Shown here piece after piece: positions 1 through 64,000 of a stretch of 64,000 nt of DNA. Location: positions 1 through 64,000 of the forward strand of contig JAJEJA010000047.1 of assembly GCA_022828145.1 (NCBI GenBank). The letters run 5' to 3'. The position numbers and the translations under genes are program-made. How positions within the stretch are numbered: position 1 is the first letter of the stretch; each line of letters begins with the position of its first letter. Under the pieces are notes generated by a model that had not been told where the DNA came from, searched no databases, and saw only the letters and a list, made by a program, of their open reading frames with translations. The stretch comes from Candidatus Poribacteria bacterium. GTDB lineage: Bacteria > Poribacteria > WGA-4E > WGA-3G.

Positions 1-184
1 CTCAACCCAACCTACAACGCATATTGCATTTTATTATCAAACTCACGTTAGAATAATAAAAGATGTCAGTTCTATAAGCAGTATTTTGTTCCAAGGCCCA
101 CCTTGTAGCACAAACTTTCCAGTTTGTGTGCTATGAAACAAACTAAAAGTTTGTCATACAAGGTATTTTATCAAACTCACGTTA
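1..184. repeat. Two right ends of TIR-type repeat elements with palindromic interior
   Basis: The same right end, TTATCAAACTCACGTTA, occurs at 34-50 and again at 168-184. It also closes the elements at 10476-10619 and 11595-11726, where an inverted left end is visible. Before the first copy lies the CAACCCAACCTAC motif also found inside the 11595-11726 element. Between the copies, about 112-158 is an imperfect palindrome (CAAACTTTCCAGTTTG, then AAACTAAAAGTTTG), as inside the 10476-10619 element. The second copy stops 22 bases before the ATG of the response regulator gene. No left ends are visible here, and I see no gene in this stretch. Confidence 0.7.
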
Positions 185-206
185 CTTTACCAAATTGTAT
201 AGAAGA

Positions 207-2105
207 ATGGACGATTTCAACACACGGGTATTAATCGTTGACGATCAGGACGAAATCCATATTGACTTTCAAGAAATATTCAACGAAAAAAACAGAAAAA
301 TTGCTTCCGATGATTTGGCGGATGCTTTTCTTCCTAATAGTTCGCAAAATAGCAAAACCTATCTGCCCTCGTTTGAACTATCACACGCTTCAAGCGGGAT
401 TGAAGCATATCGGACTGTCAAGGATGCAACAGAATCTAACCGTCCTTTCGCGGTCGCGTATATTGACATCCGGATGCCACCAGGTATAGATGGCGTTGAA
501 ACTATTCGGAGAATTAGAGAGTTTGAGAAAAATCTTGAAGTCGTTATCATGACTGCTTACACCGATAAGCCACTGCACGAAATTGTCACAAATATGGAAT
601 TGCTACATAAATTGCTCTATATACGTAAACCGGTTGCAAGGGAGGAAATTCAGCAGATTACACTTTCACTTGTCCAGAAGTGGAACATTGAACAGCAATC
701 GATGAAGCACCAGCAGTCACTCGCTCTTAGCTATCAAAGGCTTAAAGCAGTACTTGACGCTACGGGTGACGCTATCGGTGTGTTAGATAAAGACAACCAA
801 CTCTTATTCGCGAATCAACAGTATTGTCAACTATTTGATATCTCTACGAATGACCTTAAACAGATATCCCCCGATGAACTTAAAGCACGCATTAACGCTC
901 GATTCCGAAAGTTGAAGTTATCGGAAATAGACCACATCGTTGAGCCTATTGAGGATTTCACGAGCGTTTTAGAAGATGTTGGCGACACGGACAAAAAACA
1001 ACCGCGATTGTTTTATTCCTTAACCAAACCCCTTACGGAAACTGAAAACGGTATAGTGGATAAAGTTGTAAGTTACCGGGATATGTCAAAAGATGTTGAA
1101 ATTCAACGGATGACAGCAGAGGTTATGTCCTTACGGTCTGAACTTGAAAAGAACTATGCATTTGGTGAAATTATCGGTAAAAGCAAAAAGATGCAGCAAC
1201 TGTTCACCCTGATTCAAACGGCGACAGAAGGTAATATCACCGTACTGATTCAAGGGGAAAGCGGTACCGGCAAAGAACTAGTCGCAAAATCAATACATTA
1301 TAACAGTCCCCGAAAAAGCGGCCCTTTTGTTGCGGTTAATTGTGCCGCAATACCAGAGACACTAATTGAAAGTGAATTGTTCGGTCATGAACGCGGGGCT
1401 TTTACGGGAGCATCCGCTCGAAGAATCGGTAAGTTTGAAGAAGCGAACAAGGGAACACTCTTTCTTGATGAAATCGGTGATATGAAACCGGAGTTGCAGG
1501 CAAAGTTGCTACGGGTACTACAAGACTACCAATTTCAGCGAGTCGGGGGTACAAGTACTATCTCCACAGATATACGTGTGCTAACAGCCACAAATCAAGA
1601 CTTAGCGGATGCCATTGAAAGGGGAGACTTCCGTATAGACTTGTACTATCGCATTGCAGCGTTCCGAATTGTGATTCCTCCGCTTAGGGAAAGACCGGAA
1701 GATATTCCTATCCTGGCAAATCACTTCCTGAAGAAGTTTGCTGCAATCACTGGCAAAACTATTCTCGCCATTTCCGCTGATACCTTACAAACTTTGATGA
1801 AATACGACTTCCCTGGCAACGTGCGCGAATTAGAAAACGCCATTGAAAGTGCCGTTTTAGTTGAAACAACAGACCTACTGCAACGACGCAGCCTTCCGTT
1901 ACATCTGTTACAAGCTATGCCACAAACCGATGCAAGTGAGCCAACAGATACCGATGTCATCTTACCGCTTGACGAAGTTGAACGCAGAACCATCCAACAT
2001 GCGCTTGAAGTGATAGACAATAATGTCTCTCGGGCAGCTCGCGCCCTTGGCATTGACAGATCCACATTGCATCGGAAGTTGAAAAAGTATCAAATGCTTG
2101 AGTAA
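207..2105 (+). CDS. Sigma-54-dependent response regulator (REC-PAS-AAA+-Fis HTH)
   Basis: Predicted transcriptional activator that responds to a phosphorelay and opens sigma-54 promoters. Domains in order: receiver (about residues 7-140, with an insertion before the SGIEA region; phosphoacceptor Asp in AYIDIRMP), PAS-like (about 175-285), AAA+ sigma-54 interaction domain (about 325-560), and a Fis-type HTH at the C-terminus. Visible motifs are Walker A GESGTGKE near residue 350, the sigma-54 contact loop GAFTGA near 397, and Walker B TLFLDEIGD near 416. A TTG at 195 is in frame, but the ATG at 207 fits the family better. No histidine kinase is adjacent in the window; it may lie upstream. Family assignment is secure, target genes are unknown. 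Confidence 0.93.
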   Translation: MDDFNTRVLIVDDQDEIHIDFQEIFNEKNRKIASDDLADAFLPNSSQNSKTYLPSFELSHASSGIEAYRTVKDATESNRPFAVAYIDIRMPPGIDGVETIRRIREFEKNLEVVIMTAYTDKPLHEIVTNMELLHKLLYIRKPVAREEIQQITLSLVQKWNIEQQSMKHQQSLALSYQRLKAVLDATGDAIGVLDKDNQLLFANQQYCQLFDISTNDLKQISPDELKARINARFRKLKLSEIDHIVEPIEDFTSVLEDVGDTDKKQPRLFYSLTKPLTETENGIVDKVVSYRDMSKDVEIQRMTAEVMSLRSELEKNYAFGEIIGKSKKMQQLFTLIQTATEGNITVLIQGESGTGKELVAKSIHYNSPRKSGPFVAVNCAAIPETLIESELFGHERGAFTGASARRIGKFEEANKGTLFLDEIGDMKPELQAKLLRVLQDYQFQRVGGTSTISTDIRVLTATNQDLADAIERGDFRIDLYYRIAAFRIVIPPLRERPEDIPILANHFLKKFAAITGKTILAISADTLQTLMKYDFPGNVRELENAIESAVLVETTDLLQRRSLPLHLLQAMPQTDASEPTDTDVILPLDEVERRTIQHALEVIDNNVSRAARALGIDRSTLHRKLKKYQMLE

Positions 2106-2567
2106 AATGCTGTGTTGCGATATGCTATACCGTTGTTTATTGCAACACAGCACTTGTGTACCTTGTCTAATCAAGGCTTTCTTCCCTAAAATATAACCCA
2201 AACCGTTGTATTTTGGGTCACTCGTCCAAAATTCTATCCTAATAGATCACATCACACCGTTGACTCTATCTATCCCTAATTCTTGATTTGCCAAGTAGAT
2301 AATATTAAGTATTCTAAGATTCCATTTTCACCCACTCGCATTAGACGTAGCGTGGTATAAGCATACTTCCCTACAGCAGAAAAACGCGAAACATTCTACG
2401 CAAATTGAGCCTGAGTGACGAAATATTTACACCTACCTATTTTGTAATTTCACCTATTGGCACAGATCCTGCTTTACTACCATCAAAATTGGAATTGGAT
2501 TTTCGATTTAACAACTTTGTGAAATATGAAACCTTACGAATTGGTTCTGCAAAAAAGGAGTTTAACA
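2106..2567 (+). other. Intergenic region with a long inverted repeat (2108-2152)
   Basis: Right after the response regulator stop, TGCTGTGTTGC (2108-2118) is perfectly complemented by GCAACACAGCA (2142-2152) around a 23-base loop. No T-run follows, so it is not a classic intrinsic terminator, though it could act as an RNA stability or attenuation hairpin. A smaller ACCCAAA/TTTGGGT pair follows near 2200-2220. The rest, which should contain the promoter of the large surface protein, shows no gene I can support. Confidence 0.5.
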
Positions 2568-5500
2568 TTGAAACCGTTAGTTACGAATAAAGTTTTTAGG
2601 TTTATTTTATTTGCTAGCTTGATAATTTTTAGTATACAGAATTTAAGTTATGGACAACAAGAAAACACAGCAACACAAGGGTTCGTTCCAATCAGCGAAC
2701 GGACACCACAAGTACGCGATGCTATTGTTGCCGCAATTGGTATTGATGTTGATAAAATCAACGAAACGCATCTCACATCAGTTACGAGTCTTAATCTAAG
2801 AGGTAAGTCAATCACATCCCTGAAAGCGGGTGATTTTTCTGGACTTACTGCATTGACGAATCTCAATCTACACAAGAACCAATTAAATAGTCTACCAGAC
2901 GGTATCTTTAGCGGTTTGACTTCGCTGAGAACGCTCCGTTTGGCTGGTAACGCGATTGAACCTATCCCCATTGAAGTTTCACTACAGCAGGTTTCAGAGG
3001 ATCAGTTTAAAGCGGTGATCCCGACTGGATCCCCATTTGATATTGTCTTGCCGCTTGTCGTAAAAAATGGTAACATCGCTGATGGCGCGACGCAGGTTAC
3101 CATTCCGCAAGGGAGTATAGAAAGCCGCGTTCTCACTGTATCTCGTCCTGTTGAGATGATTACTGCTGTCACCGTAGATATCAGCACATTGCCGGAGTGC
3201 CCCTCAGGATATTACGGTTGTACCTTGTCTAAATCTGGCGAGTTCCCTTTGAAAATACTCCCTTTGGACATACTCAGAACAGCCAACACTGCCCCCGTGT
3301 TTACGGAAGGACCCAACACGACACGTATAGTCGGGGAGACTGCAGTTTCTGGTACCCACATCGGAAGTGCTTTGGCAGCGACTGATGCTGATAACGATGA
3401 ACTCACTTTCAGTCTCAGCGGCCCTGATGCCGCAGCGTTTTACATCGAGAATACTACTGGTCAACTGACAACTTATGCTCCACTGAATTATGAAATAAAA
3501 CCTATCTATACAGTAACCGCCACCGTCTCCGATGGCAGTTTGACTGACACACTTACCATCACTATTCATGTGAATGCTGCACCAAAGTTTCCTGAAGGTA
3601 AAATTACGACTCGCGTTGTGATGGAGGATACACTATCTGGGACAACCCTTGGAAAACCTATATTGGCTACAGATTTGAATGGCGACCCTTTAACATATAC
3701 CCTGGGTGGTATTGATGTTGAGGCATTTGAACTGAATTATGACAACTATCTGAAAACCAGAGTGCCACTTAACTATGACGACAGACGCGTCTATTGTGTA
3801 ACAATCACAGCATCTGATGGCAGCCTCACGGATACGATCACTGTCGTTACCAGTGTGGTCGGGACTAACGATGCGTTCATGTCCAAGTTTGTTCCTATAA
3901 GTGAACGCACGCCCCAAGTGCGTGATGCTATCGTTGACGCGATACCGGACGTAGAGGACGCCGAAAATGTAACCTTAGCACACCTCGCCACAATTACACA
4001 CCTGAATCTACGTAATAGCGGTATTTCAGAACTGAAATCAGGAGATTTTTCAGGACTGACAGCACTCACAGATCTGAATTTACACAACAACTACCTCAGC
4101 TTTCTCCCCAAAGGCATTTTCAAAGATTTGACGATGCTGAAAACGCTTCGACTCGGCAGCAACGCCGTTAAAAAGGCATCCGTGATTCTATACCTTAAAC
4201 AGGTAAGCGAGGATCAGTTCAAAGTTGTGGTTCCCACTGGTGCACCTTTTGATATGATTTTACCTGTTACCGTTATCAATGGTGTTATCACCCATGGTGA
4301 AACGCCGCTTGTGATTCCACAAGGTGGAACGGAAAGCGCAACCTTCGGTGTGGCATGTCCACTCGGGAGACCCATAACCCCTACTGTAGTACTCAACACG
4401 CTGCCAAAGTTGCCACCGGGTCATTACGGCTATCGGATCGCTCAATCCACGGTTCACCTCCGCACCCCACAAGTCGCAGAAGCAATTACCGCTGCGGTAC
4501 CGGATGTAACCGATCCACATTATGTAACGGATATACACCTCGCAGCAATTACAACCCTTAAACTGGATGACAAAAAAATCACATCTCTCAAAGTTGGTGA
4601 TTTTGCGGGAATGCTGTCGTTAAAGACGATCTTTTTGCAAAACAACAAACTAAAAAGTGTGCCGTATAATATCTTTAGTGGTTTGATGGCACTGACGCAT
4701 CTTGACCTATCCGGCAACAAATTCACGTCTGTACCCATATCTTTTGATCGTTTGCCATCCCTAAGATATTTTAACCTAAGTGGCAACAGACTCACTTCGT
4801 TATCGGAAAGCTCCTTTGTAGGCATACCGGATCTTGAACAACTTCACTTGACTGGTAACCTTGTTGACCCCTTACGACTTCGGGTGAAACTTGAGAAAGT
4901 GGGAGATGATCAATTCAAGGCAGTTGTCCCAGCGGGGGCACCTTTTACAATTTACTTGCCAATTACTATCCAGAATGGCAGAATGGCAAATGGTGCAACC
5001 CCTATCATAATTTGGACAGGGGAAATGGAAAGTCAACCGCGTACCGTTACCCGCACTGTTGACACCGTAGATGCTGTCACAGCATCTATAGGCACATTTC
5101 CGGAAATACCAGAATTTCATACCGGTTACTTCCTCGGCAGATCAGATGGGACAACGTTAGACCCGATACCATTAGCAGTTATAGACTCTATAAATGTGCC
5201 ACCAGTTTTCACGGAAGGCGATAGCACGGTCCGCACTGTGTCAGCAAACGCTCCAGCAGACACACACATCGGCGCTCCCATTGCTGCAACCGATGCAAAC
5301 AAAGACGATAGACTCATATACACCCTTGGCGGATCTGATGCAGATTCTTTTGAAATTGATGAGGAAACCGGACAGCTGAAAACAAAGGCATCCGTTGACT
5401 ATGGCGAAAAGTCTACCCTTACGGTTATCGTCAGCACCACTGATGAGAATGGTGGTAGCGCGTCTATTGTTGTCACAATCAATATCACTGATATCAAGAA

Positions 5501-8500
5501 GTTGCCAGAAAACAACGCTCCCGTGTTCACGGATGGAAGCAGCACCACACGTTCTGTTGCTGAAAACACGGACAGCGGTGTGAATATCGGCACACCTGTT
5601 TCTGCAACTGATGCGGATGGAGATGCACTCACATACAGTCTCGGTGAAACTAATACAAAGTCTTTTAGCATTAATAGCAAGACCGGCCAGCTACAGACTA
5701 AAGCTGCACTTGACTATGAGACAAAGTCTGCCTATACCATCACAATTACAGCAGATGATGGTAATGGTGGCAGCGTGTCTATTGATGTCACAATCAATGT
5801 CACTAATGTCGAGGAAACACCCGTAAACGAAGATCCTATTGATGAACAACCCGAAAACAGACCTCCTGTGTTCACAGAGGGAAGTAGCACAACGCGCTCG
5901 GTTGCTGAAAACACGAACAGCGGTGTGAATATCGGCACACCTGTCACTGCGACTGATACGGATGGCAACACGCTTACTTACAGTCTCGTTGGCACTGATG
6001 CAAATGCGTTTGCTATTGATACCAATACTGGGCAGTTACAAACAAGTGTTGCACTTGACTATGAGACAAAGTCCAGCTATACCATCACAATTACAGCAGA
6101 TGATGGTAATGGTGGCAGCGTGTCTATTGATGTCACAATCAATGTCACTGACATTGAGCTTGAAACAGAACAATCAATTAATGTCCAAAACAGACCTCCT
6201 GTGTTCACAGAGGGAAGTAGCACAACGCGCTCGGTTGCTGAAAACACGAATGCGGGTACCGATATCGGCAGTCCAGTTTCTGCGACTGATCCTGATGGGG
6301 ACACGCTTACTTACAGTCTCGGTGGCACCGATAAGGCTGCTTTTGGTATTGTGGTCGCAACCGGACAGCTGTGGCCATATCAGTCTTTTGACTATGAGAC
6401 AAAGTCCAGCTATACCATCACAATTACAGCAGATGATGGTAATGGTGAAAGTGTGTCTATTACGGTTATAGTTAATGTCACTAACGTAAACGATAACGCA
6501 CCCGTTTTCACAGAAGGGGATAGGACAGCGCGCAAGTATCCTTATCGCAGCTCGCGACCTATGACCATCATTGGTGGGGATATCGGTGCGCCTGTCTCTG
6601 CGACTGATGCGGATGGAGATACACTCACATATAGCTTCAACGATCCCTTGCCTACATTTTTTGTGAGGAGCGCGACCGGACAGTTAATGACAAAGGCAGC
6701 TTTTGATCTTGGTATCACAGTCACGCTTAAGGTCTCTGATGGCACCTTCACAGATACTATTGACATCACGGTCAATAGCACTGGCACTCTTCCTAATGAA
6801 GCTCCTGTATTCACCGATGGGAACAACACAACACGTTCTATTGCTGAAAATACGGAGGCTGGTGTCAATATCGGCAGTCCTGTTTCTGCGACTGATGCGG
6901 ATGAAGATACACTCACATATAGCCTCGGTGGTACCGATGCGACTTCGTTTAGTCTTGATAGTGGAACCGGCCAGCTGCGAACAAGTGCTGCACTTGACTA
7001 TGAGACAAAGTCCAGCTATTCCATCATAATTACAGCAGATGATGGCGATGGAGGCAGCGCGTCTATTCCGGTCACCGTTAATGTCACTAATGTAAATGAC
7101 AACGCCCCTATATTCACGGAAGGAAGCAACACCACACGCAAGGTTCTTCCGTACTCAAAGATTGGTATCGATATCGGCACGCCCGTTTCTGCGACTGATG
7201 CGGATGGAGATACACTCACATACAGACTCGGTGGCCCCGATGCCAATAAATTTAGCATCAATAGCGAAGATGGGCAGTTGATAGTATCTACTTTCTTTAA
7301 TACGCCGGTCCCAATTTTGTTAGTCGTCACAGTTACAGTATCTGATGGCACTCTCACAGACACTATTACCGTCTCAGTCACGGTCAGTAGGAACAGAGCT
7401 CCCGTGTTCACAGAGGGCAGCACCATACGTTCTATTGCTGAAAATACGGAGGCTGGTACCAATATCGGTAGTGCTGTTACTGCAACTGATCCTGATGGAG
7501 ATACACTCACATATAGCCTCGGTGGCACCGATGCGGCTTCGTTTAGTCTTGATAGCGGAACCGGCCAGCTGCGAACAAGTGCTGCACTTGACTATGAGAC
7601 AAAGTCCAGCTATTCCATCATAATTACAGCGGATGATGGCGATGGAGGCAGCGCGTCTATTCCGGTCACCGTTAATGTCACTAACGTAAACGACAACGCC
7701 CCTATATTCACGGAGGGAAGCAGCACCACACGATCAGTTCATAGAAAAATTCCGGGGCCCCTTGTCTCTGTCAATGTCGGTTCTCCTGTTACAGCGACTG
7801 ATTCTGAAAACGATGAAATTACATACAGGCTCAGCGGCACCGATTCTCATGTGTTTTCTCTTAATCAGAGTACTGGACAGTTGAGAACGCAGACGGCGAG
7901 CTTTTTTAGTGATCTGAGAAACACCTTTTCCGTGAAAATCACTGCTTCTGATGGTAGCCTCTCAACCGCCATAGATGTTACTATCAATATTGACAACAAT
8001 CCTGTATTCAGCGAAGGAAGCAGCACCACACGATCCATTGCTGAAAACAGGGACATCGGTGTCAATATCGACACGCCTGTTACTGCTACTGATCCGGCGA
8101 GCGATACGTTGACATATAGCCTCGGTGGCACTGATGCAGATTCGTTTAGGCTTAATAGCGGGACAGGACAGCTGAAGACAGGTGCCACGTTTGACTATGA
8201 GACAAAGTCCAGTTATACCATCACAGTTACTGCATCTAATACTTATGGTGGAAGTAAGTCTATTACCGTTACAGTGAATGTCACGAATGTCAACGAAGCC
8301 CCCGTGTTCACAGATGGAACCAGTACGACGCGCTCGATTGGGTTGAACCCGCCGAGCAATGCCCCTATAGGTAAGCCTGTCGCTGCGACTGACCCAGAAG
8401 GCGATACGCTCACATACAGCAAAAGCGGTACCAAGGCACACCTTTTTGGTTTAGATACAGAGACTGGACAGTTAAAGATGTCGCATCATAACTTTACGTC

Positions 8501-9221
8501 TGGGGACAAGATCACAATGACGGTTACTGATGGCACCTACACAGATACTATTGAAGTCACGATCGAGTTTGATGTGACGCCTATATTCAGTGATGGGAAG
8601 CAAGCCACACGATCAGTTGCTACAAACGCAGCTATCGGCACTAACGTTGGTAGTCCTATCACTGCAGCAGATCCAGGGAACGCTCTGACGCATACATACC
8701 AGATCATTCCCACCGGGAGCCAATGGAATAAAACCCTTACTTCAACTACTTTTAGTATTGATAGCAGCACTGGGCAGCTGCAGACAAAGGCCCTGATCTA
8801 CCTTAACGTAGGGGTCTCCTATACCTTCAAAGTTAAAGTCTTTAATAGTTGGGATGGCACCGCGTTCATTGATGTTACAGTGACTGTCGTTGCGCAGGCG
8901 AGCGCACCAGCTGTTCAACAGACTCCTGATAATACGGCTCTGTTAGCCAACTATCCGAACCCGTTTAACCCAGAAACATGGATCCCGTATCAGTTGTCTA
9001 AGTCGGCTAATGTTACATTGACAATCTACAATATGAAAGGTGAAATGGTCCGGCAGTTGGCGTTAGGACATAAAGCTGCGGGTAACTACCTTAGTAGAAG
9101 TCGTGCGATCCATTGGGATGGTAAAAATCAAGCCGGTGAGAAGGTCGCGACAGGCGTATATTTCTATCGGTTTACCGCTGGAGATTTCTCTGCAACGCGA
9201 AAAATGTTGATCATCAAGTAA
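2568..9221 (+). CDS. Giant secreted LRR/cadherin-repeat surface protein with C-terminal FlgD-like sorting domain
   Basis: A predicted exported adhesin or matrix-like protein of about 2217 residues. I start it at the TTG at 2568 because AAAGGAG lies 7 bases upstream and the product then opens with Lys plus a hydrophobic signal peptide ending near YGQ. Approximate order: LRR block (41-141), beta domain, two cadherin-like repeats (240-440), second LRR block (440-540), third LRR block (630-768), then twelve more cadherin-like repeats (880-2105). In all, 14 repeats open with a PVFTEG-type motif. The last 90 residues open with NYPNPFNPETWIPY and end in ATRKMLIIK, the Ig-like C-terminal domain typical of type IX-like sorted proteins. 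Asp-rich DGD motifs suggest Ca2+ binding. Ligand unknown. Confidence 0.9.
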   Translation: MKPLVTNKVFRFILFASLIIFSIQNLSYGQQENTATQGFVPISERTPQVRDAIVAAIGIDVDKINETHLTSVTSLNLRGKSITSLKAGDFSGLTALTNLNLHKNQLNSLPDGIFSGLTSLRTLRLAGNAIEPIPIEVSLQQVSEDQFKAVIPTGSPFDIVLPLVVKNGNIADGATQVTIPQGSIESRVLTVSRPVEMITAVTVDISTLPECPSGYYGCTLSKSGEFPLKILPLDILRTANTAPVFTEGPNTTRIVGETAVSGTHIGSALAATDADNDELTFSLSGPDAAAFYIENTTGQLTTYAPLNYEIKPIYTVTATVSDGSLTDTLTITIHVNAAPKFPEGKITTRVVMEDTLSGTTLGKPILATDLNGDPLTYTLGGIDVEAFELNYDNYLKTRVPLNYDDRRVYCVTITASDGSLTDTITVVTSVVGTNDAFMSKFVPISERTPQVRDAIVDAIPDVEDAENVTLAHLATITHLNLRNSGISELKSGDFSGLTALTDLNLHNNYLSFLPKGIFKDLTMLKTLRLGSNAVKKASVILYLKQVSEDQFKVVVPTGAPFDMILPVTVINGVITHGETPLVIPQGGTESATFGVACPLGRPITPTVVLNTLPKLPPGHYGYRIAQSTVHLRTPQVAEAITAAVPDVTDPHYVTDIHLAAITTLKLDDKKITSLKVGDFAGMLSLKTIFLQNNKLKSVPYNIFSGLMALTHLDLSGNKFTSVPISFDRLPSLRYFNLSGNRLTSLSESSFVGIPDLEQLHLTGNLVDPLRLRVKLEKVGDDQFKAVVPAGAPFTIYLPITIQNGRMANGATPIIIWTGEMESQPRTVTRTVDTVDAVTASIGTFPEIPEFHTGYFLGRSDGTTLDPIPLAVIDSINVPPVFTEGDSTVRTVSANAPADTHIGAPIAATDANKDDRLIYTLGGSDADSFEIDEETGQLKTKASVDYGEKSTLTVIVSTTDENGGSASIVVTINITDIKKLPENNAPVFTDGSSTTRSVAENTDSGVNIGTPVSATDADGDALTYSLGETNTKSFSINSKTGQLQTKAALDYETKSAYTITITADDGNGGSVSIDVTINVTNVEETPVNEDPIDEQPENRPPVFTEGSSTTRSVAENTNSGVNIGTPVTATDTDGNTLTYSLVGTDANAFAIDTNTGQLQTSVALDYETKSSYTITITADDGNGGSVSIDVTINVTDIELETEQSINVQNRPPVFTEGSSTTRSVAENTNAGTDIGSPVSATDPDGDTLTYSLGGTDKAAFGIVVATGQLWPYQSFDYETKSSYTITITADDGNGESVSITVIVNVTNVNDNAPVFTEGDRTARKYPYRSSRPMTIIGGDIGAPVSATDADGDTLTYSFNDPLPTFFVRSATGQLMTKAAFDLGITVTLKVSDGTFTDTIDITVNSTGTLPNEAPVFTDGNNTTRSIAENTEAGVNIGSPVSATDADEDTLTYSLGGTDATSFSLDSGTGQLRTSAALDYETKSSYSIIITADDGDGGSASIPVTVNVTNVNDNAPIFTEGSNTTRKVLPYSKIGIDIGTPVSATDADGDTLTYRLGGPDANKFSINSEDGQLIVSTFFNTPVPILLVVTVTVSDGTLTDTITVSVTVSRNRAPVFTEGSTIRSIAENTEAGTNIGSAVTATDPDGDTLTYSLGGTDAASFSLDSGTGQLRTSAALDYETKSSYSIIITADDGDGGSASIPVTVNVTNVNDNAPIFTEGSSTTRSVHRKIPGPLVSVNVGSPVTATDSENDEITYRLSGTDSHVFSLNQSTGQLRTQTASFFSDLRNTFSVKITASDGSLSTAIDVTINIDNNPVFSEGSSTTRSIAENRDIGVNIDTPVTATDPASDTLTYSLGGTDADSFRLNSGTGQLKTGATFDYETKSSYTITVTASNTYGGSKSITVTVNVTNVNEAPVFTDGTSTTRSIGLNPPSNAPIGKPVAATDPEGDTLTYSKSGTKAHLFGLDTETGQLKMSHHNFTSGDKITMTVTDGTYTDTIEVTIEFDVTPIFSDGKQATRSVATNAAIGTNVGSPITAADPGNALTHTYQIIPTGSQWNKTLTSTTFSIDSSTGQLQTKALIYLNVGVSYTFKVKVFNSWDGTAFIDVTVTVVAQASAPAVQQTPDNTALLANYPNPFNPETWIPYQLSKSANVTLTIYNMKGEMVRQLALGHKAAGNYLSRSRAIHWDGKNQAGEKVATGVYFYRFTAGDFSATRKMLIIK

Positions 9222-9248
9222 TTCGATCCTAAACCAAAAAAACGTTAT

Positions 9249-9282
9249 AGAGGAAAGGTTGTCAAAACCTTTCCTCTTTTTT
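9249..9282 (+). terminator. Intrinsic terminator after the surface protein gene
   Basis: A perfect 12-bp stem (AGAGGAAAGGTT with AACCTTTCCTCT) closes a 5-base loop at 9261-9265 and is followed by a run of five T. It starts 27 bases after the stop of the giant surface protein gene. Confidence 0.92.
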
Positions 9283-9316
9283 GTATCACTTCTACAGTCT
9301 ATCTCATACCATTTTT

Positions 9317-9412
9317 GTAGGTCGGGTTGAGGCACGAAACCCGACAGGTATTGATTCTGTTTATCATGTCGCCAGTTAATATTTTATTGACGCTTCGCTC
9401 TACCCGACCTAC
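9317..9412. repeat. 96-bp element with 11-bp perfect terminal inverted repeats
   Basis: GTAGGTCGGGT at 9317-9327 is exactly inverted as ACCCGACCTAC at 9402-9412. An inner GGGTT...AACCC pair at the left end can form a hairpin. The size and ends suggest a small non-autonomous mobile element or REP-like unit. Related tracts (CAACCCAACCTAC, GTAGGTCGG) occur at 1-15, about 11660-11695 and about 45357. No coding potential is visible. Confidence 0.65.
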
Positions 9413-9486
9413 ACAAGGTATTCACGGGTGTGAAAATAATCGCAAAAACCGAAGCGTAAATAACCTTGCCAAAACAGATAAAAACA

Positions 9487-9515
9487 TTGACATTTTATGG
9501 TTAAAAATGTAAAAT
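9487..9515 (+). promoter_or_regulatory. Sigma-70-type promoter of the PhyH gene
   Basis: TTGACA (9487-9492) and TAAAAT (9510-9515) are separated by exactly 17 bases, about 30 bases upstream of the start codon. A strong AAAGGAG follows at 9531-9537. Confidence 0.75.
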
Positions 9516-9544
9516 TTTACCAGCAATTTCAAAGGAGATGAACC

Positions 9545-10267
9545 ATGGAAGATCAGAAATCCAAAATAGCACAACTATTAGAAGACGGTTATATCTTAAT
9601 AGAAGGCGCGTTGTCACCTGAAGAAACAGAAAACATTCGTCAACGGGTTAATTTTGCGCGCAAACAAGGTTGGGAAGAAGGTTTAAACGCTGTCGGTAAT
9701 ATGTGGTTTGATTCCCTACTGGATCGAGAACCGGACACCTATGCACCCCTTGTAGGACATCCGAGTGTTCGTCCATATCTTGAAGGCTTAATGGGCAAGC
9801 AGTGCCAACTCCGTAGTCTGCGCGCACATATCAATCCAGGTCCCTATTTACAGGAATGGCACATGGACTTTTACGGATATTGGCACGAAAAGCGGTATGT
9901 GGCAGACCACCCATTTGCAATGGCTCCTGTTGGGATAAACACAACTTACTATTTCCAGGACAACGGACCTGGTGAGGGACATCTCAAGTTTGTAAAGGGT
10001 GGCCATCTGAACGAACCGCCGCATCTATACCCAATGGACCGTCCCAAATTTGAGGAATGGTGCGAATCGCAAGAACACGTTGTCTTGTACCCAAAAGCAG
10101 GTGATTGTGTCGTTTTCATCAACCACATGCCACATCAAGGTGCCAAGGAACGTGATGATATGGAGCGGAGTAATGTCGTTTGTCATTATCAGGTTACACC
10201 GATGTATGATGGTGTATGGCATGTTTCGCGTCCACGTGGATACCAAGGCACCTTCCCTTTCGCTTAG
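9545..10267 (+). CDS. Phytanoyl-CoA dioxygenase (PhyH) family protein
   Basis: Predicted Fe(II)/2-oxoglutarate-dependent oxygenase of 240 residues. The metal-binding HxD is seen in EWHMDF (about residue 105) and the distal His in NHMPHQGA (about 195). An Arg-containing stretch after it (GAKERDDMERSN) could supply the 2-oxoglutarate anchor. It has no signal peptide, so it is probably cytoplasmic. The start is supported by AAAGGAG 8 bases upstream and by a good promoter. It stands alone, and a palindromic repeat array follows the stop. The family acts on many substrates (lipids, small metabolites), so the substrate cannot be read from the sequence. Confidence 0.88.
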   Translation: MEDQKSKIAQLLEDGYILIEGALSPEETENIRQRVNFARKQGWEEGLNAVGNMWFDSLLDREPDTYAPLVGHPSVRPYLEGLMGKQCQLRSLRAHINPGPYLQEWHMDFYGYWHEKRYVADHPFAMAPVGINTTYYFQDNGPGEGHLKFVKGGHLNEPPHLYPMDRPKFEEWCESQEHVVLYPKAGDCVVFINHMPHQGAKERDDMERSNVVCHYQVTPMYDGVWHVSRPRGYQGTFPFA

Positions 10268-10280
10268 AGGCATTTTTAGA

Positions 10281-10460
10281 TTTCTATACACATTTCGTCC
10301 CTCTGGGACTGTTGCATTGATGTCGTTTCTATTTTCGCTGAGTTTCTAACCCCATATAACTTAACTAATAGAACAGAGCAGCCCCAGCGGGGCGACAGGT
10401 GTATAGAAATGCAAATATACGATAATCTTTAGCCCCAGCGGGGCGACAGGTGTATAGAAA
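10281..10460. repeat. REP-like palindromic repeats (three units)
   Basis: GCCCCAGCGGGGCGACAGGT followed by GTATAGAAA occurs directly repeated at 10381-10409 and 10432-10460. A related unit lies inverted at 10281-10310 (TTTCTATACACATTTCGTCC, then CTCTGGGACT). Each core is self-complementary (CCCCAGCGGGG). The units resemble the AGTCCCGTAGGGAC repeats at 21603-21767. The array directly follows the PhyH stop codon, as REP-type elements often do. Confidence 0.7.
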
Positions 10461-10475
10461 GACAGACAGTTATTG

Positions 10476-10619
10476 TAACGTGATTTTGATAAATGTAGCG
10501 CAAACTTTCCAGTTTGCGAAGATGTGCCACAAACTGAAAGTTTGTGCTACAATGCACGCCTCTCGGATACGAAATGGTGTGAGTGAACGCAACCGAAATG
10601 ATTTATCAAACTCACGTTA
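10476..10619. repeat. 144-bp TIR element upstream of the LamG gene
   Basis: Left end TAACGTGATTTTGATAAA (10476-10493) and right end TTTATCAAACTCACGTTA (10602-10619) are inverted copies, 17 of 18 matching. Inside are the CAAACTTTCCAGTTTG and CAAACTGAAAGTTTG arms, as at 113-156. The right end stops 31 bases before the next start codon. It looks like a miniature element with no coding capacity. The whole 10268-10649 gap is otherwise free of genes. Confidence 0.72.
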
Positions 10620-10649
10620 TTGAACCAAAATTAGAAAGAGGAAAAACTC

Positions 10650-11432
10650 ATGCGAAACTTTATGGTTATGTTCCTTACAACTGTATTTCTGGCAGCGAGT
10701 TTTCAAATCAGCACAGCAAAAGAAACGGACGGACTGCTTGTCTATTTTGCTTTTGAAGATGGCGCAGGTGAAACCGTAACTGATCTGTCCGGAAACGGAC
10801 AGGATGGAATCTTACAAGGCGATACAAACTGGATCAGAGGCAAATATGGAAAGGGACTCAATTTCGGTGGTGAAAACGGATTTGTTCGCGTTCCTCATTC
10901 TCGTCAGTTCGAATTTACAGAGGGAATCACCATCTGTGCATGGATTCGTCCCACGTTGGAAAGAGGACCAGGTGAATGGCAACTCATCGCAGCGAAGGGA
11001 CCTGATGTAGATGAGTTTTTCGAAATACTCCTACATCCAGACGGTTTTATCTGGATGGGATGGAATCTCGCAGATGGACGTGTAGTGCCTCAGAAAAGCC
11101 TCAACAAGATTGCGAAAGATAAATGGCAGCACGTTGCCGTTTCGTTTCAGAGAGGAGAGTGGTGGACAGTTTACCTTGATGGTGAAGTGCTCATTAATCA
11201 TCCAAAACAGGATGCAAAATTAGCTCATGTTCAATCACCGCTGCTGATTGGTACTGAAGAACCGCCCAATTTAAACCGTTACTATAACGGTGATATGGAT
11301 GAATTCGCTCTGTTCAACCGCGGGCTTACCCAAAAGGAAATTAGAAAAATTCAGGCAGGTATTGAGATTTTATTAGCCGTTGAACCATCCGAGAAACTAA
11401 CCACTACGTGGGCACGCCTTAAAGCCTTTTGA
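10650..11432 (+). CDS. Secreted LamG/concanavalin A-like lectin domain protein
   Basis: A 260-residue exported protein. Residues 1-22 form a signal peptide (MRNFMVMF start, cleavage near STAKE). The rest is one Laminin_G_3 / ConA-like beta-sandwich with the typical LVYFAFEDGAGETVTDLSGNG opening segment, the GITICAWI strand, WQHVAVSF and the final MDEFALFNRGL element. Such domains usually bind glycans. The C-terminus, EKLTTTWARLKAF, is shared in pattern with the proteins at 39735-40532 and 48646-49599 and may be a sorting tag. AGAGGA precedes the ATG. The gene lies between two TIR elements. Confidence 0.88.
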   Translation: MRNFMVMFLTTVFLAASFQISTAKETDGLLVYFAFEDGAGETVTDLSGNGQDGILQGDTNWIRGKYGKGLNFGGENGFVRVPHSRQFEFTEGITICAWIRPTLERGPGEWQLIAAKGPDVDEFFEILLHPDGFIWMGWNLADGRVVPQKSLNKIAKDKWQHVAVSFQRGEWWTVYLDGEVLINHPKQDAKLAHVQSPLLIGTEEPPNLNRYYNGDMDEFALFNRGLTQKEIRKIQAGIEILLAVEPSEKLTTTWARLKAF

Positions 11433-11594
11433 TTATTCCGCTTGTGCCAAATTGACATTAGCCGTCAATAGCCGAATTTATTTAAAACTGCCAAATTGAC
11501 ACACTTTTTATTGAATGCAGCTTAATATGCCGATATATCTTGGCACATATATTGCACTTATATCTTAGTTTGTTGACGATAAAACATTAAATAA

Positions 11595-11726
11595 TAACGT
11601 GAATTTGATAATTAAATGCGATATGCGTTGTAGACATGTATTGTTCTATAATGGGTCAAGATGTTGGGTTTCGTTTCTCAACCCAACCTACGTATTTATT
11701 TGTTCTGATTTATCAAACTCACGTTA
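11595..11726. repeat. 132-bp TIR element upstream of dnaK
   Basis: Left end TAACGTGAATTTGATAAT (11595-11612) and right end TTTATCAAACTCACGTTA (11709-11726) are inverted, 16 of 18 matching. The interior differs from the 10476 element: it holds a GTTGGGTT...AACCCAAC hairpin (about 11663-11690) and a TATAAT at 11647-11652 that could serve as a -10 box. The right end is 28 bases from the dnaK ATG. The 11433-11594 part of the gap shows only AT-rich sequence. Confidence 0.7.
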
Positions 11727-11753
11727 AATGATACATATACATTGGAGATAAGA

Positions 11754-13679
11754 ATGTCTAAAGTAATTGGAATTGATTTGGGAACTACGAATTCTTGTGT
11801 GGCTGTCTTAGAAAGCGGTGATGCGAAGGTTATTGAAAACGCGGAAGGTAATCGGACAACACCTTCTATAGTCGGCTTTACGAAAGAGGGAGAACGACCT
11901 GTCGGACAAGTCGCCAAAAGACAAGCGATAACAAATCCTGAAAATACAATATTTTCTATTAAGCGATTCATGGGGCGGAAATTCAACGAACTCGGTGATG
12001 ATACTTCTCGAGTGCCTTATGAATTAAAAAGCGACAAAGATGGCGATGTTGCCGTAAATATTGAAGGTAAGGAATACTCTCCACCTGAGATTTCAGCGAT
12101 GGTATTGCGGAAAATGAAGGAAACCGCGGAAGCATATCTCGGCGAAGATGTTACGCAAGCTGTTATCACCGTACCTGCCTATTTCAATGATTCGCAACGT
12201 CAAGCAACTGCGGATGCTGGTAAAATCGCAGGTTTGGAAGTCTTACGGATCATCAATGAACCTACTGCTGCATCACTCGCTTATGGACTACAAAATGAAG
12301 GCGACAAAAAGATCGCTGTTTACGACCTCGGTGGTGGAACGTTCGACATCTCTATACTGGAGATCGGCGATGGTGTCTTTGAAGTGAAAAGCACAAATGG
12401 AGATACACATCTGGGTGGAGATGATTTTGACCAAACTATCATTGATTGGATGGCACAGGAATTCCTCAGCAGTCAAGGTATTGACCTCCGTAATGATCAG
12501 ATGGCATTGCAACGTCTAAAAGAGGCAGCGGAAACAGCAAAATGTGAGCTTTCCAGTACATTACAGACAGATATTAACCTGCCGTTTATTACTGTTGATG
12601 CCAGCGGACCGAAACACCTTAACTTGACACTTACACGTGCAAAATTGGAGCAGATAACAGATGAACTCGTTCAACGTTCCCTTGAACCGTGCCGACAAGC
12701 TCTTACGGATGCTGAAATTCAACCCTCCGAGATTGATGAAGTGATACTCGTCGGTGGACAGACACGGATGCCGAAAGTGCAAGAGGCAGTAAAGGAACTC
12801 TTTGGAAAAGAACCGCACAAGGGTGTGAATCCTGATGAGGTCGTTGCAGTAGGTGCAGCTATTCAGGGGGGTGTCCTCGCGGGTGATGAAGAGGTAAAAG
12901 ACATTCTGCTGCTTGATGTGACACCACTCTCACTCGGTATTGAGACCCTTGGCGGCATGTTTACAAGGTTGATAGAAAAGAATACGACTATTCCCACAAA
13001 GAAATCCGAAAAGTTCACGACTGCTGAAAATAATCAGACAGCTGTTGATGTTCATGTGCTTCAAGGGGAACGCGAACAGGCTGTCTACAACAAGACGATC
13101 GGTCGGTTCCGATTAGGGGACATTCCACCGGCTCCCAGAGGTATTCCGCAGATTGAGGTTACGTTTGATATTGATGCAAACGGTATCCTCAACGTTTCTG
13201 CTAAGGATACTGCAACTGGCAAAGAACAGAAGATCACAATCACTGCCTCCTCAGGCCTAACTGATGCTGAAATAGAACAGATGGTAAAAGATGCTGAAGT
13301 CCATGCTGAAGAAGATAAGCAGAAACGGGAAGAAGTTGAAACCCGTAATCGTGCTGATTCTTTAGTCTATGAAACTGAGAAAAACTTGCAGGAGTTTGGT
13401 GACAAGGTAGACGATGCGACGAAAGAGAAAGTTAACGCTGGTGTTGAACGTGTGAAGCAAGCACTGGAAGCGAATAACAATGCTGAAATAAAATCGGCTA
13501 CGGATGACCTGATGCAGATATGGCATGAGGCTTCTGCAAAACTTTATCAACAGACTGCGGATGCGGAACAGGGAACACCACCCGATGATGCTCCCTCTGA
13601 AGATGTTCCTGAAGGCGATGTCGTTGATGCTGAATACGAAGTCGTTGATGAAGATGCAGATGAAGAGAAGAAGGAATAA
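11754..13679 (+). CDS. dnaK: Molecular chaperone DnaK (Hsp70)
   Basis: ATP-driven cytoplasmic chaperone, 641 residues, full length. The start at 11754 ([15 protein letters not shown]) has GGAG 6 bases upstream; an in-frame TTG at 11742 is less likely. The N-terminal ATPase domain shows [28 protein letters not shown] and [10 protein letters not shown]. The substrate domain includes [14 protein letters not shown], and an acidic C-terminus ends in DADEEKKE with a preceding EVVDEDADE. The usual neighbours grpE and dnaJ are absent, and no CIRCE element is visible upstream. An inserted TIR element occupies the promoter region. Confidence 0.98.
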
Positions 13680-13720
13680 AAGAGTACACTAACCGCTTAC
13701 TTCTCCCAAGAGGTGTTATT

Positions 13721-14326
13721 ATGTCTTATAGCGAATGGACCTTAGAATCGGTGCTGCCAGCATTTCAGCTTGAAGCAGTTGATACTGTAGGACTCTTCTC
13801 TGAAATAGAGGCGGTTGATCCGACTGCACATCTCGTGACAGCTTTAGCAAGAAAAGCCCCCTTAGCTGCGACTATAGGCACAGAGAAGGCAAAATCAGAA
13901 ATGATCGTTGCAGACGTACTTGTTGAACTTCTGGAACACTTTGATCGTAGTATCAGTCTTTTTTCTGGTATTGACTTCAACGTTGATTCTGAAAACGGAT
14001 TAACCGGCGTGTGTGATTTCTTAGTGAGTTTGTCCCCGCGGCAATCTCTTTTGGAGGCACCCGTTATTATCGTGGTTGAGGCGAAAAAAGATGACCTTCT
14101 CATCGGACTTGGACAGTGTGTCGCGGAGATGATCGCAGCACAACGTTTTAATGCTGAAAAAGGAAATGATATCCAGTGTGTTTATGGTGCCACCACTTCA
14201 GGGACAGACTGGAAATTTCTTAAATTGGAAGGGAACCGTCTTAATATTGATATGGTAATCTACACGATTGAGCGGTGTGATAGGATCCTCGGTATCCTTT
14301 CCAGTATGGTAGCACAGAAAGCATGA
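13721..14326 (+). CDS. Hypothetical protein with PD-(D/E)XK-like nuclease signature
   Basis: A 201-residue soluble protein with no signal peptide. The segment GVCDFLVS followed about 20 residues later by IIVVEAKK matches the acidic and ExK parts of the PD-(D/E)XK restriction-endonuclease-like fold. A following GQCVAEMIAAQRFN helix fits that fold too. It sits 41 bases after dnaK and before a type I restriction-modification locus, so a defence or DNA-repair link is plausible. It could also be a catalytically silent relative. I do not recognise a named family. Confidence 0.65.
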   Translation: MSYSEWTLESVLPAFQLEAVDTVGLFSEIEAVDPTAHLVTALARKAPLAATIGTEKAKSEMIVADVLVELLEHFDRSISLFSGIDFNVDSENGLTGVCDFLVSLSPRQSLLEAPVIIVVEAKKDDLLIGLGQCVAEMIAAQRFNAEKGNDIQCVYGATTSGTDWKFLKLEGNRLNIDMVIYTIERCDRILGILSSMVAQKA

Positions 14327-14414
14327 TATTAAGTTTGATAACTTCTTTAACATTACGGGAATGATGTTTTCCGTAGCAAACCTCAACACATTAATTATGA
14401 AGGAGGATAAAACT

Positions 14415-14702
14415 ATGTCTAAACATGATGATACTGCAAAACGTATTGCCAAGAAGAAAGGCACCGATTATAATAAGGGACCAGGTCCAGATATCAAGAC
14501 ACCTCGTCAAACTATTGAAGTGGAAACGTCTAACACTATTGGAGATGCGGGTGGTCAACTTCGGGGACATAAACGTCCTGTCTATGTCGCAGTAACAGAT
14601 GATAAGGCTGTTCCAAAGGCTTTGGAGCGTTACAAAGACACAACAATTGGCGTTATGGATTCTTCAGGCAAGATCAAAAAACGTTCTACACGTAAAAGAT
14701 AG
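14415..14702 (+). CDS. Small basic conserved hypothetical protein next to type I RM genes
   Basis: A 95-residue Lys/Arg-rich protein. I chose the ATG at 14415 because AGGAGG lies 8 bases upstream; an upstream in-frame start at 14361 has no such site. No domain is recognised. The first half is very basic (KRIAKKKGTDYNKG) and the middle is Gly-rich (GDAGGQLRGHKRPVYVAV). The C-terminus KIKKRSTRKR is strongly cationic and may bind nucleic acid. It lies 46 bases before hsdR and probably belongs to the same transcription unit. Confidence 0.7.
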   Translation: MSKHDDTAKRIAKKKGTDYNKGPGPDIKTPRQTIEVETSNTIGDAGGQLRGHKRPVYVAVTDDKAVPKALERYKDTTIGVMDSSGKIKKRSTRKR

Positions 14703-14748
14703 TCGTAATTTGATTATATGGGGTTGCATGCAGATGTAATTTTTGACT

Positions 14749-17055
14749 ATGAACGAAGCTGAAACGCGTATCAAAAACATAGATCCTTTGCTAAAAGAAG
14801 CTGGTTGGAGTGATTCAAACAATCCGAACGAGCCATCTTTTGTCCGTGAGCATTATATCACTGCTGGGAAAATAGGAGGGAAAGGGATACGCGGAAAAGC
14901 TAAACGGGCAGATTATCTGCTCTACTACCGGCAACCCCATTTTCCGATTGCTGTTGTTGAGGCAAAAGCGAACTACAAACTTCCATCTGATGGCCTTCAA
15001 CAAGCAAAAACCTACGCAGAAATGTTAGAGCTTAAATTCGCCTATTCTACAAATGGTGAACTACTTGTAGAGTTTGATTTTATAACAGGCATAGAGTCGA
15101 CATTCTACGAAATGCCTCAACCATCGGAACTTTGGCAACGCTTAAAAACACATGAAGGTTTTACTTCACAACAGGAAGACATTATTCTTTCACCGTTCGA
15201 CCTTACTGGTGGCAAAACTCCCAGGTACTACCAACAAATTGCGATAAACAATGTTATTTCTGCCATTGTAAAAGATCAAAGACGAATTCTTTTGACAATG
15301 GCAACCGGAACAGGTAAAACCACTACTGCTTTCCAAATCTGTTGGAAACTTTGGCAGCAACGTTGGAATCTCAAAACAGATCCGCGTCGCCCCAAAATTC
15401 TCTACTTATCCGATAGAAGAATTCTCGTTGACGATCCAATGAATAAAGAGTTTGCAGCCTTTGGCGATGCGCGACATCGGTTGGAGCATGGTGAAGTGGT
15501 CAAAAGCCGAGGTATCTATTTCGCGCTTTATCAGTCTATCGGTCCGAGAGAGAATAATCCTGGTATCTATCGTGAATACGCAAAGGATTTCTTTGATCTT
15601 ATTATTGTAGACGAATGCCATCGCGGTTCTGCTCAAGACGAAAGTGTATGGCGATCAGTTCTAGAATACTTTGAACCAGCAGTGCAACTCGGTATGACTG
15701 CTACACCTCTTCACGAAGAGACACGGAACACCTATCAATATTTTGACAATCCTGTCTATACTTACTCACTTAAACAGGGAATTGAAGATGGATTTCTTGC
15801 CCCTTATCGTGTTCGACACGTCTTAACTACAGCAGATGCAGAGGGTTGGCAACCTGACCCAGGGCAAACTGATCGACATGGTAAAATAATACCTGAAAAG
15901 CAGTACAACACTGAAGACTTTGAAAATACACTTGTTTTAAGACCGCGTACCGAAGCGATTGCTGAACATTTGACAGGTTTATTAGAATCTGACCCGTACG
16001 CCAAAACTATTGTTTTTTGTGTTGACCAAGAGCATGCTGGCACTATGCGAGAAATCCTCTCTAATCTGAACACTGAGCATGTCCAAAGATACCCTGATTA
16101 TGTAAGTCGCATCACCGCAGACGAAGGTGATTTTGGACGTGACCGTCTCAGTAGATTCCAAGATATTGAGGATGATTCTGTTATCATTGTAACTACCTCC
16201 AAACTTCTCACGACAGGTGTTGATGCACCGACCGTGAAGAATATTGCAATTGCACGCGGTGTTGGTTCAATGGTTGAATTTAAGCAGATGATCGGTAGAG
16301 GCACTCGGGTCTGTGAGGAATATGACAAATTCACTTTTAATATTATTGATTACACAGGAGCTTCGTTTAAACATTTTGCAGACCCTGATTTTGATGGCGA
16401 ACCGATAGATGAAGATGAAGAACTTATAGAAACCAGCGATAGACAGAGCAAAGGCAGAGGAAAAGGTAGTATTGTTCAACCTTCAAAAGGACGAAAACTT
16501 TATGTTGATGAAGGCGAAGTGACGATTGCTGAAGAAGGGGTATTTATTCTGAATCCCGACGGGAGTCAGCAACATAAAACTTATATAGAATATGTTAGGG
16601 GACATATCCTTTCTTTGTACGAATCTGAATCAGAATTACGCGAAAAATGGATAAATCAGCAATCGCGGAGTGAAATCATAGCAGACTTAGAAAAGATCGG
16701 TATTGATGGAGAGCAATTGGCAAAAGAATTACAATTTCCTGGTGCCGATACTTTTGATCTGTTTTGCCATGTCGCTTTCGGTGCTGATCTCCAAACAAGA
16801 GAAGAACGCGCGCAACGCGTACGAACAGAAACCGATTTTTTTAACCAGTATACAGTCAATGGCCAGTTTGTACTTGGGGCGTTGCTTGATAATTATACGC
16901 AACACGGTCCCGAAGAATTGACAATCCCAGATGCTTTACACGTTCCGCCTATTTCTGAGTTTGGCAATATCCCTGAAATCCTCAGAATTTTTGAAGGGGC
17001 AGAACAACTACGAAATGCTGTTGCAGAACTTCAGAAGTTGATTTATGAGGCATAA
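14749..17055 (+). CDS. hsdR: Type I restriction enzyme, restriction/translocase subunit HsdR
   Basis: The motor and nuclease of a type I restriction system, acting with HsdM and HsdS on unmethylated foreign DNA. About 769 residues. The N-terminal nuclease domain shows RADYLLYY with VVEAKANY (ExK, about residue 72). The SF2 helicase core has Walker A MATGTGKTTT (about 186), IIVDECHRGS (about 286), GMTATP, and the later TTGVDAPTV and IGRGTRV motifs. A TTG at 14743 is an alternative start; neither start has a strong ribosome site. It is 24 bases upstream of hsdM in an evident operon. It appears intact. Confidence 0.95.
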   Translation: MNEAETRIKNIDPLLKEAGWSDSNNPNEPSFVREHYITAGKIGGKGIRGKAKRADYLLYYRQPHFPIAVVEAKANYKLPSDGLQQAKTYAEMLELKFAYSTNGELLVEFDFITGIESTFYEMPQPSELWQRLKTHEGFTSQQEDIILSPFDLTGGKTPRYYQQIAINNVISAIVKDQRRILLTMATGTGKTTTAFQICWKLWQQRWNLKTDPRRPKILYLSDRRILVDDPMNKEFAAFGDARHRLEHGEVVKSRGIYFALYQSIGPRENNPGIYREYAKDFFDLIIVDECHRGSAQDESVWRSVLEYFEPAVQLGMTATPLHEETRNTYQYFDNPVYTYSLKQGIEDGFLAPYRVRHVLTTADAEGWQPDPGQTDRHGKIIPEKQYNTEDFENTLVLRPRTEAIAEHLTGLLESDPYAKTIVFCVDQEHAGTMREILSNLNTEHVQRYPDYVSRITADEGDFGRDRLSRFQDIEDDSVIIVTTSKLLTTGVDAPTVKNIAIARGVGSMVEFKQMIGRGTRVCEEYDKFTFNIIDYTGASFKHFADPDFDGEPIDEDEELIETSDRQSKGRGKGSIVQPSKGRKLYVDEGEVTIAEEGVFILNPDGSQQHKTYIEYVRGHILSLYESESELREKWINQQSRSEIIADLEKIGIDGEQLAKELQFPGADTFDLFCHVAFGADLQTREERAQRVRTETDFFNQYTVNGQFVLGALLDNYTQHGPEELTIPDALHVPPISEFGNIPEILRIFEGAEQLRNAVAELQKLIYEA

Positions 17056-17078
17056 TATACACAAAGAAAGGAAATAAT

Positions 17079-18677
17079 ATGACACAAAAAGCGAAACAGT
17101 TAAAACTACTTCAGGAAAAATCACAGACGACGGCACAGCAGTTGAACACCCTTATCAAATCTGCACGTGACATCATGCGGAAGGACAAAGGACTCAGCGG
17201 TGAATTAGACCGTATTCCGATGCTAACGTGGATTATGTTTCTTAAATTCCTTGACGACATGGAACATATCCGAGAATCAGAAGCTGAACTTGCAGGCAAA
17301 GATTTCCACCCACTTATTGATGAGCCATACCGTTGGCGAGATTGGGCAGCAGATGAAGGTGGAATAACTGGAGACGATCTGATAAACTTTATCAATCTTG
17401 AAGAAGCAAATCTTCCAGATGGCACTAAAGGACAAGGCCTTTTTCACTATTTACGTAACCTTCGATCTACAGATGGGAAGGGTCGTGAAGATGTCATTGC
17501 AACTGTTTTCAAAGGAATCATCAATCGGATACAATCTGGTTGGCTACTCAGAGATATAGTTAATAAAGTCAACAGTATCCATTTTGATGCATCCGAGGAG
17601 ATGCATACGCTTAGCCGTTTTTATGAAACGATGCTTCGGGAAATGCGTGATGCCGCGAAGGGATCTGGAGAATTTTATACACCTCGTCCCGTAGTTAAGT
17701 TTATTGTTGCTGTAACCAACCTTCAACTCGGTGAAACTGTACTTGACCCTGCTTGCGGTACTGGCGGTTTCCTCGTTGAAGCATTTACGCATCTTGAAAA
17801 ACAGTGTCAAACTATTGCCAAACGGCAAACGCTCCAAGAATCGACTATTTATGGTATAGAAGCTAAACCGATGTCTTATCTTCTCGGTCAGATGAATCTA
17901 CTTTTGCATGGGTTGGAGAATCCACAGATTGCGTTTGGAAACTCTCTTACTATTAAAAGATATAACGAAATTGGTGACAGTGACCGATACGATGTTATTC
18001 TGACAAATCCACCCTTTGGTGGTGAAGAAGAGGTAAGCGTCAAAAACTATTTCCCAACCAACATGCAAACCGCAGAAACCGCGCTACTATTCCTTCAGAT
18101 AATCATGCGAAGACTCAAACGTCCTGAACGCAACAAGGGAAAACCGGGACGTGCTGCAGTTGTTGTGCCAAACGGAACGCTTTTTGAAGATGGCGTCTGT
18201 GCACGTATTAAGGAAGAGCTGCTTAAGAACTTCAACCTTCATACGATTGTTAGATTACCAAAAGGCGTTTTCGCACCATATACCGGCATTCCAACGAACC
18301 TGCTCTTTTTCGACCGTTCCCATCCGACTAAGGAAATATGGTTCTATGAGATTCCGCTTCCTGAAGGTCGAAAAAACTATACGAAGACAAAACCGATGAG
18401 ATTTGAGGAATTTTTAGACTGCATTGAGTGGTTCCATCCGATAGCAGAACGTAAAGAAAATGAGTACGCATGGAAAGTTGACATTGGGGATGTCTTGCAA
18501 TATGATGAAGAAGGTAAGGTTGTCGCCGCGAATCTGGATATCAAGAATCCGAATAGTGCTGAATCTTTGGTGCATTTGCCTCCTAAGGAAATTGCTGATA
18601 GTATTATCCGTAAGGAACAGAGAATTTTGGAGTTGATAAGGGAAATCCAAGTGGAATCTTTAGGAGGTGAAGATTAA
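17079..18677 (+). CDS. hsdM: Type I restriction-modification DNA methyltransferase HsdM
   Basis: N6-adenine DNA methyltransferase, 532 residues. The N-terminal HsdM helical domain (about 10-160) is followed by the catalytic Rossmann domain with SAM motif I DPACGTGGFL (about 223) and catalytic motif IV NPPFGG (about 310). GEFYTPRPVV, typical of type I M subunits, precedes motif I. AAAGGAA lies before the start. The stop is followed after one base by the hsdS start, so the two are co-translated. Together with HsdS it forms the modification enzyme, and with HsdR the full nuclease. Confidence 0.96.
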   Translation: MTQKAKQLKLLQEKSQTTAQQLNTLIKSARDIMRKDKGLSGELDRIPMLTWIMFLKFLDDMEHIRESEAELAGKDFHPLIDEPYRWRDWAADEGGITGDDLINFINLEEANLPDGTKGQGLFHYLRNLRSTDGKGREDVIATVFKGIINRIQSGWLLRDIVNKVNSIHFDASEEMHTLSRFYETMLREMRDAAKGSGEFYTPRPVVKFIVAVTNLQLGETVLDPACGTGGFLVEAFTHLEKQCQTIAKRQTLQESTIYGIEAKPMSYLLGQMNLLLHGLENPQIAFGNSLTIKRYNEIGDSDRYDVILTNPPFGGEEEVSVKNYFPTNMQTAETALLFLQIIMRRLKRPERNKGKPGRAAVVVPNGTLFEDGVCARIKEELLKNFNLHTIVRLPKGVFAPYTGIPTNLLFFDRSHPTKEIWFYEIPLPEGRKNYTKTKPMRFEEFLDCIEWFHPIAERKENEYAWKVDIGDVLQYDEEGKVVAANLDIKNPNSAESLVHLPPKEIADSIIRKEQRILELIREIQVESLGGED

Positions 18678-18678
18678 G

Positions 18679-19842
18679 ATGGCAAAATGGGAAGAGGTTC
18701 GACTTGATGAAGTGCTTGTAGAACGTAAAGAGACCCCGGATCCTGTTGCATTGGAAACAGGCGAAATTCGTATCGTTTCCAAGATCGGCTTCAATACAGG
18801 TGAAATGGAATTTCGAGACAGTACAGTTACAAAAACCAAAATGATACAGTTTCAACCTGGGGACATAGTTATTTCTGGAATTGCCGCTGCTCAAGGAGCA
18901 ATTGCTATCTACCCTGACAATGAAGAAAAGCCAGCCTCTGCTACCATGCACTACAGTGCCTATTCTGTTAATCCGGAACGAGCGGATACTACATTTTTGT
19001 GGTGGTTGTTGAGGAGCACAGCGTTTCAGCATATTCTGTTTCGAACCTTGCATGGTGGAATCAAATCTGAATTGAAACCTAAACAACTTTTGCCAATATC
19101 AGTCAAACTACCGTCCCTATCAGAACAACACCACATTGTAGAGAAAATTAATCACTTTCTCACGAAAATCAATGAGGTGAGCTTGCTACGCGAACAATTA
19201 GAAAACGAATTATCTATGTTCGTCAGTTCAGTATATCGTGATATTTTGAAACCTCGTAAAGACTGGAAGGTAAAAAGCGTAAGGGAGTTGTGTGATAAAC
19301 CACAGTACGGGTATACTGCTTCTGCTATGGTTGAAGAAATTGGACCACATTTGCTTCGTATTACAGATATTCAAGCGGGTTCAGTCAACTGGGAAACAGT
19401 GCCTTACTGTGATTGCCCAAAACCGGAAAAATATCTTCTTGAGAAGGACGATATCTTATTTGCCCGTACTGGCGCGACGACCGGTAAGAGTTTTCTCATT
19501 GAAGAGTGTCCAACAGCCGTGTTTGCTTCATATTTGATACGGCTTCGTGTTCGTGAGTTGGTTACACCGCAATACCTCTATGCCTTCTTTCAGTCCCCAA
19601 GTTACTGGGAACAAATTTCGGATAACACAATTGGTAGTGCCCAACCGAATTGCAACGCAACGAAACTAGTATCTGTCAAAGTTCCAATTCCATCACTTGA
19701 AGAACAGCATCACATCGTAAGCCATTTGGAGAGTTTTCAAGAAAAGATTAGTAGTGTTAAAGTCCTTCAAACCCAAGCAACGCAGGACTTAGATTGTTTT
19801 CTTCCGTCTTTTATTGATAAGATTTTTCGCCAGGCCGAGTAG
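18679..19842 (+). CDS. hsdS: Type I restriction-modification specificity subunit HsdS
   Basis: Sequence-recognition subunit, 387 residues, with two target recognition domains. TRD1 (about 3-150) ends in LPSLSEQHHIVEKI and TRD2 (about 200-350) ends in IPSLEEQHHIVSHL, each followed by the conserved helical spacer. The ATG at 18679 has AGGAGG 11 bases upstream, inside the end of hsdM; an earlier GTG at 18667 overlaps that site and is less likely. Both halves look complete, so the system should be functional. The recognition sequence cannot be read from here. Confidence 0.93.
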   Translation: MAKWEEVRLDEVLVERKETPDPVALETGEIRIVSKIGFNTGEMEFRDSTVTKTKMIQFQPGDIVISGIAAAQGAIAIYPDNEEKPASATMHYSAYSVNPERADTTFLWWLLRSTAFQHILFRTLHGGIKSELKPKQLLPISVKLPSLSEQHHIVEKINHFLTKINEVSLLREQLENELSMFVSSVYRDILKPRKDWKVKSVRELCDKPQYGYTASAMVEEIGPHLLRITDIQAGSVNWETVPYCDCPKPEKYLLEKDDILFARTGATTGKSFLIEECPTAVFASYLIRLRVRELVTPQYLYAFFQSPSYWEQISDNTIGSAQPNCNATKLVSVKVPIPSLEEQHHIVSHLESFQEKISSVKVLQTQATQDLDCFLPSFIDKIFRQAE

Positions 19843-19938
19843 ATTTCTAATTCTTTTGCTGGCCTGCCATCGGAAATTAGGGTCCTTGTCTAAACCAGGA
19901 TTGTGGTATAATAACACTCTCACTGAAAGGAGTATCCT

Positions 19939-20118
19939 ATGGTGAACGAAAACGAAGAAACTTCACCCCGAGTTTAAAGCGGAGGTCGTTCTTGTGGTCC
20001 TTAGCTGTGAAAGTTCCCAAGCGGAAGTGTGCTGGCGACACAACCTTATCAAAGACCGACTCTCAAAGTAAAAACATCAACTCATTGAAAACGCAAAGAC
20101 TCTCTTTGAACCCCGTCT
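19939..20118 (+). pseudogene. IS3-family transposase OrfA remnant
   Basis: After an ATG with AAAGGAG upstream, the second frame (from 19955) reads KKLHPEFKAEVVLVVL, then SSQAEVCWRHNLIKDRLSK, a stop, and KHQLIENAKTLFE. This matches the helix-turn-helix OrfA of IS3-type elements, where the stop replaces the usual Trp. A frame change separates the ATG from this frame, so it carries at least two lesions and no OrfB follows. A TATAAT at 19907-19912 may be the old promoter. The rest of the 19843-20208 gap holds no gene. Confidence 0.75.
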
Positions 20119-20208
20119 CATCTCTAAAAAGGCTTTAAAATGTTGTGATAGTCCACTTCGTTAAATTCACCAACCTGTCCCTATTTGTTTATTTATAGAG
20201 GATCTGTA

Positions 20209-21332
20209 CTAAGATTCTAATTTGGCCAGATCTTCCTCAATCTGATCAATAAGGTCTGTTAGATTTGTTTTCTGCTTTGCAAGTTGCAACCCAATTTGAT
20301 AATCCTCTCTAGCTTCATTGTGCTGTCCCACTTCTGCTTTCAGACATCCACGTTGCCAATGAGCAAGGATGTGATAATAAACGTAAGGTTCGTTTAGGTT
20401 CAGAACCCTTTCAAAGTCTTCCAGAGCTTCTGGGTAGAACTTCATTTGTAATCTGGCACGTCCCCGCATATAATATGACTCTATAGAATCAGACTCATAG
20501 CAAAGTGCTTGGGTAAAACTGTCGGCAGCTTTCTGATAGTCTCCCCTCTTGTATGCCCTATAACCAACGTTTTTAGGATCAGGATTGTATGGAATATCAT
20601 GAGCATGGCGACGGACAAAACCATCGAAATCAGGGAAAAGTATTTCTTCATGAGTATTATAGTACTCCCGTAGAAGCGTAAGAACAAAACTTTTCTCAAT
20701 TCTATGAATGTAGCATTCATCTTCTATCTCAATTTTGCCGCCACCAAAGAGAAAAACGCCTTCCTGACGTTCAACACGATTTGTTATATCCTCAGGTTGC
20801 CAACGATAAATAGGATATTCCCTGTTCTCATCTATTTTGAAAAAGTCTTCAATCTTTTTTTCTTGGGATAACCATTCCCCGCGAACCTCTTTAATTCTCT
20901 TGTCGTTACGCACTGCGACGACCTTACCATATTCACTATCTTTCCCTTCTTCAGAACTTGGTTGGCACGCAAACCAGAGAGCGATTCCAGGAAAAAAGGT
21001 GAAGTCAATCAAACATGTAGCTGCCCGGAAATGTTGTAACTCGCCCAGTAATTCCAAATCGGATAGAACTCGATTGTATTTCTGATCATATCCACGAAAA
21101 CGGGCCTCGTCAATTAAATCCCTATTGATTTTGAGTAAATTCTGATGGGTTTTTCTGTTACTTTGATTCGGTAGACCTAATTCATCTTTCAGTAAACGAC
21201 GATAACTGGATGCTTCTATCGGATCGTATTTTTTACTTGAAACACCCCGAAACAGATATTTTTTTCCCCGGACTTCCAACCTAATTCTCTCAGCCAGTGC
21301 GAAAATTCAGTCATGTTCGAAATGTTGGTCAT
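20209..21332 (-). CDS. FRG-domain protein with C-terminal TPR repeats, frame-disrupted near the N-terminus
   Basis: The long frame (20209 to about 21270) has an FRG domain: YLFRGVSS, then LQHFRAATCLIDFTFFPGIALWFAC, where the family has QHxGxxTRLLDxTxxPxxALYFA. Three TPR-like repeats follow (about residues 240-345). FRG proteins often lie in defence islands, as here beside type I RM genes. The true N-terminus seems to be the ATG at 21332 (AAAGGA upstream), reading MTNISNMTEFSHWLRELGWKSG in another frame. A seven-A tract after GGGG (21259-21269) joins the two frames by a single-base shift. This is a mutation, a sequencing slip, or -1 frameshifting. Without the joined part, the protein lacks a good start. 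Confidence 0.75.
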
Positions 21333-21344
21333 CTATTTTTCCTT

Positions 21345-21440
21345 TCAATTTTTATATTTGCCAGCCCGCTGCATTTTTCCCTAGACATCTTGGTAATGCG
21401 CGGCTAATATTTTGTCAAGTGCTATATTGTTGGTCTGGCA
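21345..21440 (-). pseudogene. Remnant of a small gene paralogous to 23508-23744
   Basis: One minus-strand frame reads KILAAHYQDV, stop, GKMQRAGKYKN, stop. This parallels QLVAHYQEIQEEMRRSGKYKFAD of the intact small protein at 23508-23744. The internal TAG and missing N-terminal half mark it as decayed. It lies just upstream of the FRG gene. Confidence 0.6.
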
Positions 21441-21602
21441 GAGCGAAGCAAAGCCTATAAATCAACGATGTGAATGCGTGTATGGCATTCATTCAAATCA
21501 ACATCGAATACGCGTTTGGTATTCGACGGGTGTAAACTTAAGAGCTTAGTTGCCCTATGAACCATTCCGCCCCCTTATGGTTAAAGGGATTGCCTGATCT
21601 TC

Positions 21603-21767
21603 AGTCCCGTAGGGACGATATGTTTATAGAAGACCGTGTAACCCTAATCTTTAGTCCCGTAGGGACGAGATGTTTATATCAAGATGTGCTACTACACATA
21701 TCGTCCCTACGGGACTAAAGAGGGTTTGTATAACGTTTAACTATAAACATATCGTCCCTACGGGACT
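21603..21767. repeat. Four AGTCCCGTAGGGACGA-type palindromic repeats, two per orientation
   Basis: Direct units at 21603-21630 and 21653-21679 (AGTCCCGTAGGGACGA followed by TATGTTTATA or similar) face two inverted units at 21695-21716 and 21742-21767. Each core GTCCCGTAGGGAC is itself nearly palindromic, so hairpins can form on both strands. Similar units lie at 10281-10460. The remainder of 21441-21838 has a GAATACGCGTTTGGTATTC palindrome near 21508 and no gene. Confidence 0.75.
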
Positions 21768-21838
21768 GAAGAGGGTTTTGGTAATTGAGCAACACACGCA
21801 ATCACCGATTCAAAAAAACATCTCTGCCCATTGTTATT

Positions 21839-23320
21839 TTATAAATCACACAAAACTTTATGGATTTCAAGCATAGCAAGTGTATCAAGTTTGCAATACG
21901 CTTTCAAATGTTCAATCATTTTGCTTTTTTCTGTTTCATTTGTAGTTCTAATCATCTGATCCCAGATAGTTTGTGCCTCCTGACCATCCTGTACAACATC
22001 TAAATTTTCATGGCACAACGAAGGCACTAAAACAGGAAGCACATCCTTGAGAGAATAAGAACCGTAAAAATCAGGGTGCATATAATGTTTTTGGAATATC
22101 ACTAACTGATCCCAAAGTCTATCAATGATTGATTGAAGTGCTAAAGTATGTTCAGGAAAATGAGCTGCTAAATCCTCAAGTCTTTTCTTTTCAAAGCTTG
22201 CACTATAAACAACTACCGATCCCTCAGCGGAGACGTGATTAAGCAAAGATTCTAACAAGTTTTTTCTTGGATCAGATGTATCGGTATGTAGGTATTCGTG
22301 ATGCGTAACCGTTCCATCCAGCTCCAATACGTGACAACTATACTGAAATGGAAACTGTTGGTACGGTCGTAAACCGTTAAATTTCGGAATAGCGGGGTTG
22401 TCTGATTCAAAATCAAGGAAATGAATTGGATACTCTAAATCGGATAACAAGCTTTTGATCGCTGTGATATCAATCTCTGGTTGTCCAGTCTGAACGCATC
22501 TTACGTACGTCCGTTGTTTTTCGCTTAGTGAATAATCGTTTGGAACATCCTTAAGACTAATAATTCCTTTTTCTACTAACTCGTCTTTCTTGCCTCTAAG
22601 ATTTGGAATAGTAAAAATGGATCTTTTGGGAACATCCTTCCAACAATGCTCCTTCTTAAACGGGCAAGGATAAGGCTTTTCACATTTCTCCCCAATCAAA
22701 ACTTGTGGTTCATCGTTGCCATTAAGTGTGGTTTTGAATATTTCTACATTGCGGGGAACATCGTCCATCAACTGATTGACCTGAGCCGTTGCATCCTCAA
22801 TAGTAAACAAATTAGACAAATCCGGATAAAAACACTCTTTACTATTTATGAGCATCAATTGCGTTTCAGAAATAGATAACCCGTATCCAGTTAAAACGTA
22901 CTTTTGGATAGCCAAGTCATGTAAGTATTCTACCTTGTTAATTATTGATGCTTTAACTGTTTGATTAACAGTTGATGCCTTAACTTCAATGATTTTCCAT
23001 GAGTTTGAGTCTTTTTGAAGAATATCACATTTAACCAAAACATCATTGAAAGTGAAAGAAGCTTCAAAAATACATGAATCTCCACGTTTTATAGCTTCCT
23101 CGGTTTGTTTTACGGCAACGAGCGGAGTTATAGCATCAATCAGTACTCCCTCAGGAAAATAGTCCCGAGCTAAAATCCCAACTTCATTACTTTGATCAAA
23201 TCTTCGCTGTTGTGATATAGAAGTACCTGCAACCCTATCTGGATGTCTCACTTCATTCCATAGACGTTTATGACATTGTAGACCGCTCAAGTACTTTGAT
23301 TTCGTAAGATCATTTTGCAT
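21839..23320 (-). CDS. DUF2779-type protein: Cas4/RecB-like nuclease fused to RNase H-like exonuclease domain
   Basis: About 493 residues. The N-terminal half looks like a Cas4/PD-(D/E)XK module: LVKCDIL then WKIIEVKAS (ExK), with a Cys set (KCEKPYPCPFKKEHC) that could hold an Fe-S cluster. The C-terminal half is the DUF2779 region, with an RNase H/DEDD-like pattern: IHFLDFES, VVYSASFEKKRLEDL and a late AYCKLDTLAM. It is probably a DNA or RNA processing or defence enzyme, with no pathway known. I start at the ATG at 23320, which has AAAGG 9 bases upstream; a TTG at 23335 is the alternative. Confidence 0.78.
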   Translation of the reverse strand: MQNDLTKSKYLSGLQCHKRLWNEVRHPDRVAGTSISQQRRFDQSNEVGILARDYFPEGVLIDAITPLVAVKQTEEAIKRGDSCIFEASFTFNDVLVKCDILQKDSNSWKIIEVKASTVNQTVKASIINKVEYLHDLAIQKYVLTGYGLSISETQLMLINSKECFYPDLSNLFTIEDATAQVNQLMDDVPRNVEIFKTTLNGNDEPQVLIGEKCEKPYPCPFKKEHCWKDVPKRSIFTIPNLRGKKDELVEKGIISLKDVPNDYSLSEKQRTYVRCVQTGQPEIDITAIKSLLSDLEYPIHFLDFESDNPAIPKFNGLRPYQQFPFQYSCHVLELDGTVTHHEYLHTDTSDPRKNLLESLLNHVSAEGSVVVYSASFEKKRLEDLAAHFPEHTLALQSIIDRLWDQLVIFQKHYMHPDFYGSYSLKDVLPVLVPSLCHENLDVVQDGQEAQTIWDQMIRTTNETEKSKMIEHLKAYCKLDTLAMLEIHKVLCDL

Positions 23321-23438
23321 TGTTAAACCTTTCAAAATTTAATAACACTTAAAATTATAACTACTTAAACGGTAAGACTACGGTTCAAGCAGCATGAGTT
23401 GTTAGTAAGTCACGTTTGCAAATAACGTTCATTGCTTT

Positions 23439-23508
23439 AGTAACGCAGCAACACGATCCCTCACGATACGTCTGTGCAGATGTCTGCAAAGCACCCAATT
23501 CATCGTCT
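23439..23508 (-). pseudogene. Decayed 3' end of an mdh-like gene (copy A)
   Basis: The minus strand reads DDELGALQTSAQTYREG, matching DDELNALQTSAQTYREG at the C-terminus of the malate dehydrogenase at 25981-26907. The match stops there, with different codons following. It abuts the stop of the small gene at 23508-23744. A second copy lies on the other side of that gene. The flanking 23321-23438 shows nothing else. Confidence 0.65.
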
Positions 23509-23744
23509 CAATCTGCAACTTCAGAATCCGCGGATTTTGGGAGTTTTGGCTTTTGACTTGGTAAGTCTGCGAATTTGTATTTGCCAGATCGCCGCATCTC
23601 TTCTTGAATCTCTTGATAATGTGCTACCAATTGACCGATATCGTGGTTAAATCGTGCAGAGATCTTATGCCGGACTTCGCGAACTTCCTTAACTATTTCG
23701 CATTCGGTATTTTCTATGATTTCTCTATCTCTCATTTTAAGCAT
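23508..23744 (-). CDS. Small conserved hypothetical protein
   Basis: A 78-residue charged helical protein. The N-terminal helix (MRDREIIENTECEIVKEVREVRHKISARF) is followed by NHDIGQLVAHYQEIQEEMRRSGKYKFADL and a Pro/Lys tail. GGAG sits 5 bases before the ATG. The layout (short, charged, helix plus tail) resembles antitoxin-like or accessory proteins found in many copies in such genomes, but I cannot name a partner. A decayed paralog is at 21345-21440. It is flanked on both sides by fragments of the mdh 3' end. Confidence 0.6.
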   Translation of the reverse strand: MLKMRDREIIENTECEIVKEVREVRHKISARFNHDIGQLVAHYQEIQEEMRRSGKYKFADLPSQKPKLPKSADSEVAD

Positions 23745-23763
23745 TATCTCCGAAGTAATTCAG

Positions 23764-23834
23764 TAATATCCCAGCAGCACCATTCCCTCACGATACGTCT
23801 GTGCGGAAGTTTGCGCCTCAACTTTTTTAGCATC
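23764..23834 (-). pseudogene. Decayed 3' end of an mdh-like gene (copy B)
   Basis: The minus strand reads EAQTSAQTYREGMVLLGYY, parallel to LQTSAQTYREGIALLGY at the end of mdh (25981-26907). TAATATCC at its edge also matches the DNA just after the mdh stop. It directly abuts the stop of the WD40 lipoprotein gene. Copy A lies about 260 bases away in the same orientation. Confidence 0.65.
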
Positions 23835-25434
23835 AAGGGACATCCCAGAAACGAATAGTCCCATCGTTACAACCACTTGCGAGCGTTTTGCCATCCGGAC
23901 TGAATGCGACGCTATTGACAGAAGACGGATCCCCCCTAAGCGTGTGTTTTTGTGTACCTGTTGTCACATCCCACAGACGAATAGTCCAATCCCAGCTGCC
24001 ACTTGCGATTGTATTTCCATCCGGACTGAATGCGACACTTCTGACTGAACTCCGATGCCCCTCAAGCGTGTGTTTGTGTGTACCTGTTTCCGCATCCCAC
24101 AGACGAATAGTATCATCTTCGCTGCCACTTGCGATTGTATTTCCATCCGGACTGAATGCGATGCTATAGACAGTACTCAGATGTCCCTCAAGCGTGTGTT
24201 TGTGTGTACCTGTTGCCACATTCCACAGACGAATAGTGCCACCCGCGATGCTACTACTTGTGAGTGTACCCGCGCTGCCACTTGCGATTGTATTTCCATC
24301 CGGACTGAATGCAACACACTTGGCATACCCCAGTCCCCCAAGGGTGTGTTTTTGTGTACCTGTTGCCACATCCCAAAAAAGAATTAGAGCATCACGGCTG
24401 CTGCCACTTGTGATTGTATTTCCATCCGGACTGAATGCTACGCTATTGAGATACCTCCGATTCCCCTCAAGTGTGTGCTCGTGTGTACCTGTTGCTACAT
24501 CCCACAGACGAATAGTCCCATCCCTGCTGAGACTTGCGATTGTATTTCCATCCGGACTGAATGCGACGCTATTGACAGAATCCAGATTCCCCTCAAGCGT
24601 GTGTATATATGTGCCTGTTGCCACATCAAACAAAAGGACAGTAGAATCCTCACTGCCACTTGCGATTGTTTTTCCATCCGGACTGAATGCTACGCTGTTG
24701 ACAGAATTGCCGGTTACGATTTTACTATATTTCTGTCCGTTCTGATCCCAGGCTGCCCACAAACCACTTTCAACACCGTCTTTGAAGATTCCTTCTTGCC
24801 ACTTCTGTCCGTTGTCATACCAATACGTCCACAAGCCACTTTCAGTACCATCTTTGAAGCTTCCTTCTTTCCATTTCTGTCCGTTATCATGCCAATACGT
24901 CCACAAGCCACTTTCAGCACCGTCTTTGAAAGTTCCCTCTTTCCATTTCTGTCCATTGTCATGCCAATAATTCCACCAACCACTTTCAGCATCGTTTTTG
25001 AAAGTTCCTTCACTTTTTCGTCCGTAATTATCCTGGTATGTCCACGTTCCATCTTTAAATCCATTTTTGTAGACCCCTTTCTCCCGGGTTTCTTGACTGT
25101 TGTACCACCTTAGATAGATACCGTGCCTTTTACCGTTCTGCACCTGCCAGAGTGAGAAAGGGACAACACCGTCAGACATTATCCCTTTGACCCATCCTGT
25201 ATAGGGTACTTGTTGATTAGGGGCATAATACAGTAATTCACCTGACGGTGAGTTACGAAGTTTCAAGTTATACTCGTATATTGCTTCCGCCAGGATCTGC
25301 TCGCGTACTTTCAGGTCATCCAAATTAGGGAGATTTCCCGCAATCGAATCCGTAGGAGAATCTGTATCATCTGAATCAGACCCGCACCCAATGAACAACG
25401 CGAAACAGATACATAACATTGTGAAAAGTTTCAT
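23833..25434 (-). CDS. Lipoprotein with MORN-type repeats and a seven-bladed WD40 propeller
   Basis: A 533-residue exported lipoprotein. The signal peptide ends in the lipobox LFIGC (Cys near residue 17). Residues about 110-235 carry five DNGQKW..GxFKDGxESGLW repeats of the MORN_2 type, also seen in toxin-antitoxin-like surface proteins. They are followed by seven WD40 repeats (NSVAFSPDGxTIASGS...IRLWDVATGT), enough for one closed propeller ending exactly at the C-terminus. The WD repeats are near identical in DNA, which suggests recent internal duplication. It is probably a protein-interaction scaffold on the outer surface or in the periplasm. A second WD40 gene starts at 63595. Confidence 0.88.
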   Translation of the reverse strand: MKLFTMLCICFALFIGCGSDSDDTDSPTDSIAGNLPNLDDLKVREQILAEAIYEYNLKLRNSPSGELLYYAPNQQVPYTGWVKGIMSDGVVPFSLWQVQNGKRHGIYLRWYNSQETREKGVYKNGFKDGTWTYQDNYGRKSEGTFKNDAESGWWNYWHDNGQKWKEGTFKDGAESGLWTYWHDNGQKWKEGSFKDGTESGLWTYWYDNGQKWQEGIFKDGVESGLWAAWDQNGQKYSKIVTGNSVNSVAFSPDGKTIASGSEDSTVLLFDVATGTYIHTLEGNLDSVNSVAFSPDGNTIASLSRDGTIRLWDVATGTHEHTLEGNRRYLNSVAFSPDGNTITSGSSRDALILFWDVATGTQKHTLGGLGYAKCVAFSPDGNTIASGSAGTLTSSSIAGGTIRLWNVATGTHKHTLEGHLSTVYSIAFSPDGNTIASGSEDDTIRLWDAETGTHKHTLEGHRSSVRSVAFSPDGNTIASGSWDWTIRLWDVTTGTQKHTLRGDPSSVNSVAFSPDGKTLASGCNDGTIRFWDVP

Positions 25435-25980
25435 CTAATCTATGGGCATGAAACCCAATGCTTTAACAGTGGGAGGAATGCCCGCCTCCTATATTGTTTT
25501 TTTGACAAATTAAGTGTTTTACACAGTTGTGCAATTTTTGTGCCTGCACTGGAGGGGTTTTACTTACGCATTGCTGCACATATCTGTACATGCAACCGTT
25601 GCTTATTCATGTGCTGCACATATTTGTGCAATTGCGTCTCTGCTTTATTCTGAAAGTGTTTTGAAGTAGGTAATAAGGATGTATGTTGTAGAAGAGGCAC
25701 AATCAAGGATGAATGTGCTACAGCCATGGTCTTAGGAATTGCTAGCTCTTAATAGTAGTAGGCACTCTCCGAGTGCCGTCTCTTATGAAAAAAGGTGACA
25801 AAATACTTACACACTCCGCGCCAGTTATATTGTTGACACGGAGAACATGGCTACTCCCAATCAAGGATGAATGTGCTACAGCCATGGTCTTGGGAATCGC
25901 AAAATTGACGCTTATGGCAGAATACGCGTTGGTATTCTGCTTTGATAGGGATATCGCACCATAAGCGTCAATTTAATTGC
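25435..25980. repeat. Intergenic repeat cluster: 43-bp direct repeat and GGCACTC-palindrome unit
   Basis: CAATCAAGGATGAATGTGCT and the bases after it are repeated at 25702-25744 and 25858-25900 with few changes. Between them, 25747-25815 is a copy of the TAGTAGGCACTCTCCGAGTG family (palindrome GGCACTC-TCC-GAGTGCC, followed by a TTATGAAAAAAGGTGACAAA tail). Further upstream, TGCTGCACATAT units occur twice (about 25574 and 25611). A GAATACGCGTTGGTATTC palindrome lies near 25921. No gene is supported in this gap. Confidence 0.7.
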
Positions 25981-26907
25981 CTAATATCCTAACAACGCAA
26001 TCCCTTCACGATATGTCTGTGCAGACGTTTGCAAAGCATTTAACTCATCATCAGTTAAGTCTATCTCAATGATATCTTCAACGCCATTTGCACCGAGTTT
26101 AATTGGGACACCGATATAAAGGTCAATGATACCGTACTGTCCTGTAAGATGTGCTGAACAGGGAAGCAGTCGTTTCTTATCCAAAACGATTGCTTCTGCC
26201 ATCTGTGCTAATGATGCACCTGCGGCGTAGTATCCGCTTGTTTTGAGGAGATTTACGACTTCAGCACCACCATCGCGTGTGCGCTGCGCCATCGCTTCAA
26301 TCCGTTCATCTGTTATCAGCTGTGGGATTGGGATGCCGTTGACGGTGGTATAACGTGGTAATGGCACCATCGTATCACCGTGTCCGCCAAGCACGAGGGC
26401 ATGGATGTCTTCTACGGATACACCGAGTTCCAGTGAGATAAAATAGCGGAATCGTGCTGAATCCAATACACCTGCTTGTCCGACGACTCGGTGTGAAGGA
26501 AATCCTGATACCTTCCACGCATGATATGTCATGATGTCAAGTGGGTTGGTGAGCATCACGATAATAGTATCTGGTGAGTGTTTTACCACGTTTTCCGTTA
26601 CGCTGCCTACGATTTTAGCATTTGTCTGTAATAGGTCTTCGCGTGTCATACCTGGTTTACGTGGGGAACCCGATGTGATAATCACTAAATCCGAGTTAGC
26701 GGTTGCAGAATAGTCAAGGTCACCGCTAATTGATGCGTCAAACAGTTCTACCGGTCCCATCTCTGCCATATCCAACGCTTTACCTTGTGGGACCCCATCA
26801 ACGATGTCAATCATCACGACATCACCGAGTTGTTTCTGCGCTATCAGGAATGCTGCTGTTGCGCCGACGTTTCCTGCGCCTATTACACTTATTTTTTTTC
26901 TTGCCAC
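25981..26907 (-). CDS. mdh: Malate dehydrogenase
   Basis: NAD-dependent malate/oxaloacetate interconversion in the TCA cycle; 308 residues, full length. GAGNVGATAA (about residue 8) is the NAD-binding loop, SPRKPGMTR carries substrate-binding Arg residues, and GGHGDTMVPL carries the catalytic His. Arg at the SPRKPGMTR position favours malate over lactate. I start at the GTG at 26907 because GGAGGAA lies 5 bases upstream; the in-frame TTG at 26940 lacks a site. Near icd and citrate synthase genes on the same strand. Decayed copies of its 3' end lie at 23439-23508 and 23764-23834. Confidence 0.96.
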   Translation of the reverse strand: MARKKISVIGAGNVGATAAFLIAQKQLGDVVMIDIVDGVPQGKALDMAEMGPVELFDASISGDLDYSATANSDLVIITSGSPRKPGMTREDLLQTNAKIVGSVTENVVKHSPDTIIVMLTNPLDIMTYHAWKVSGFPSHRVVGQAGVLDSARFRYFISLELGVSVEDIHALVLGGHGDTMVPLPRYTTVNGIPIPQLITDERIEAMAQRTRDGGAEVVNLLKTSGYYAAGASLAQMAEAIVLDKKRLLPCSAHLTGQYGIIDLYIGVPIKLGANGVEDIIEIDLTDDELNALQTSAQTYREGIALLGY

Positions 26908-26975
26908 TTCTTCCTCCGTTTTGGTTGAGTTACTATACAATATCTATTCTTTTGATTCAGAATATTTAAATGGAA

Positions 26976-27152
26976 TTAATCTATATTGATGTTAGATGTG
27001 TATGTGTTTATTCCCGCATCCCTAAGTTCTTCAAGAAAAGTTAACGGATCAACGATTTCAACGCCATATTCAAAGATGTCTCGTCTGAGTTTTGGGTCAT
27101 CCAATATGTCTTTGTCATAAGATACCCATTCGCGCACGTCTAACCTCTGCAA
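26976..27152 (-). pseudogene. 3' remnant of a PIN-domain toxin-like gene
   Basis: A minus-strand frame closed by a TAA at its upstream end reads DVREWVSYDKDILDDPKL, then FEYGVEIVDPLTFLEEL and a stop. This matches the last quarter of PIN ribonuclease toxins (conserved DKDIL, then IVDPxxFLEEL). The N-terminal acidic residues are missing, so it is a fragment. It overlaps the 3' end of the PIN-like gene at 27115-28245 in a different frame. Confidence 0.55.
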
Positions 27153-28245
27153 TTACCTCGTTAATTTCACGTATCAATTCCTCTTCAGCTTCGCCAGCGA
27201 ATGCCTTATGGAAATCAGACAAAATACTATCCCATTCTTTCCGTTGTTTTTTTCGTTCTGTTCGGGGTGGCATATATTTCTCCCACAATTGCAACGTAAT
27301 TGAATCCGATAGCATTGGCGGATAATATGCATATTTCTCCTGATATGCCTTGCGCTCTACATCTGAAACCGATTGCCAATAAGCATAAATGTTGTTTAGG
27401 TCTTGTTTTAACTCGGCACTATCCACAAAGTCTTGTTGTTTTCTTATATCTCCCAGGAAAAGTGGAACGAACTGTTTATGAAATGTGTCATCTGAACAGA
27501 AAACTTGGCAAAATGGAAGATAGAGCAGGTATTCTAAAGCCACACGATTTGTTGGGGTGCCGATCAAACCGTTTGCAATAGCAGTATAAAACGCAGTGAA
27601 AACTGTAAGACAGTAGTACGCGTAAGGCGCGAATTCCTTCAAAGAAGGTTTGCCACATTCAAACCATCTCTCACGAATGGGTTCCGCAATATTCATAAGG
27701 TCAGCCTCATCTAATAAAAATTCAAGATTGGCAGCCTGTTGCTGTGGGTCAGTGCTATCGCAAAACGCTAATGTAGCGGATTTAAGCTCAGCAAATGAAG
27801 TTACAGAGGGAAAATTGTAGTCTTTCCGCAATTTATCCAAATCAATAGAACGGACTGAAGAACGGCATCTTTCAGATAAAACCTGTTTGGCAGCAGCGTA
27901 TTCACCTGTTTTCCAACACCGCAGCACTTCCTTCTCTGGGTGAGGGGCAAATGGTAATTCCTTCTTACCAGAAAGCTTGGCATCAATAAGTGATGGACGT
28001 CTATCTGGGTAATTTCTATCAAGTAGGTTGAGGGCAGCGGAAATCCGGTAATGCATTGTATAGCACGGATCCGTTGGCTGAATATTCTGTGCAATTTCTG
28101 CTATTCCATCTTCCTCTTTCTGTAGAAGAATATCAACGAATTGGACCGGTGCGTAAACAACTAAATAATAGTTGTTCAGACATAAAGTTTCTTCATCAGA
28201 AAGAGAATGTAAAATAGACTTATCAAGAAACAAATGGGGGCCCAT
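27115..28245 (-). CDS. PIN-like domain hypothetical protein
   Basis: A 376-residue soluble protein. The start (HLFLDKSILHSLSDEE, then VQFVDILL) and a late segment (LEYLLYLPFCQVFCSDDTFHKQ, about 245-265) resemble the acidic core of PIN-like nuclease folds, with Asp 8 and the SDD pair as candidate metal ligands. The middle (60-220) is helical and unassigned. The C-terminus is charged. It starts 6 bases after the stop of a 45-residue membrane protein, so the two should be co-translated. The 3' end overlaps a PIN toxin fragment. Activity is unproven. Confidence 0.68.
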   Translation of the reverse strand: MGPHLFLDKSILHSLSDEETLCLNNYYLVVYAPVQFVDILLQKEEDGIAEIAQNIQPTDPCYTMHYRISAALNLLDRNYPDRRPSLIDAKLSGKKELPFAPHPEKEVLRCWKTGEYAAAKQVLSERCRSSVRSIDLDKLRKDYNFPSVTSFAELKSATLAFCDSTDPQQQAANLEFLLDEADLMNIAEPIRERWFECGKPSLKEFAPYAYYCLTVFTAFYTAIANGLIGTPTNRVALEYLLYLPFCQVFCSDDTFHKQFVPLFLGDIRKQQDFVDSAELKQDLNNIYAYWQSVSDVERKAYQEKYAYYPPMLSDSITLQLWEKYMPPRTERKKQRKEWDSILSDFHKAFAGEAEEELIREINEVIAEVRRARMGIL

Positions 28246-28250
28246 TTTCT

Positions 28251-28388
28251 CTACCTCTCAATATGCTCACGAATTGCAATAACTTCTTCCAAAATACGTT
28301 TGTGAAGGTAATATATCACATACACCATCAAAAAACCGATGCCTGCTAACAAACCTACACTCAGTATAATTTTAGTTTTTAATGACAT
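28251..28388 (-). CDS. Small single-pass membrane protein
   Basis: 45 residues from the ATG at 28388 (MSLKTKIILSVGLLAG), with AGGGAAAAACAG upstream. One strongly hydrophobic segment (about 6-29) is followed by a basic and helical tail (HKRILEEVIAIREHIER). An upstream in-frame start would overlap the end of icd. It sits in the short gap between icd and the PIN-like gene and ends 6 bases before the latter, which suggests translational coupling. The function is unknown; membrane anchor or partner of the PIN-like protein is a guess. Confidence 0.55.
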   Translation of the reverse strand: MSLKTKIILSVGLLAGIGFLMVYVIYYLHKRILEEVIAIREHIER

Positions 28389-28422
28389 CTGTTTTTCCCT
28401 TGTAAACCGGAACAGAATGTTT

Positions 28423-29670
28423 TTACTGAAAGTTTTCAACAATCGCTTCACCGTATTCAGATGTGCGGACTTTTGTCGCGCCCTCCATTAATCTTTCCAG
28501 ATCGTAGGTTACTTTCTTCTGGAGAATTGTCTTCTCAAGTCCAGCGATAATCAGATCGGCGGCTTCTTGCCAACCGAGATGCTCTAACATCATCACTGCT
28601 GAAAGGATAAGTGAACTCGGATTGACAACATCCTGATCCGCATATTTCGGAGCGGTGCCGTGTGTTGCTTCAAAGAGTGCGACTTCATCGTTGAGATTTC
28701 CACCCGGTGCCATGCCGATGCCACCGACTTGGGCCGCCGCTGCATCCGACAGATAGTCACCATTCAGATTCGGTGTAACGATCACATCGTATTCATCGGT
28801 ACGGGTCAATATCTGTTGTAGCATGCTATCCGCGATCCTGTCATTGATGATGATTTTACCATCGGGGACGTTTCCATCATATTCGTCGTAGAGTTCTGCT
28901 TCCGTGATGGTGGTATCTGCAAACTCTTCTTTAGCGAGTTCATATCCCCATGCACAGAACGCTCCCTCAGTAAACTTCATAATATTGCCTTTGTGGACAA
29001 AGGTGACACTGCTTCTGTTGTGGTCTATTGCGTATTGGATAGCCATCCGTGCAAGACGTTTCGTGCCAAAGATACTAATGGGTTTAATGCCGACACCAGA
29101 GTCTTCGCGTATTTCCACTCCCATTTCTGTGCGAAGCAGGTCAATAACCTTTTTAACCTCTGGTGTTCCTTGTTCCCACTCAATCCCTGCGTAAACATCT
29201 TCGGTATTCTCACGAAAGATGACAACGTCCATCTTTTCTGGGTGTGTAACGGGAGCGGGAACACCTTGAAAATAGCGGACAGGTCGTACACAAGCATAGA
29301 GTTCAAGAACTTGTCGCAGTGTCACATTCAAGCTGCGAAAACCACCACCGACAGGCGTTGTTAAAGGACCTTTCAATGCAATTTTGAAATGTTCAATTGC
29401 ATTGAAAGTATCTTGTGGTAGCCATTCGTCATATTTTGCTTTGGCGTTTTCACCGGCATATACATCCAACCAAACGATCTTTCTTTTTCCATCATAAGCA
29501 GTCTGGACAGCGGCATCAACGACGCGTCGGGTTGTTTTCATAATGTCTCGTCCGATACCGTCACCTTCTATGACAGGGATAATCGGATTATCTGGAACAA
29601 CCTTTTGTCCATCTGCAGATTCTATTCTTTCACCCGCTGTTGGGATTGTCAATTGTTCAAATTCAATCAC
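28423..29670 (-). CDS. icd: NADP-dependent isocitrate dehydrogenase
   Basis: Oxidative decarboxylation of isocitrate to 2-oxoglutarate; about 415 residues. Isocitrate-binding [10 protein letters not shown] (the Ser controlled by phosphorylation in enterics), [14 protein letters not shown] and [14 protein letters not shown] with the catalytic Lys are all present. [10 protein letters not shown] with its Lys-Tyr marks NADP use. The metal Asp lies in [13 protein letters not shown] prefer the GTG at 29670, 6 bases after AGAGAGGA, over the GTG at 29691. It is followed by a small membrane gene and the PIN-like gene; the citrate synthase gene lies upstream on the same strand. Confidence 0.96.
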
Positions 29671-29754
29671 TGGGATTCCTCTCTGGTGCACGCAAACACT
29701 TTATAAAATAGTTACACATTGGCTTTTTTGGTAGATAGAGACAGCGAAAGTTTA

Positions 29755-31311
29755 TCAGTCAAATATACCGGTTCCTGCCATTTTGTTGTGTAAAGCAACG
29801 ACTTCGTTTGAGATTGTGAGATCGTCGGAAGGTTTAGGAATAATTTCTGGGTCTGGGGGAATGACGGGTCGGATAATCTTCAGTTGGAGTTGTTCCCGTG
29901 CATCCATAATCCACCCAAATCCGCGGAAGATATATGTAAGAAATGTCCTATCGTTTTCATAGATGTCTAGTCCTTCTTGAACTGCCCATCCTCCGAAATC
30001 GGTGTTAGGTGTTAGGCGGAGTGGGGGTTCGTCTTCACGTCCGGGACGCACAATTCCTTCAACAAAAGCGATCTGATAGAGCCGTTGCATGATTGCTAAT
30101 CGTTCTTTCTGTCTACCGTTGAGTTGAATCTCACCTTTTTCAACTGCCTCTATGAACGGGTTGAAATATATTGCGGGTCTTGGGTCTTGCTGAATTTCAT
30201 CGGATCTACCAGCAGCAGCGATCATGGGATGTCCGAATGTTGGGAGTGCGGTGCGCATCCGTTCACGAATTGCGGTCTCTCTTGCTTCAATATCAAGGGG
30301 TTCAATTTCATTGACAAATGCTGTCATGTCGTGTATTGCACCGAAATGTCGATCACCATCTAAAGCCATCTGTGAAGCAACAAAGAAATCGGAAACTGCA
30401 CCTGCGTATAATGTTGCAAGATACCGGGCGACAACGTTTGAGCCTGCTGAGCCGTGATGAGTCTGTATAACTCCCATCCGTTCTAAAATATGTGCTTCAA
30501 CAGAAGTTGCTTCTCTACCTAATAGGAGACTATAACATGTTTGAAATGCTGTTTTTTCATCTTTTTTGTGTTGAACAATCAGGTCATTTGCTCGCATCGC
30601 GAGAACTTGTGGGTGTAATGCACTGCTATCTCTCAGTTGGTGCCGCATGAAAACTGAAATTGTACCCAATGCGACGTTCTCCATGTGTGTGCTGATGAGT
30701 TCCATCAAGAGCGCACCCGGTTTCCGTGTTCCCTTAATCCCTTTCTGGTGTGGAATGCTAAGTTTGCGAAGTGTAGAAAAATGTTGTATAACTGTTTCAG
30801 GTCCAGCATCTGGGAAGGATTTAACGAATTCTGCGATCTGATTGATGATACGTTGGTTTCCTGAGAGACCATCTCTTCGGAGTTCAGTAATACGGTAAAA
30901 CTTTTTGTCTATTAGATCTGATAAGACAGCTTCTTCATCTACTCCATTAGAATCTTCTTCAGGTTTTCGTCCAAAGAGTCCGGCAAAGATAACAGAGGCG
31001 GGTGAAAGTCGGTTGGCGATTATTTCACTTTCTGTAACAACGCCGCGAATCCCAAAACTCCTAATATTAAGTGTGATTTGCGTTTCCCCGCAGTTCACGG
31101 CGGCTTTATGTAACACGGGATTTGCAAAGACATTTGTGGATTGCGGCATTGAACTGACGTTTGTGAGTGCCGCTGCTATTTTTTCTTCCCCCAACGTCGT
31201 CGCCCTATCCACTGCATCAGTTACGGGGGAATATGACGAAGCTGCTGGCACTTCAGACAGGATTTTTCTGACCGCCGCTACCTGTTTCGCCTCCATATTC
31301 TTATTCAACAT
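29755..31311 (-). CDS. gltA: Divergent citrate synthase family protein
   Basis: 518 residues, longer than the usual 380-430, with an extra N-terminal domain of about 100 residues. Citrate synthase landmarks are clear: a His in IQTHHGSAGSN where the family has HADHxxN, then ALDGDRHFGAIHDM in place of GPLHGGAN, ALPTFGHPMI...DPRP for GYGHxVY..DPR, and PNTDFGGWAVQEGL...GFGWIMDAREQ, followed by IIRPV. The second active-site loop is altered (GGAN lost), so activity may differ. AAGGAG precedes the ATG. Position beside icd and mdh supports the TCA role. Alternatively it could be a 2-methylcitrate or pseudo-enzyme version. Confidence 0.75.
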   Translation of the reverse strand: MLNKNMEAKQVAAVRKILSEVPAASSYSPVTDAVDRATTLGEEKIAAALTNVSSMPQSTNVFANPVLHKAAVNCGETQITLNIRSFGIRGVVTESEIIANRLSPASVIFAGLFGRKPEEDSNGVDEEAVLSDLIDKKFYRITELRRDGLSGNQRIINQIAEFVKSFPDAGPETVIQHFSTLRKLSIPHQKGIKGTRKPGALLMELISTHMENVALGTISVFMRHQLRDSSALHPQVLAMRANDLIVQHKKDEKTAFQTCYSLLLGREATSVEAHILERMGVIQTHHGSAGSNVVARYLATLYAGAVSDFFVASQMALDGDRHFGAIHDMTAFVNEIEPLDIEARETAIRERMRTALPTFGHPMIAAAGRSDEIQQDPRPAIYFNPFIEAVEKGEIQLNGRQKERLAIMQRLYQIAFVEGIVRPGREDEPPLRLTPNTDFGGWAVQEGLDIYENDRTFLTYIFRGFGWIMDAREQLQLKIIRPVIPPDPEIIPKPSDDLTISNEVVALHNKMAGTGIFD

Positions 31312-31650
31312 GAAATCTCCTTCGTTCAGAATCTGATTTGTCTGGAATCACAAAACTGCATGAAAACTCAATTCACAAGCCGTTTGCCATAAACCGTTTG
31401 AATGAGTCTTACGACACATCAGATGTTTCTCAGATTATATCTATTCATTTAAAACAACTGCTGATTGACTAATTTCTTCTTTAAAATATGTTATCAAAAT
31501 AAAAAATAAAAGTCAAGGTAAAATCTTAAGAGTAGTAGGCACTCTCCGAGTGCCGTCTCTTATGAAAAAAGGTGACAAAATCTTTATACACCCGTTTGAA
31601 TAGCAGTAACAATAGCGTGAGTTTTATGGTTGGACAACGTAGTGTCATTT
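31312..31650. repeat. Intergenic region with one GGCACTC-palindrome repeat (31524-31592)
   Basis: 31524-31592 is another copy of the TAGTAGGCACTCTCCGAGTG family with its TTATGAAAAAAGGTGACAAA tail, nearly identical to 25747-25815. The rest is AT-rich, contains no gene I can support, and should hold the promoter of the citrate synthase gene (minus strand). Confidence 0.75.
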
Positions 31651-32649
31651 TCACACTGACGATTCAGAAGTTAAAGTAAGGAACAATTCTTCCAAACGTA
31701 CTTCGTCTGGACACATTTCAAGGAGGTCCCATCCCCGTTCAATGATAGACTTTGCGACATTCGCACGAATATCCACCTCTGCATTGTAACAAACTTGGAA
31801 TTTCTCATCAGAATCTGTAGTGGTATATTCAACGGAAATTACCTGAGGAATATCTTTGAGCACATCTAATACTTCTTCAGTTGTAGCACCAGATACCTTG
31901 ACTGCAAGTGTTGTTACTGAAGTATCATCTTTTTCTATGTTGTTTGAAGCGGAAGTTGAGTCGCCATTCTTAAATGGTTGATTTGAGACGGCTCGACCAT
32001 CTGATAAAAACACATCTCCAGTGATTTTACCTTTACTGATAATAAGTAATCTTTCACATGTCATGCTCGCTTCAGAAAGAATGTGTGTGCTGAAAAGTAT
32101 GGTGCGTTCTTTTCCGAGTGTTTTAATCAATTCTCTGATTTCAACGATCTGTCTGGGGTCTAACCCTGATGTCGGTTCATCAAGAATCAGAACCTGGGGG
32201 TCATGTATCATAGCTTGTGCTAAACCGACACGTTGTCGGAATCCGCGGGAGAGTTGACCGATTATCTGATTTCTCCGTTCAACTAAACCACAGGATTCTA
32301 TGACGATGTCTAATCTATTTTTAATCTGCTGACGCGGGACATCACGGATTTTCGCCATATAAGTAAGATATCTTGAGACGGTCATTTCAGTGTATAGTGG
32401 GATATTTTCAGGGAGGTATCCGATGCGTTTCCGTACTTCACGCGATTGTTTGAAAACGTCGTATCCTGCAATGGTCACCTTTCCGCTACTTGCAGGCATG
32501 AAACATGTCAGTATTCGCATCGTTGTCGTCTTTCCTGCTCCGTTAGGACCAAGAAACCCGACGATTTGCTCGCCGTCTACACTAAAGGATACGTCCTTCA
32601 ATGCCTGAAATGGACCGTAGTTTTTTGACAGGTTTTGAACTTTGATCAT
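31651..32649 (-). CDS. ABC-2-type transporter ATP-binding protein
   Basis: A 332-residue ATPase subunit of an ABC exporter. Walker A GPNGAGKTT (about residue 35), Q-loop, signature LSRGFRQRVGLAQA, Walker B VLILDEPTSGLD and an H-loop FSTHI are all intact. The C-terminal 110 residues form the regulatory extension seen in GldA/NatA/CcmA-like proteins. No permease gene is adjacent on either side, so its membrane partner is elsewhere. The substrate cannot be deduced. Confidence 0.9.
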   Translation of the reverse strand: MIKVQNLSKNYGPFQALKDVSFSVDGEQIVGFLGPNGAGKTTTMRILTCFMPASSGKVTIAGYDVFKQSREVRKRIGYLPENIPLYTEMTVSRYLTYMAKIRDVPRQQIKNRLDIVIESCGLVERRNQIIGQLSRGFRQRVGLAQAMIHDPQVLILDEPTSGLDPRQIVEIRELIKTLGKERTILFSTHILSEASMTCERLLIISKGKITGDVFLSDGRAVSNQPFKNGDSTSASNNIEKDDTSVTTLAVKVSGATTEEVLDVLKDIPQVISVEYTTTDSDEKFQVCYNAEVDIRANVAKSIIERGWDLLEMCPDEVRLEELFLTLTSESSV

Positions 32650-32741
32650 AGGTCAATTAGTTTTCAGCCTTTAGTGTTCAATTGTTAGGTATCAGTGAAA
32701 AAGGATACGTCCTGGGTTGCAATTTGCGCTGTTTTGGTGTT

Positions 32742-33638
32742 CTATTCCTTACCAAGAGCACTAAAGTAACGGGGGATAGTAAATTCCCGATCTCGCGGAC
32801 GGCCAGAAAGATACGGATTGTTATCTGGATTAACAGATTCTGATTCTGCAAGCACGTCAGGTAGGTCAACAGGAACAGAATTGACCTTAATACTATCAGG
32901 ATAAACATTAACCTGTCGCCACATCATCGGATAACAGATAATTCCAGAGGTTACAATGCATAACAACCCCTGTTCTCTGAAGACGCGATTTAGGTGTTGA
33001 TGTCCACAGAAGAATGCTAAAATCTGTTTCTCGAAGGGTGCGACGATTTCAAGTATCTCTGCTGAGTTTGCGATTCTTGATCCAACCCCTTGGAATTCTA
33101 CGTTTGGAAAAGGCAACTGATGTGAAAAGAAGATGATTTCCTCTTCGTAATCCGCCGCTTTTTTCATTTCACGTTCAATCCAAGCGAGTTGATTCGTGCT
33201 AACATATCCATGGGTCAAATCTTCTGGCACTTCTTGCGCATCAATGAGGATAAAGCGAATATTTTCCTTGACGAAACTGGTAGACCCTCTGCCATTTACA
33301 CCGAATCGTTCCAGGTACGAAATTTTTGAACCCGTCTCTGGGTCAAGATCGTGATTACCGGGAATATAATAGCAAGGAGCATTTATCCGTTCACCGAGAG
33401 CTTGCGCAGTATTGAGAGCGACTACGTATTCCTCTGCAGACATATCAAAACTCTGTCCACCAGAGACTATGTCGCCGCCATGGACTACAAAATCAGGATC
33501 ATAGATGTTCAATTGTTCGATCAGTTTTTCATATAGCGCGAGACTGTTTATCTGTTGTTGTAACCCGCCTGCAAAGTTTTGCGTGGCATTTGGATAAAGA
33601 TGTGTATCTGTAATAAATGCAAACTTAAAAGGTTTCAT
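32742..33638 (-). CDS. Calcineurin-like metallophosphoesterase
   Basis: A 298-residue cytoplasmic protein with the complete dimetal motif series: FITDTHLYP (DxH), VHGGDIV (GD), YIPGNHD (GNHD), FFSHQLPF and FFCGHQHLN (GHxH). It is closest in layout to the class of cyclic nucleotide phosphodiesterases and 5'-nucleotidase-like enzymes. The start has only a weak ribosome site. It ends 22 bases upstream of nothing on its strand; the sulfatase gene lies immediately before it, 21 bases away, so they may be co-transcribed. Substrate unknown. Confidence 0.88.
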   Translation of the reverse strand: MKPFKFAFITDTHLYPNATQNFAGGLQQQINSLALYEKLIEQLNIYDPDFVVHGGDIVSGGQSFDMSAEEYVVALNTAQALGERINAPCYYIPGNHDLDPETGSKISYLERFGVNGRGSTSFVKENIRFILIDAQEVPEDLTHGYVSTNQLAWIEREMKKAADYEEEIIFFSHQLPFPNVEFQGVGSRIANSAEILEIVAPFEKQILAFFCGHQHLNRVFREQGLLCIVTSGIICYPMMWRQVNVYPDSIKVNSVPVDLPDVLAESESVNPDNNPYLSGRPRDREFTIPRYFSALGKE

Positions 33639-33659
33639 TACATAGCTCGTTTCTTTTAT

Positions 33660-35009
33660 CTACTTTTTTACATAACCTGTGGTGCCGTTACGTTCATCTT
33701 TATGTGTTTCCCAGTAATCTTCAATACCTTGTCGCCATGTTTGTGCTGCTTCAGTCAACTCAGCGGTGATTTCAGGAAATTCATCTTTTAGATTCTTCGT
33801 TTCACCCATATCGGTTTCAAGGTCAGCAAGGTGTACATCATCTTCGGGGAGTGCGCCCTCCACTAATTGACCGTTGAGTACTAATTTCCACTTATCACGC
33901 CGCATTGCAGTCTGTTTCCCCATTTCCCAAAAGATATCGGTATGAGGTGAAAACCATCCATCACACACCACCCCTATTTGGCTTAATCCGTCAAGTTGAT
34001 ACTTTGATAAATCTCCACCAGCAGCAGATAGAAAAGTCGGAAAAACATCCATTGCAGCACCTACTAAATTGATGACATTTCCAGGAGGAATTTCATTAGG
34101 CCAATGCATAATTCCAGGTGACCGTATGCCACCTTCATATAGACTGAATTTGTGTCCTTTGAGTTTGCCTGCGCTTCCGCCATAGTATGGGTCTTGTGTT
34201 CCGTCCAGCCAATTTCGTGTTTCACGAGAGGGTCCATTATCACTCTGGAAATAGGAGAAGGTATTTTCAGCGACACCTTGCCGTTCCAATTCGGCGAATA
34301 TTTCACCGACACTATCGTCAACAGCACTCAACATTGCAGCCATAATCTGTCTGTCCCACGGTAGATCCGGGAACCTGTCCACATATTCTTGTGGTGCATG
34401 CATTGGATAGTGGGGTGCGTTATACGGCACATAGAGGAAAAACGGTTTATCTTGTTCAATCGCTTTTCGAATATATCTTATTGCGTATTCAGTAATCAGT
34501 TCAGTAAAGTATTCCCCGTTTCTGTAAATCTCCTCACCATTTTCCCACAGGTCATGTGTCTGATCGAAATCCGGTCGTCCCAATGCCCAGTAAAAGATAT
34601 GTGAATAGAAGTCGATACACCCTGCCATAAATCCGAACCAATCATCAAACCCGTGGTCTTCTGGTCGTGAACCTTCTGCGAGTCCGAGATGCCACTTGCC
34701 GGACATTGCCGTGTAATAACCGAGTTCTTTGAGAGCAGTTGCAATAGTAGGAACTGAAGGGGGCAATCCTGTTGCTGTTCGATGTCCTGCTAAGATAGAG
34801 CGTACACCAGCATGACAGGGGTACCTTCCCGTTAGCAGTGCAGCGCGGGAAGGTGAACAAACAGGGGAATTGGAATACCAATCTGTAAATTGGATACCTT
34901 CAGCTGCCATTCTATCCAGATGCGGTGTCTTGAAATCTGTCGCACCCATACATGAAAGGTCACCATAGCCTTGGTCATCTGTCAGAAAAATAATGAAATT
35001 AGGTTGCAT
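33660..35009 (-). CDS. Sulfatase (arylsulfatase family, CSPSR type)
   Basis: 449 residues. Metal-binding LTDDQGYGD (about residue 9) and the formylglycine motif [12 protein letters not shown] (about 50) are clear; the Cys needs a formylglycine-generating enzyme, none of which is in this window. KWHLG and the FQSDNGP metal motif follow. No signal peptide is seen, so it may act inside the cell. In sponge-associated bacteria such enzymes are usually linked to sulfated glycan breakdown. AAAGGAG precedes the ATG. A second sulfatase is at 60694-62151. Confidence 0.94.
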
Positions 35010-35053
35010 TTTTTCTCCTTTGCCACACTCCCCTACTTGCGGGGGTTAGGGGG

Positions 35054-36592
35054 TTACTGTTTCCAGAAACTTCGGTCCAAACTGCGATACTGTATTGCCT
35101 CAGAGACATGCATGCCTTCTATATTCGGATTTTCATCTAAATCGGCGATAGTTCTCGATACTTTCAAAATTCGGTCATACGCTCTTGCACTGAGACCCAA
35201 TTGATTTATTGCGACACGTAGGAGTTCTTGTGCCTGCGTTTCAATTCTACAGTATTCCCGTATCTGTTTGGATTCCATATTAGCGTTTGCATGTATTGAT
35301 GTGCCACTAAAACGTTGATGTTGTATCTGTCGTGCTGCTTCCACTCGTTTTTGAACAACAACGGATCGTTCACCGGAGACATCTGCTGAGAGTTCTGCAT
35401 ATTTGACAGCTGGCACTTCAACTTGGATATCGATTCTATCCAGTAGCGGACCGGAGATACGTGAAACGTAGGTTTGTATCTGTTTGTCAGAACATTTGCA
35501 TTCTCTGTTTGGGTCGCTGAAGAAACCGCATGGACATGGGTTCATCGCTGCGACTAACATAAAATTGGCAGGATAGGTAAGTGATGCTGCGGCACGTGAA
35601 ATAGTTACATAACCATCTTCTAAAGGTTGGCGCATGACTTCAAGCACGTTCCTACGAAATTCAGGGAGTTCATCCAGGAAAAGGACGCCGTTATGAGCGA
35701 GACTCACCTCTCCTGGACGGGGTATATTCCCGCCCCCGATCAAGCCAGCGTCAGAAATTGTGTGATGCGGAGATCGAAATGGACGTGTCATTACCAGAGG
35801 CGTCTCGCTTGGCAGAATTCCGATTATACTTTGAATCTTTGTCGTTTCCAAGGATTCATCTATGGACAAGGTTGGTAAAATAGAAGAGATTCGTTTTGCT
35901 ATCATCGTCTTACCAGAACCTGGTGGACCGATCATGATGAGATTGTGTGCGCCAGCTGCAGCGACTTCGACCGCGCGTTTTACATGTTCTTGTCCTTTTA
36001 CATCCATCAGATCCAGAAGATTATCTATTTCTACTCGCTCTAATGCGTTTTTGAGCGTCGGGGGTTCAGGTTGAATCACCTTTGTAGAATTGAGGAATTC
36101 GACGGTTTCAGTTAGGTTTTTAACGGGATAGATGTTCAGACCTTCTACGATTGCAGCCTCTTTTGCGTTTTCTGCTGGTAAAACAAGATGTTGCAGTCCA
36201 TGGTGTTTTGCAGCAAGCGCAATAGGGAGTCCGCCTTGTATACTGCGAATGCTACCATCCAGTGCCAGTTCCCCTAATATCATGGTATTTTCAAGGTGGC
36301 TAAAATTGACCTGATTTGTTGCAGCCATCACACCGATTGCAATAGGTAGATCAAAAGCGGACCCCGTTTTTCGTATATCTGCGGGTGCTAAGTTTGCCGT
36401 AATCCTATTCGATGGAAAATAGAATCCAGAGTTTTTTATTGCTGCTGTAACACGGTCTCTACTCTCTTTGATTGCGCTGTCTGGTAAACCGACTGTGTTA
36501 AACGCTGGGAGTCCACCTGCGACATCTACCTCTACTTTTACGATGTATGCATCAATGCCAAGTACTGCACTGCTAATAACAGTTGCAAGCAT
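35054..36592 (-). CDS. YifB/ComM family Mg-chelatase-like AAA ATPase
   Basis: 512 residues. The N-terminal ChlI-like domain (about 1-170) is followed by an AAA+ core with Walker [10 protein letters not shown] (about 221), Walker [11 protein letters not shown] and sensor motifs, then a C-terminal lid with a [13 protein letters not shown] end. A Cys cluster ([17 protein letters not shown]), typical of the family, suggests zinc binding. In other bacteria ComM is a branch-migration helicase in natural transformation. Spacing to neighbours suggests it is monocistronic or follows the K+ channel gene (31 bases away). Confidence 0.95.
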
Positions 36593-36622
36593 GTTGTTGT
36601 TTCCTTTATCTGTAGTGTATTT

Positions 36623-37642
36623 TTAATGCGGATCTCCAGTTAGTTTGTCAAGTGCCTGTAGTTGTCTGGAATCAGCGATAATGAACAGGCCGTCTCCTGC
36701 TTCAATTTTCCAATCACCAGCGGGATTATAGATATAGGTTCCATCCTTACTGCGAAGCGCAATGACGACTAATCCGGTCTCTTCCTGTATTTGTGATTCT
36801 CTAAGTGTAACACCGTCAAGTTTGGATTCAGGTTGGACGATGGATTCAGCAAACCGTGTTGTCTGGCGGCTCTCCTGCATCTTTGTGATAAAATCTATGA
36901 GATGCGGTTCAAGGATACCGGATGCAAGTCGTATTCCCCCAATATGGTCTGGTAAAACGACTTCATCTGCTCCGGCAGTAATAAGTTTGTCAGGTGAGTT
37001 GTGTTCTACAGCTTTTGAGGCAATCCGTAGCGTTGGGTTTAAATTCTTTGCGGATATGACGACGAAGAGGTTATCTTGGTCACGGCTGAGACAAGCAACA
37101 AGACCTTTTGCTCTTTCAACACCAGACCGTATGAGCACATCATCGTCCGTTGCGTCTCCGTGTATGTAAAGAAAATCCCGTGTTTCAACGAGATGTTCCA
37201 AACGTTCGTCGTTCGCGTCTATTCCGACGAAGCTGACTTCAGATTTTAGCATTTCGTCAAGGACATGGACGCCTGTATCACCGATCCCACAGATAATATA
37301 ATGATTAGATAATTTATCAACAGAATTCATCATTCTCCTATGTTTGAAAAAACTAACCAATCCTCCTTCAACAAGAAAAGTGGTTGCGATGGTAATGCAG
37401 TAGATATACATACTGATACCACCGATGATTAGAAACACAGTAAAAGCTCTTCCCGAATCACTCATCTCCAAATCGTCGTACCCCACTGTTGCCAGGGTAA
37501 TGACGGTCATCCAAATTGCATCCAGTAATGTCCAATCTGTATTCGGATTGTTCTTTTCAATGATTAAATAACCGACAGTCCCCACGACTAAAAGTCCTAT
37601 CAGTAGTAGGAAGGCAATAATAGTCTTGCTTTGATAATTCAT
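36623..37642 (-). CDS. Potassium channel family protein with TrkA-N/RCK domains
   Basis: About 339 residues. Two transmembrane helices flank a pore loop with filter TVGYDD (about residue 60), where most channels have TVGYGD. Then come RCK_N (HYIICGIGDTG, Rossmann) and RCK_C (to the end), which sense ligand. I start at the ATG at 37642 because ACGGAGGACA precedes it; an in-frame TTG at 37669 is less likely. The glycine-to-aspartate change in the filter may alter ion selectivity. It lies 31 bases upstream of the YifB gene on the same strand. Confidence 0.9.
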   Translation of the reverse strand: MNYQSKTIIAFLLLIGLLVVGTVGYLIIEKNNPNTDWTLLDAIWMTVITLATVGYDDLEMSDSGRAFTVFLIIGGISMYIYCITIATTFLVEGGLVSFFKHRRMMNSVDKLSNHYIICGIGDTGVHVLDEMLKSEVSFVGIDANDERLEHLVETRDFLYIHGDATDDDVLIRSGVERAKGLVACLSRDQDNLFVVISAKNLNPTLRIASKAVEHNSPDKLITAGADEVVLPDHIGGIRLASGILEPHLIDFITKMQESRQTTRFAESIVQPESKLDGVTLRESQIQEETGLVVIALRSKDGTYIYNPAGDWKIEAGDGLFIIADSRQLQALDKLTGDPH

Positions 37643-37717
37643 TGTCCTCCGTTTCTTCTGTTTTAGCAAGGTTAAGTCTTAACGTTTGATGAAACAGATT
37701 GATCCAGACTTTCGGGT

Positions 37718-38092
37718 CTATTCTTCGCTTGATGGTTCGGTCATATCTGCTGTGTCGCTGTCTTCGTTTACCTCTTCGTGTTCAGGTGTATCCTGTTCAG
37801 GTTGATCTTTTTGACTATTTACAGCACGGACATAATTCATCCTTAGTTCATAAAGGGAATTGGCTAAATAGTTGGTTTCAGGTGCTGTTAGGTTTCCTTT
37901 AGTTTTTTCTTCTAACATCTCTATCGTATCAATCATGCGTTTTGCTAAGCCGAGATTGACAATCACTTCTTCAGTCTCAGGATCACGAAAACCTTGTAGA
38001 TAGAGATGAGCAGTGGTTATGAGATCAGTAATAAAAGTGATGAAATCTATTGGTGGGAGCTTGACATCTTCCTGTGTTGTATTTTCTTCCAT
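37718..38092 (-). CDS. DUF1844 domain protein
   Basis: A 124-residue helical protein. The DUF1844 core (about 15-85) has IDFITFITDLITTAHLYLQG followed by LAKRMIDTIEMLEEKTKGNL and an ELRMNYVRAV helix. The last 35 residues are very acidic and probably disordered. Family members are widespread in Planctomycetes-type and deltaproteobacterial genomes with no known role. Upstream (minus strand) is the LecA-like gene at 25 bases. Confidence 0.85.
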   Translation of the reverse strand: MEENTTQEDVKLPPIDFITFITDLITTAHLYLQGFRDPETEEVIVNLGLAKRMIDTIEMLEEKTKGNLTAPETNYLANSLYELRMNYVRAVNSQKDQPEQDTPEHEEVNEDSDTADMTEPSSEE

Positions 38093-38116
38093 TCAGCATC
38101 TCCTGCTTAGCCGTAT

Positions 38117-38479
38117 CTATTCTACGATAATTTGCGTGAGTAGACTTCCTGCTTGGTTGTTATTGTTTGGATTTTCATTCATTGCCAGAAAAATGACACC
38201 TTCTGCGGGGGCAGGATTATCGTAGCGTGACCCAACAGCAAATACAGATGCCCCGATTTTTGCTATGAGTGCACCGATATTGGTACCGGGAAGGAGGTAA
38301 CCATCACCCGCCGGGGTTTTGGCGACACCATCAGCTCCACACCATCCTGTTCTATTCTTGAGGTCAGGGGACCAGGCTCCATCAGCATCAATTACAATTC
38401 GTTGTCCTTTTTTTACACGGACATAACTCTCTTGCCACACTGGACTCGGACGTGCGGTCCGAATAACTGTTAACGCCAT
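38117..38479 (-). CDS. LecA/PA-IL-like lectin domain protein
   Basis: 120 residues with no signal peptide. The C-terminal half, GALIAKIGASVFAVGSRYDN, then APAEGVIFLAMNENPNNNNQAGSL, follows the galactose-binding PA-IL (LecA) pattern of GALVxKIG...G.I.L..ND.....NNSGSF. PA-IL binds galactose via Ca2+ and Asp/Asn residues, so a similar sugar-binding role is likely. The N-terminal half has VKKGQRIVIDADGAWSPD, also in line with that fold. Prokaryotic copies outside Pseudomonas are often stand-alone. Confidence 0.7.
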   Translation of the reverse strand: MALTVIRTARPSPVWQESYVRVKKGQRIVIDADGAWSPDLKNRTGWCGADGVAKTPAGDGYLLPGTNIGALIAKIGASVFAVGSRYDNPAPAEGVIFLAMNENPNNNNQAGSLLTQIIVE

Positions 38480-38538
38480 TCAAATATCCTTTCAATCATT
38501 GAGACAGGCGGTTTAGACGTTTGCTTTGACCACCATGT

Positions 38539-39177
38539 TTATTCACTTTCGCTGCGTTCACGTATTGTGATATTCACTATTTTGTCATCTTGTACAATCT
38601 TGTCTAATACATCCAAACCCTTAATGACTTTTCCGAGTGTGGTATAGTCTTCACCAAGGAGTATAGCATCTTTACAGATAAAGAATTCATCACCGTCGGA
38701 GACGGTTGCCCCTTCTTCCTTTGCCATTAGGACAACGCCTCTTACAAGGGGTTTCTCGCTTTTCTCAATTGGCAGTGTCTCATTTGAGAATGTTGAACCT
38801 GCCTGAATGACGAGTTCTTCAACACGATGAAAGGGTTCGTTTCTGTAGAATCCCTTACTTGCATTTTTGATGAAGTGTTTTGAAGTGTTTGGGGCATCAG
38901 CAGCATAAAATTCAAATTCAATGTTGCCTTTAGCGGTTTCAATGACAGCGATTGCTTTCGCTGGGTCAATCTGCGGTTCGGGTTCTTTCTTCTCAGGTTC
39001 CGCAGTCTGTTCAGCAACTGTTTCGGATTCTGTTTGTGTGTCGGCAGTGTCGGTCTGCGTATCGGATTCCGTAGTCTTTTTGTCTTGTTGCGCACAACTG
39101 GACAAGAAAATTACAAACAGAGCGGTTAATATCAAGAGTGCACGTCTGAATTGGTTAGTTTTTTGTAGCCTTAACAT
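38539..39177 (-). CDS. Cyclophilin-type peptidyl-prolyl isomerase, lipoprotein (copy 2)
   Basis: About 212 residues from the ATG at 39177, chosen because GGAGG lies upstream and the product then opens with a short basic run, a hydrophobic segment and the lipobox LSSC. An acidic Thr/Glu linker (TESDTQTDTADTQTES) follows. The cyclophilin domain (about 75-210) has FEFYAADAPN, FHRV and KGLDVLDKIV, though the active-site region is shorter than in copy 1. The start lies inside the end of the upstream gene (overlap of 23 bases), so the two are translationally coupled. Role: periplasmic protein folding. Confidence 0.88.
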   Translation of the reverse strand: MLRLQKTNQFRRALLILTALFVIFLSSCAQQDKKTTESDTQTDTADTQTESETVAEQTAEPEKKEPEPQIDPAKAIAVIETAKGNIEFEFYAADAPNTSKHFIKNASKGFYRNEPFHRVEELVIQAGSTFSNETLPIEKSEKPLVRGVVLMAKEEGATVSDGDEFFICKDAILLGEDYTTLGKVIKGLDVLDKIVQDDKIVNITIRERSESE

Positions 39178-39721
39178 GTTTTGACTTTGCCTCCAATCGT
39201 ATGGAAGTAATGACATCGCCTACTACGAGCGTATCCACGATCTCCATGCCTTGTATTACGCCGCCGAATGTGGTGTAGTTTCCATCGAGATGGGGTTGCG
39301 GTTTTAGACAGATGTAAAATTGACTTCCAGATGAGTTTGGTAAACTTGATCGTGCCATCGCCACTGTCCCTCTTAGGTGTTTCTGCTGCTCTGGGTTTGT
39401 GTATTCATCTTCAATTGTCCAACCGGGTCCCCCGTATCCATCACCATTCGGACAGCCACCTTGAACAATATTCAATCCAGGATTATTTTCTATACGATGG
39501 AATATTAATCCATCGTAGAAGTTCATGCCAATCAATTTTTGGAAGTTTTCTACTGCAATAGGTGCAGACTCGGTATAGAATTCAATTACAAAAGTGCCTT
39601 TTTCAGTTTTTACGACTGCGACTTGTTCTTTAGCCTCTTTACCAAAAGGCAAGATTGCACAACCTGTTACTGTTTGTAAAATTACAATTGTGGATAATAG
39701 ATAAACAAATTTTTTCATCAA
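39155..39721 (-). CDS. Cyclophilin-type peptidyl-prolyl isomerase, lipoprotein (copy 1)
   Basis: 188 residues with a lipobox VTGC after a 20-residue signal. The cyclophilin fold is complete: FVIEFYTESAPIAVENFQ, FYDGLIFHRIE, VQGGCPNGDGYGGPG, HLRGTVAMAR, SGSQFYICL and the TTFGGVIQGMEIVD end. The catalytic Arg (FHRIE) and the Gln-Gly loop are present. Anchored in the outer or inner membrane facing the periplasm, it should speed folding of exported proteins. Overlaps copy 2 downstream. A LamG gene is 13 bases upstream on the same strand. Confidence 0.92.
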   Translation of the reverse strand: MMKKFVYLLSTIVILQTVTGCAILPFGKEAKEQVAVVKTEKGTFVIEFYTESAPIAVENFQKLIGMNFYDGLIFHRIENNPGLNIVQGGCPNGDGYGGPGWTIEDEYTNPEQQKHLRGTVAMARSSLPNSSGSQFYICLKPQPHLDGNYTTFGGVIQGMEIVDTLVVGDVITSIRLEAKSKHVKATKN

Positions 39722-39734
39722 TTTTCCTTATGTG

Positions 39735-40532
39735 TTAGTTTCCTTGTTTTATAAGTGCCCATGTCGTCGTTAATTTATCTTGCGGGATCACACTTGCTGC
39801 CTGTGGGTTTTCCATGTCCGCTTGGAGTTCGTCTACGGTAAGTGGATAGTTGTACATTTTAATTTCGTCAAGTGCGCCGTTGATGAACCGTTGGTTTCCG
39901 CCGCGAGCACCGATAAACAGGGGTTCATTGTTTCCGGTAAGTGTACCTTTGCATTCCAGTTCTTTATTGAGTTCACCATCAATGAATAACTTAATGGTTG
40001 TGCCATCCCATGTGCCTGCAAGGTGGTGCCATTTTTCGTCCTGTATACTGCTCCCAATATTTGCTTCGCGACAGCCTGCAGGTAAATCAAAGAACTGTAG
40101 GAGCGAACCGCCTCTATACCATGCAGCAAGTGTATAGAGTCCTGCTTTCCATGTAGTGCCTTTTTCAACACCGGTTTGCACATCACTTCCTGGACCGCCG
40201 GCACTGGGACGTATATTTGTCCAGAAATGGATAGTTATACCATCAACCATATCCAAGCTATCATTATCAGGGATTTCTCCCCAAGATGCGCCATCAAATT
40301 CAAGTGCTTTTCCATACTTTCCGGTGATCAGTTCAACATCTCCCTGAAATGTTGCATCATTCCCGAACTTTGAAATATCTTCTGCGACATCTCCTCTAAG
40401 CTCATCAAATGTGAGATGTAGGACGAGATCATTTGCAGAACAGATAGCTGTCGTCATAAACACAGCAGCGAAAAAGAATACGAACCAGGCAGATTTAGTA
40501 AGAATTGTCGGACTGAGTGAGAAGTGTTTCAT
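39735..40532 (-). CDS. Secreted LamG/ConA-like lectin domain protein (second copy)
   Basis: 265 residues; signal peptide about 1-33 (cleavage near CSAND). One Laminin_G_3 domain with LVLHLTFDELRGDVAEDISKFG, ITIHFWTN, KWHHLAGTWDG and ALDEIKMYNYPL. The C-terminus DKLTTTWALIKQGN shares the KLTTTW tag with the protein at 10650-11432. The two proteins are paralogs over the whole domain. AGAGG lies 8 bases before the ATG. Probably binds glycans outside the cell, and may be co-transcribed with the two cyclophilins below. Confidence 0.9.
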   Translation of the reverse strand: MKHFSLSPTILTKSAWFVFFFAAVFMTTAICSANDLVLHLTFDELRGDVAEDISKFGNDATFQGDVELITGKYGKALEFDGASWGEIPDNDSLDMVDGITIHFWTNIRPSAGGPGSDVQTGVEKGTTWKAGLYTLAAWYRGGSLLQFFDLPAGCREANIGSSIQDEKWHHLAGTWDGTTIKLFIDGELNKELECKGTLTGNNEPLFIGARGGNQRFINGALDEIKMYNYPLTVDELQADMENPQAASVIPQDKLTTTWALIKQGN

Positions 40533-40688
40533 TTATATACCTCTAATATATAATAAACATCATAAACGTGCTTATATTGTGTTTCATGTATGATTTAGGA
40601 CATTATGTTTTTCAATAAATCATCATCTCAAAAGGTTTCTAATCATTAAGACTACCAAAATTCCTTGAAAAAGTCAATATTTTCTTTT

Positions 40689-40853
40689 TTAGATATAAGT
40701 GTGTGTGTTCGCAAACAGAAAAAGAAGAGTCATCATTCCAACACAAAACAAAATACCGGTGATCCATAGGATTACAGTTGTGAAACCTTTAAATGGTTCC
40801 CAATTTCTCCTGTTTCTCTTATATTTCGTGTTCCAATCCCTTTTTATTATCAT
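40689..40853 (-). CDS. Possible small single-pass membrane protein
   Basis: A 54-residue frame from an ATG with AAGGA 7 bases upstream. Residues 1-22 are basic and aromatic (KRDWNTKYKRNRRNWEP) and about 25-48 form one hydrophobic helix (VILWITGILFCVGMMTLLFLF). It could be a real cytoplasmic-anchored small protein. No neighbour explains it and there is no homology I can name, so a chance frame is possible. Confidence 0.42.
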   Translation of the reverse strand: MIIKRDWNTKYKRNRRNWEPFKGFTTVILWITGILFCVGMMTLLFLFANTHTYI

Positions 40854-41228
40854 GTTCAAATTCCTTAAATGCATAACGTTGAATGAATTTTCAGTATTCA
40901 CCATTGAGTAAACTAAAGAGTCAGTTCTACAAGGCAAGAACTCATCATTTCTTCTACCTCCTGTCGTGTATCGTCGTACAGCGGTCCTGAAAGAGCTGCT
41001 CGATTACGTATGTTTAAGTACAAGACACTAAGAATCTCTTGTATTTTAACACATGGATTGTGTATAGTAAAGGGAAATAGCTTATTAACATCATTTGTCT
41101 GATGTATTGATTGACATCTATCCTATAATATGTTAGATTGCATTAGTACTTAGCCCAGAGAGCATAACGAAACCAATAGATGACATTAGTAATTGGCTGA
41201 TAAGATGAATTGATTAAGGAGAAAACCT
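40854..41228. other. Intergenic region, no gene seen
   Basis: Between the small membrane frame and the ABM-family gene the sequence is AT-rich. TATAAT at 41124-41129 sits about 100 bases upstream of the next start, but no well-spaced -35 box is visible; the TTGACA at 41111 is too close to it. AAGGAG at 41216-41221 is the ribosome site of the next gene. Confidence 0.5.
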
Positions 41229-41546
41229 ATGTATGTTATTATTGCACCGATACAAATTAAAGACGGTCATAGAGATGAATTCATTGAAGCGATGTTGGAT
41301 GATGCCAAAGGGTCAGTTAGGGATGAACCCGGGTGTTTGAGATTTGATGTGATTCAGGACGGGTCAGATGAAAATCGGATATGGTTATACGAGGTATATG
41401 TAGACGAGGACGCTTTCAAGGAACATCTCAAAACACCACACTTCATCAAATGGCGTGATACTGTCAAAGACTGGTTCGCGGATGGAATTCAGGGGGCTGG
41501 TGGCGGCAGCTATAACATCTATCCGCCCGATGAGGATTGGCAATAG
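41229..41546 (+). CDS. Antibiotic biosynthesis monooxygenase (ABM) family protein
   Basis: A 105-residue dimeric ferredoxin-like alpha+beta barrel: YVIIAPIQIKDGHRDEFIEA, then EPGCLRFDVIQD and FKEHLKTPHF. This matches the ABM/YgiN-like class, which includes quinol monooxygenases and LsrG-like isomerases. The conserved EPGC and His in the third strand are present. AAGGAG sits 7 bases before the ATG. It converges with the GGT gene after only one base, so the stops nearly meet. The substrate is unknown. Confidence 0.88.
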   Translation: MYVIIAPIQIKDGHRDEFIEAMLDDAKGSVRDEPGCLRFDVIQDGSDENRIWLYEVYVDEDAFKEHLKTPHFIKWRDTVKDWFADGIQGAGGGSYNIYPPDEDWQ

Positions 41547-41547
41547 A

Positions 41548-43170
41548 TTATGATTCCTCTAAACCATCTGCATGCCTACCAGCAGCTGGATCGCCAGCGG
41601 CATAGTATGTCCCACTGTCCTGATCAACATATAGCATCACAGGCACAGCAACTGGACCGGCCTGCGCCCTAACCTTATGTCCACGGCTTGAAAGTTCATC
41701 ACGCACACCCGTTTTCATACTGTCATTGATCGTTAATGAGCCTGCCTCTTTGAAGGTCTGTTCACGGTTGGGATGTGGATCAAAAGAATCTTGATGATGC
41801 GCGGTTGCAAAGCGAGGTGTCCTAACAGCCGTCTCAGGTAATAGGTCAAACTCAATGAAATTCAGTAGCAAATTCAGCGTTGTTTGATCCTGTAGATCAC
41901 CGCCTGCGACACTTATCGCTAAAATCGGTGTGTCATCTTTGAGGACTAATGTTGGTGTAAGTGTTATCCTCGGCCGTTTACCTGCTTCAATACAGTTCGG
42001 ATGTCCTGGGGTGGTATTGAGACTGCGTAAACGGTTTCCATAACTTACACCTGTTGATCCGCCAAGGTTGTCTTCAAAATGAACATTTGCACTGGGTGTA
42101 GCAGAAACCACATTTCCCCATCTATCAGCAACGACACAAGTTGTGGTTCCGCCAATACCAGGGCGAAATACACCGTCTGTTTTCAAAGGGATCATGTTTT
42201 CAACATCACCAGGTCTAGCTTCGTGTGATGCTTTCTCCATGTCAATGAGAGGACGACGTATCTCAGTATAAGCATCAGATAGCAATCTAGAGATAGGCAC
42301 ATCAACGAAGTCAGGGTCGGCATAATATTCATCTCTATCTGCCATCGCTAACTTGAGTGCTTCTGTTACCACATGTACATAATCTGCTGAGAGGTGGCCC
42401 ATACCTTTTAGATCAAAACCTTCCAACAGACGCAATGCTTGACAGAGATAGGGTCCTTGGGTCCACGGTCCACACTTGTATACGGTATACCCTTTATAGT
42501 CAACTGTCACAGGTTGTTCTACCAAAGTTACGTGTGATGCGAGATCATTCCTACGCAGAAATCCGCCTTTCTCAATATAGAAAGATTCTAATTCATCAGC
42601 GATATCACTGTTGGCACCGTTCCGTCCGTAAAACCGGTCACTTGCTGCTTGGACTTTTTGCTTTCGACTTCCCGATGTATTCTGTTCCTCATCAACCATT
42701 CGTCGCAGTGTCATCGCTAATTTTGGATGCCATTCTCTTTCACCCGTGTCAAGCAGTGCTAAAGTAGGCGATACGATTTCCTCAAACGTCTTTGTTCCGT
42801 ATCGTTTAAGCGTTGTTGTGCATAGGTCTACGACAGATGGAACGGGAGCCATTTTAATGTCTCTGTTCGGTATACCGTTCTCCATATACCAATCAATTGC
42901 ATCCTGAGACATCGGAGCCCGTCCTTGTCCGGAGAGGGATTTGACTTCCTTCTTTTCTGCGTCATATATGAGCAGTGGTACTTCTCCTCCGATTGAACAT
43001 TCGCCGTGGTCTGTCACATTGAGTGCGAGGATAGTTGCTGCTGCGGCATCTGCAGCGTTTCCACCTGCTTCCAAAATTTGGATTCCAGCTTCTACAGCTT
43101 TCATGCCGCCTGCAGCAACGACACCTATTTTACTTGTTGCTTTCCATCCAATATTCTTACTGTTTTGCAT
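41548..43170 (-). CDS. Gamma-glutamyltransferase family protein
   Basis: 540 residues. An Ntn-hydrolase that should cleave itself before the catalytic Thr in GIGGTTTCVVADRWGN (about residue 355), where the family has THxSVVD. The N-terminal VVAAGGMKAVEAGIQILEAGGNAADA and the late GGDLQDQ, ARITLTPTLVL-type segments are typical. No signal peptide is seen, unusual for GGT, which is periplasmic in most bacteria; a cytoplasmic or amidohydrolase-like role is possible. AAGGG precedes the start. Located 35 bases after the TAXI binding protein gene's stop on the same strand. Confidence 0.88.
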   Translation of the reverse strand: MQNSKNIGWKATSKIGVVAAGGMKAVEAGIQILEAGGNAADAAAATILALNVTDHGECSIGGEVPLLIYDAEKKEVKSLSGQGRAPMSQDAIDWYMENGIPNRDIKMAPVPSVVDLCTTTLKRYGTKTFEEIVSPTLALLDTGEREWHPKLAMTLRRMVDEEQNTSGSRKQKVQAASDRFYGRNGANSDIADELESFYIEKGGFLRRNDLASHVTLVEQPVTVDYKGYTVYKCGPWTQGPYLCQALRLLEGFDLKGMGHLSADYVHVVTEALKLAMADRDEYYADPDFVDVPISRLLSDAYTEIRRPLIDMEKASHEARPGDVENMIPLKTDGVFRPGIGGTTTCVVADRWGNVVSATPSANVHFEDNLGGSTGVSYGNRLRSLNTTPGHPNCIEAGKRPRITLTPTLVLKDDTPILAISVAGGDLQDQTTLNLLLNFIEFDLLPETAVRTPRFATAHHQDSFDPHPNREQTFKEAGSLTINDSMKTGVRDELSSRGHKVRAQAGPVAVPVMLYVDQDSGTYYAAGDPAAGRHADGLEES

Positions 43171-43205
43171 CTATTGCCCTTACATTGCCGTTCAAATATC
43201 GTTGA

Positions 43206-44249
43206 TCAAATATCGTCTTCCACTGGTATTGTACGTTTATCATCTTCCACTGGCATTGCACGTTTGGGAATTTCTACACCTTGTTCCTGCCAGAACCTAT
43301 ATGCGCCGTTGTGTAATGGAATGACAAACGCTTTCTCAGCATTCTCTATTGTCATATCTGATGCTGCTGTATTCGTTTGAACCATTACTTGATGTCCTTT
43401 GTCTGAATAAATATGCTTTATAATGTTATAGATGATTTCATCTGGAACTGCCTTGTTTGCAATCAGCACAGTCGGCATCATGACCGTTTTTACTGTTTCT
43501 ACCTTTCCTCCGTAAGCGCCCTCAGGTAAACTTGCTGGATAATAATACGGATATTTGTCGTAGAGACCGTGTTTTGTAGCAGGTGTATCCAGATCAATCA
43601 TTCGGATGGATTTCATCGTTGTCAATGCAATTATTGCACTATTCGGCACACTGACTAACCACATGAAACCTTTAACTTGTCCATCTTGGAGTTCTTGTGC
43701 AGCAGAATCCCCTCCCCTATATATTGGTGTAAATTGTCCCCAGATACCGGCGGCTCTTGCCAATCGTTCCAATGTTTTGGCAGTACCAGATCCTGGTGCA
43801 CCACAAGCAATTTTTTTACCAACAATATCTTCAAAATCATGTATATTGCTGTTCTGAAGTGTTGAGAATTGTCCGTAGGCAAAATAAAGAAGTGTTACCA
43901 TTCTAATATCTGTCTTGGGACCCCCTTCTGCGAATATCTCTTCCCCGTTGTATCCGAGAGAACTCTCCGATGCAAAGACAACACCGAGCGCATTTTTGTC
44001 CTCGTTGACACGACGTGTATTCTCCACTGAACCTGCAGACGCGACGATTGATAGTTTCAACGTAGGCTCACGGTGTTTGACAACTTGATTAATGCCCCCT
44101 GCAAATTGAGAGAAACTTCCACCGATTACACCACCATAGATTGTTAACCACTTCTTGTCCTGTTTGTCACCACAACCGGAAAAGACTATTAACAGCACTG
44201 TGACAAGACAGATACATGGATACAGAAAGAACTGCATTTTTTTGTGCAT
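43206..44249 (-). CDS. TAXI-family TRAP transporter solute-binding lipoprotein
   Basis: 347 residues. The signal peptide ends in the lipobox IVFSGC. The TAXI core has IYGGVIGGSFSQFAGGINQ, AGSVENTRRV, VTLLYFAYGQF, GAPGSGTAKTLERL and MPTVLIANKAVPDEI. It should bind an organic acid for a TRAP transporter, but no membrane subunits lie nearby. The last residues are tandemly repeated (MPVEDDKR then IPVEDDI) from a 27-base duplication at about 43210-43262. AAGGATGG precedes the ATG. Confidence 0.9.
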   Translation of the reverse strand: MHKKMQFFLYPCICLVTVLLIVFSGCGDKQDKKWLTIYGGVIGGSFSQFAGGINQVVKHREPTLKLSIVASAGSVENTRRVNEDKNALGVVFASESSLGYNGEEIFAEGGPKTDIRMVTLLYFAYGQFSTLQNSNIHDFEDIVGKKIACGAPGSGTAKTLERLARAAGIWGQFTPIYRGGDSAAQELQDGQVKGFMWLVSVPNSAIIALTTMKSIRMIDLDTPATKHGLYDKYPYYYPASLPEGAYGGKVETVKTVMMPTVLIANKAVPDEIIYNIIKHIYSDKGHQVMVQTNTAASDMTIENAEKAFVIPLHNGAYRFWQEQGVEIPKRAMPVEDDKRTIPVEDDI

Positions 44250-44352
44250 AATACCATCCTTCTATTATTAAAAATCATTGGTAGATAATACCAAACCTGA
44301 CTAAATAAATCAAGTATTTTTCTTGTCATAATCCAGCTATGTCTACTCCTTC

Positions 44353-44397
44353 TCTTTAGTGGACGGCACACGGCGTGTGCCTACTACTATTAAGTCC
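44353..44397 (-). repeat. GGCAC palindrome repeat, inverted copy
   Basis: GGACGGCACACGGCGTGTGC followed by CTACTACTATTAAG is an inverted copy of the TAGTAGGCAC family. Its palindromic core (GCACACGGCGTGTGC) carries changes on both arms that keep the pairing. It lies in the short gap between two divergent genes (44250-44498). Confidence 0.65.
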
Positions 44398-44498
44398 AAT
44401 GAGATTGAATTATTTATGCACACGCCTCAGAAAAATTTGCTATCTTCTTTAGCGTATACTATAATTTATTCACAATTAATATTCAAGGAGAATTGTCA

Positions 44499-45347
44499 GT
44501 GCAAGAATACATAAGATTAGCAATTATCGCTATAATACTTTGTATGGTGTCCTTTGCCGGTTGCAATAAAATGCAACAAGTGGAAGGAACTGCTATACAG
44601 AATGCAGAATCATTAGAAATGGAAGAGCAGAAATCAACTGAGGCAATACCTGTTGAAATCATAGATAGTTCAGCAGATGTATTAATTTACGTGGGTAAAA
44701 GTCTGTGGATCAGGCAGGAACATGCAATAGTTGAAGCAGACATAACAAAACGTCTTTTGGAATCAGAGGATATTCAAGTAGAGATAACGGAAAGTAAGGA
44801 AACTGTCAGAGATTGGATGCTTAAAACAACTGGAAACGGTGTCGTGAACGTCTGTATCCTTTACGGTATTTTACCATCCACAATCTATGCCTCGGGAAAT
44901 GCACAACCCGATGGTTCAGTCGTTGAAAACTGGATCGAAACAACGGATGGTGATACAGTTTTGAATCACGCAGATTATTTTGGCTATAACAGTTCAGAAG
45001 GTACAGCCAATGAGCGGGGTGCAATGCAAAACTTGATGGACCTACCCGATATTGAGATCAATGTCTATGAACATAACATAGAGATGGTTGTGACCGCAGA
45101 AGGTAGCATTCTAACACCGAGTTTGGGTAATTTTGGTTCAGATAGACCCTTTCCTTTAAATGAACTTGATGCTGGCTGGTATGCTGAAAAGGTTTTTGCG
45201 ACTGATTCACAGGGAATCTTAGCAGACCCAATCATTGTGCGTGACAGGGACCGTGGCAGATTAGCAATTGTTTTTCATACACTCTATAAGAATGATCCAA
45301 AAGGGGAAGTTGCTGCGGAAATAATCAAGTTCCTTCTAACAGAATAG
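44499..45347 (+). CDS. Hypothetical lipoprotein of unknown function
   Basis: About 282 residues. The GTG at 44499 is 8 bases from AAGGAG; an in-frame TTG at 44493 is too close. The signal peptide ends in the lipobox SFAGC. After a Glu-rich linker (about 25-50), a Rossmann-like fold is suggested by VLIYVGKSLWIRQEH, VVNVCILYGILP and IEINVYEHNIEMVV. The region GNAQPDGSVVENWIETTDGD and NHADYFGYNSSEG are distinctive. I do not recognise a family, and no catalytic set is certain. Confidence 0.7.
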   Translation: MQEYIRLAIIAIILCMVSFAGCNKMQQVEGTAIQNAESLEMEEQKSTEAIPVEIIDSSADVLIYVGKSLWIRQEHAIVEADITKRLLESEDIQVEITESKETVRDWMLKTTGNGVVNVCILYGILPSTIYASGNAQPDGSVVENWIETTDGDTVLNHADYFGYNSSEGTANERGAMQNLMDLPDIEINVYEHNIEMVVTAEGSILTPSLGNFGSDRPFPLNELDAGWYAEKVFATDSQGILADPIIVRDRDRGRLAIVFHTLYKNDPKGEVAAEIIKFLLTE

Positions 45348-45378
45348 TGATATTTTGTAGGTCGGATAGAACAGCATA

Positions 45379-46347
45379 TCATTGATGCATCTCTACAAGA
45401 AAGCCGAGATCTTTTTTTTCTGCCTCTTTCAGAACTGCTGCTGCTGCGACTGCATCTTGTACGGCTACACCTACTGATTTGAAAAAGGTGATTTCATCGT
45501 CTGCTTGTCTACCGGGTTTATTTCCATTAACGATTTCACCAATTTCTGCATCTGCTTCTACGTTTGGAATAATCAGCTCCCCCGCTTCTTCTGAGCAGGC
45601 TTCGCGCGAATCTACAACGATGCGATTTGCACGTCTGATAGTTGTCGTATCAACTTCGCGTTTCTCTGGAACAAACGTACCGACCGCTGTGATGTGTGTG
45701 CCTGCTTTTAGATCGTTACCATCAAAGAGTGGAGAGGCGGATGTTGTTGCACAGATAACGATATCGGCATCCATAACCACTTCCTGGGGTGTAGATGTGA
45801 GATTGACTTCGGGAGCATTATCCCAAGTTGTAATTTCTGAAGCGAGTTGTTGTGCTGAAGATTGTGTGCGACTGATGAGATTTACACACGTAATGTCCCT
45901 GACATTCATAACGGCTTGGAGTTGTGCTCTTGCTTGCACACCTGCTCCGAAGAGTCCAACTCTCTTTGCGTTGTGTCGTGCAAGTAGGTCTGCTGCTACA
46001 CCACCCCCTGCTCCCGTGCGTATCGCGGTAATGCTTGTACCATCCATAAACGCTTTCGGAAGCCCTGTCTCAGGATCAAGCACTAATACTGTCGCAGTGA
46101 TACGCGGTAGATTGATGTCTGGATTTTCGTCATAGACAGAGACGACTTTGATCCCGAACTCGCTGTTTTCAGGTAAATAGGCAGGCATTATGAGCGTGAC
46201 ACCTTTGTCAGAGGTGATATGTTGTCGTGGCGGCGCAATTGCTTTACCCGCTGAAAGTTGACTGTATGCATGACGCATTGCCGCAATTGCTTTGGACATT
46301 GGCAGTGCTGCACGAACATCAGCGGCGGATAGGATTCTTATTGCCAT
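45379..46347 (-). CDS. Ornithine cyclodeaminase / mu-crystallin family protein
   Basis: 322 residues with the OCD_Mu_crystall fold: MRHAYSQLSAGKAIAPPR, GVTLIMPAYLP, the Rossmann loop VGLFGAGVQARAQL (about 126), and DIVICATTSASPLF. Members act as ornithine cyclodeaminases, delta-1-pyrroline-2-carboxylate reductases or related NAD(P)-dependent imine reductases. It starts 6 bases after the stop of the enolase-superfamily gene and is co-transcribed with it. This pairing is known from hydroxyproline and imino acid degradation, which I offer only as a hypothesis. Confidence 0.9.
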   Translation of the reverse strand: MAIRILSAADVRAALPMSKAIAAMRHAYSQLSAGKAIAPPRQHITSDKGVTLIMPAYLPENSEFGIKVVSVYDENPDINLPRITATVLVLDPETGLPKAFMDGTSITAIRTGAGGGVAADLLARHNAKRVGLFGAGVQARAQLQAVMNVRDITCVNLISRTQSSAQQLASEITTWDNAPEVNLTSTPQEVVMDADIVICATTSASPLFDGNDLKAGTHITAVGTFVPEKREVDTTTIRRANRIVVDSREACSEEAGELIIPNVEADAEIGEIVNGNKPGRQADDEITFFKSVGVAVQDAVAAAAVLKEAEKKDLGFLVEMHQ

Positions 46348-46353
46348 ATAACT

Positions 46354-47457
46354 TCACTCTACTTGAACGACGACTTCTCCTAATACGCTCATATCTGGTG
46401 TGATTCCCAATCCCGGTTGTGTGGACGCAGCCATTCTCCCGTTCACTCTTTGGGGTGCCCCTTCAGCAGTGCTGACGGTGACATAACTATTGAAATCGGT
46501 TGCTGTGAATAAGAATTCTGTGGGGGTGCTATGTGCAAGATGTGCGATTGCAGCGGTTGTTATATCGCCTCCCCAACTATCCTCAATCGTCATCGCTATA
46601 CCGAGTTCAACGCACAAGTCTCTTGCGAGTTTTGCTCTGGTGAGTCCCCCAAATTTACTGATCTTTATGTTGACAACATCCATGGCGCGGTCAGCATGAC
46701 CACGTAATAAGACGTGTATACTATCAATTGTCTCATCAAGTATAAATGGGTGATCTGTGCGTTCACGGATAGCAAGGCATTCCTGATATGATAGACACGG
46801 TTGTTCAATGTATACATCTACGCTACTTACACCTCTGACGACGCGGGTTGCTTGATGCATCAACCAACCAGTATTTGCATCTGCGATGAGAACATCCCCA
46901 GGTTCCATCAGTTCGGAGACAGCGTGAATCCGTTCTATATCGGTATCTGGGTCTCCACCGACTTTCAACTGGAATTTGCGATATCCTTCGGCACGGTAAG
47001 CAGCAACCTTTTCCGCCATCTCTTCGGGAGATTGTTGAGAGATTGCGCGATATAACATAAAATCATCTCCATATCTCCCTCCGAGTAACGTGCAAACGGA
47101 TGTGTTTGATATTTTGCCAAGTATATCCCAACACGCTATGTCTATACCTGATTTTATGTATGGATGTCCTTTGAGCGCGACATCCATGAATTGATTGAGA
47201 GGTAGCAACTGTGTTGGGTCTTTACCGATAAGGTGTGGTGCAAGTTCGGTGATACCCGTGCGGACACCTTTTGCATAAGCGGGAAGATAGAAGGGGCCCA
47301 ACGGACATACCTCCCCGTAACCCGTTATGCCTTCATCTGTTTCAACAGCGATGATTGTGCTATCAAAGACTGAAACGGATTTTCCGCCAGACCAATTATA
47401 GCTGCCTTCGTGGAGTGGTAGATCAACTTTATATGCTTTAATACTGCGAATTTTCAC
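46354..47457 (-). CDS. Mandelate racemase/muconate lactonizing enzyme family protein
   Basis: Enolase-superfamily enzyme, 367 residues. Metal ligands appear in LIADANTGW (Asp), YIEQPC (Glu) and ILDETID (Asp/Glu). The first active-site strand reads FQLKVGG, with the second Lys of the KxK kept and the first replaced by Gln. The opposite side has [11 protein letters not shown] (Lys). This pattern fits MLE-subgroup dehydratases or epimerases. It starts with GTG 7 bases after GGAG and ends 6 bases before the ornithine cyclodeaminase-like gene, so they form a catabolic pair. Confidence 0.9.
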
Positions 47458-47471
47458 ATAGTCTCCAAAGT

Positions 47472-47511
47472 CTTAAAAGTAGTAGGCACACTCCGTGTGC
47501 CGTTCTTACAA
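47472..47511 (+). repeat. GGCAC palindrome repeat
   Basis: TTAAAAGTAGTAGGCACACT then CCGTGTGCCGTTCTTA. The core GGCACAC-TCC-GTGTGCC is palindromic, with compensating changes relative to the GGCACTC copies at 25747, 31524, 62407 and 63126. It lies between two minus-strand genes (47458-47513). Confidence 0.7.
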
Positions 47512-47513
47512 TA

Positions 47514-48245
47514 TTAATTACCGCTGCGTGGTACTTGTGCGATGATGCGGTCAGCAAGTTTTGAGAATGGTAGACTTTGGAGATAGACGGTACCTGTTCC
47601 CTGTAGTGTTGCAAGAAATAACCCCTCACCACCAAAGAACATTGACTTTAGACCTTTGGTCATCTCTATATCATATTGCACACCGGCTGTGAAGGCGACA
47701 AGACACCCCGTGTCGACACGTATTATTTCATTATTGAGTTCTTTTTTGATAACACTGCCACCAGCGTGAATAAAAGCCATGCCGTCCCCGCGTAGGGATT
47801 GGAGGATAAAACCTTCTCCGCCGAAAAATCCTGCACCGAGTTTTCGTGAGAAAGCGATATCGAGTTCAGTACCGAGGGCAGCACATAAAAATGCATCCTT
47901 CTGACAGGTGAGTACGCCACCGATCTCTGATAGGTCTACCGGAATGATGTGCCCGGGATAAGGTGCAGCGAATGCAACTTTTCTCTTATTGCTATTGTGA
48001 TTTGTGAAATGTGTCAAGAACAGAGACTCACCACTGAGTGCCCGTTTACCTGCACCGATGAGTTTTCCCATCAATCCGCCTTCGGGACTGGACCCGTCTC
48101 CCATTTTTGCCTCAAAAGTGATGTCATCCTCCATCCAGTTCATTGCGCCAGCTTCAGCTATTATTGTTTCACCTCTATCAAGTTCCACCTCAACGACTTG
48201 CATGTCGTTTCCAAATATTTCATAATCAACTTCGTGGCTTTGCAT
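47514..48245 (-). CDS. AIM24/TIGR00266-family protein
   Basis: 243 residues of tandem beta-rich repeats: [52 protein letters not shown] and [18 protein letters not shown]. This is the TIGR00266/AIM24 domain, which resembles TRAP-type trimers and is widespread with unclear function. No signal peptide. GAGGA precedes the ATG. The Gly-rich repeats suggest an oligomeric beta barrel. Confidence 0.9.
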
Positions 48246-48645
48246 ATTTGTTCCTCACCAATTGAAATCCTTGTGTTTTAGGTCGTAAATACATACAGAA
48301 GCGAACTATCCTCATTCACAATAGAATAATAGCATAATTGTGTAATATATTCAAGAAGGTATGCTCTGTTGGGTGTGTAAAGTTATTGTCACTAAACATT
48401 CAATACCTTCACCAATAATAGACATTTTGTTAGATTATGCCTCTTTGTAGCACATTCTGTTAGATTGTGCCTGCGGAGGGCATAAACTGGAAGTGGACGC
48501 TACAATATTGCCCAAAAGAAGGTATTTTCAAGCCAAAGTCTTGATAGGTAGCAACTTGGGTTATTTTAACTTCATTAGGGACGATACGTTATGCGACGGT
48601 ATTTAATGTAATCGCCTGCAGCGAAAACGAACACTTCTTTTACAA
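48246..48645. other. Intergenic region with weak repeat traces
   Basis: GTAAAGTTATTGTCACTA (48377-48394) is also found at 62363 and 63049, each time beside other repeat units. About 48440-48515 holds a diverged palindrome resembling the TGTAGCACAAAC arms of 10476-10619. No gene is supported. Confidence 0.5.
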
Positions 48646-49599
48646 TCAATTTATTTGTTTGATTTGTCCCCACTGAATCGTTAGTTTGTCTATAGGAAAA
48701 ACACCAAGGGTTGTATCATGTATCCAATCCGGGAACCCATCGTTAATCGCGGAAAAACTCGTAAGATTCAAGACTTCATCAGTGGCAATAGTATACCGAA
48801 AAATATCGCTCTGCCCGAGCCCCTCATCTCCTGCAGCGTGAATAAGAACGTGCCGTGTTCCCATCCAGCAGACTAAGCTAATCATCCATCTTTCAGTAGA
48901 TGGTAACATGAACTCTTTGACTAAAATACCATCCGTGGAACGGATGACGACTTTGTCGTCTTTTCCATGCCTTGCTTCTATATACAGAAGGTGTTTTCCA
49001 TCTGGTGACCATTGTGGTGAAAAATAGCTTGAACCTACCTTGTGGACAAAACGACGAGGGTTTTTGCCGTTTGCATCCATAACATAGATAGCATCTTCAA
49101 AAGGATCTCTACGCGTAAAAATATAAGCGATTTTTTCACCATCAGGTGACCATGTCGGACTGGACGTATAATATAGCATGTTGTTGCGTGTAAGTTGTTG
49201 CACTCTACGTGTCTCAATGTCAATAGTATGGATACTTGTATAATTACCGCGAGTGCTTGTAAATGCTATGTGTTGACTATCGGGTGACCAAGCAGGATTT
49301 ACATCAATCCCTGTATAAGTAGTGAGTTTCTGCACTTGTGTTCCATCTATATTCATAATGAACAGATCTATATTCTGTTCATTCGTTACTCTCTCTTGTT
49401 CGCGTACAAAAGCAATATACTTCCCATTAGGAGACCAACGTGGTTCTGCATCATAGAGCGTATTATTTGTTAACCTTTGAATGTTGCTGCTATCATCGTC
49501 CATAATATAGATTTCCCAATTAGACATCCATACTATTTTTGCAGCGGCAAAAGGCACGAGAGAAAAGAAAAGTATTCCGAAAGTAATTAATGGACGCAT
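48646..49599 (-). CDS. Secreted TolB-like PD40 beta-propeller protein
   Basis: 317 residues with a signal peptide (about 1-20, AAAKIVW). Five or six PD40 repeats, each with a WSPDGxxIAF core (EPRWSPNGKYIAFV, PAWSPDSQHIAFTS, PTWSPDGEKIAYIF, PQWSPDGKHLLYI), predict a propeller like the C-terminal domain of TolB. The end DKLTIQWGQIKQIN shares the KLTxxW tag with two LamG proteins of the window. AAAGGAG precedes the start. Binding partners unknown. Confidence 0.88.
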   Translation of the reverse strand: MRPLITFGILFFSLVPFAAAKIVWMSNWEIYIMDDDSSNIQRLTNNTLYDAEPRWSPNGKYIAFVREQERVTNEQNIDLFIMNIDGTQVQKLTTYTGIDVNPAWSPDSQHIAFTSTRGNYTSIHTIDIETRRVQQLTRNNMLYYTSSPTWSPDGEKIAYIFTRRDPFEDAIYVMDANGKNPRRFVHKVGSSYFSPQWSPDGKHLLYIEARHGKDDKVVIRSTDGILVKEFMLPSTERWMISLVCWMGTRHVLIHAAGDEGLGQSDIFRYTIATDEVLNLTSFSAINDGFPDWIHDTTLGVFPIDKLTIQWGQIKQIN

Positions 49600-49789
49600 T
49601 GTCTTTCTCCTTTGGTTTTACAATGTTCTCTATATAATTATATATCACATAAGATTCAAATTCTTTAGTACTTTTTTCATTAAAATGGATAAACGTCACT
49701 AATTGAAAAAAAAAGCTAAAGAATTTCTTGTAAAAGCGATATAATTAATAAAGGGATATATACATTTTGAAAAATGGGGGTGAATCGGG

Positions 49790-50440
49790 ATGAAAATAAT
49801 CCACGGAAATCCATCTCACAGAGAACGATGTCCATTTAATATCGTTCCGAATGAACCGCTCTCCGCAGAAACATCTATAGATCAGTGTGTCTCTTGTGTG
49901 TGTCGCAACAACGCATACCTGAAGAGTCACTACGAAGATTTACAACAGATCGCTTTTTTGACCATTCTTGAAGAAACACCTAACTATAACCCAAACCATC
50001 CAAGCGGTGCGAGTTTCATTACCTTTATCAAGGCAAAGGTCTGTATACGCTTATGGCGCGAGCAAAGGAAACTATTGCAAGAGACACCTTTTCCGTATCA
50101 AGAATGCTCTGAAAATGAGAAGAATAATCCGTTAGAAGCAGAATTGCTCACACAAGCGTGTGCTATTGAGGATATGGCAGACAGTGTGATACAGCAAATT
50201 GAAGTCGATTTTTTACGAAAGTGTTTACCCAAACTCATTGAAAAACTTACCGAAAAAGAAAAACGGGTCATTCAAATGAAGTTCTTTAAGGAACATACCG
50301 GCGTGCAAATTGCAAAAGAACTCAACATATCCGAGGGACGTGTAACACAACTCACACAGAAAGCATTGGCAAAACTTGGTAAAGCATATCTCACGACACT
50401 CAAATGTAAGCAAGGAAACCCATATAGAGTAACGGAATAA
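49790..50440 (+). CDS. Sigma-70 family RNA polymerase sigma factor with N-terminal Cys cluster
   Basis: A 216-residue small sigma factor. Region 2 is seen in HYEDLQQIAFLTILEETPNY and the WREQR stretch; region 4 in LTEKEKRVIQMKFF, then TGVQIAKELNISEGRVTQLTQKAL, an HTH with the GRVTQL recognition helix. The first 45 residues are unusual and carry Cys residues in HRERCPFN and DQCVSCVCRNN, which might bind a metal or sense redox. No anti-sigma gene is adjacent. Start preceded by GGGGGTGAATCGGG. Regulon unknown; convergent with the selenoprotein genes. Confidence 0.88.
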   Translation: MKIIHGNPSHRERCPFNIVPNEPLSAETSIDQCVSCVCRNNAYLKSHYEDLQQIAFLTILEETPNYNPNHPSGASFITFIKAKVCIRLWREQRKLLQETPFPYQECSENEKNNPLEAELLTQACAIEDMADSVIQQIEVDFLRKCLPKLIEKLTEKEKRVIQMKFFKEHTGVQIAKELNISEGRVTQLTQKALAKLGKAYLTTLKCKQGNPYRVTE

Positions 50441-50578
50441 GTCGTTTTGTACCTGAAAATTATTCTGTTTCTTTATAGTCAACCTTAAAAATATCGGGGT
50501 ACTTCTTGGCACGGAGGGAAACCGTGAATTGTCCTACTACTAACGGATATATGTTAACGGATAAGAGTCTACTTGATT

Positions 50579-52165
50579 CTAAGTTTTGCTCTGTTTTACT
50601 GATATTATAGCGAGAAATGCATTGACATTCCCTTTTCCGCTGAACCAGGTACCGGTTGCACCAAGTTTAAAGACCTGTCCTCTGTCAAAATGATAACGGA
50701 TTGTTCCTTGGAGCCCCGAGGGGACATCCCAAACCCCAGCAACTGCTTCAGTAGGGATACCTTTGGTCGGCAGTTCTGTATTTTCATCAAATAGATCAAA
50801 CGAACCCCCCGATTTAGCATTTCCCATCTGTATTTCAATTACAAGTTCACCGCCTCCCTTTATTTGCGTAGTATCAATTTCAATGACATTATAATCTTGG
50901 TAGCCGTAACTTGGCGCACGAAGTATATCTAAGACTCTCTGTTCAAGCTGCCCATTTTTGAGAACGACTTTTGATACTGTCAGGAAAGGGTCTGTTGTGT
51001 TTTCATTGAAACCGGGGAATTTTGAATCTAAAGCATTGGTAAGAAAGGTCATATAACCGTCAACTTCAGGAATACGCTTTTTGTAGCAGTCATCAAAAAA
51101 ATCGTTGAGTGGTAGTTTTCCCATCACATCATATTCTGGTGCAATGACTAAGCAATCTACGGGTGAATCTTCTGTCCAACCCTCCATGATTGCTTGTGCA
51201 AGAGGATGCGTTTTATTGAAGACATCCGATTCGCTCTTAGGTCTCTTTGCCATGTATGCTTTCTTACGCGGGGTACGTTCTAATGCGACATTGGACACCC
51301 AAATGTTGATAAAGTTCTCATTCAAGAATTTGATCACTTGATCATCAGAGAGGACACCTGCCCTCAAACCTTTACCACTCCCTCAGCAAGCCTCATCTGC
51401 TAATGGTCCGTCAACGGAGATGACATGAATGAGTTTGCTCTGTTTTTCAGCCAGTTCAACGGATTGCTCAGGTCCTACCCAGTTGATCTGTTCCGATTTG
51501 TAAAACTGTCTGTTTAAGATTCGGGTTGCTTCGTCTTCGGTGATGTGTATTACATATTGGATGTCTTGAATATCCTCTTGTGTCCCTGCATGCAATTCCA
51601 TTCGCTGGATTAGACCTGCGTCTGTAATAGAATAAGGCGCGTCTTTGTCCTGTTTCCAATTCACATCAAAATTGACAGTGCCTTCTGGGACAGACATCTT
51701 GAAGAAAGCGATCTCTTCTTCAAGTCTGTCAATGATAAGATTCCCGATAAACTTGGATGGTGTGAACCATCCATCTGTGAGTTTATATTCTACATGGATA
51801 CGGAATTGTATATCAGCATATCTCTGATTACAAGCACGCAAACATGCCCACAAACCTTGGGAATCACCAGAGTCAAGGTGCATATCCAAATTTGGATTGG
51901 GATGTAATTGTTGGAACAACTTAATCACGCCGGTTTTTTCAATCTCCCAGCATTCACCGACTGAGACCGATTCTATCGGTATGAAAGCGTGAAATACAGA
52001 TAGCGGGTGGTTCTTTTCCGGTTCTGCGACGCGGAGATTTGCTAACGCCTCCCACTCTACATGGAAATTTGAGAGTGTATGTTCAATCGGTTTGATGTAT
52101 CCTTTCACAGATATGGTTTTAGCACCATCAATGAAAAGCGTGATCCTGTCTAATACTGTATTCAT
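50579..52165 (-). CDS. Selenoprotein 1: N-terminal novel domain plus Sec-containing thioredoxin-like domain
   Basis: One frame of 528 codons with a single in-frame TGA at 51383-51385 (codon 261) inside DEAC-U-GSGKGLRAGVLSD. The second half has no credible start of its own, and the frame continues without a shift. A SECIS-like hairpin follows (51350-51365). Residues about 1-255 form an unrecognised domain (SVGECWEIEK, WACLRAC). From 260 on, ACUGSGK, VIKFLNENFINIWV and GSPVDCLVIAPEYDVMG suit a thioredoxin fold whose active site is Cys-Sec; a beta-rich C-terminal domain ends in KGNVNAFLAIISV. The start overlaps the stop of selenoprotein 2 (ATGA), so they are coupled. SelA/B/C/D are not in the window. 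Confidence 0.85.
51350..51365 (-). promoter_or_regulatory. Bacterial SECIS hairpin of selenoprotein 1
   Basis: Beginning 18 bases after the TGA, the mRNA reads GAGGGC-AGGU-GUCCUC, a 6-bp stem (one G-U pair) with an AGGU loop. The GG of the loop falls 25-26 bases after the TGA, within the range of known bSECIS elements, and the loop resembles the GCAGGUCUGC loop of the fdhF SECIS. The stem also codes for LRAGVLS. Confidence 0.8.
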
Positions 52166-53379
52166 TCAATTTCCTTTACTGAAATGTTTAAAACCTGTTG
52201 CGAAGGTTGTTCAGGTGTGATGATGATGTTTGCCAATCCTAGTCGTTTTCCTGCTACAGATTCTTTGAGAAAGTATATATAAGCATCTACTTCGTCCTCA
52301 AACTCACCCAAACATTCAGGGAAATAATTATAGTCTATACTGCCCAGGACTTCAAACTCATGTGAGATAACCATACAATCAACGGGTGAGCCTTTCTTCC
52401 AACCTTTCATAATGGCTTTTGCAAGAGCGTGAGATGAGTCAAAAGTCATTCCTTCCCGTATGCGTCGTTTTGCAATCGGTTCTCGTAGACGCTGTGTCCG
52501 TCCTAATTCCGCGTTTGTGACCCACGTGTTGACAAAGTTATTGTTCAAGAATTCTATGATTTCATCATCGGAGAGTTCACCTGACCTCAGGCATTTGCCA
52601 GTCCCTCAGCATGACTCATCAAAGAGTGGTCCATCTACCGAAATGACGTGAATCGGTTTCTGTTGTGCGGGTGCTATCTCCAAGGCTTCCTCCAGTGATA
52701 CCCAGTCAATTCTCTGAAACTCATAGAAACACGATACGAGTGCGCGTTTGGCTTCTTCTTGCGTTATTGCTTTAATGAATTTGACATCCTGAGATGTTGT
52801 GTCAGTATAGATTTCCATTTGAGGACAATACCCTATTGCTGCAGCTGTGTGTTCATCCTCCTGTGTCCAACCAATGTCAAAGTTTAGTGTCGTTTGGGGA
52901 ACATGCAATTTGAAGGAGACAATTTTCTCCTGTAGTCGGTCAATCATCAGGTGTCCTGCAAATTGTGATGGTGTCAACCAACCACTGTTCAGGACGAATT
53001 GTCCATGTATTCGGAATAGAATCTCAACGTATTCTTCATTGTAAGCGCGCAAACATGCCCACATAGCACGACTCGGATCACCTGAATTTATGTGCAATTT
53101 CAGTTGTGGACAGGGAGAAAGCTGGCGCAGTAACGTTAAAGCACCTTCCTTCTGAATTTGCCAGCATTCACCAACTGAAACGGGTTCTGATGGCAGAAAA
53201 GATTGAAATACAGAAGCAGGATATTGCTTTTCTGGATGTGCAACCCGTATGTTCGCTAATTCGTCCCACTCTACATAGAAGTCTGATGAGTCGTATTCAA
53301 ATGGTGCAATGTAACCTTTGACAGATACTTCTGTGTCATCACTGAGTTGGATTGTAATTTTGTCGGACAATGTATGCAT
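52162..53379 (-). CDS. Selenoprotein 2: shorter paralog with Cys-Sec motif
   Basis: A single frame of 405 codons broken only by a TGA at 52606-52608 (codon 258) in DESC-U-GTGKCLRSGELSD. The N-terminal domain matches selenoprotein 1 (FxPxEPVSVGECWQI, MWACLRAYN). The thioredoxin-like half keeps EFLNNNFVNTWVTN and GSPVDCMVISHEFEVLG. It stops at about the point where the others enter their C-terminal beta-rich domain, so that domain is missing. A further Cys replaces Gly in GKC. AGGAG precedes the ATG, and the stop overlaps the selenoprotein 1 start. It lies 47 bases after the small exported protein gene, in the BlaR1 operon direction. Confidence 0.83.
52573..52588 (-). promoter_or_regulatory. 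Bacterial SECIS hairpin of selenoprotein 2
   Basis: Same distance from the TGA as the other two (18 bases). The RNA reads GAGGUC-AGGU-GAACUC: the pairs are kept except for one G-A mismatch, and the fifth pair changes from G-U to U-A, which looks like compensation. The AGGU loop is identical to that of the other copies. Confidence 0.75.
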
Positions 53380-53425
53380 TTCAACTCCTACGCCGTCATT
53401 CTAATCTATGATGATTGAATTGACT

Positions 53426-53938
53426 TTATTCGACATTTTCTAAATAGAGTTGCTGAAATTTTGAAACGACTCTGTTCGTCATTTTTTCTAAGTCTTTTTT
53501 TGAAAATAGATGCAAACCTGTATGTGATTTTTCAATCAATTTACTTGTTAGATTGTCTACGCGGTCCCAAATGGATGTTGCAATATCTGGTTTTAAAACG
53601 CTATTATCAAAGTAATCTATGTACTGCACACATGCAGCTATGTTACCTGTTTTCTGTTTGTTTTCACCTGCTCTTGCTTCTACAAGAACGAGTGATACTA
53701 CGTAAGATAAATCTGATTCGTACTCATAGACGATATCCACATTTTCGATTTTATTAAATGCCTCAAATAAGTATATTTTTACAGAGGACACAAGGTCGGT
53801 TTCCCCAGCAATATCAAGCAGAATTTTGATTTTCTTTGTTTCTTTAGAAGTTTCTTTTACGGGTATGCCTTCAATTGAGATTGTTATGAAACAGATGATT
53901 AAACTAACAACAAGAAATAGCATCAGTATTCGTTTCAT
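53426..53938 (-). CDS. Exported hypothetical protein in the BlaR1 operon
   Basis: About 170 residues from the ATG at 53938, which follows AAAGGAATC. A hydrophobic signal segment (MKRILMLFLVVSLIICFIT) is followed by a soluble domain with IKILLDIAGETDLVSSVKIYL, VDIVYEYESDLSYVVSLVLVEARAG and FSKKDLEKMTNRVV. No family recognised. It lies 45 bases after the BlaR1-TlpA gene and 47 before selenoprotein 2, so it is very likely part of the same transcript. A regulatory or redox partner role is a guess. Confidence 0.65.
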   Translation of the reverse strand: MKRILMLFLVVSLIICFITISIEGIPVKETSKETKKIKILLDIAGETDLVSSVKIYLFEAFNKIENVDIVYEYESDLSYVVSLVLVEARAGENKQKTGNIAACVQYIDYFDNSVLKPDIATSIWDRVDNLTSKLIEKSHTGLHLFSKKDLEKMTNRVVSKFQQLYLENVE

Positions 53939-53982
53939 AATGATTCCTTTTGTGAATTTAGTTGTTTTCAAATTCACTATGA

Positions 53983-56394
53983 CTATTGATTTTCGTTTTT
54001 CTGTTTAAGTAGTTCTACTATGTGTTCTTCTAACTGCTTACTTCTGTCATTGCGACTTATTAATCTACCATCTTTCGCTATGAGCCAGGAGGTAGGTATG
54101 CCGTTAATATGGTACTTTTTTACAAGTGGACTATTCCATTTTTCCCCGTTGTATATCTGATGCCAGTGAATATCATTCGCGTTAAGGTAATTACGTAGTC
54201 TGGTTTCATCTGTGTCGAGACTAACACCGATAATTTCAAGACCTTTATCTTGATAAGTATTGTAGATTCTTTTTATATTCGGCATTTCAGCGATGCAAGG
54301 ACGACTCCAAACTGCCCAAAAATACAGTAGCACAACTTTACCTCTATATTGATGGAGAGAGATGACTTTTCCATTAAGATCTTTTGTAGAAAAATCGGGT
54401 ACAATCTTACCTACCATATCTACCATAGGATCGGTTTTCTTCCGATATTCGTCTGCCTGTTCTGCATTACCAAGTTCCTGGTGGATTTCAGCAAGTCTGT
54501 TTAAAACGATGTAACTCTTGGGATACCGCTTCTCAAGTTTTTGAAAAAGTTGAAGTATTTTCTGGTGCTGATTTGCAGTTTCCAACATCTGAGACAGAAA
54601 CAGATGGTCATCAATGTCAGCCGGATTTACCGTCGATGCATAACGACTTATAAGTTCCTCAGCATCTTTGTCTCGTCCGACTTCAATATAAAGTCGAAGG
54701 AGTGTAAGATAGATGTAGTTGAAGGTACCATATTCTGGTAGTTTTTGAATGCCTGCTTCAAGTGCTGCGATTGTATCTTCAATAGAGTCATACATATCTT
54801 CAGGTGTTTTTTGCCACATCCCTGGTGAAGTATATATTTTGAAAGAGAAACCTAAGTTGATACATTCAAAAGATTGATCTGTATGATGTCGACAACGAGC
54901 AAGTGGAATTACATCTCCATAAATCTTCTGGTTTTCAAGCGTTGTAAATTGCAATTCTGGATGAAACTGATAACCGTAACTTACTGGCATCTTTGGGTCA
55001 GTGTTCGTATAATAAATCGGTTTGCCGCCTATTTTATCTGATGGACATAGTAGGATATTTGGGGCATCTATGTAGTTTGGATAAAGGTCTGAAAGCCAGT
55101 TCGGAAATCTACCATTTTCTTTTTGATAGGCTTGGATTGCTTTTCCAATCGTCTCCAGGTTATGCTTACAGATTTCAATGTTTCGCTGCTTCTGGATTTC
55201 ATTCGTGTCTCCTTCCTCAACAGCAGGTCTTGGCGGGAACAATTCAGGTGTTGATTGTAAACCGGAATTGCCTTGAAGTGCTTGATAGATTGGTTCTTCA
55301 GCGTTATCTGCTTTCGTCAATCGCATGACACTAATTGTCATGGCAGAACAGATAAGAATTAGCATTCCGATGCCAACGGTAACCTTCTTCAATGGGTAAC
55401 GATTTAAGTTATCAGACAGAATGGTTCTGAGTCGTCCTTCAATTTTTGAAGTGCTTGCCATTGTTACTGCTCCCTGTGAAAATGCAGCAACGGACTTTAC
55501 ATTTCTAACGATAGCAAGGAGATGTTGAGCATAAGCTGTTGATTGATAGCCTGAGTTTAGCACTTGATCATCACAGGCTTGCTCTGCCTCCATCCTCATA
55601 CGATGTGATGCAAACCATACAAATGGATTAAACCAATAGAATGCACATGTAATTCGTGCAATCGTCTGCATCAACCAATCCCAACGTTTGATATGTGCAG
55701 TTTCGTGAAGGATGATTGCTTGTAAACGTTCGGAATCCCAAGTGACTGCATCATTTGGTAGTAGAATCACAGGCCGTATAAAACCCCATACCATTGGAAT
55801 AGCAATTCTATTAGTAAGTCGTAACCTGACCTGATGATTCAATGTAGGTGGTAATTGATATATGGACGCATCAAAATCATCAGCGCGGATAGAGAAATAC
55901 CAGATAACACAAACTCCAATCAACAACCGGGTAAGAAAAAAACCGCTAACACACCACCATACTATACCTATCCAAGTTGTCCAACGGAACGTTTGAAATA
56001 CATTCTTGGTGTCATCTACCATCTCAGGTTGATTTTGGGTTGGTGTGATGTCAATTGGCGTAACTGATTCAGTAGATGTCTGGATCAAGTCAGCTGTGAT
56101 ATGTGTAGCCAATGGTTGATCGGCTTCTGCTGACAAATCTGTGTCATTTCCAACGATTGTTTGTGGTAAGACCCTTATTTCCCATTTTGGAAATATAGCG
56201 GAAAAGAGTGGAATGGTCAGAAATCCAATAATAGTCATACGCCAGACGAAACTCCGAATTGCTGCAGACTTTCGCCGTAAGAAAAATACAAATATACTAC
56301 CAAGAAGAAAAACAATAGAACTCTTTATTGAAATGTCAACAAGGAATCTTAGAAATTGGCTATCATATATTGTCTCGATAATTTGCATCATCAC
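53983..56394 (-). CDS. BlaR1-type M56 metalloprotease receptor fused to TPR and TlpA-like thioredoxin domain
   Basis: 803 residues. The first 350 form a BlaR1/MecR1-type membrane protease: several transmembrane segments, the zinc motif LHETAHIKRWDW (about residue 228) and the downstream EAEQACDDQVL. A further transmembrane segment follows near 355. Then comes a GspG-like module (NLETIGKAIQAYQKENGRFPNWLSDL, about 410-500), TPR-like helices, and a TlpA/thioredoxin domain at the end (GKIVPDFSTKDLNGKVI, then GIPTSWLIAKDG). The redox site is WSRPC, so the first Cys of WCxxC is Ser. The sensor part normally binds beta-lactams; here no penicillin-binding domain is present. GTG or ATG starts overlap the blaI stop. 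Confidence 0.88.
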   Translation of the reverse strand: MMMQIIETIYDSQFLRFLVDISIKSSIVFLLGSIFVFFLRRKSAAIRSFVWRMTIIGFLTIPLFSAIFPKWEIRVLPQTIVGNDTDLSAEADQPLATHITADLIQTSTESVTPIDITPTQNQPEMVDDTKNVFQTFRWTTWIGIVWWCVSGFFLTRLLIGVCVIWYFSIRADDFDASIYQLPPTLNHQVRLRLTNRIAIPMVWGFIRPVILLPNDAVTWDSERLQAIILHETAHIKRWDWLMQTIARITCAFYWFNPFVWFASHRMRMEAEQACDDQVLNSGYQSTAYAQHLLAIVRNVKSVAAFSQGAVTMASTSKIEGRLRTILSDNLNRYPLKKVTVGIGMLILICSAMTISVMRLTKADNAEEPIYQALQGNSGLQSTPELFPPRPAVEEGDTNEIQKQRNIEICKHNLETIGKAIQAYQKENGRFPNWLSDLYPNYIDAPNILLCPSDKIGGKPIYYTNTDPKMPVSYGYQFHPELQFTTLENQKIYGDVIPLARCRHHTDQSFECINLGFSFKIYTSPGMWQKTPEDMYDSIEDTIAALEAGIQKLPEYGTFNYIYLTLLRLYIEVGRDKDAEELISRYASTVNPADIDDHLFLSQMLETANQHQKILQLFQKLEKRYPKSYIVLNRLAEIHQELGNAEQADEYRKKTDPMVDMVGKIVPDFSTKDLNGKVISLHQYRGKVVLLYFWAVWSRPCIAEMPNIKRIYNTYQDKGLEIIGVSLDTDETRLRNYLNANDIHWHQIYNGEKWNSPLVKKYHINGIPTSWLIAKDGRLISRNDRSKQLEEHIVELLKQKNENQ

Positions 56395-56777
56395 AAGGTG
56401 TCTCCCTTTTTCGCATTTTCAATGAGTTGACTTAAACGGTCAAGTTCTTCATCAGATATGTCTACATCGGAAATCAAGGTCATGACCGTTTTCTCTATTG
56501 ATTTATCAAAAAACGTGTGAAAGATCTGTTTAAGCGCGAGAAGTCCTGCTTGCTGGCGTGGTTCAGTAGGTCGGTAGATATACCGTTTGCCATCTTTCTC
56601 ATGTGTTAGATGACCTTTTTCTTCTAAAATCCGCAGCAGTGCGCGAACCGTAGAGTAACTCGGTTCGTCCGGTAAGTCTTCAAGAACATCTGCAACTGAT
56701 ACCTGTCCGCGTTGATAAACAATATCCATTAGTTGCCGTTCTCTACGACTTAGTTTTGCTCCATGAAATTCTTCCAT
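56391..56777 (-). CDS. blaI: BlaI/MecI-type transcriptional repressor
   Basis: 128 residues of the penicillinase repressor family. The N-terminal winged helix contains LSRRERQLMDIVYQRGQVSVADVLEDL and EPSYSTVRALLRILEEKGHL, and the C-terminal dimerisation and cleavage region includes FFDKSIEKTVMTLI. BlaR1-type proteases inactivate such repressors by cutting this region. It overlaps the downstream BlaR1-like gene by 4 bases. Two palindromic operators lie at 56800-56858 around the promoter, so it should repress its own operon. The ATG follows GAGAGAA. Confidence 0.93.
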   Translation of the reverse strand: MEEFHGAKLSRRERQLMDIVYQRGQVSVADVLEDLPDEPSYSTVRALLRILEEKGHLTHEKDGKRYIYRPTEPRQQAGLLALKQIFHTFFDKSIEKTVMTLISDVDISDEELDRLSQLIENAKKGDTL

Positions 56778-56799
56778 GATATTCTCTCTTTTATTGAAA

Positions 56800-56858
56800 T
56801 GCTAATATTTTAGCACATAAAAAGACGTTTGTCAAGAAAAAATGCTAAAAATTTAGCA
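56800..56858 (-). promoter_or_regulatory. blaI operon promoter with two BlaI-type operators
   Basis: On the minus strand TTGACA (56830-56835) and TAAAAT (56807-56812) are 17 bases apart. Two palindromes of the form TGCTAA-N4-TTAGCA lie at 56800-56815, covering the -10 box, and at 56843-56858, just upstream of the -35 box. Their centres are 43 bases apart. This is the classic layout of a self-repressing promoter; BlaI or MecI operators in other bacteria are similar AT-rich palindromes. Confidence 0.8.
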
Positions 56859-56905
56859 TTAAAGTGTCTTTTAAAAGAGGCAAGACAGTTTGGGGTTTTC
56901 TAAAT

Positions 56906-58429
56906 TTAGTTTTCCGCTACAGATATGCTTGCCTTAAAAGCATTCGTGTTGCCTTTCTCATTACTAAAGTTACAACCTGTGGCACCAAACTTAAACAACT
57001 GTCCTCGTGCAAAAGTATATTCAAGTTGCGTAGCTTCCTCGGGTTCCAGCCATGCCCTTGCGAGTACCATGTCTTTGGTCACAAATTCTGTTGTAGGGAG
57101 GTCGTCGTCTTCATCAACCAAATAGAAGTATCCTTCTGCATCAGATCTTCCAGTTTCTATTTCAATCGTTAACGTGCCACCATTTTCAAACGCTGTCGCA
57201 TCAATGACAATCACGGTGAAATCAGCATAACCAGTAACAGGTGTTTTAAAAACATCTAAGACAATATGTGAAGGTTTTTCTTTGCTCAGGACAATATTAC
57301 CTAATCCAGGTTCTTTACCTGCTAATGCATTCTTGAGAAATTTGTAATATGCCTTTTCTTGATTAATCCCTCTTTCGAGTTTATGGATCTGTTGCTTACC
57401 CATTAACTCAAATTCGGGTGAAATGACAAAACTATCTACAGGTGATCCTTTTTTTGAACCGGTTTTCCATCCCTTAATAATCGCTTGTGCTAATGGGTTT
57501 GTTGTGTCAAAAGATTTTCCTTCGCTTTTATATCTATTGGCAATTGGTTCTTTTAGACTGTAGCTTCGTCCTAAGTCAGCGTTGAATACCCAGGTGTTAA
57601 TGAAATGTGCATTCAATAATTCAATAATGCTGTTTTTTGAGAGGACACCTGCCCTCAAGCCTTTTCCACTCGCTCAGCAGGCTTCGTCTGTAAGCGGTCC
57701 ATCTATTGAAACGGCGTGAATAGGTTTTTGTTCTATAGGTGCTTTTTCCAAAGCCTCTTCCAGCGACACCCAGTTAATCTGCATAGCATTGTAAAAACGT
57801 AGTATCAATGCACGTTCAACATCTTCTTGGCTGATGGACTCTGTATATTCAACATGAGAAGGTTTTGTACCAGCATTCAGTTCGATTTGAGGACAATACC
57901 CAATATCGGTACCAACATCATCCCAGTTGACATCAAAGTTTAGTGTCCCTTGCGGAACGTGCATGTGAAAATACATGACATTTTCGGTGATGCGGTTAAT
58001 GATAAGATTCCCCGCGAACTGTGCGGGAGTGAACCAACCTTTTTCTAACCTGAACTCTGCATGAATACGAAACGTTATATCTGCGAAATTGTCGTTGTAT
58101 GCCCGAAGACATGCCCACAAACCGAGAGAATCTCCGTTATTGATGTGCATTTTCAAGTTTGGGTTCGTATTCAGCTGACTTATTAGTTCAAGAACAGTGT
58201 CCTGTATCTTCCAACAATCTCCTACTGATACAGGTTCTGAGGGTAGGAATGCTTTAAAAGTTGGTGTAGGATGTCGTTTTTCAGTTTCAGCAACTTTTAG
58301 GTTTGCTAATTCGTCCCATTCTTGATGGAAGTTGTACTGTGTGTATTCAATTGGTGCGATGTGCCCTTTGACGGAAACATTGACATCTGCATTAAGATTG
58401 AGTTCGATTTTGTTTGCCTGTGAATCCAT
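56906..58429 (-). CDS. Selenoprotein 3: paralog with Cys-Sec motif
   Basis: One frame of 507 codons with a TGA at 57674-57676 (codon 252) in DEAC-U-ASGKGLRAGVLS. The N-terminal domain has YTQYNFHQEWDELANLKVAE, PSEPVSVGDCWKIQ and LWACLRAYND, as in the other two. The second half has LLNAHFINTWVFN, GSPVDSFVISPEFELMG and a C-terminal beta-rich domain ending GNTNAFKASISVAEN. CTGGAGAAAATT precedes the ATG. The gene ends about 130 bases upstream of the blaI start, so it is a separate unit next to the blaI operon. Confidence 0.84.
57641..57656 (-). promoter_or_regulatory. Bacterial SECIS hairpin of selenoprotein 3
   Basis: Starting 18 bases after the TGA: GAGGGC-AGGU-GUCCUC, identical in stem and loop to selenoprotein 1 although the bases before it differ in places. 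Same spacing in all three genes. Confidence 0.78.
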
Positions 58430-58455
58430 ATAATTTTCTCCAGGATAGTTTTCGA

Positions 58456-58908
58456 CTATACTCTTTTTTGGATGCAGTTTGCTAACTGTTTTTTAACACG
58501 CATGTTGCGTACAGCGAAGGCAACCGCCTCAGCAATTTGTCGATTCAACGGTCCTGTAATTGTTTGTGCATCAATCTGTCCAGAGGCGCGGTCTGTACCA
58601 CGGTAACAGGTTGCAGAGATGCAGGCATTGGGAAGCCACTGTTCTGGCGAAAGACTACATAACAGTAACCCCGCTACAGTAGCGTGTGTTATGCCGTTTT
58701 CGTCTTTTATTAATAGTCCCATCTTTTCCAGTGCCAATTCAGGATCAGTAGCACCTTCGGCACTTAACAGAGGTTTCCATAGGGATTCATCCAATGATCC
58801 AAACCCTGTGCCTGGAATCGGTTGTTTATCAAACCAGAGAAAGCGTGACTGCCCGCGTTTCTGTGCAAAGCGTATTTGACGTCTGATTTCTTCATCACTA
58901 AATTTCAT
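58456..58908 (-). pseudogene. Fragment of a COG2865-type (AlbA_2/RecG-like) regulator
   Basis: 150 residues from the middle of these proteins: EEIRRQIRFAQKRGQSRFLWFD, then THATVAGLLLCSLSPEQWLP and TITGPLNRQIAEAVAFAVRNM. The N-terminal AlbA_2 domain and the C-terminal HATPase-like part are both missing, and the frame ends in an unrelated tail (KKQLANCIQKRV). I judge it a remnant, though a short product could be made. It starts 7 bases after the DUF4276 stop. Confidence 0.65.
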
Positions 58909-58915
58909 CTGTATC

Positions 58916-59416
58916 TCAATGTCTGATCGTCTGTATCAATAAATGTTCTAATGCTTCGGACGTGCCGCCCTGGATTGCGTCTGGATTCCTATATTTTGTC
59001 TTAGATTGGAGATTTATTGGGATTCTTGGATAAACCGTGTGCATCGCTTCAACATCTCCAAAAAACCATGCCTCTAATTCTTCAATTGCTATTCGATTGA
59101 CGACTTGAAAATCTTCATCTGGAGCCGCGTTGGATTTTGTTACGAAACCCGCTTCGTGCGCGGCTTTTTCTAAATTTGCTTTCAGTTCGTGACAGTCTTT
59201 CCGATCTTCATCAATAAGCACGATAATTCGCCAGTCGTTAGGTATCCATTGGCGATATGTTTTCAATCGCTCTGGTAACTTTTTAAGCAGATCCTCTTTG
59301 CCTTTAAATACATGAAAGTCGAAACTGACATTGTCTGAAAGAATTCTTGGTAAGATAGCTCTTAATGCCGCCTCTGCGGAAGGTTCCTCCAAGAGGAAGT
59401 CAATGTGCACGGACAC
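58916..59416 (-). CDS. DUF4276 TOPRIM-like protein, probably C-terminally truncated
   Basis: 166 residues; the usual length is about 200-220. The TOPRIM-like acidic pattern is visible: FLLEEPSAEAALRAIL (Glu) and RIIVLIDEDRKDC (DxD), then NRIAIEELEAWFFGD. The frame stops soon after DAIQGGTSEALEHLL, where complete members continue for about 40 residues, so it may be inactive. It overlaps the AAA ATPase gene by 17 bases. ATPase plus TOPRIM pairs are known from OLD, Gabija-like and PARIS-like phage defence, so a damaged defence module is likely. Confidence 0.72.
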   Translation of the reverse strand: MSVHIDFLLEEPSAEAALRAILPRILSDNVSFDFHVFKGKEDLLKKLPERLKTYRQWIPNDWRIIVLIDEDRKDCHELKANLEKAAHEAGFVTKSNAAPDEDFQVVNRIAIEELEAWFFGDVEAMHTVYPRIPINLQSKTKYRNPDAIQGGTSEALEHLLIQTIRH

Positions 59417-60623
59417 CTCGCTTTGGACCGCCCGTATTGGTCAGCGGATCACCAAATTCAAAGAACCCTTCCATCCAGAGTTCTCCTAACTTCGCCTCAC
59501 TTTCCATAAATTCTTTGATTCCTAACATCTCTGATGCGCGTTTGCAGACTGTGAAACCTTGCTCATCCCGATATAATACCCACACCTCCTCAGCACGAAG
59601 TTCATTGACAAAACGGGGTGAATGCGTGGTAATTATGAATTGAGAGCACATTAACGCCTCAATGCACGCCCCGACTAAACCTGTCAGCAGACGTGGGTGC
59701 AGGTAGTTCTCGGGCTCTTCAATGCCGATCAATTGTGGCGGTTTTGGATCATGAAATAGCGTCAGGTAGGACAGTAGCATCATCGTGCCATCGGAGGTAA
59801 ACTTTGCCAAGATAGGTTGTTCAAAAGGGGTATCTTTTATTTTCAGCAAACGCCTTCCATCCATTATTAGTTCTGTGTTGACCTTTTCTAAGCGAGGTAC
59901 CTGATTTGACAGAGAAGAGATTATTTTTTCCAAACGTTCTGGATATCTTTCCTGAAGATATTGGATAACATTTGGCAAGTTGTCACCTGTTGGGGATAAT
60001 CTTTTTTGTGGTCCATCATGCGTTACTTGGCGCGTGGCATCGATGGAAAGAGAGGACAGGTGCCAATCTGCAATAAAACGGCGAAGGGCACTGACGCGGG
60101 GATGTCTTGTTAACTGCCCAAACATGTTAACAGCGAGTGTCGCCGAATCATCAAGTCGTTCATCAATTCGTGTACCCCCCTTATCAGGTATTTCACCACC
60201 GATGATGCTGCCTACTCCTTGATGAAAATCGAGGAAGCGGATATGTTTTCCCCGGCTACTGAGACGCCATTGCAGCCATTCGGTTTCAACAATGGGACCA
60301 TCCGCATTTTCATTGATAGAAAGATGGTAGGTGATAACTGGTGTTTTAGGTTTCTCTCTATATTTCAACTCAAACTCAATCGGTCCATCACAGCCTCGTG
60401 TTCGCAGTTCCATTAGTCCTCCTCTCTTGTTACATGCTTGACGTAACCCGATTGTGAAACATTCAAAGAGGAACGCAAAGACATCAAATAGTGTTGATTT
60501 ACCACTACCGTTTGCACCTAAAAAGACAGTTAGCGGTTTGAGTTGTTTTAACTCTACATTCCGCAGCGCGCGGTAGTTTTTAATACGCAATGACTCAATG
60601 TGTGGAACAGTTTGATGAGGCAC
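59400..60623 (-). CDS. AAA family ATPase (OLD/AAA_21 type)
   Basis: 407 residues of an ABC/SMC-like ATPase: Walker A FLGANGSGKST (about residue 34), Walker B LIGIEEPENYLHP and the H-loop TTHSPRFVNEL. The region between is family-specific and the C-terminus has no TOPRIM of its own; that part is supplied by the overlapping downstream DUF4276 protein. Probably the sensor or motor of a two-gene defence system. The start is supported by a glutamine-histidine-rich N-terminus typical of such genes (MPHQTVPHIESLRIKNYRAL). Confidence 0.88.
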   Translation of the reverse strand: MPHQTVPHIESLRIKNYRALRNVELKQLKPLTVFLGANGSGKSTLFDVFAFLFECFTIGLRQACNKRGGLMELRTRGCDGPIEFELKYREKPKTPVITYHLSINENADGPIVETEWLQWRLSSRGKHIRFLDFHQGVGSIIGGEIPDKGGTRIDERLDDSATLAVNMFGQLTRHPRVSALRRFIADWHLSSLSIDATRQVTHDGPQKRLSPTGDNLPNVIQYLQERYPERLEKIISSLSNQVPRLEKVNTELIMDGRRLLKIKDTPFEQPILAKFTSDGTMMLLSYLTLFHDPKPPQLIGIEEPENYLHPRLLTGLVGACIEALMCSQFIITTHSPRFVNELRAEEVWVLYRDEQGFTVCKRASEMLGIKEFMESEAKLGELWMEGFFEFGDPLTNTGGPKRGVRAH

Positions 60624-60693
60624 TTAAACTTCCTCCAATATAAGGAAATTAAACAAATCCTATTAATAATAATACCACATTTGATTAGGATTT

Positions 60694-62151
60694 TCAACGT
60701 CCAGTAGACGGAGCTTGCGGCCAGTGAAGTCCGCGCTGCCCAGATAAGCTTCGATTCGCAGATGGACGATACGGTTTGTCTGGTAGTCCAACAAGTACGT
60801 CATCCTGCACCCACTGTTCATCGCCACCGTAGAGTTCGCCGATGAGTAGGTTCGTCAATCGCTCAAGGATTTCAGCATGCGCGGGTGAATCGGATAGGTC
60901 GTTTAGTTCTTTCGGGTCCTCCTCCAAATCAAAGAGTTGTCGGTAATTCCCCATAGCGTAATAGATCAGTTTATAACGTCCTTCATGAATCATGCGTGTG
61001 GCACTGCCACCACTACCGACTTCACCGTATAACCATTCACGTTTTTTGTCACCTACCATAGGCATGCCGTCCACTGTATCCGGTATATCAATGCCAGCAA
61101 GATGGAGTAATGTAGGCATAACGTCTTGCCATCCGACGAGTCGGTCATCTACTCTGTTGTGTCCTACGCGTTCATCTCCGGCGGTGCCGATGAGGAGCAT
61201 TGGTACATTGGCAGAGTCTTCATAGTAGAGACGTTTTGCCCACATCCTATGATTCCCAAGCATGTCGCCATGGTCAGATGTGAACAGAAGGATCGTATTG
61301 TTTAATAATCCTTCTTCGCGTAATGTGCCGACAACGATGCGTAATTGGTGGTCAATGTGTGTACAGAGTGCGTAGAAGGCTTGACGTGCGGATCGGATAA
61401 GATTTTCACTGTATTGCGCATCCTGCATCTGACGTGATTTCAAGGGTAACGGCAACTTCTCTGTGTCTTTAGACCATTCTCCGTGATAAGGCATTTGGAT
61501 GTCAATATCACGATACATGTCCATATAGCATTGCAGCGGTGCTAAAGGTGGATGCGGATGACAATAGGACAGGAACCAGAAACCGGGACGCGTTGGGTCG
61601 CGTCTTTTAATCGTGCGCACCATCTGTTGGGTGCTCCAGTTGGTCACATGACAATCCTCTGGGAGATGCCAAGGTCGGTTGAGATAATCGTTATTACACA
61701 TACCGTGTGCGAACTGTTGTCCAGCAAATCCTCTGTCTCCAAGGAACAATTCGTAGTCGTCAATAACACCGTATTGTAATCTCCCTTCTTCACCTAAAAT
61801 GACATCATCGAATCCAATGCGGTCACGTTGTGGATAGACATGTAATTTACCGACTGCGGTAGCCTGATAACCGGCATTCCGAAAGGTCTGTGCGATAGTT
61901 GGGAGTCCATCAATGCCTTTCTTATCATTAAAGACCCTATCTTTGTGTGTACGTGTTGTCGTTCCTGTCATCAATGTTTTCCGTGCTGGCACACAGACAG
62001 GACATTCACTATAACCGCGAGTGTAACGTGTACCTGCGCGGGCGAGTGAATCAAGTGTTGGGGTTTGGATATCCTGATGTCCACTGACACCTAAAAGTGA
62101 GTTTGGCCAATGGTCTGTTGAGATGAGAAGAACATTCGGTTTGTCTGCCAT
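60694..62151 (-). CDS. Sulfatase (second copy, CVPAR type)
   Basis: 485 residues. Metal site LLISTDHWP (about residue 10) and the formylglycine motif CPVCVPARKTLMTG (Cys-x-Pro-Ala-Arg), with the catalytic Cys in CVPAR. Later FTSDHGDMLG and LYGEVG are typical. Compared with the first sulfatase (33660-35009) the motif has Ala for Ser, which occurs in some choline-sulfatase-like groups. No signal peptide. The substrate, probably a sulfated sugar or ester, cannot be named. Confidence 0.93.
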   Translation of the reverse strand: MADKPNVLLISTDHWPNSLLGVSGHQDIQTPTLDSLARAGTRYTRGYSECPVCVPARKTLMTGTTTRTHKDRVFNDKKGIDGLPTIAQTFRNAGYQATAVGKLHVYPQRDRIGFDDVILGEEGRLQYGVIDDYELFLGDRGFAGQQFAHGMCNNDYLNRPWHLPEDCHVTNWSTQQMVRTIKRRDPTRPGFWFLSYCHPHPPLAPLQCYMDMYRDIDIQMPYHGEWSKDTEKLPLPLKSRQMQDAQYSENLIRSARQAFYALCTHIDHQLRIVVGTLREEGLLNNTILLFTSDHGDMLGNHRMWAKRLYYEDSANVPMLLIGTAGDERVGHNRVDDRLVGWQDVMPTLLHLAGIDIPDTVDGMPMVGDKKREWLYGEVGSGGSATRMIHEGRYKLIYYAMGNYRQLFDLEEDPKELNDLSDSPAHAEILERLTNLLIGELYGGDEQWVQDDVLVGLPDKPYRPSANRSLSGQRGLHWPQAPSTGR

Positions 62152-62247
62152 TGTAGTGTTTCCCTTCCTATTGCAGCATTCTGTATTGTGTAGTTATCTT
62201 ATCAGATACGATGAGGATTGGCAAGGGAAAACGCGATTGCTTTGCTC

Positions 62248-62357
62248 AGGGAAGGGTGGAAGAGGGGAAGGGTGGAAGAATGGAAGGGTGGAAGAGGGGG
62301 ATGGGTGGAAGGATGGATTGGAAGGTTGGAAGAGGGAGGGATGGAAGGGGGAAGTAG
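62248..62357. repeat. Purine-rich minisatellite (GGAAGGGTGGAAGA-type units)
   Basis: About 110 bases of nearly pure G/A on the plus strand in loose units of GGAAGGGTGGAAGAG with variants such as GGATGGAAGG. Many G-runs could form G-quadruplexes or triplex DNA. It lies just upstream of the sulfatase start (minus strand) and is followed by the GTAAAGTTATTG and GGCACTC repeat units at 62361-62441. The 62152-62466 gap holds no gene. Confidence 0.75.
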
Positions 62358-62360
62358 GGT

Positions 62361-62441
62361 ACGTAAAGTTATTGTCACTATAAATGTCAATTTTGGGATT
62401 TCATAAGCTCTTAATAGTAGCAGGCACTCTCCGAGTGCCGT
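62361..62441 (+). repeat. Composite repeat: GTAAAGTTATTGTC unit plus GGCACTC palindrome
   Basis: GTAAAGTTATTGTCACTATA (62363) runs through GTCAATTTTGGGATTTCATA into TAGCAGGCACTCTCCGAGTG. The same joined unit occurs at 63049-63130, so the two parts form one larger repeat. Confidence 0.7.
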
Positions 62442-62466
62442 TGATGGAAATTACTGAACCTGCTTG

Positions 62467-62947
<481 letters not shown>

Positions 62948-63212
62948 TCCCCCGTCTTTCACCGTTGTTGACTGTGTTCGGATCAAATACTGATTAAGTA
63001 TTACATAATGTTATAGAAAAAGTCAATTCAATTTCATCTGGCGGGTGCGTAAAGTTATTGTCACTATAAGTGTCAATTTTAGGATTTCATAAGATCTTAA
63101 TAGTAGCAGCCATGCTCCAAGTGCCATCTCTTAATAGTAGTAGGCGCTCTCCGAGTGCCGTCTCTTATGAAAAAAGGCAACAAAACACTTACACATCCAG
63201 AATTATTTTAAT
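62948..63212. repeat. Intergenic repeat block with two GGCACTC-type units
   Basis: 63049-63090 repeats the GTAAAGTTATTGTCACTATA unit. About 63093-63125 is a degraded copy and 63126-63190 a good copy of the TAGTAGGCGCTCTCCGAGTG family with its TTATGAAAAAAGGCAACAAA tail. No gene is present between the BrnT remnant and the tRNA cluster. Confidence 0.7.
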
Positions 63213-63241
63213 TTGACATTTTTTAGGTTATATGTTACAAT
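63213..63241 (+). promoter_or_regulatory. Promoter of the tRNA cluster
   Basis: TTGACA (63213-63218) and TACAAT (63236-63241) with a 17-base spacer, 53 bases before the first tRNA. Confidence 0.8.
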
Positions 63242-63293
63242 AAAATTGCTTTTAGTCTTATTCTACTCTTGAAGGGATAAGTTAAGAGTGTTT

Positions 63294-63365
63294 GCGGGAG
63301 TAGCTCAGCGGTAGAGCTCCACCTTGCCAAGGTGGAGGTCGCGAGTTCAAATCTCGTCTCCCGCT
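63294..63365 (+). tRNA. tRNA-Gly (GCC)
   Basis: GCGGGAG acceptor stem paired with CTCCCGC, D-arm GCTC-GAGC, anticodon stem CCACC/GGTGG with loop TTGCCAA, and T-arm GCGAG-TTCAAAT-CTCGT. CCA is encoded at 63366-63368. First of three tRNAs. Confidence 0.97.
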
Positions 63366-63372
63366 CCATCAT

Positions 63373-63444
63373 GGTGGCGTAGCCAAGTGGTAAGGCCAGA
63401 GTCTGCAAAACTCTCATTCGTCGGTTCGATTCCGACCGCCACCT
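63373..63444 (+). tRNA. tRNA-Cys (GCA)
   Basis: Acceptor GGTGGCG with CGCCACC, anticodon loop CTGCAAA (GCA), T-arm GTCGG-TTCGATT-CCGAC. CCA is encoded at 63445-63447. It is not a selenocysteine tRNA: its anticodon and arm lengths are those of ordinary tRNA-Cys. Confidence 0.96.
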
Positions 63445-63460
63445 CCAATCTTCCTTAATT

Positions 63461-63534
63461 GGGCGGTTAGCTCAGGTGGCTAGAGCGTTTGCTTGACATG
63501 CAAGAGGTCACAGGTTCAAGTCCTGTACCGCCCA
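63461..63534 (+). tRNA. tRNA-Val (GAC)
   Basis: Acceptor GGGCGGT with ACCGCCC, anticodon stem TTTGC/GCAAG with loop TTGACAT (GAC), T-arm ACAGG-TTCAAGT-CCTGT. No CCA is encoded after the discriminator A. Confidence 0.95.
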
Positions 63535-63594
63535 TTCTTCCTTGAATTTGCATAGTAGTGTTCTAAGCATTCTGATATATAGGATACAAAGTCT

Positions 63595-64000
63595 ATGAGA
63601 ATCTTCTTGGCACTCCTTACAATACTTGTAGTGGTTTCTTATTTCTATTCCCCTAATTCGGTTGCACAGGAAGTGCCTGATGCCACTTTCAAAGGCCATG
63701 CAGATCTTATATATAGTATCACTTTCAGTCCTGACGGTGATTTACTTGCAAGTAAGAGTAGGGATGGTTCTCTGAAAATTTGGGATGTTCATAACGAACA
63801 ACTTATGCATACAATAAACACAAGCCGACGGGGTGCCATTGCATTTAGTCCTGACAGCAGTATCCTTGCGAGTGCTGAAGGGACAGATAAAGTTGTAAAT
63901 CTGTGGAATCCAAATACTGGTGACCTATTGAGAACGTTTGAAGAACACTTAGCCGATGTTTCCAGCGTTGCGTTCAGTCCTGACGGTGATATCCTAGCAA
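63595..64000 (+). CDS. WD40-repeat exported protein, 5' part only
   Basis: Starts at the ATG at 63595 and runs off the window end. A signal peptide (MRIFLALLTILVVVSYFY, cleavage near VAQEV) is followed by WD40 repeats: FKGHADLIYSITFSPDGDLLA, IWDVHNEQ, GAIAFSPDSSILASAEG, NLWNPNTGDLLRTF and SSVAFSPDGDIL. It resembles the WD40 part of the lipoprotein at 23833-25434. No lipobox is seen here. It follows the tRNA cluster in the same direction by 60 bases. Confidence 0.88.
   Translation, partial: MRIFLALLTILVVVSYFYSPNSVAQEVPDATFKGHADLIYSITFSPDGDLLASKSRDGSLKIWDVHNEQLMHTINTSRRGAIAFSPDSSILASAEGTDKVVNLWNPNTGDLLRTFEEHLADVSSVAFSPDGDILA

Follow-up and report, generated by a model that had tools for sequence, protein, structure and literature searches.

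Selenoprotein N (SELENON), which the literature places in animals and algae, is a selenoprotein; people who lack it develop a hereditary muscle disease. In animals and some algae it joins an N-terminal domain to a thioredoxin domain bearing a Cys-Sec pair, and its SECIS element lies in the 3'-UTR. SELENON is also characterised by a redox-dependent effect on a membrane pump. Vicinal Cys-Sec pairs also occur in mammalian thioredoxin reductases, where the GCUG motif sits in the C-terminal tail of a flavoenzyme and forms a selenenylsulfide, and in the catalogued bacterial CU-motif selenoproteins (KCU-star, SaoL, HgcA, SaoC, SaoB, MbdU and CopZ form 2). Excerpts of PMC8584023 name SELENON as the first selenoprotein linked to human disease. 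Excerpts of PMC7474598 describe it as a reductase, note that pure protein is hard to obtain from a membrane-bound Sec protein, and state that no structure had been solved as of 2020.

We analysed a 64,000-nucleotide stretch of a Candidatus Poribacteria genome (contig JAJEJA010000047.1, positions 1 to 64,000; hereafter the window). Many Poribacteria are sponge symbionts. Three genes in the window are each interrupted by an in-frame TGA, and very probably belong to a large Poribacteria family that matches the SELENON core, in which TGA encodes Sec and the product is a thioredoxin-fold enzyme predicted to reduce protein disulfides.

Three interrupted genes with a probable Cys-Sec motif

Each of the three minus-strand genes contains exactly one in-frame TGA, as the original prediction of three tandem selenoprotein genes had it (Table 1). 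"Tandem" holds for genes 2 and 3, which overlap by 4 nt such that the TGA stop of gene 2 shares bases with the ATG of gene 3; it does not hold for gene 1, which is separated from them by 3.5 kb containing three further genes. The read-through products are 48–53% identical to one another, and a Shine-Dalgarno-like stretch precedes the ATG of each gene. TGA was also said to be an ordinary stop elsewhere, and it does end 8 of the 15 genes examined (the three genes and their surroundings), including gene 2 itself. Only four TGAs in the window lie at least 200 codons past the previous stop and at least 120 ahead of the next: three are the in-frame TGAs of these genes, and the fourth, at 46356, ends an unrelated gene in the usual way.

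Table 1. Features of the three SELENON-like genes, in window coordinates
Feature	Position	Strand	Details
SELENON-like selenoprotein gene 1	56906..58429	-	507 aa read through, Sec252
Gene 1 Sec codon (in-frame TGA)	57674..57676	-	motif DEAC-U-ASGKGLR
Gene 1 predicted bSECIS hairpin	57641..57656	-	6/6 stem pairs, loop AGGT; pairs counted by hand
SELENON-like selenoprotein gene 2	52162..53379	-	405 aa read through, Sec258
Gene 2 Sec codon (in-frame TGA)	52606..52608	-	motif DESC-U-GTGKCLR
Gene 2 predicted bSECIS hairpin	52573..52588	-	5/6 stem pairs, one G-A mismatch, loop AGGT; pairs counted by hand
SELENON-like selenoprotein gene 3	50579..52165	-	528 aa read through, Sec261
Gene 3 Sec codon (in-frame TGA)	51383..51385	-	motif DEAC-U-GSGKGLR
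Gene 3 predicted bSECIS hairpin	51350..51365	-	6/6 stem pairs, loop AGGT; pairs counted by hand
Gene 3 thioredoxin-like domain, residues 225-386, with Cys260-Sec261	51008..51493	-	predicted structure and fold matches
Gene 3 C-terminal beta-sandwich, residues 393-524	50594..50989	-	predicted; collagen-binding / pre-peptidase C-terminal-like fold

The TGA is conserved across the phylum

The family has 551 matches in the phylum, fragments included, spread over 64 of 84 genomes with up to 19 per genome. Among 259 unique Poribacteria copies with all stops read through, which are not independent by descent, the column holds TGA in 254, GGA or GGC in four and TCA in one; none has TAA or TAG, and Cys directly precedes the column in every copy. 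This conservation excludes a chance in-frame TGA. The TGA copies listed share the pattern C-U-[GA]-[STND]-G-[KR]. Moreover, 51 of 52 single-copy matches tested, drawn from 75 named Poribacteria loci, contain exactly one TGA and no further stop, the remaining match being badly framed. Values of dN/dS are equally low on both sides of the codon: dN/dS between gene 3 and its closest relative (L110) is 0.13 before the TGA and 0.12 after, and spans 0.10–0.30 before and 0.10–0.19 after in six other close pairs.

Some relatives carry Gly (GGA/GGC), Ser, Thr or Trp at the Sec column, and Sec is therefore not indispensable in every copy. Homologues with Cys aligned to Sec had been proposed as a check, and a single case was found, the database homologue P0136 (DESC-C-GTGK), read as protein only; in the phylum it has four full-length matches, 85–86% identical, each with TGA at the column.

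A predicted bacterial SECIS hairpin follows the TGA

A predicted bacterial-type SECIS (bSECIS) hairpin spans codons +6 to +11 after the TGA. With a 6-bp stem, a loop that is mostly A-G-[G/U]-U and 23 nt spacing, it fits the published model of a 4–16 bp stem, a 3–9 nt loop with an early G and 16–37 nt spacing (PMC13188914). Because 56% of synonymous shuffles satisfy the generic rule as well, weight can be given only to the tests of the fixed stem and of codon choice. All six stem pairs are kept in 202 of 238 copies, again not independent by descent, compared with 3.7% of synonymous-codon shuffles, and the loop is AGGT, AGTT or GGGT in 234 of the 238. Codons +1 to +12 deviate from family codon use, mostly strongly; Arg at +7, for instance, is encoded by AGG in 87% of cases versus 13% in family codon use. 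A few isolated peaks of codon bias occur elsewhere too, at -25, -10, +34 and +39. The five non-TGA copies retain the six stem pairs, and two of them have lost the loop G.

Sec machinery in the genome and phylum

The original prediction named selA, selB, selC and selD as genes to look for, and the genome encodes them all: selA, selB, tRNA-Sec (selC; 75.7 bits, adjacent to selB at 113 nt after its match) and a Sec-type selD with an in-frame TGA of its own. The refuting case it had set out, a genome lacking selC and selB, therefore does not apply. Across the phylum, selA occurs in 56 of the 64 family genomes and selB in four of the other eight; the last four, in which neither was matched, are 73–83% complete. 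Machinery alone says little, because selA is also present in 15 of 20 phylum genomes that lack the family.

The family is related to selenoprotein N

On the evidence of sequence comparison, this family, which the original prediction had left unrecognised, is homologous to eukaryotic selenoprotein N. Our human SELENON query was a working version of the sequence, checked at six positions given in PMC7474598 (C49, D80, C108, C243, C427 and U428). Scored against profiles A2 and A3, both built without SELENON sequences, this working sequence gave 158.5 bits (E 1.4e-44) and 187.9 bits (E 1.4e-53), Sec aligning on Sec in each, while none of 2000 shuffled decoys matched. When the window proteins were each compared with the same working sequence by single-sequence BLASTP, the three E-values ranged from 2e-24 to 1e-31 at 24–31% identity.

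The match runs first through the N-terminal domain and then through the thioredoxin domain (e.g. FRIHAEF...PAQF...NVD) and places the bacterial Sec column on SELENON Sec428; alignments of the window proteins begin at human residue 118–221, beyond D80. Human Cys243 corresponds to bacterial Cys108, found in 49 of 50 aligned sequences, and in both groups GSG is followed by a basic residue, Arg466 in the human protein and Lys or Arg in the bacterial ones. The SELENON motif SCUG appears as SC-U-G in gene 2, AC-U-G in gene 3 and AC-U-A in gene 1. Unlike SELENON, the bacterial family has a bSECIS beside the TGA, no ER, many paralogues, and an optional C-terminal beta-sandwich or sigma-factor fusion. 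The luminal EF-hand, the calcium sensor of animal SELENON, was absent from the Pfam matches of 50 and 11 bacterial members.

Fold, domain architecture and catalogue status

Structure prediction and fold matches support the original placing of Cys-Sec at the CxxC position of a thioredoxin-like fold: the pair is predicted to lie in the active-site loop, inside the fold and not in a tail as in mammalian thioredoxin reductase, although in both a Gly commonly follows. The domain shares the DsbD-gamma / Thioredox_DsbH (DUF255) fold type. DUF255 is characterised by a CxxC pattern, whereas the bacterial family has the Cys-Sec pair followed by GSGK; Pfam DUF255 matches were weak (3 of 50 members, best E 0.006; 1 of 11 in a second set, E 0.19).

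Accessory parts vary. The beta-sandwich is present in some copies only and missing from gene 2, some copies have a signal peptide and the window copies have none, and in four genomes a family protein is fused to an ECF sigma factor. The family is not among the 119 prokaryotic selenoprotein (sub)families of a 2026 catalogue, and, in contrast to the catalogued CU-motif proteins, the members scanned (5 and 11) reached no NCBIfam model at its cut-off. The family may have been overlooked because the TGA divides many of its database copies in two.

Alternative readings

Those split copies could instead reflect a true stop, with two polypeptides or a restart at a TTG, GTG or ATG just downstream, where the G-rich codons might happen to serve as a ribosome site. 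This is highly improbable given the absence of TAA and TAG from the column, full-length homologues with Gly, Trp or Cys there, the hairpin, and a SELENON alignment that continues straight across Sec. Readthrough that inserts a standard amino acid (Trp, Gly or Cys, for example) would suit the homologues that encode Gly or Trp, but we give it hardly any credence, since the genome has a dedicated tRNA-Sec and SelB, the column has a SECIS hairpin and aligns on Sec428, and TGA works as a stop in other genes.

We likewise consider it most improbable that this is a new thioredoxin-like selenoprotein family resembling SELENON around the motif by convergence: the low identity of the window copies and the missing EF-hand are compatible with that, but the match extends beyond the motif through two domains in order. 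That the proteins are selenoproteins of this same family but use the Cys-Sec site to reduce peroxides or bind metal is unlikely, if less so. Metal or organometal handlers are known among the CU-motif selenoproteins of the 2026 catalogue (CopZ form 2, SaoL, HgcA, MbdU); against this role stand the DsbD-gamma / Thioredox_DsbH fold and the description of the homologue SELENON as a reductase in excerpts of PMC7474598. TGA conservation, the hairpin, the Sec machinery and the Cys homologue together support the view that these genes encode selenoproteins in which a Cys-Sec pair is conserved.

Proposed mechanism and implications

For the SELENON-like disulfide reductase we favour, an activity we infer by analogy with SEPN1 work, SelB and Sec-tRNA would bind the hairpin beginning in codon +6 and insert Sec at the TGA. 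Cys and Sec would lie in the loop ahead of the first helix of the thioredoxin-like domain, Sec replacing the first Cys of CxxC and the preceding Cys acting as resolving partner to form a selenenylsulfide. Partner binding would fall to the N-terminal domain, which the family has in common with SELENON. Copies that lack a signal peptide, those of the window among them, would act in the cytoplasm, and those with one in the periplasm or outside; sigma-factor fusions would be transmembrane redox sensors.

Production in E. coli is probably feasible for soluble bacterial homologues that carry a bacterial SECIS, which would open a route to structure and to direct tests of the Cys-Sec role. Because the literature places SELENON in animals and algae and the prokaryotic catalogue omits it, a large bacterial family also bears on its origin. 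We tentatively suggest, as a possibility short of an even chance, that Poribacteria are where the SELENON core (the N-terminal domain together with the Cys-Sec thioredoxin domain) originated and diversified, and that early animals or other eukaryotes acquired it from them and added the EF-hand. In Poribacteria, it may have become a major family of selenoproteins whose members are cytoplasmic, exported, or transmembrane and fused to a sigma factor, some serving as redox sensors that turn genes on.

Results

One TGA directly after a Cys breaks an otherwise open frame in each of three minus-strand genes of the window, as the original prediction had claimed for these paralogues, and all three codons were located (table). 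The three proteins share 48–53% pairwise identity. Genes 2 and 3 are joined by an ATGA overlap. Between gene 2 and gene 1, which lies upstream, are 3.5 kb with genes for a BlaI-like repressor, a BlaR1-like peptidase and a 183-aa protein. Only one more TGA in the window has comparably long open frames on both sides; this one, with unrelated genes before and after it, is a normal stop codon. Among 73 other loci, the BlaR1-like/BlaI-like pair recurs close to the family in 2, and a weak relative of the neighbouring sigma-70-type factor in only 1. Our neighbourhood comparison of family loci found no constant gene neighbour.

Features of the window, its genome and the sigma-factor fusions
Feature	Position	Strand	Remark
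Sec codon (TGA), gene 1	57676-57674	minus	
Sec codon (TGA), gene 2	52608-52606	minus	
Sec codon (TGA), gene 3	51385-51383	minus	
BlaR1-like M56 peptidase; BlaI-like repressor	53983-56394 and 56391-56777		adjoining; peptidase fused to TPR and TlpA-like thioredoxin domain
Sigma-70-type factor gene	49790-50440	plus	convergent with gene 3
Three genes	58456-60623		resemble AAA ATPase and two small partners, judged from sequences alone
Fourth family copy	G000:C36:21853-22845		same genome, contig C36
selD (locus L018)	G000:C75:22875-23801		same genome, contig C75
Sigma-SELENON fusions	P0136, P0247; L185-L188		database proteins; DNA loci

No Pfam or NCBIfam family reached its cut-off for the members scanned. 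A divergent subfamily reads WGALDDESC-U-ANGK, reminiscent of selenoprotein N (SELENON). For comparison we used a sequence that we take to be human SELENON isoform 2, an identity that rests on the published residue positions given below. Published studies give SELENON an EF-hand and a Sec in an SCUG motif (PMC8584023), place that motif within a thioredoxin domain at C427 and U428 (PMC7474598), and, for the long isoform, point to residues Sec462 and Arg466 (PMC12839072). The sequence used here agrees with published positions C49, D80, C108, C243, C427 and U428, and has a basic residue four after Sec, as Arg466 requires.

Two profiles of the bacterial family were built without SELENON. Of these, A2 matched this sequence at 158.5 bits, with an E value of 1.4e-44, and A3 at 187.9 bits, with an E value of 1.4e-53 (for a database size of 1e6); 0 of 2000 shuffles matched. 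Single-sequence BLASTP (database size 1e9) gave E values of 1.0e-28, 1.1e-31 and 2.0e-24 for genes 1, 2 and 3, and 9e-45 for the fourth copy. The match covers the N-terminal and thioredoxin domains, aligning Sec on Sec. Bacterial Cys108, the counterpart of human Cys243, is kept in 49 of 50 aligned sequences. No EF-hand was found in the bacterial members scanned, and the family carries new fusions.

In a small subgroup, an ECF sigma factor is linked to the SELENON domain by a predicted membrane segment (judged by eye); the full-length fusion was found in 4 of 84 genomes, with one TGA each. Its sigma module is also found without SELENON in many other long Poribacteria open frames. Database protein P0021 (541 aa) is an open frame running from just after one Sec position to the next, comprising the C-terminal half of one SELENON copy and a second copy's N-terminal domain; this arrangement points to a fusion protein with two Sec residues.

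The Poribacteria include many symbionts of sponges. Family profile A1 (E <= 1e-10) gave at least 551 matches, fragments included and summed over genomes, in 64 of the phylum's 84 genomes, and at least 19 in the richest. Reading through all stops at every locus collected (123-nt windows; 157 duplicates and 4 gapped rows removed) left 259 unique copies. Their Sec-column codon is TGA in 254, GGA in 2, GGC in 2 and TCA in 1, never TAA or TAG, and Cys directly precedes it in all 259. Of 52 single-copy matches tested, drawn from 75 named loci, 51 carry a single TGA and neither TAA nor TAG. Many copies among the database proteins are truncated at the Sec position, ending DEAC or DESC or beginning MRAG.

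The Sec machinery sought under the original prediction is complete for selA, selB, tRNA-Sec and selD in the window's genome (5.06 Mb, 123 contigs). Its tRNA-Sec scores 75.7 bits, above the Rfam cut-off, and lies 113 nt after the selB match. selD has one in-frame TGA of its own (KCAG-U-ASK), as in Sec-type SelD; the fourth family copy likewise has one. Across the phylum, selA is present in 56 of 64 family genomes and 15 of 20 genomes without the family. Of the 8 family genomes lacking selA, 4 carry selB.

Codons +6 to +11 after the TGA hold GAGGGC-AGGU-GUCCUC-like hairpins. Among 238 TGA copies (from an earlier codon count with frames split at TAA and TAG), all six stem pairs are complete in 202, against 3.7% of synonymous shuffles that follow the family's codon usage; folding energy averages -12.7 versus -9.6 kcal/mol. 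Loops are AGGT (147), AGTT (75), GGGT (12), ACGT (3) and AGGC (1). Pair 23-32 is altered on both sides, GC to AU, in 25 of 228 distinct sequences, and unpaired in about 14%. Synonymous codon bias is seen at most positions from +1 to +12 but is mostly absent elsewhere (exceptions: -25, -10, -2, +15, +34, +39). Spacing, stem and loop match the bacterial SECIS (bSECIS) model of PMC13188914 (section 5). Window genes 1 and 3 form six pairs each; gene 2 forms five, with an alternative hairpin predicted. Two results count against the hairpin: 56% of shuffles also satisfy the broad bSECIS rule, and five non-TGA copies retain six pairs, with the loop altered in two, giving no clean decay test. Such retention is as expected of recent Sec losses.

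Full-length database entries have Gly, Thr or Trp at the Sec column (P0005-P0020, P0135); this sample is skewed, since a copy with TGA is never entered at full length. In DNA, Gly or Ser replaces Sec (L020, L022, L025, L027, L118). The anticipated Cys homologue exists, at the level of a protein record, as one full-length entry, P0136, whose four full-length matches in the phylum are 85–86% identical with TGA at the column. Sec was apparently lost on several occasions, mostly to residues other than Cys.

Discussion

SelB and the hairpin would insert Sec at the TGA, a selenenylsulfide could form between Cys and Sec, and the Cys-Sec protein may reduce target disulfides. No signal peptide is evident in the window copies; P0005-P0007 and P0009-P0015 begin with one, judged by eye, and under strict screening 15 of 223 copies start with a hydrophobic stretch.

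SELENON is absent from the 119 prokaryotic selenoprotein families or subfamilies of a 2026 review (Table 1 and word search), and the literature searched, with partial coverage, held no bacterial SELENON. An algal study added algae to its holders, and a study of calcium stores counted the SelN EF-hand among metazoan accretions. We regard the finding as a known eukaryotic family occurring in bacterial genomes, there with new fusions and no EF-hand found among the members scanned.
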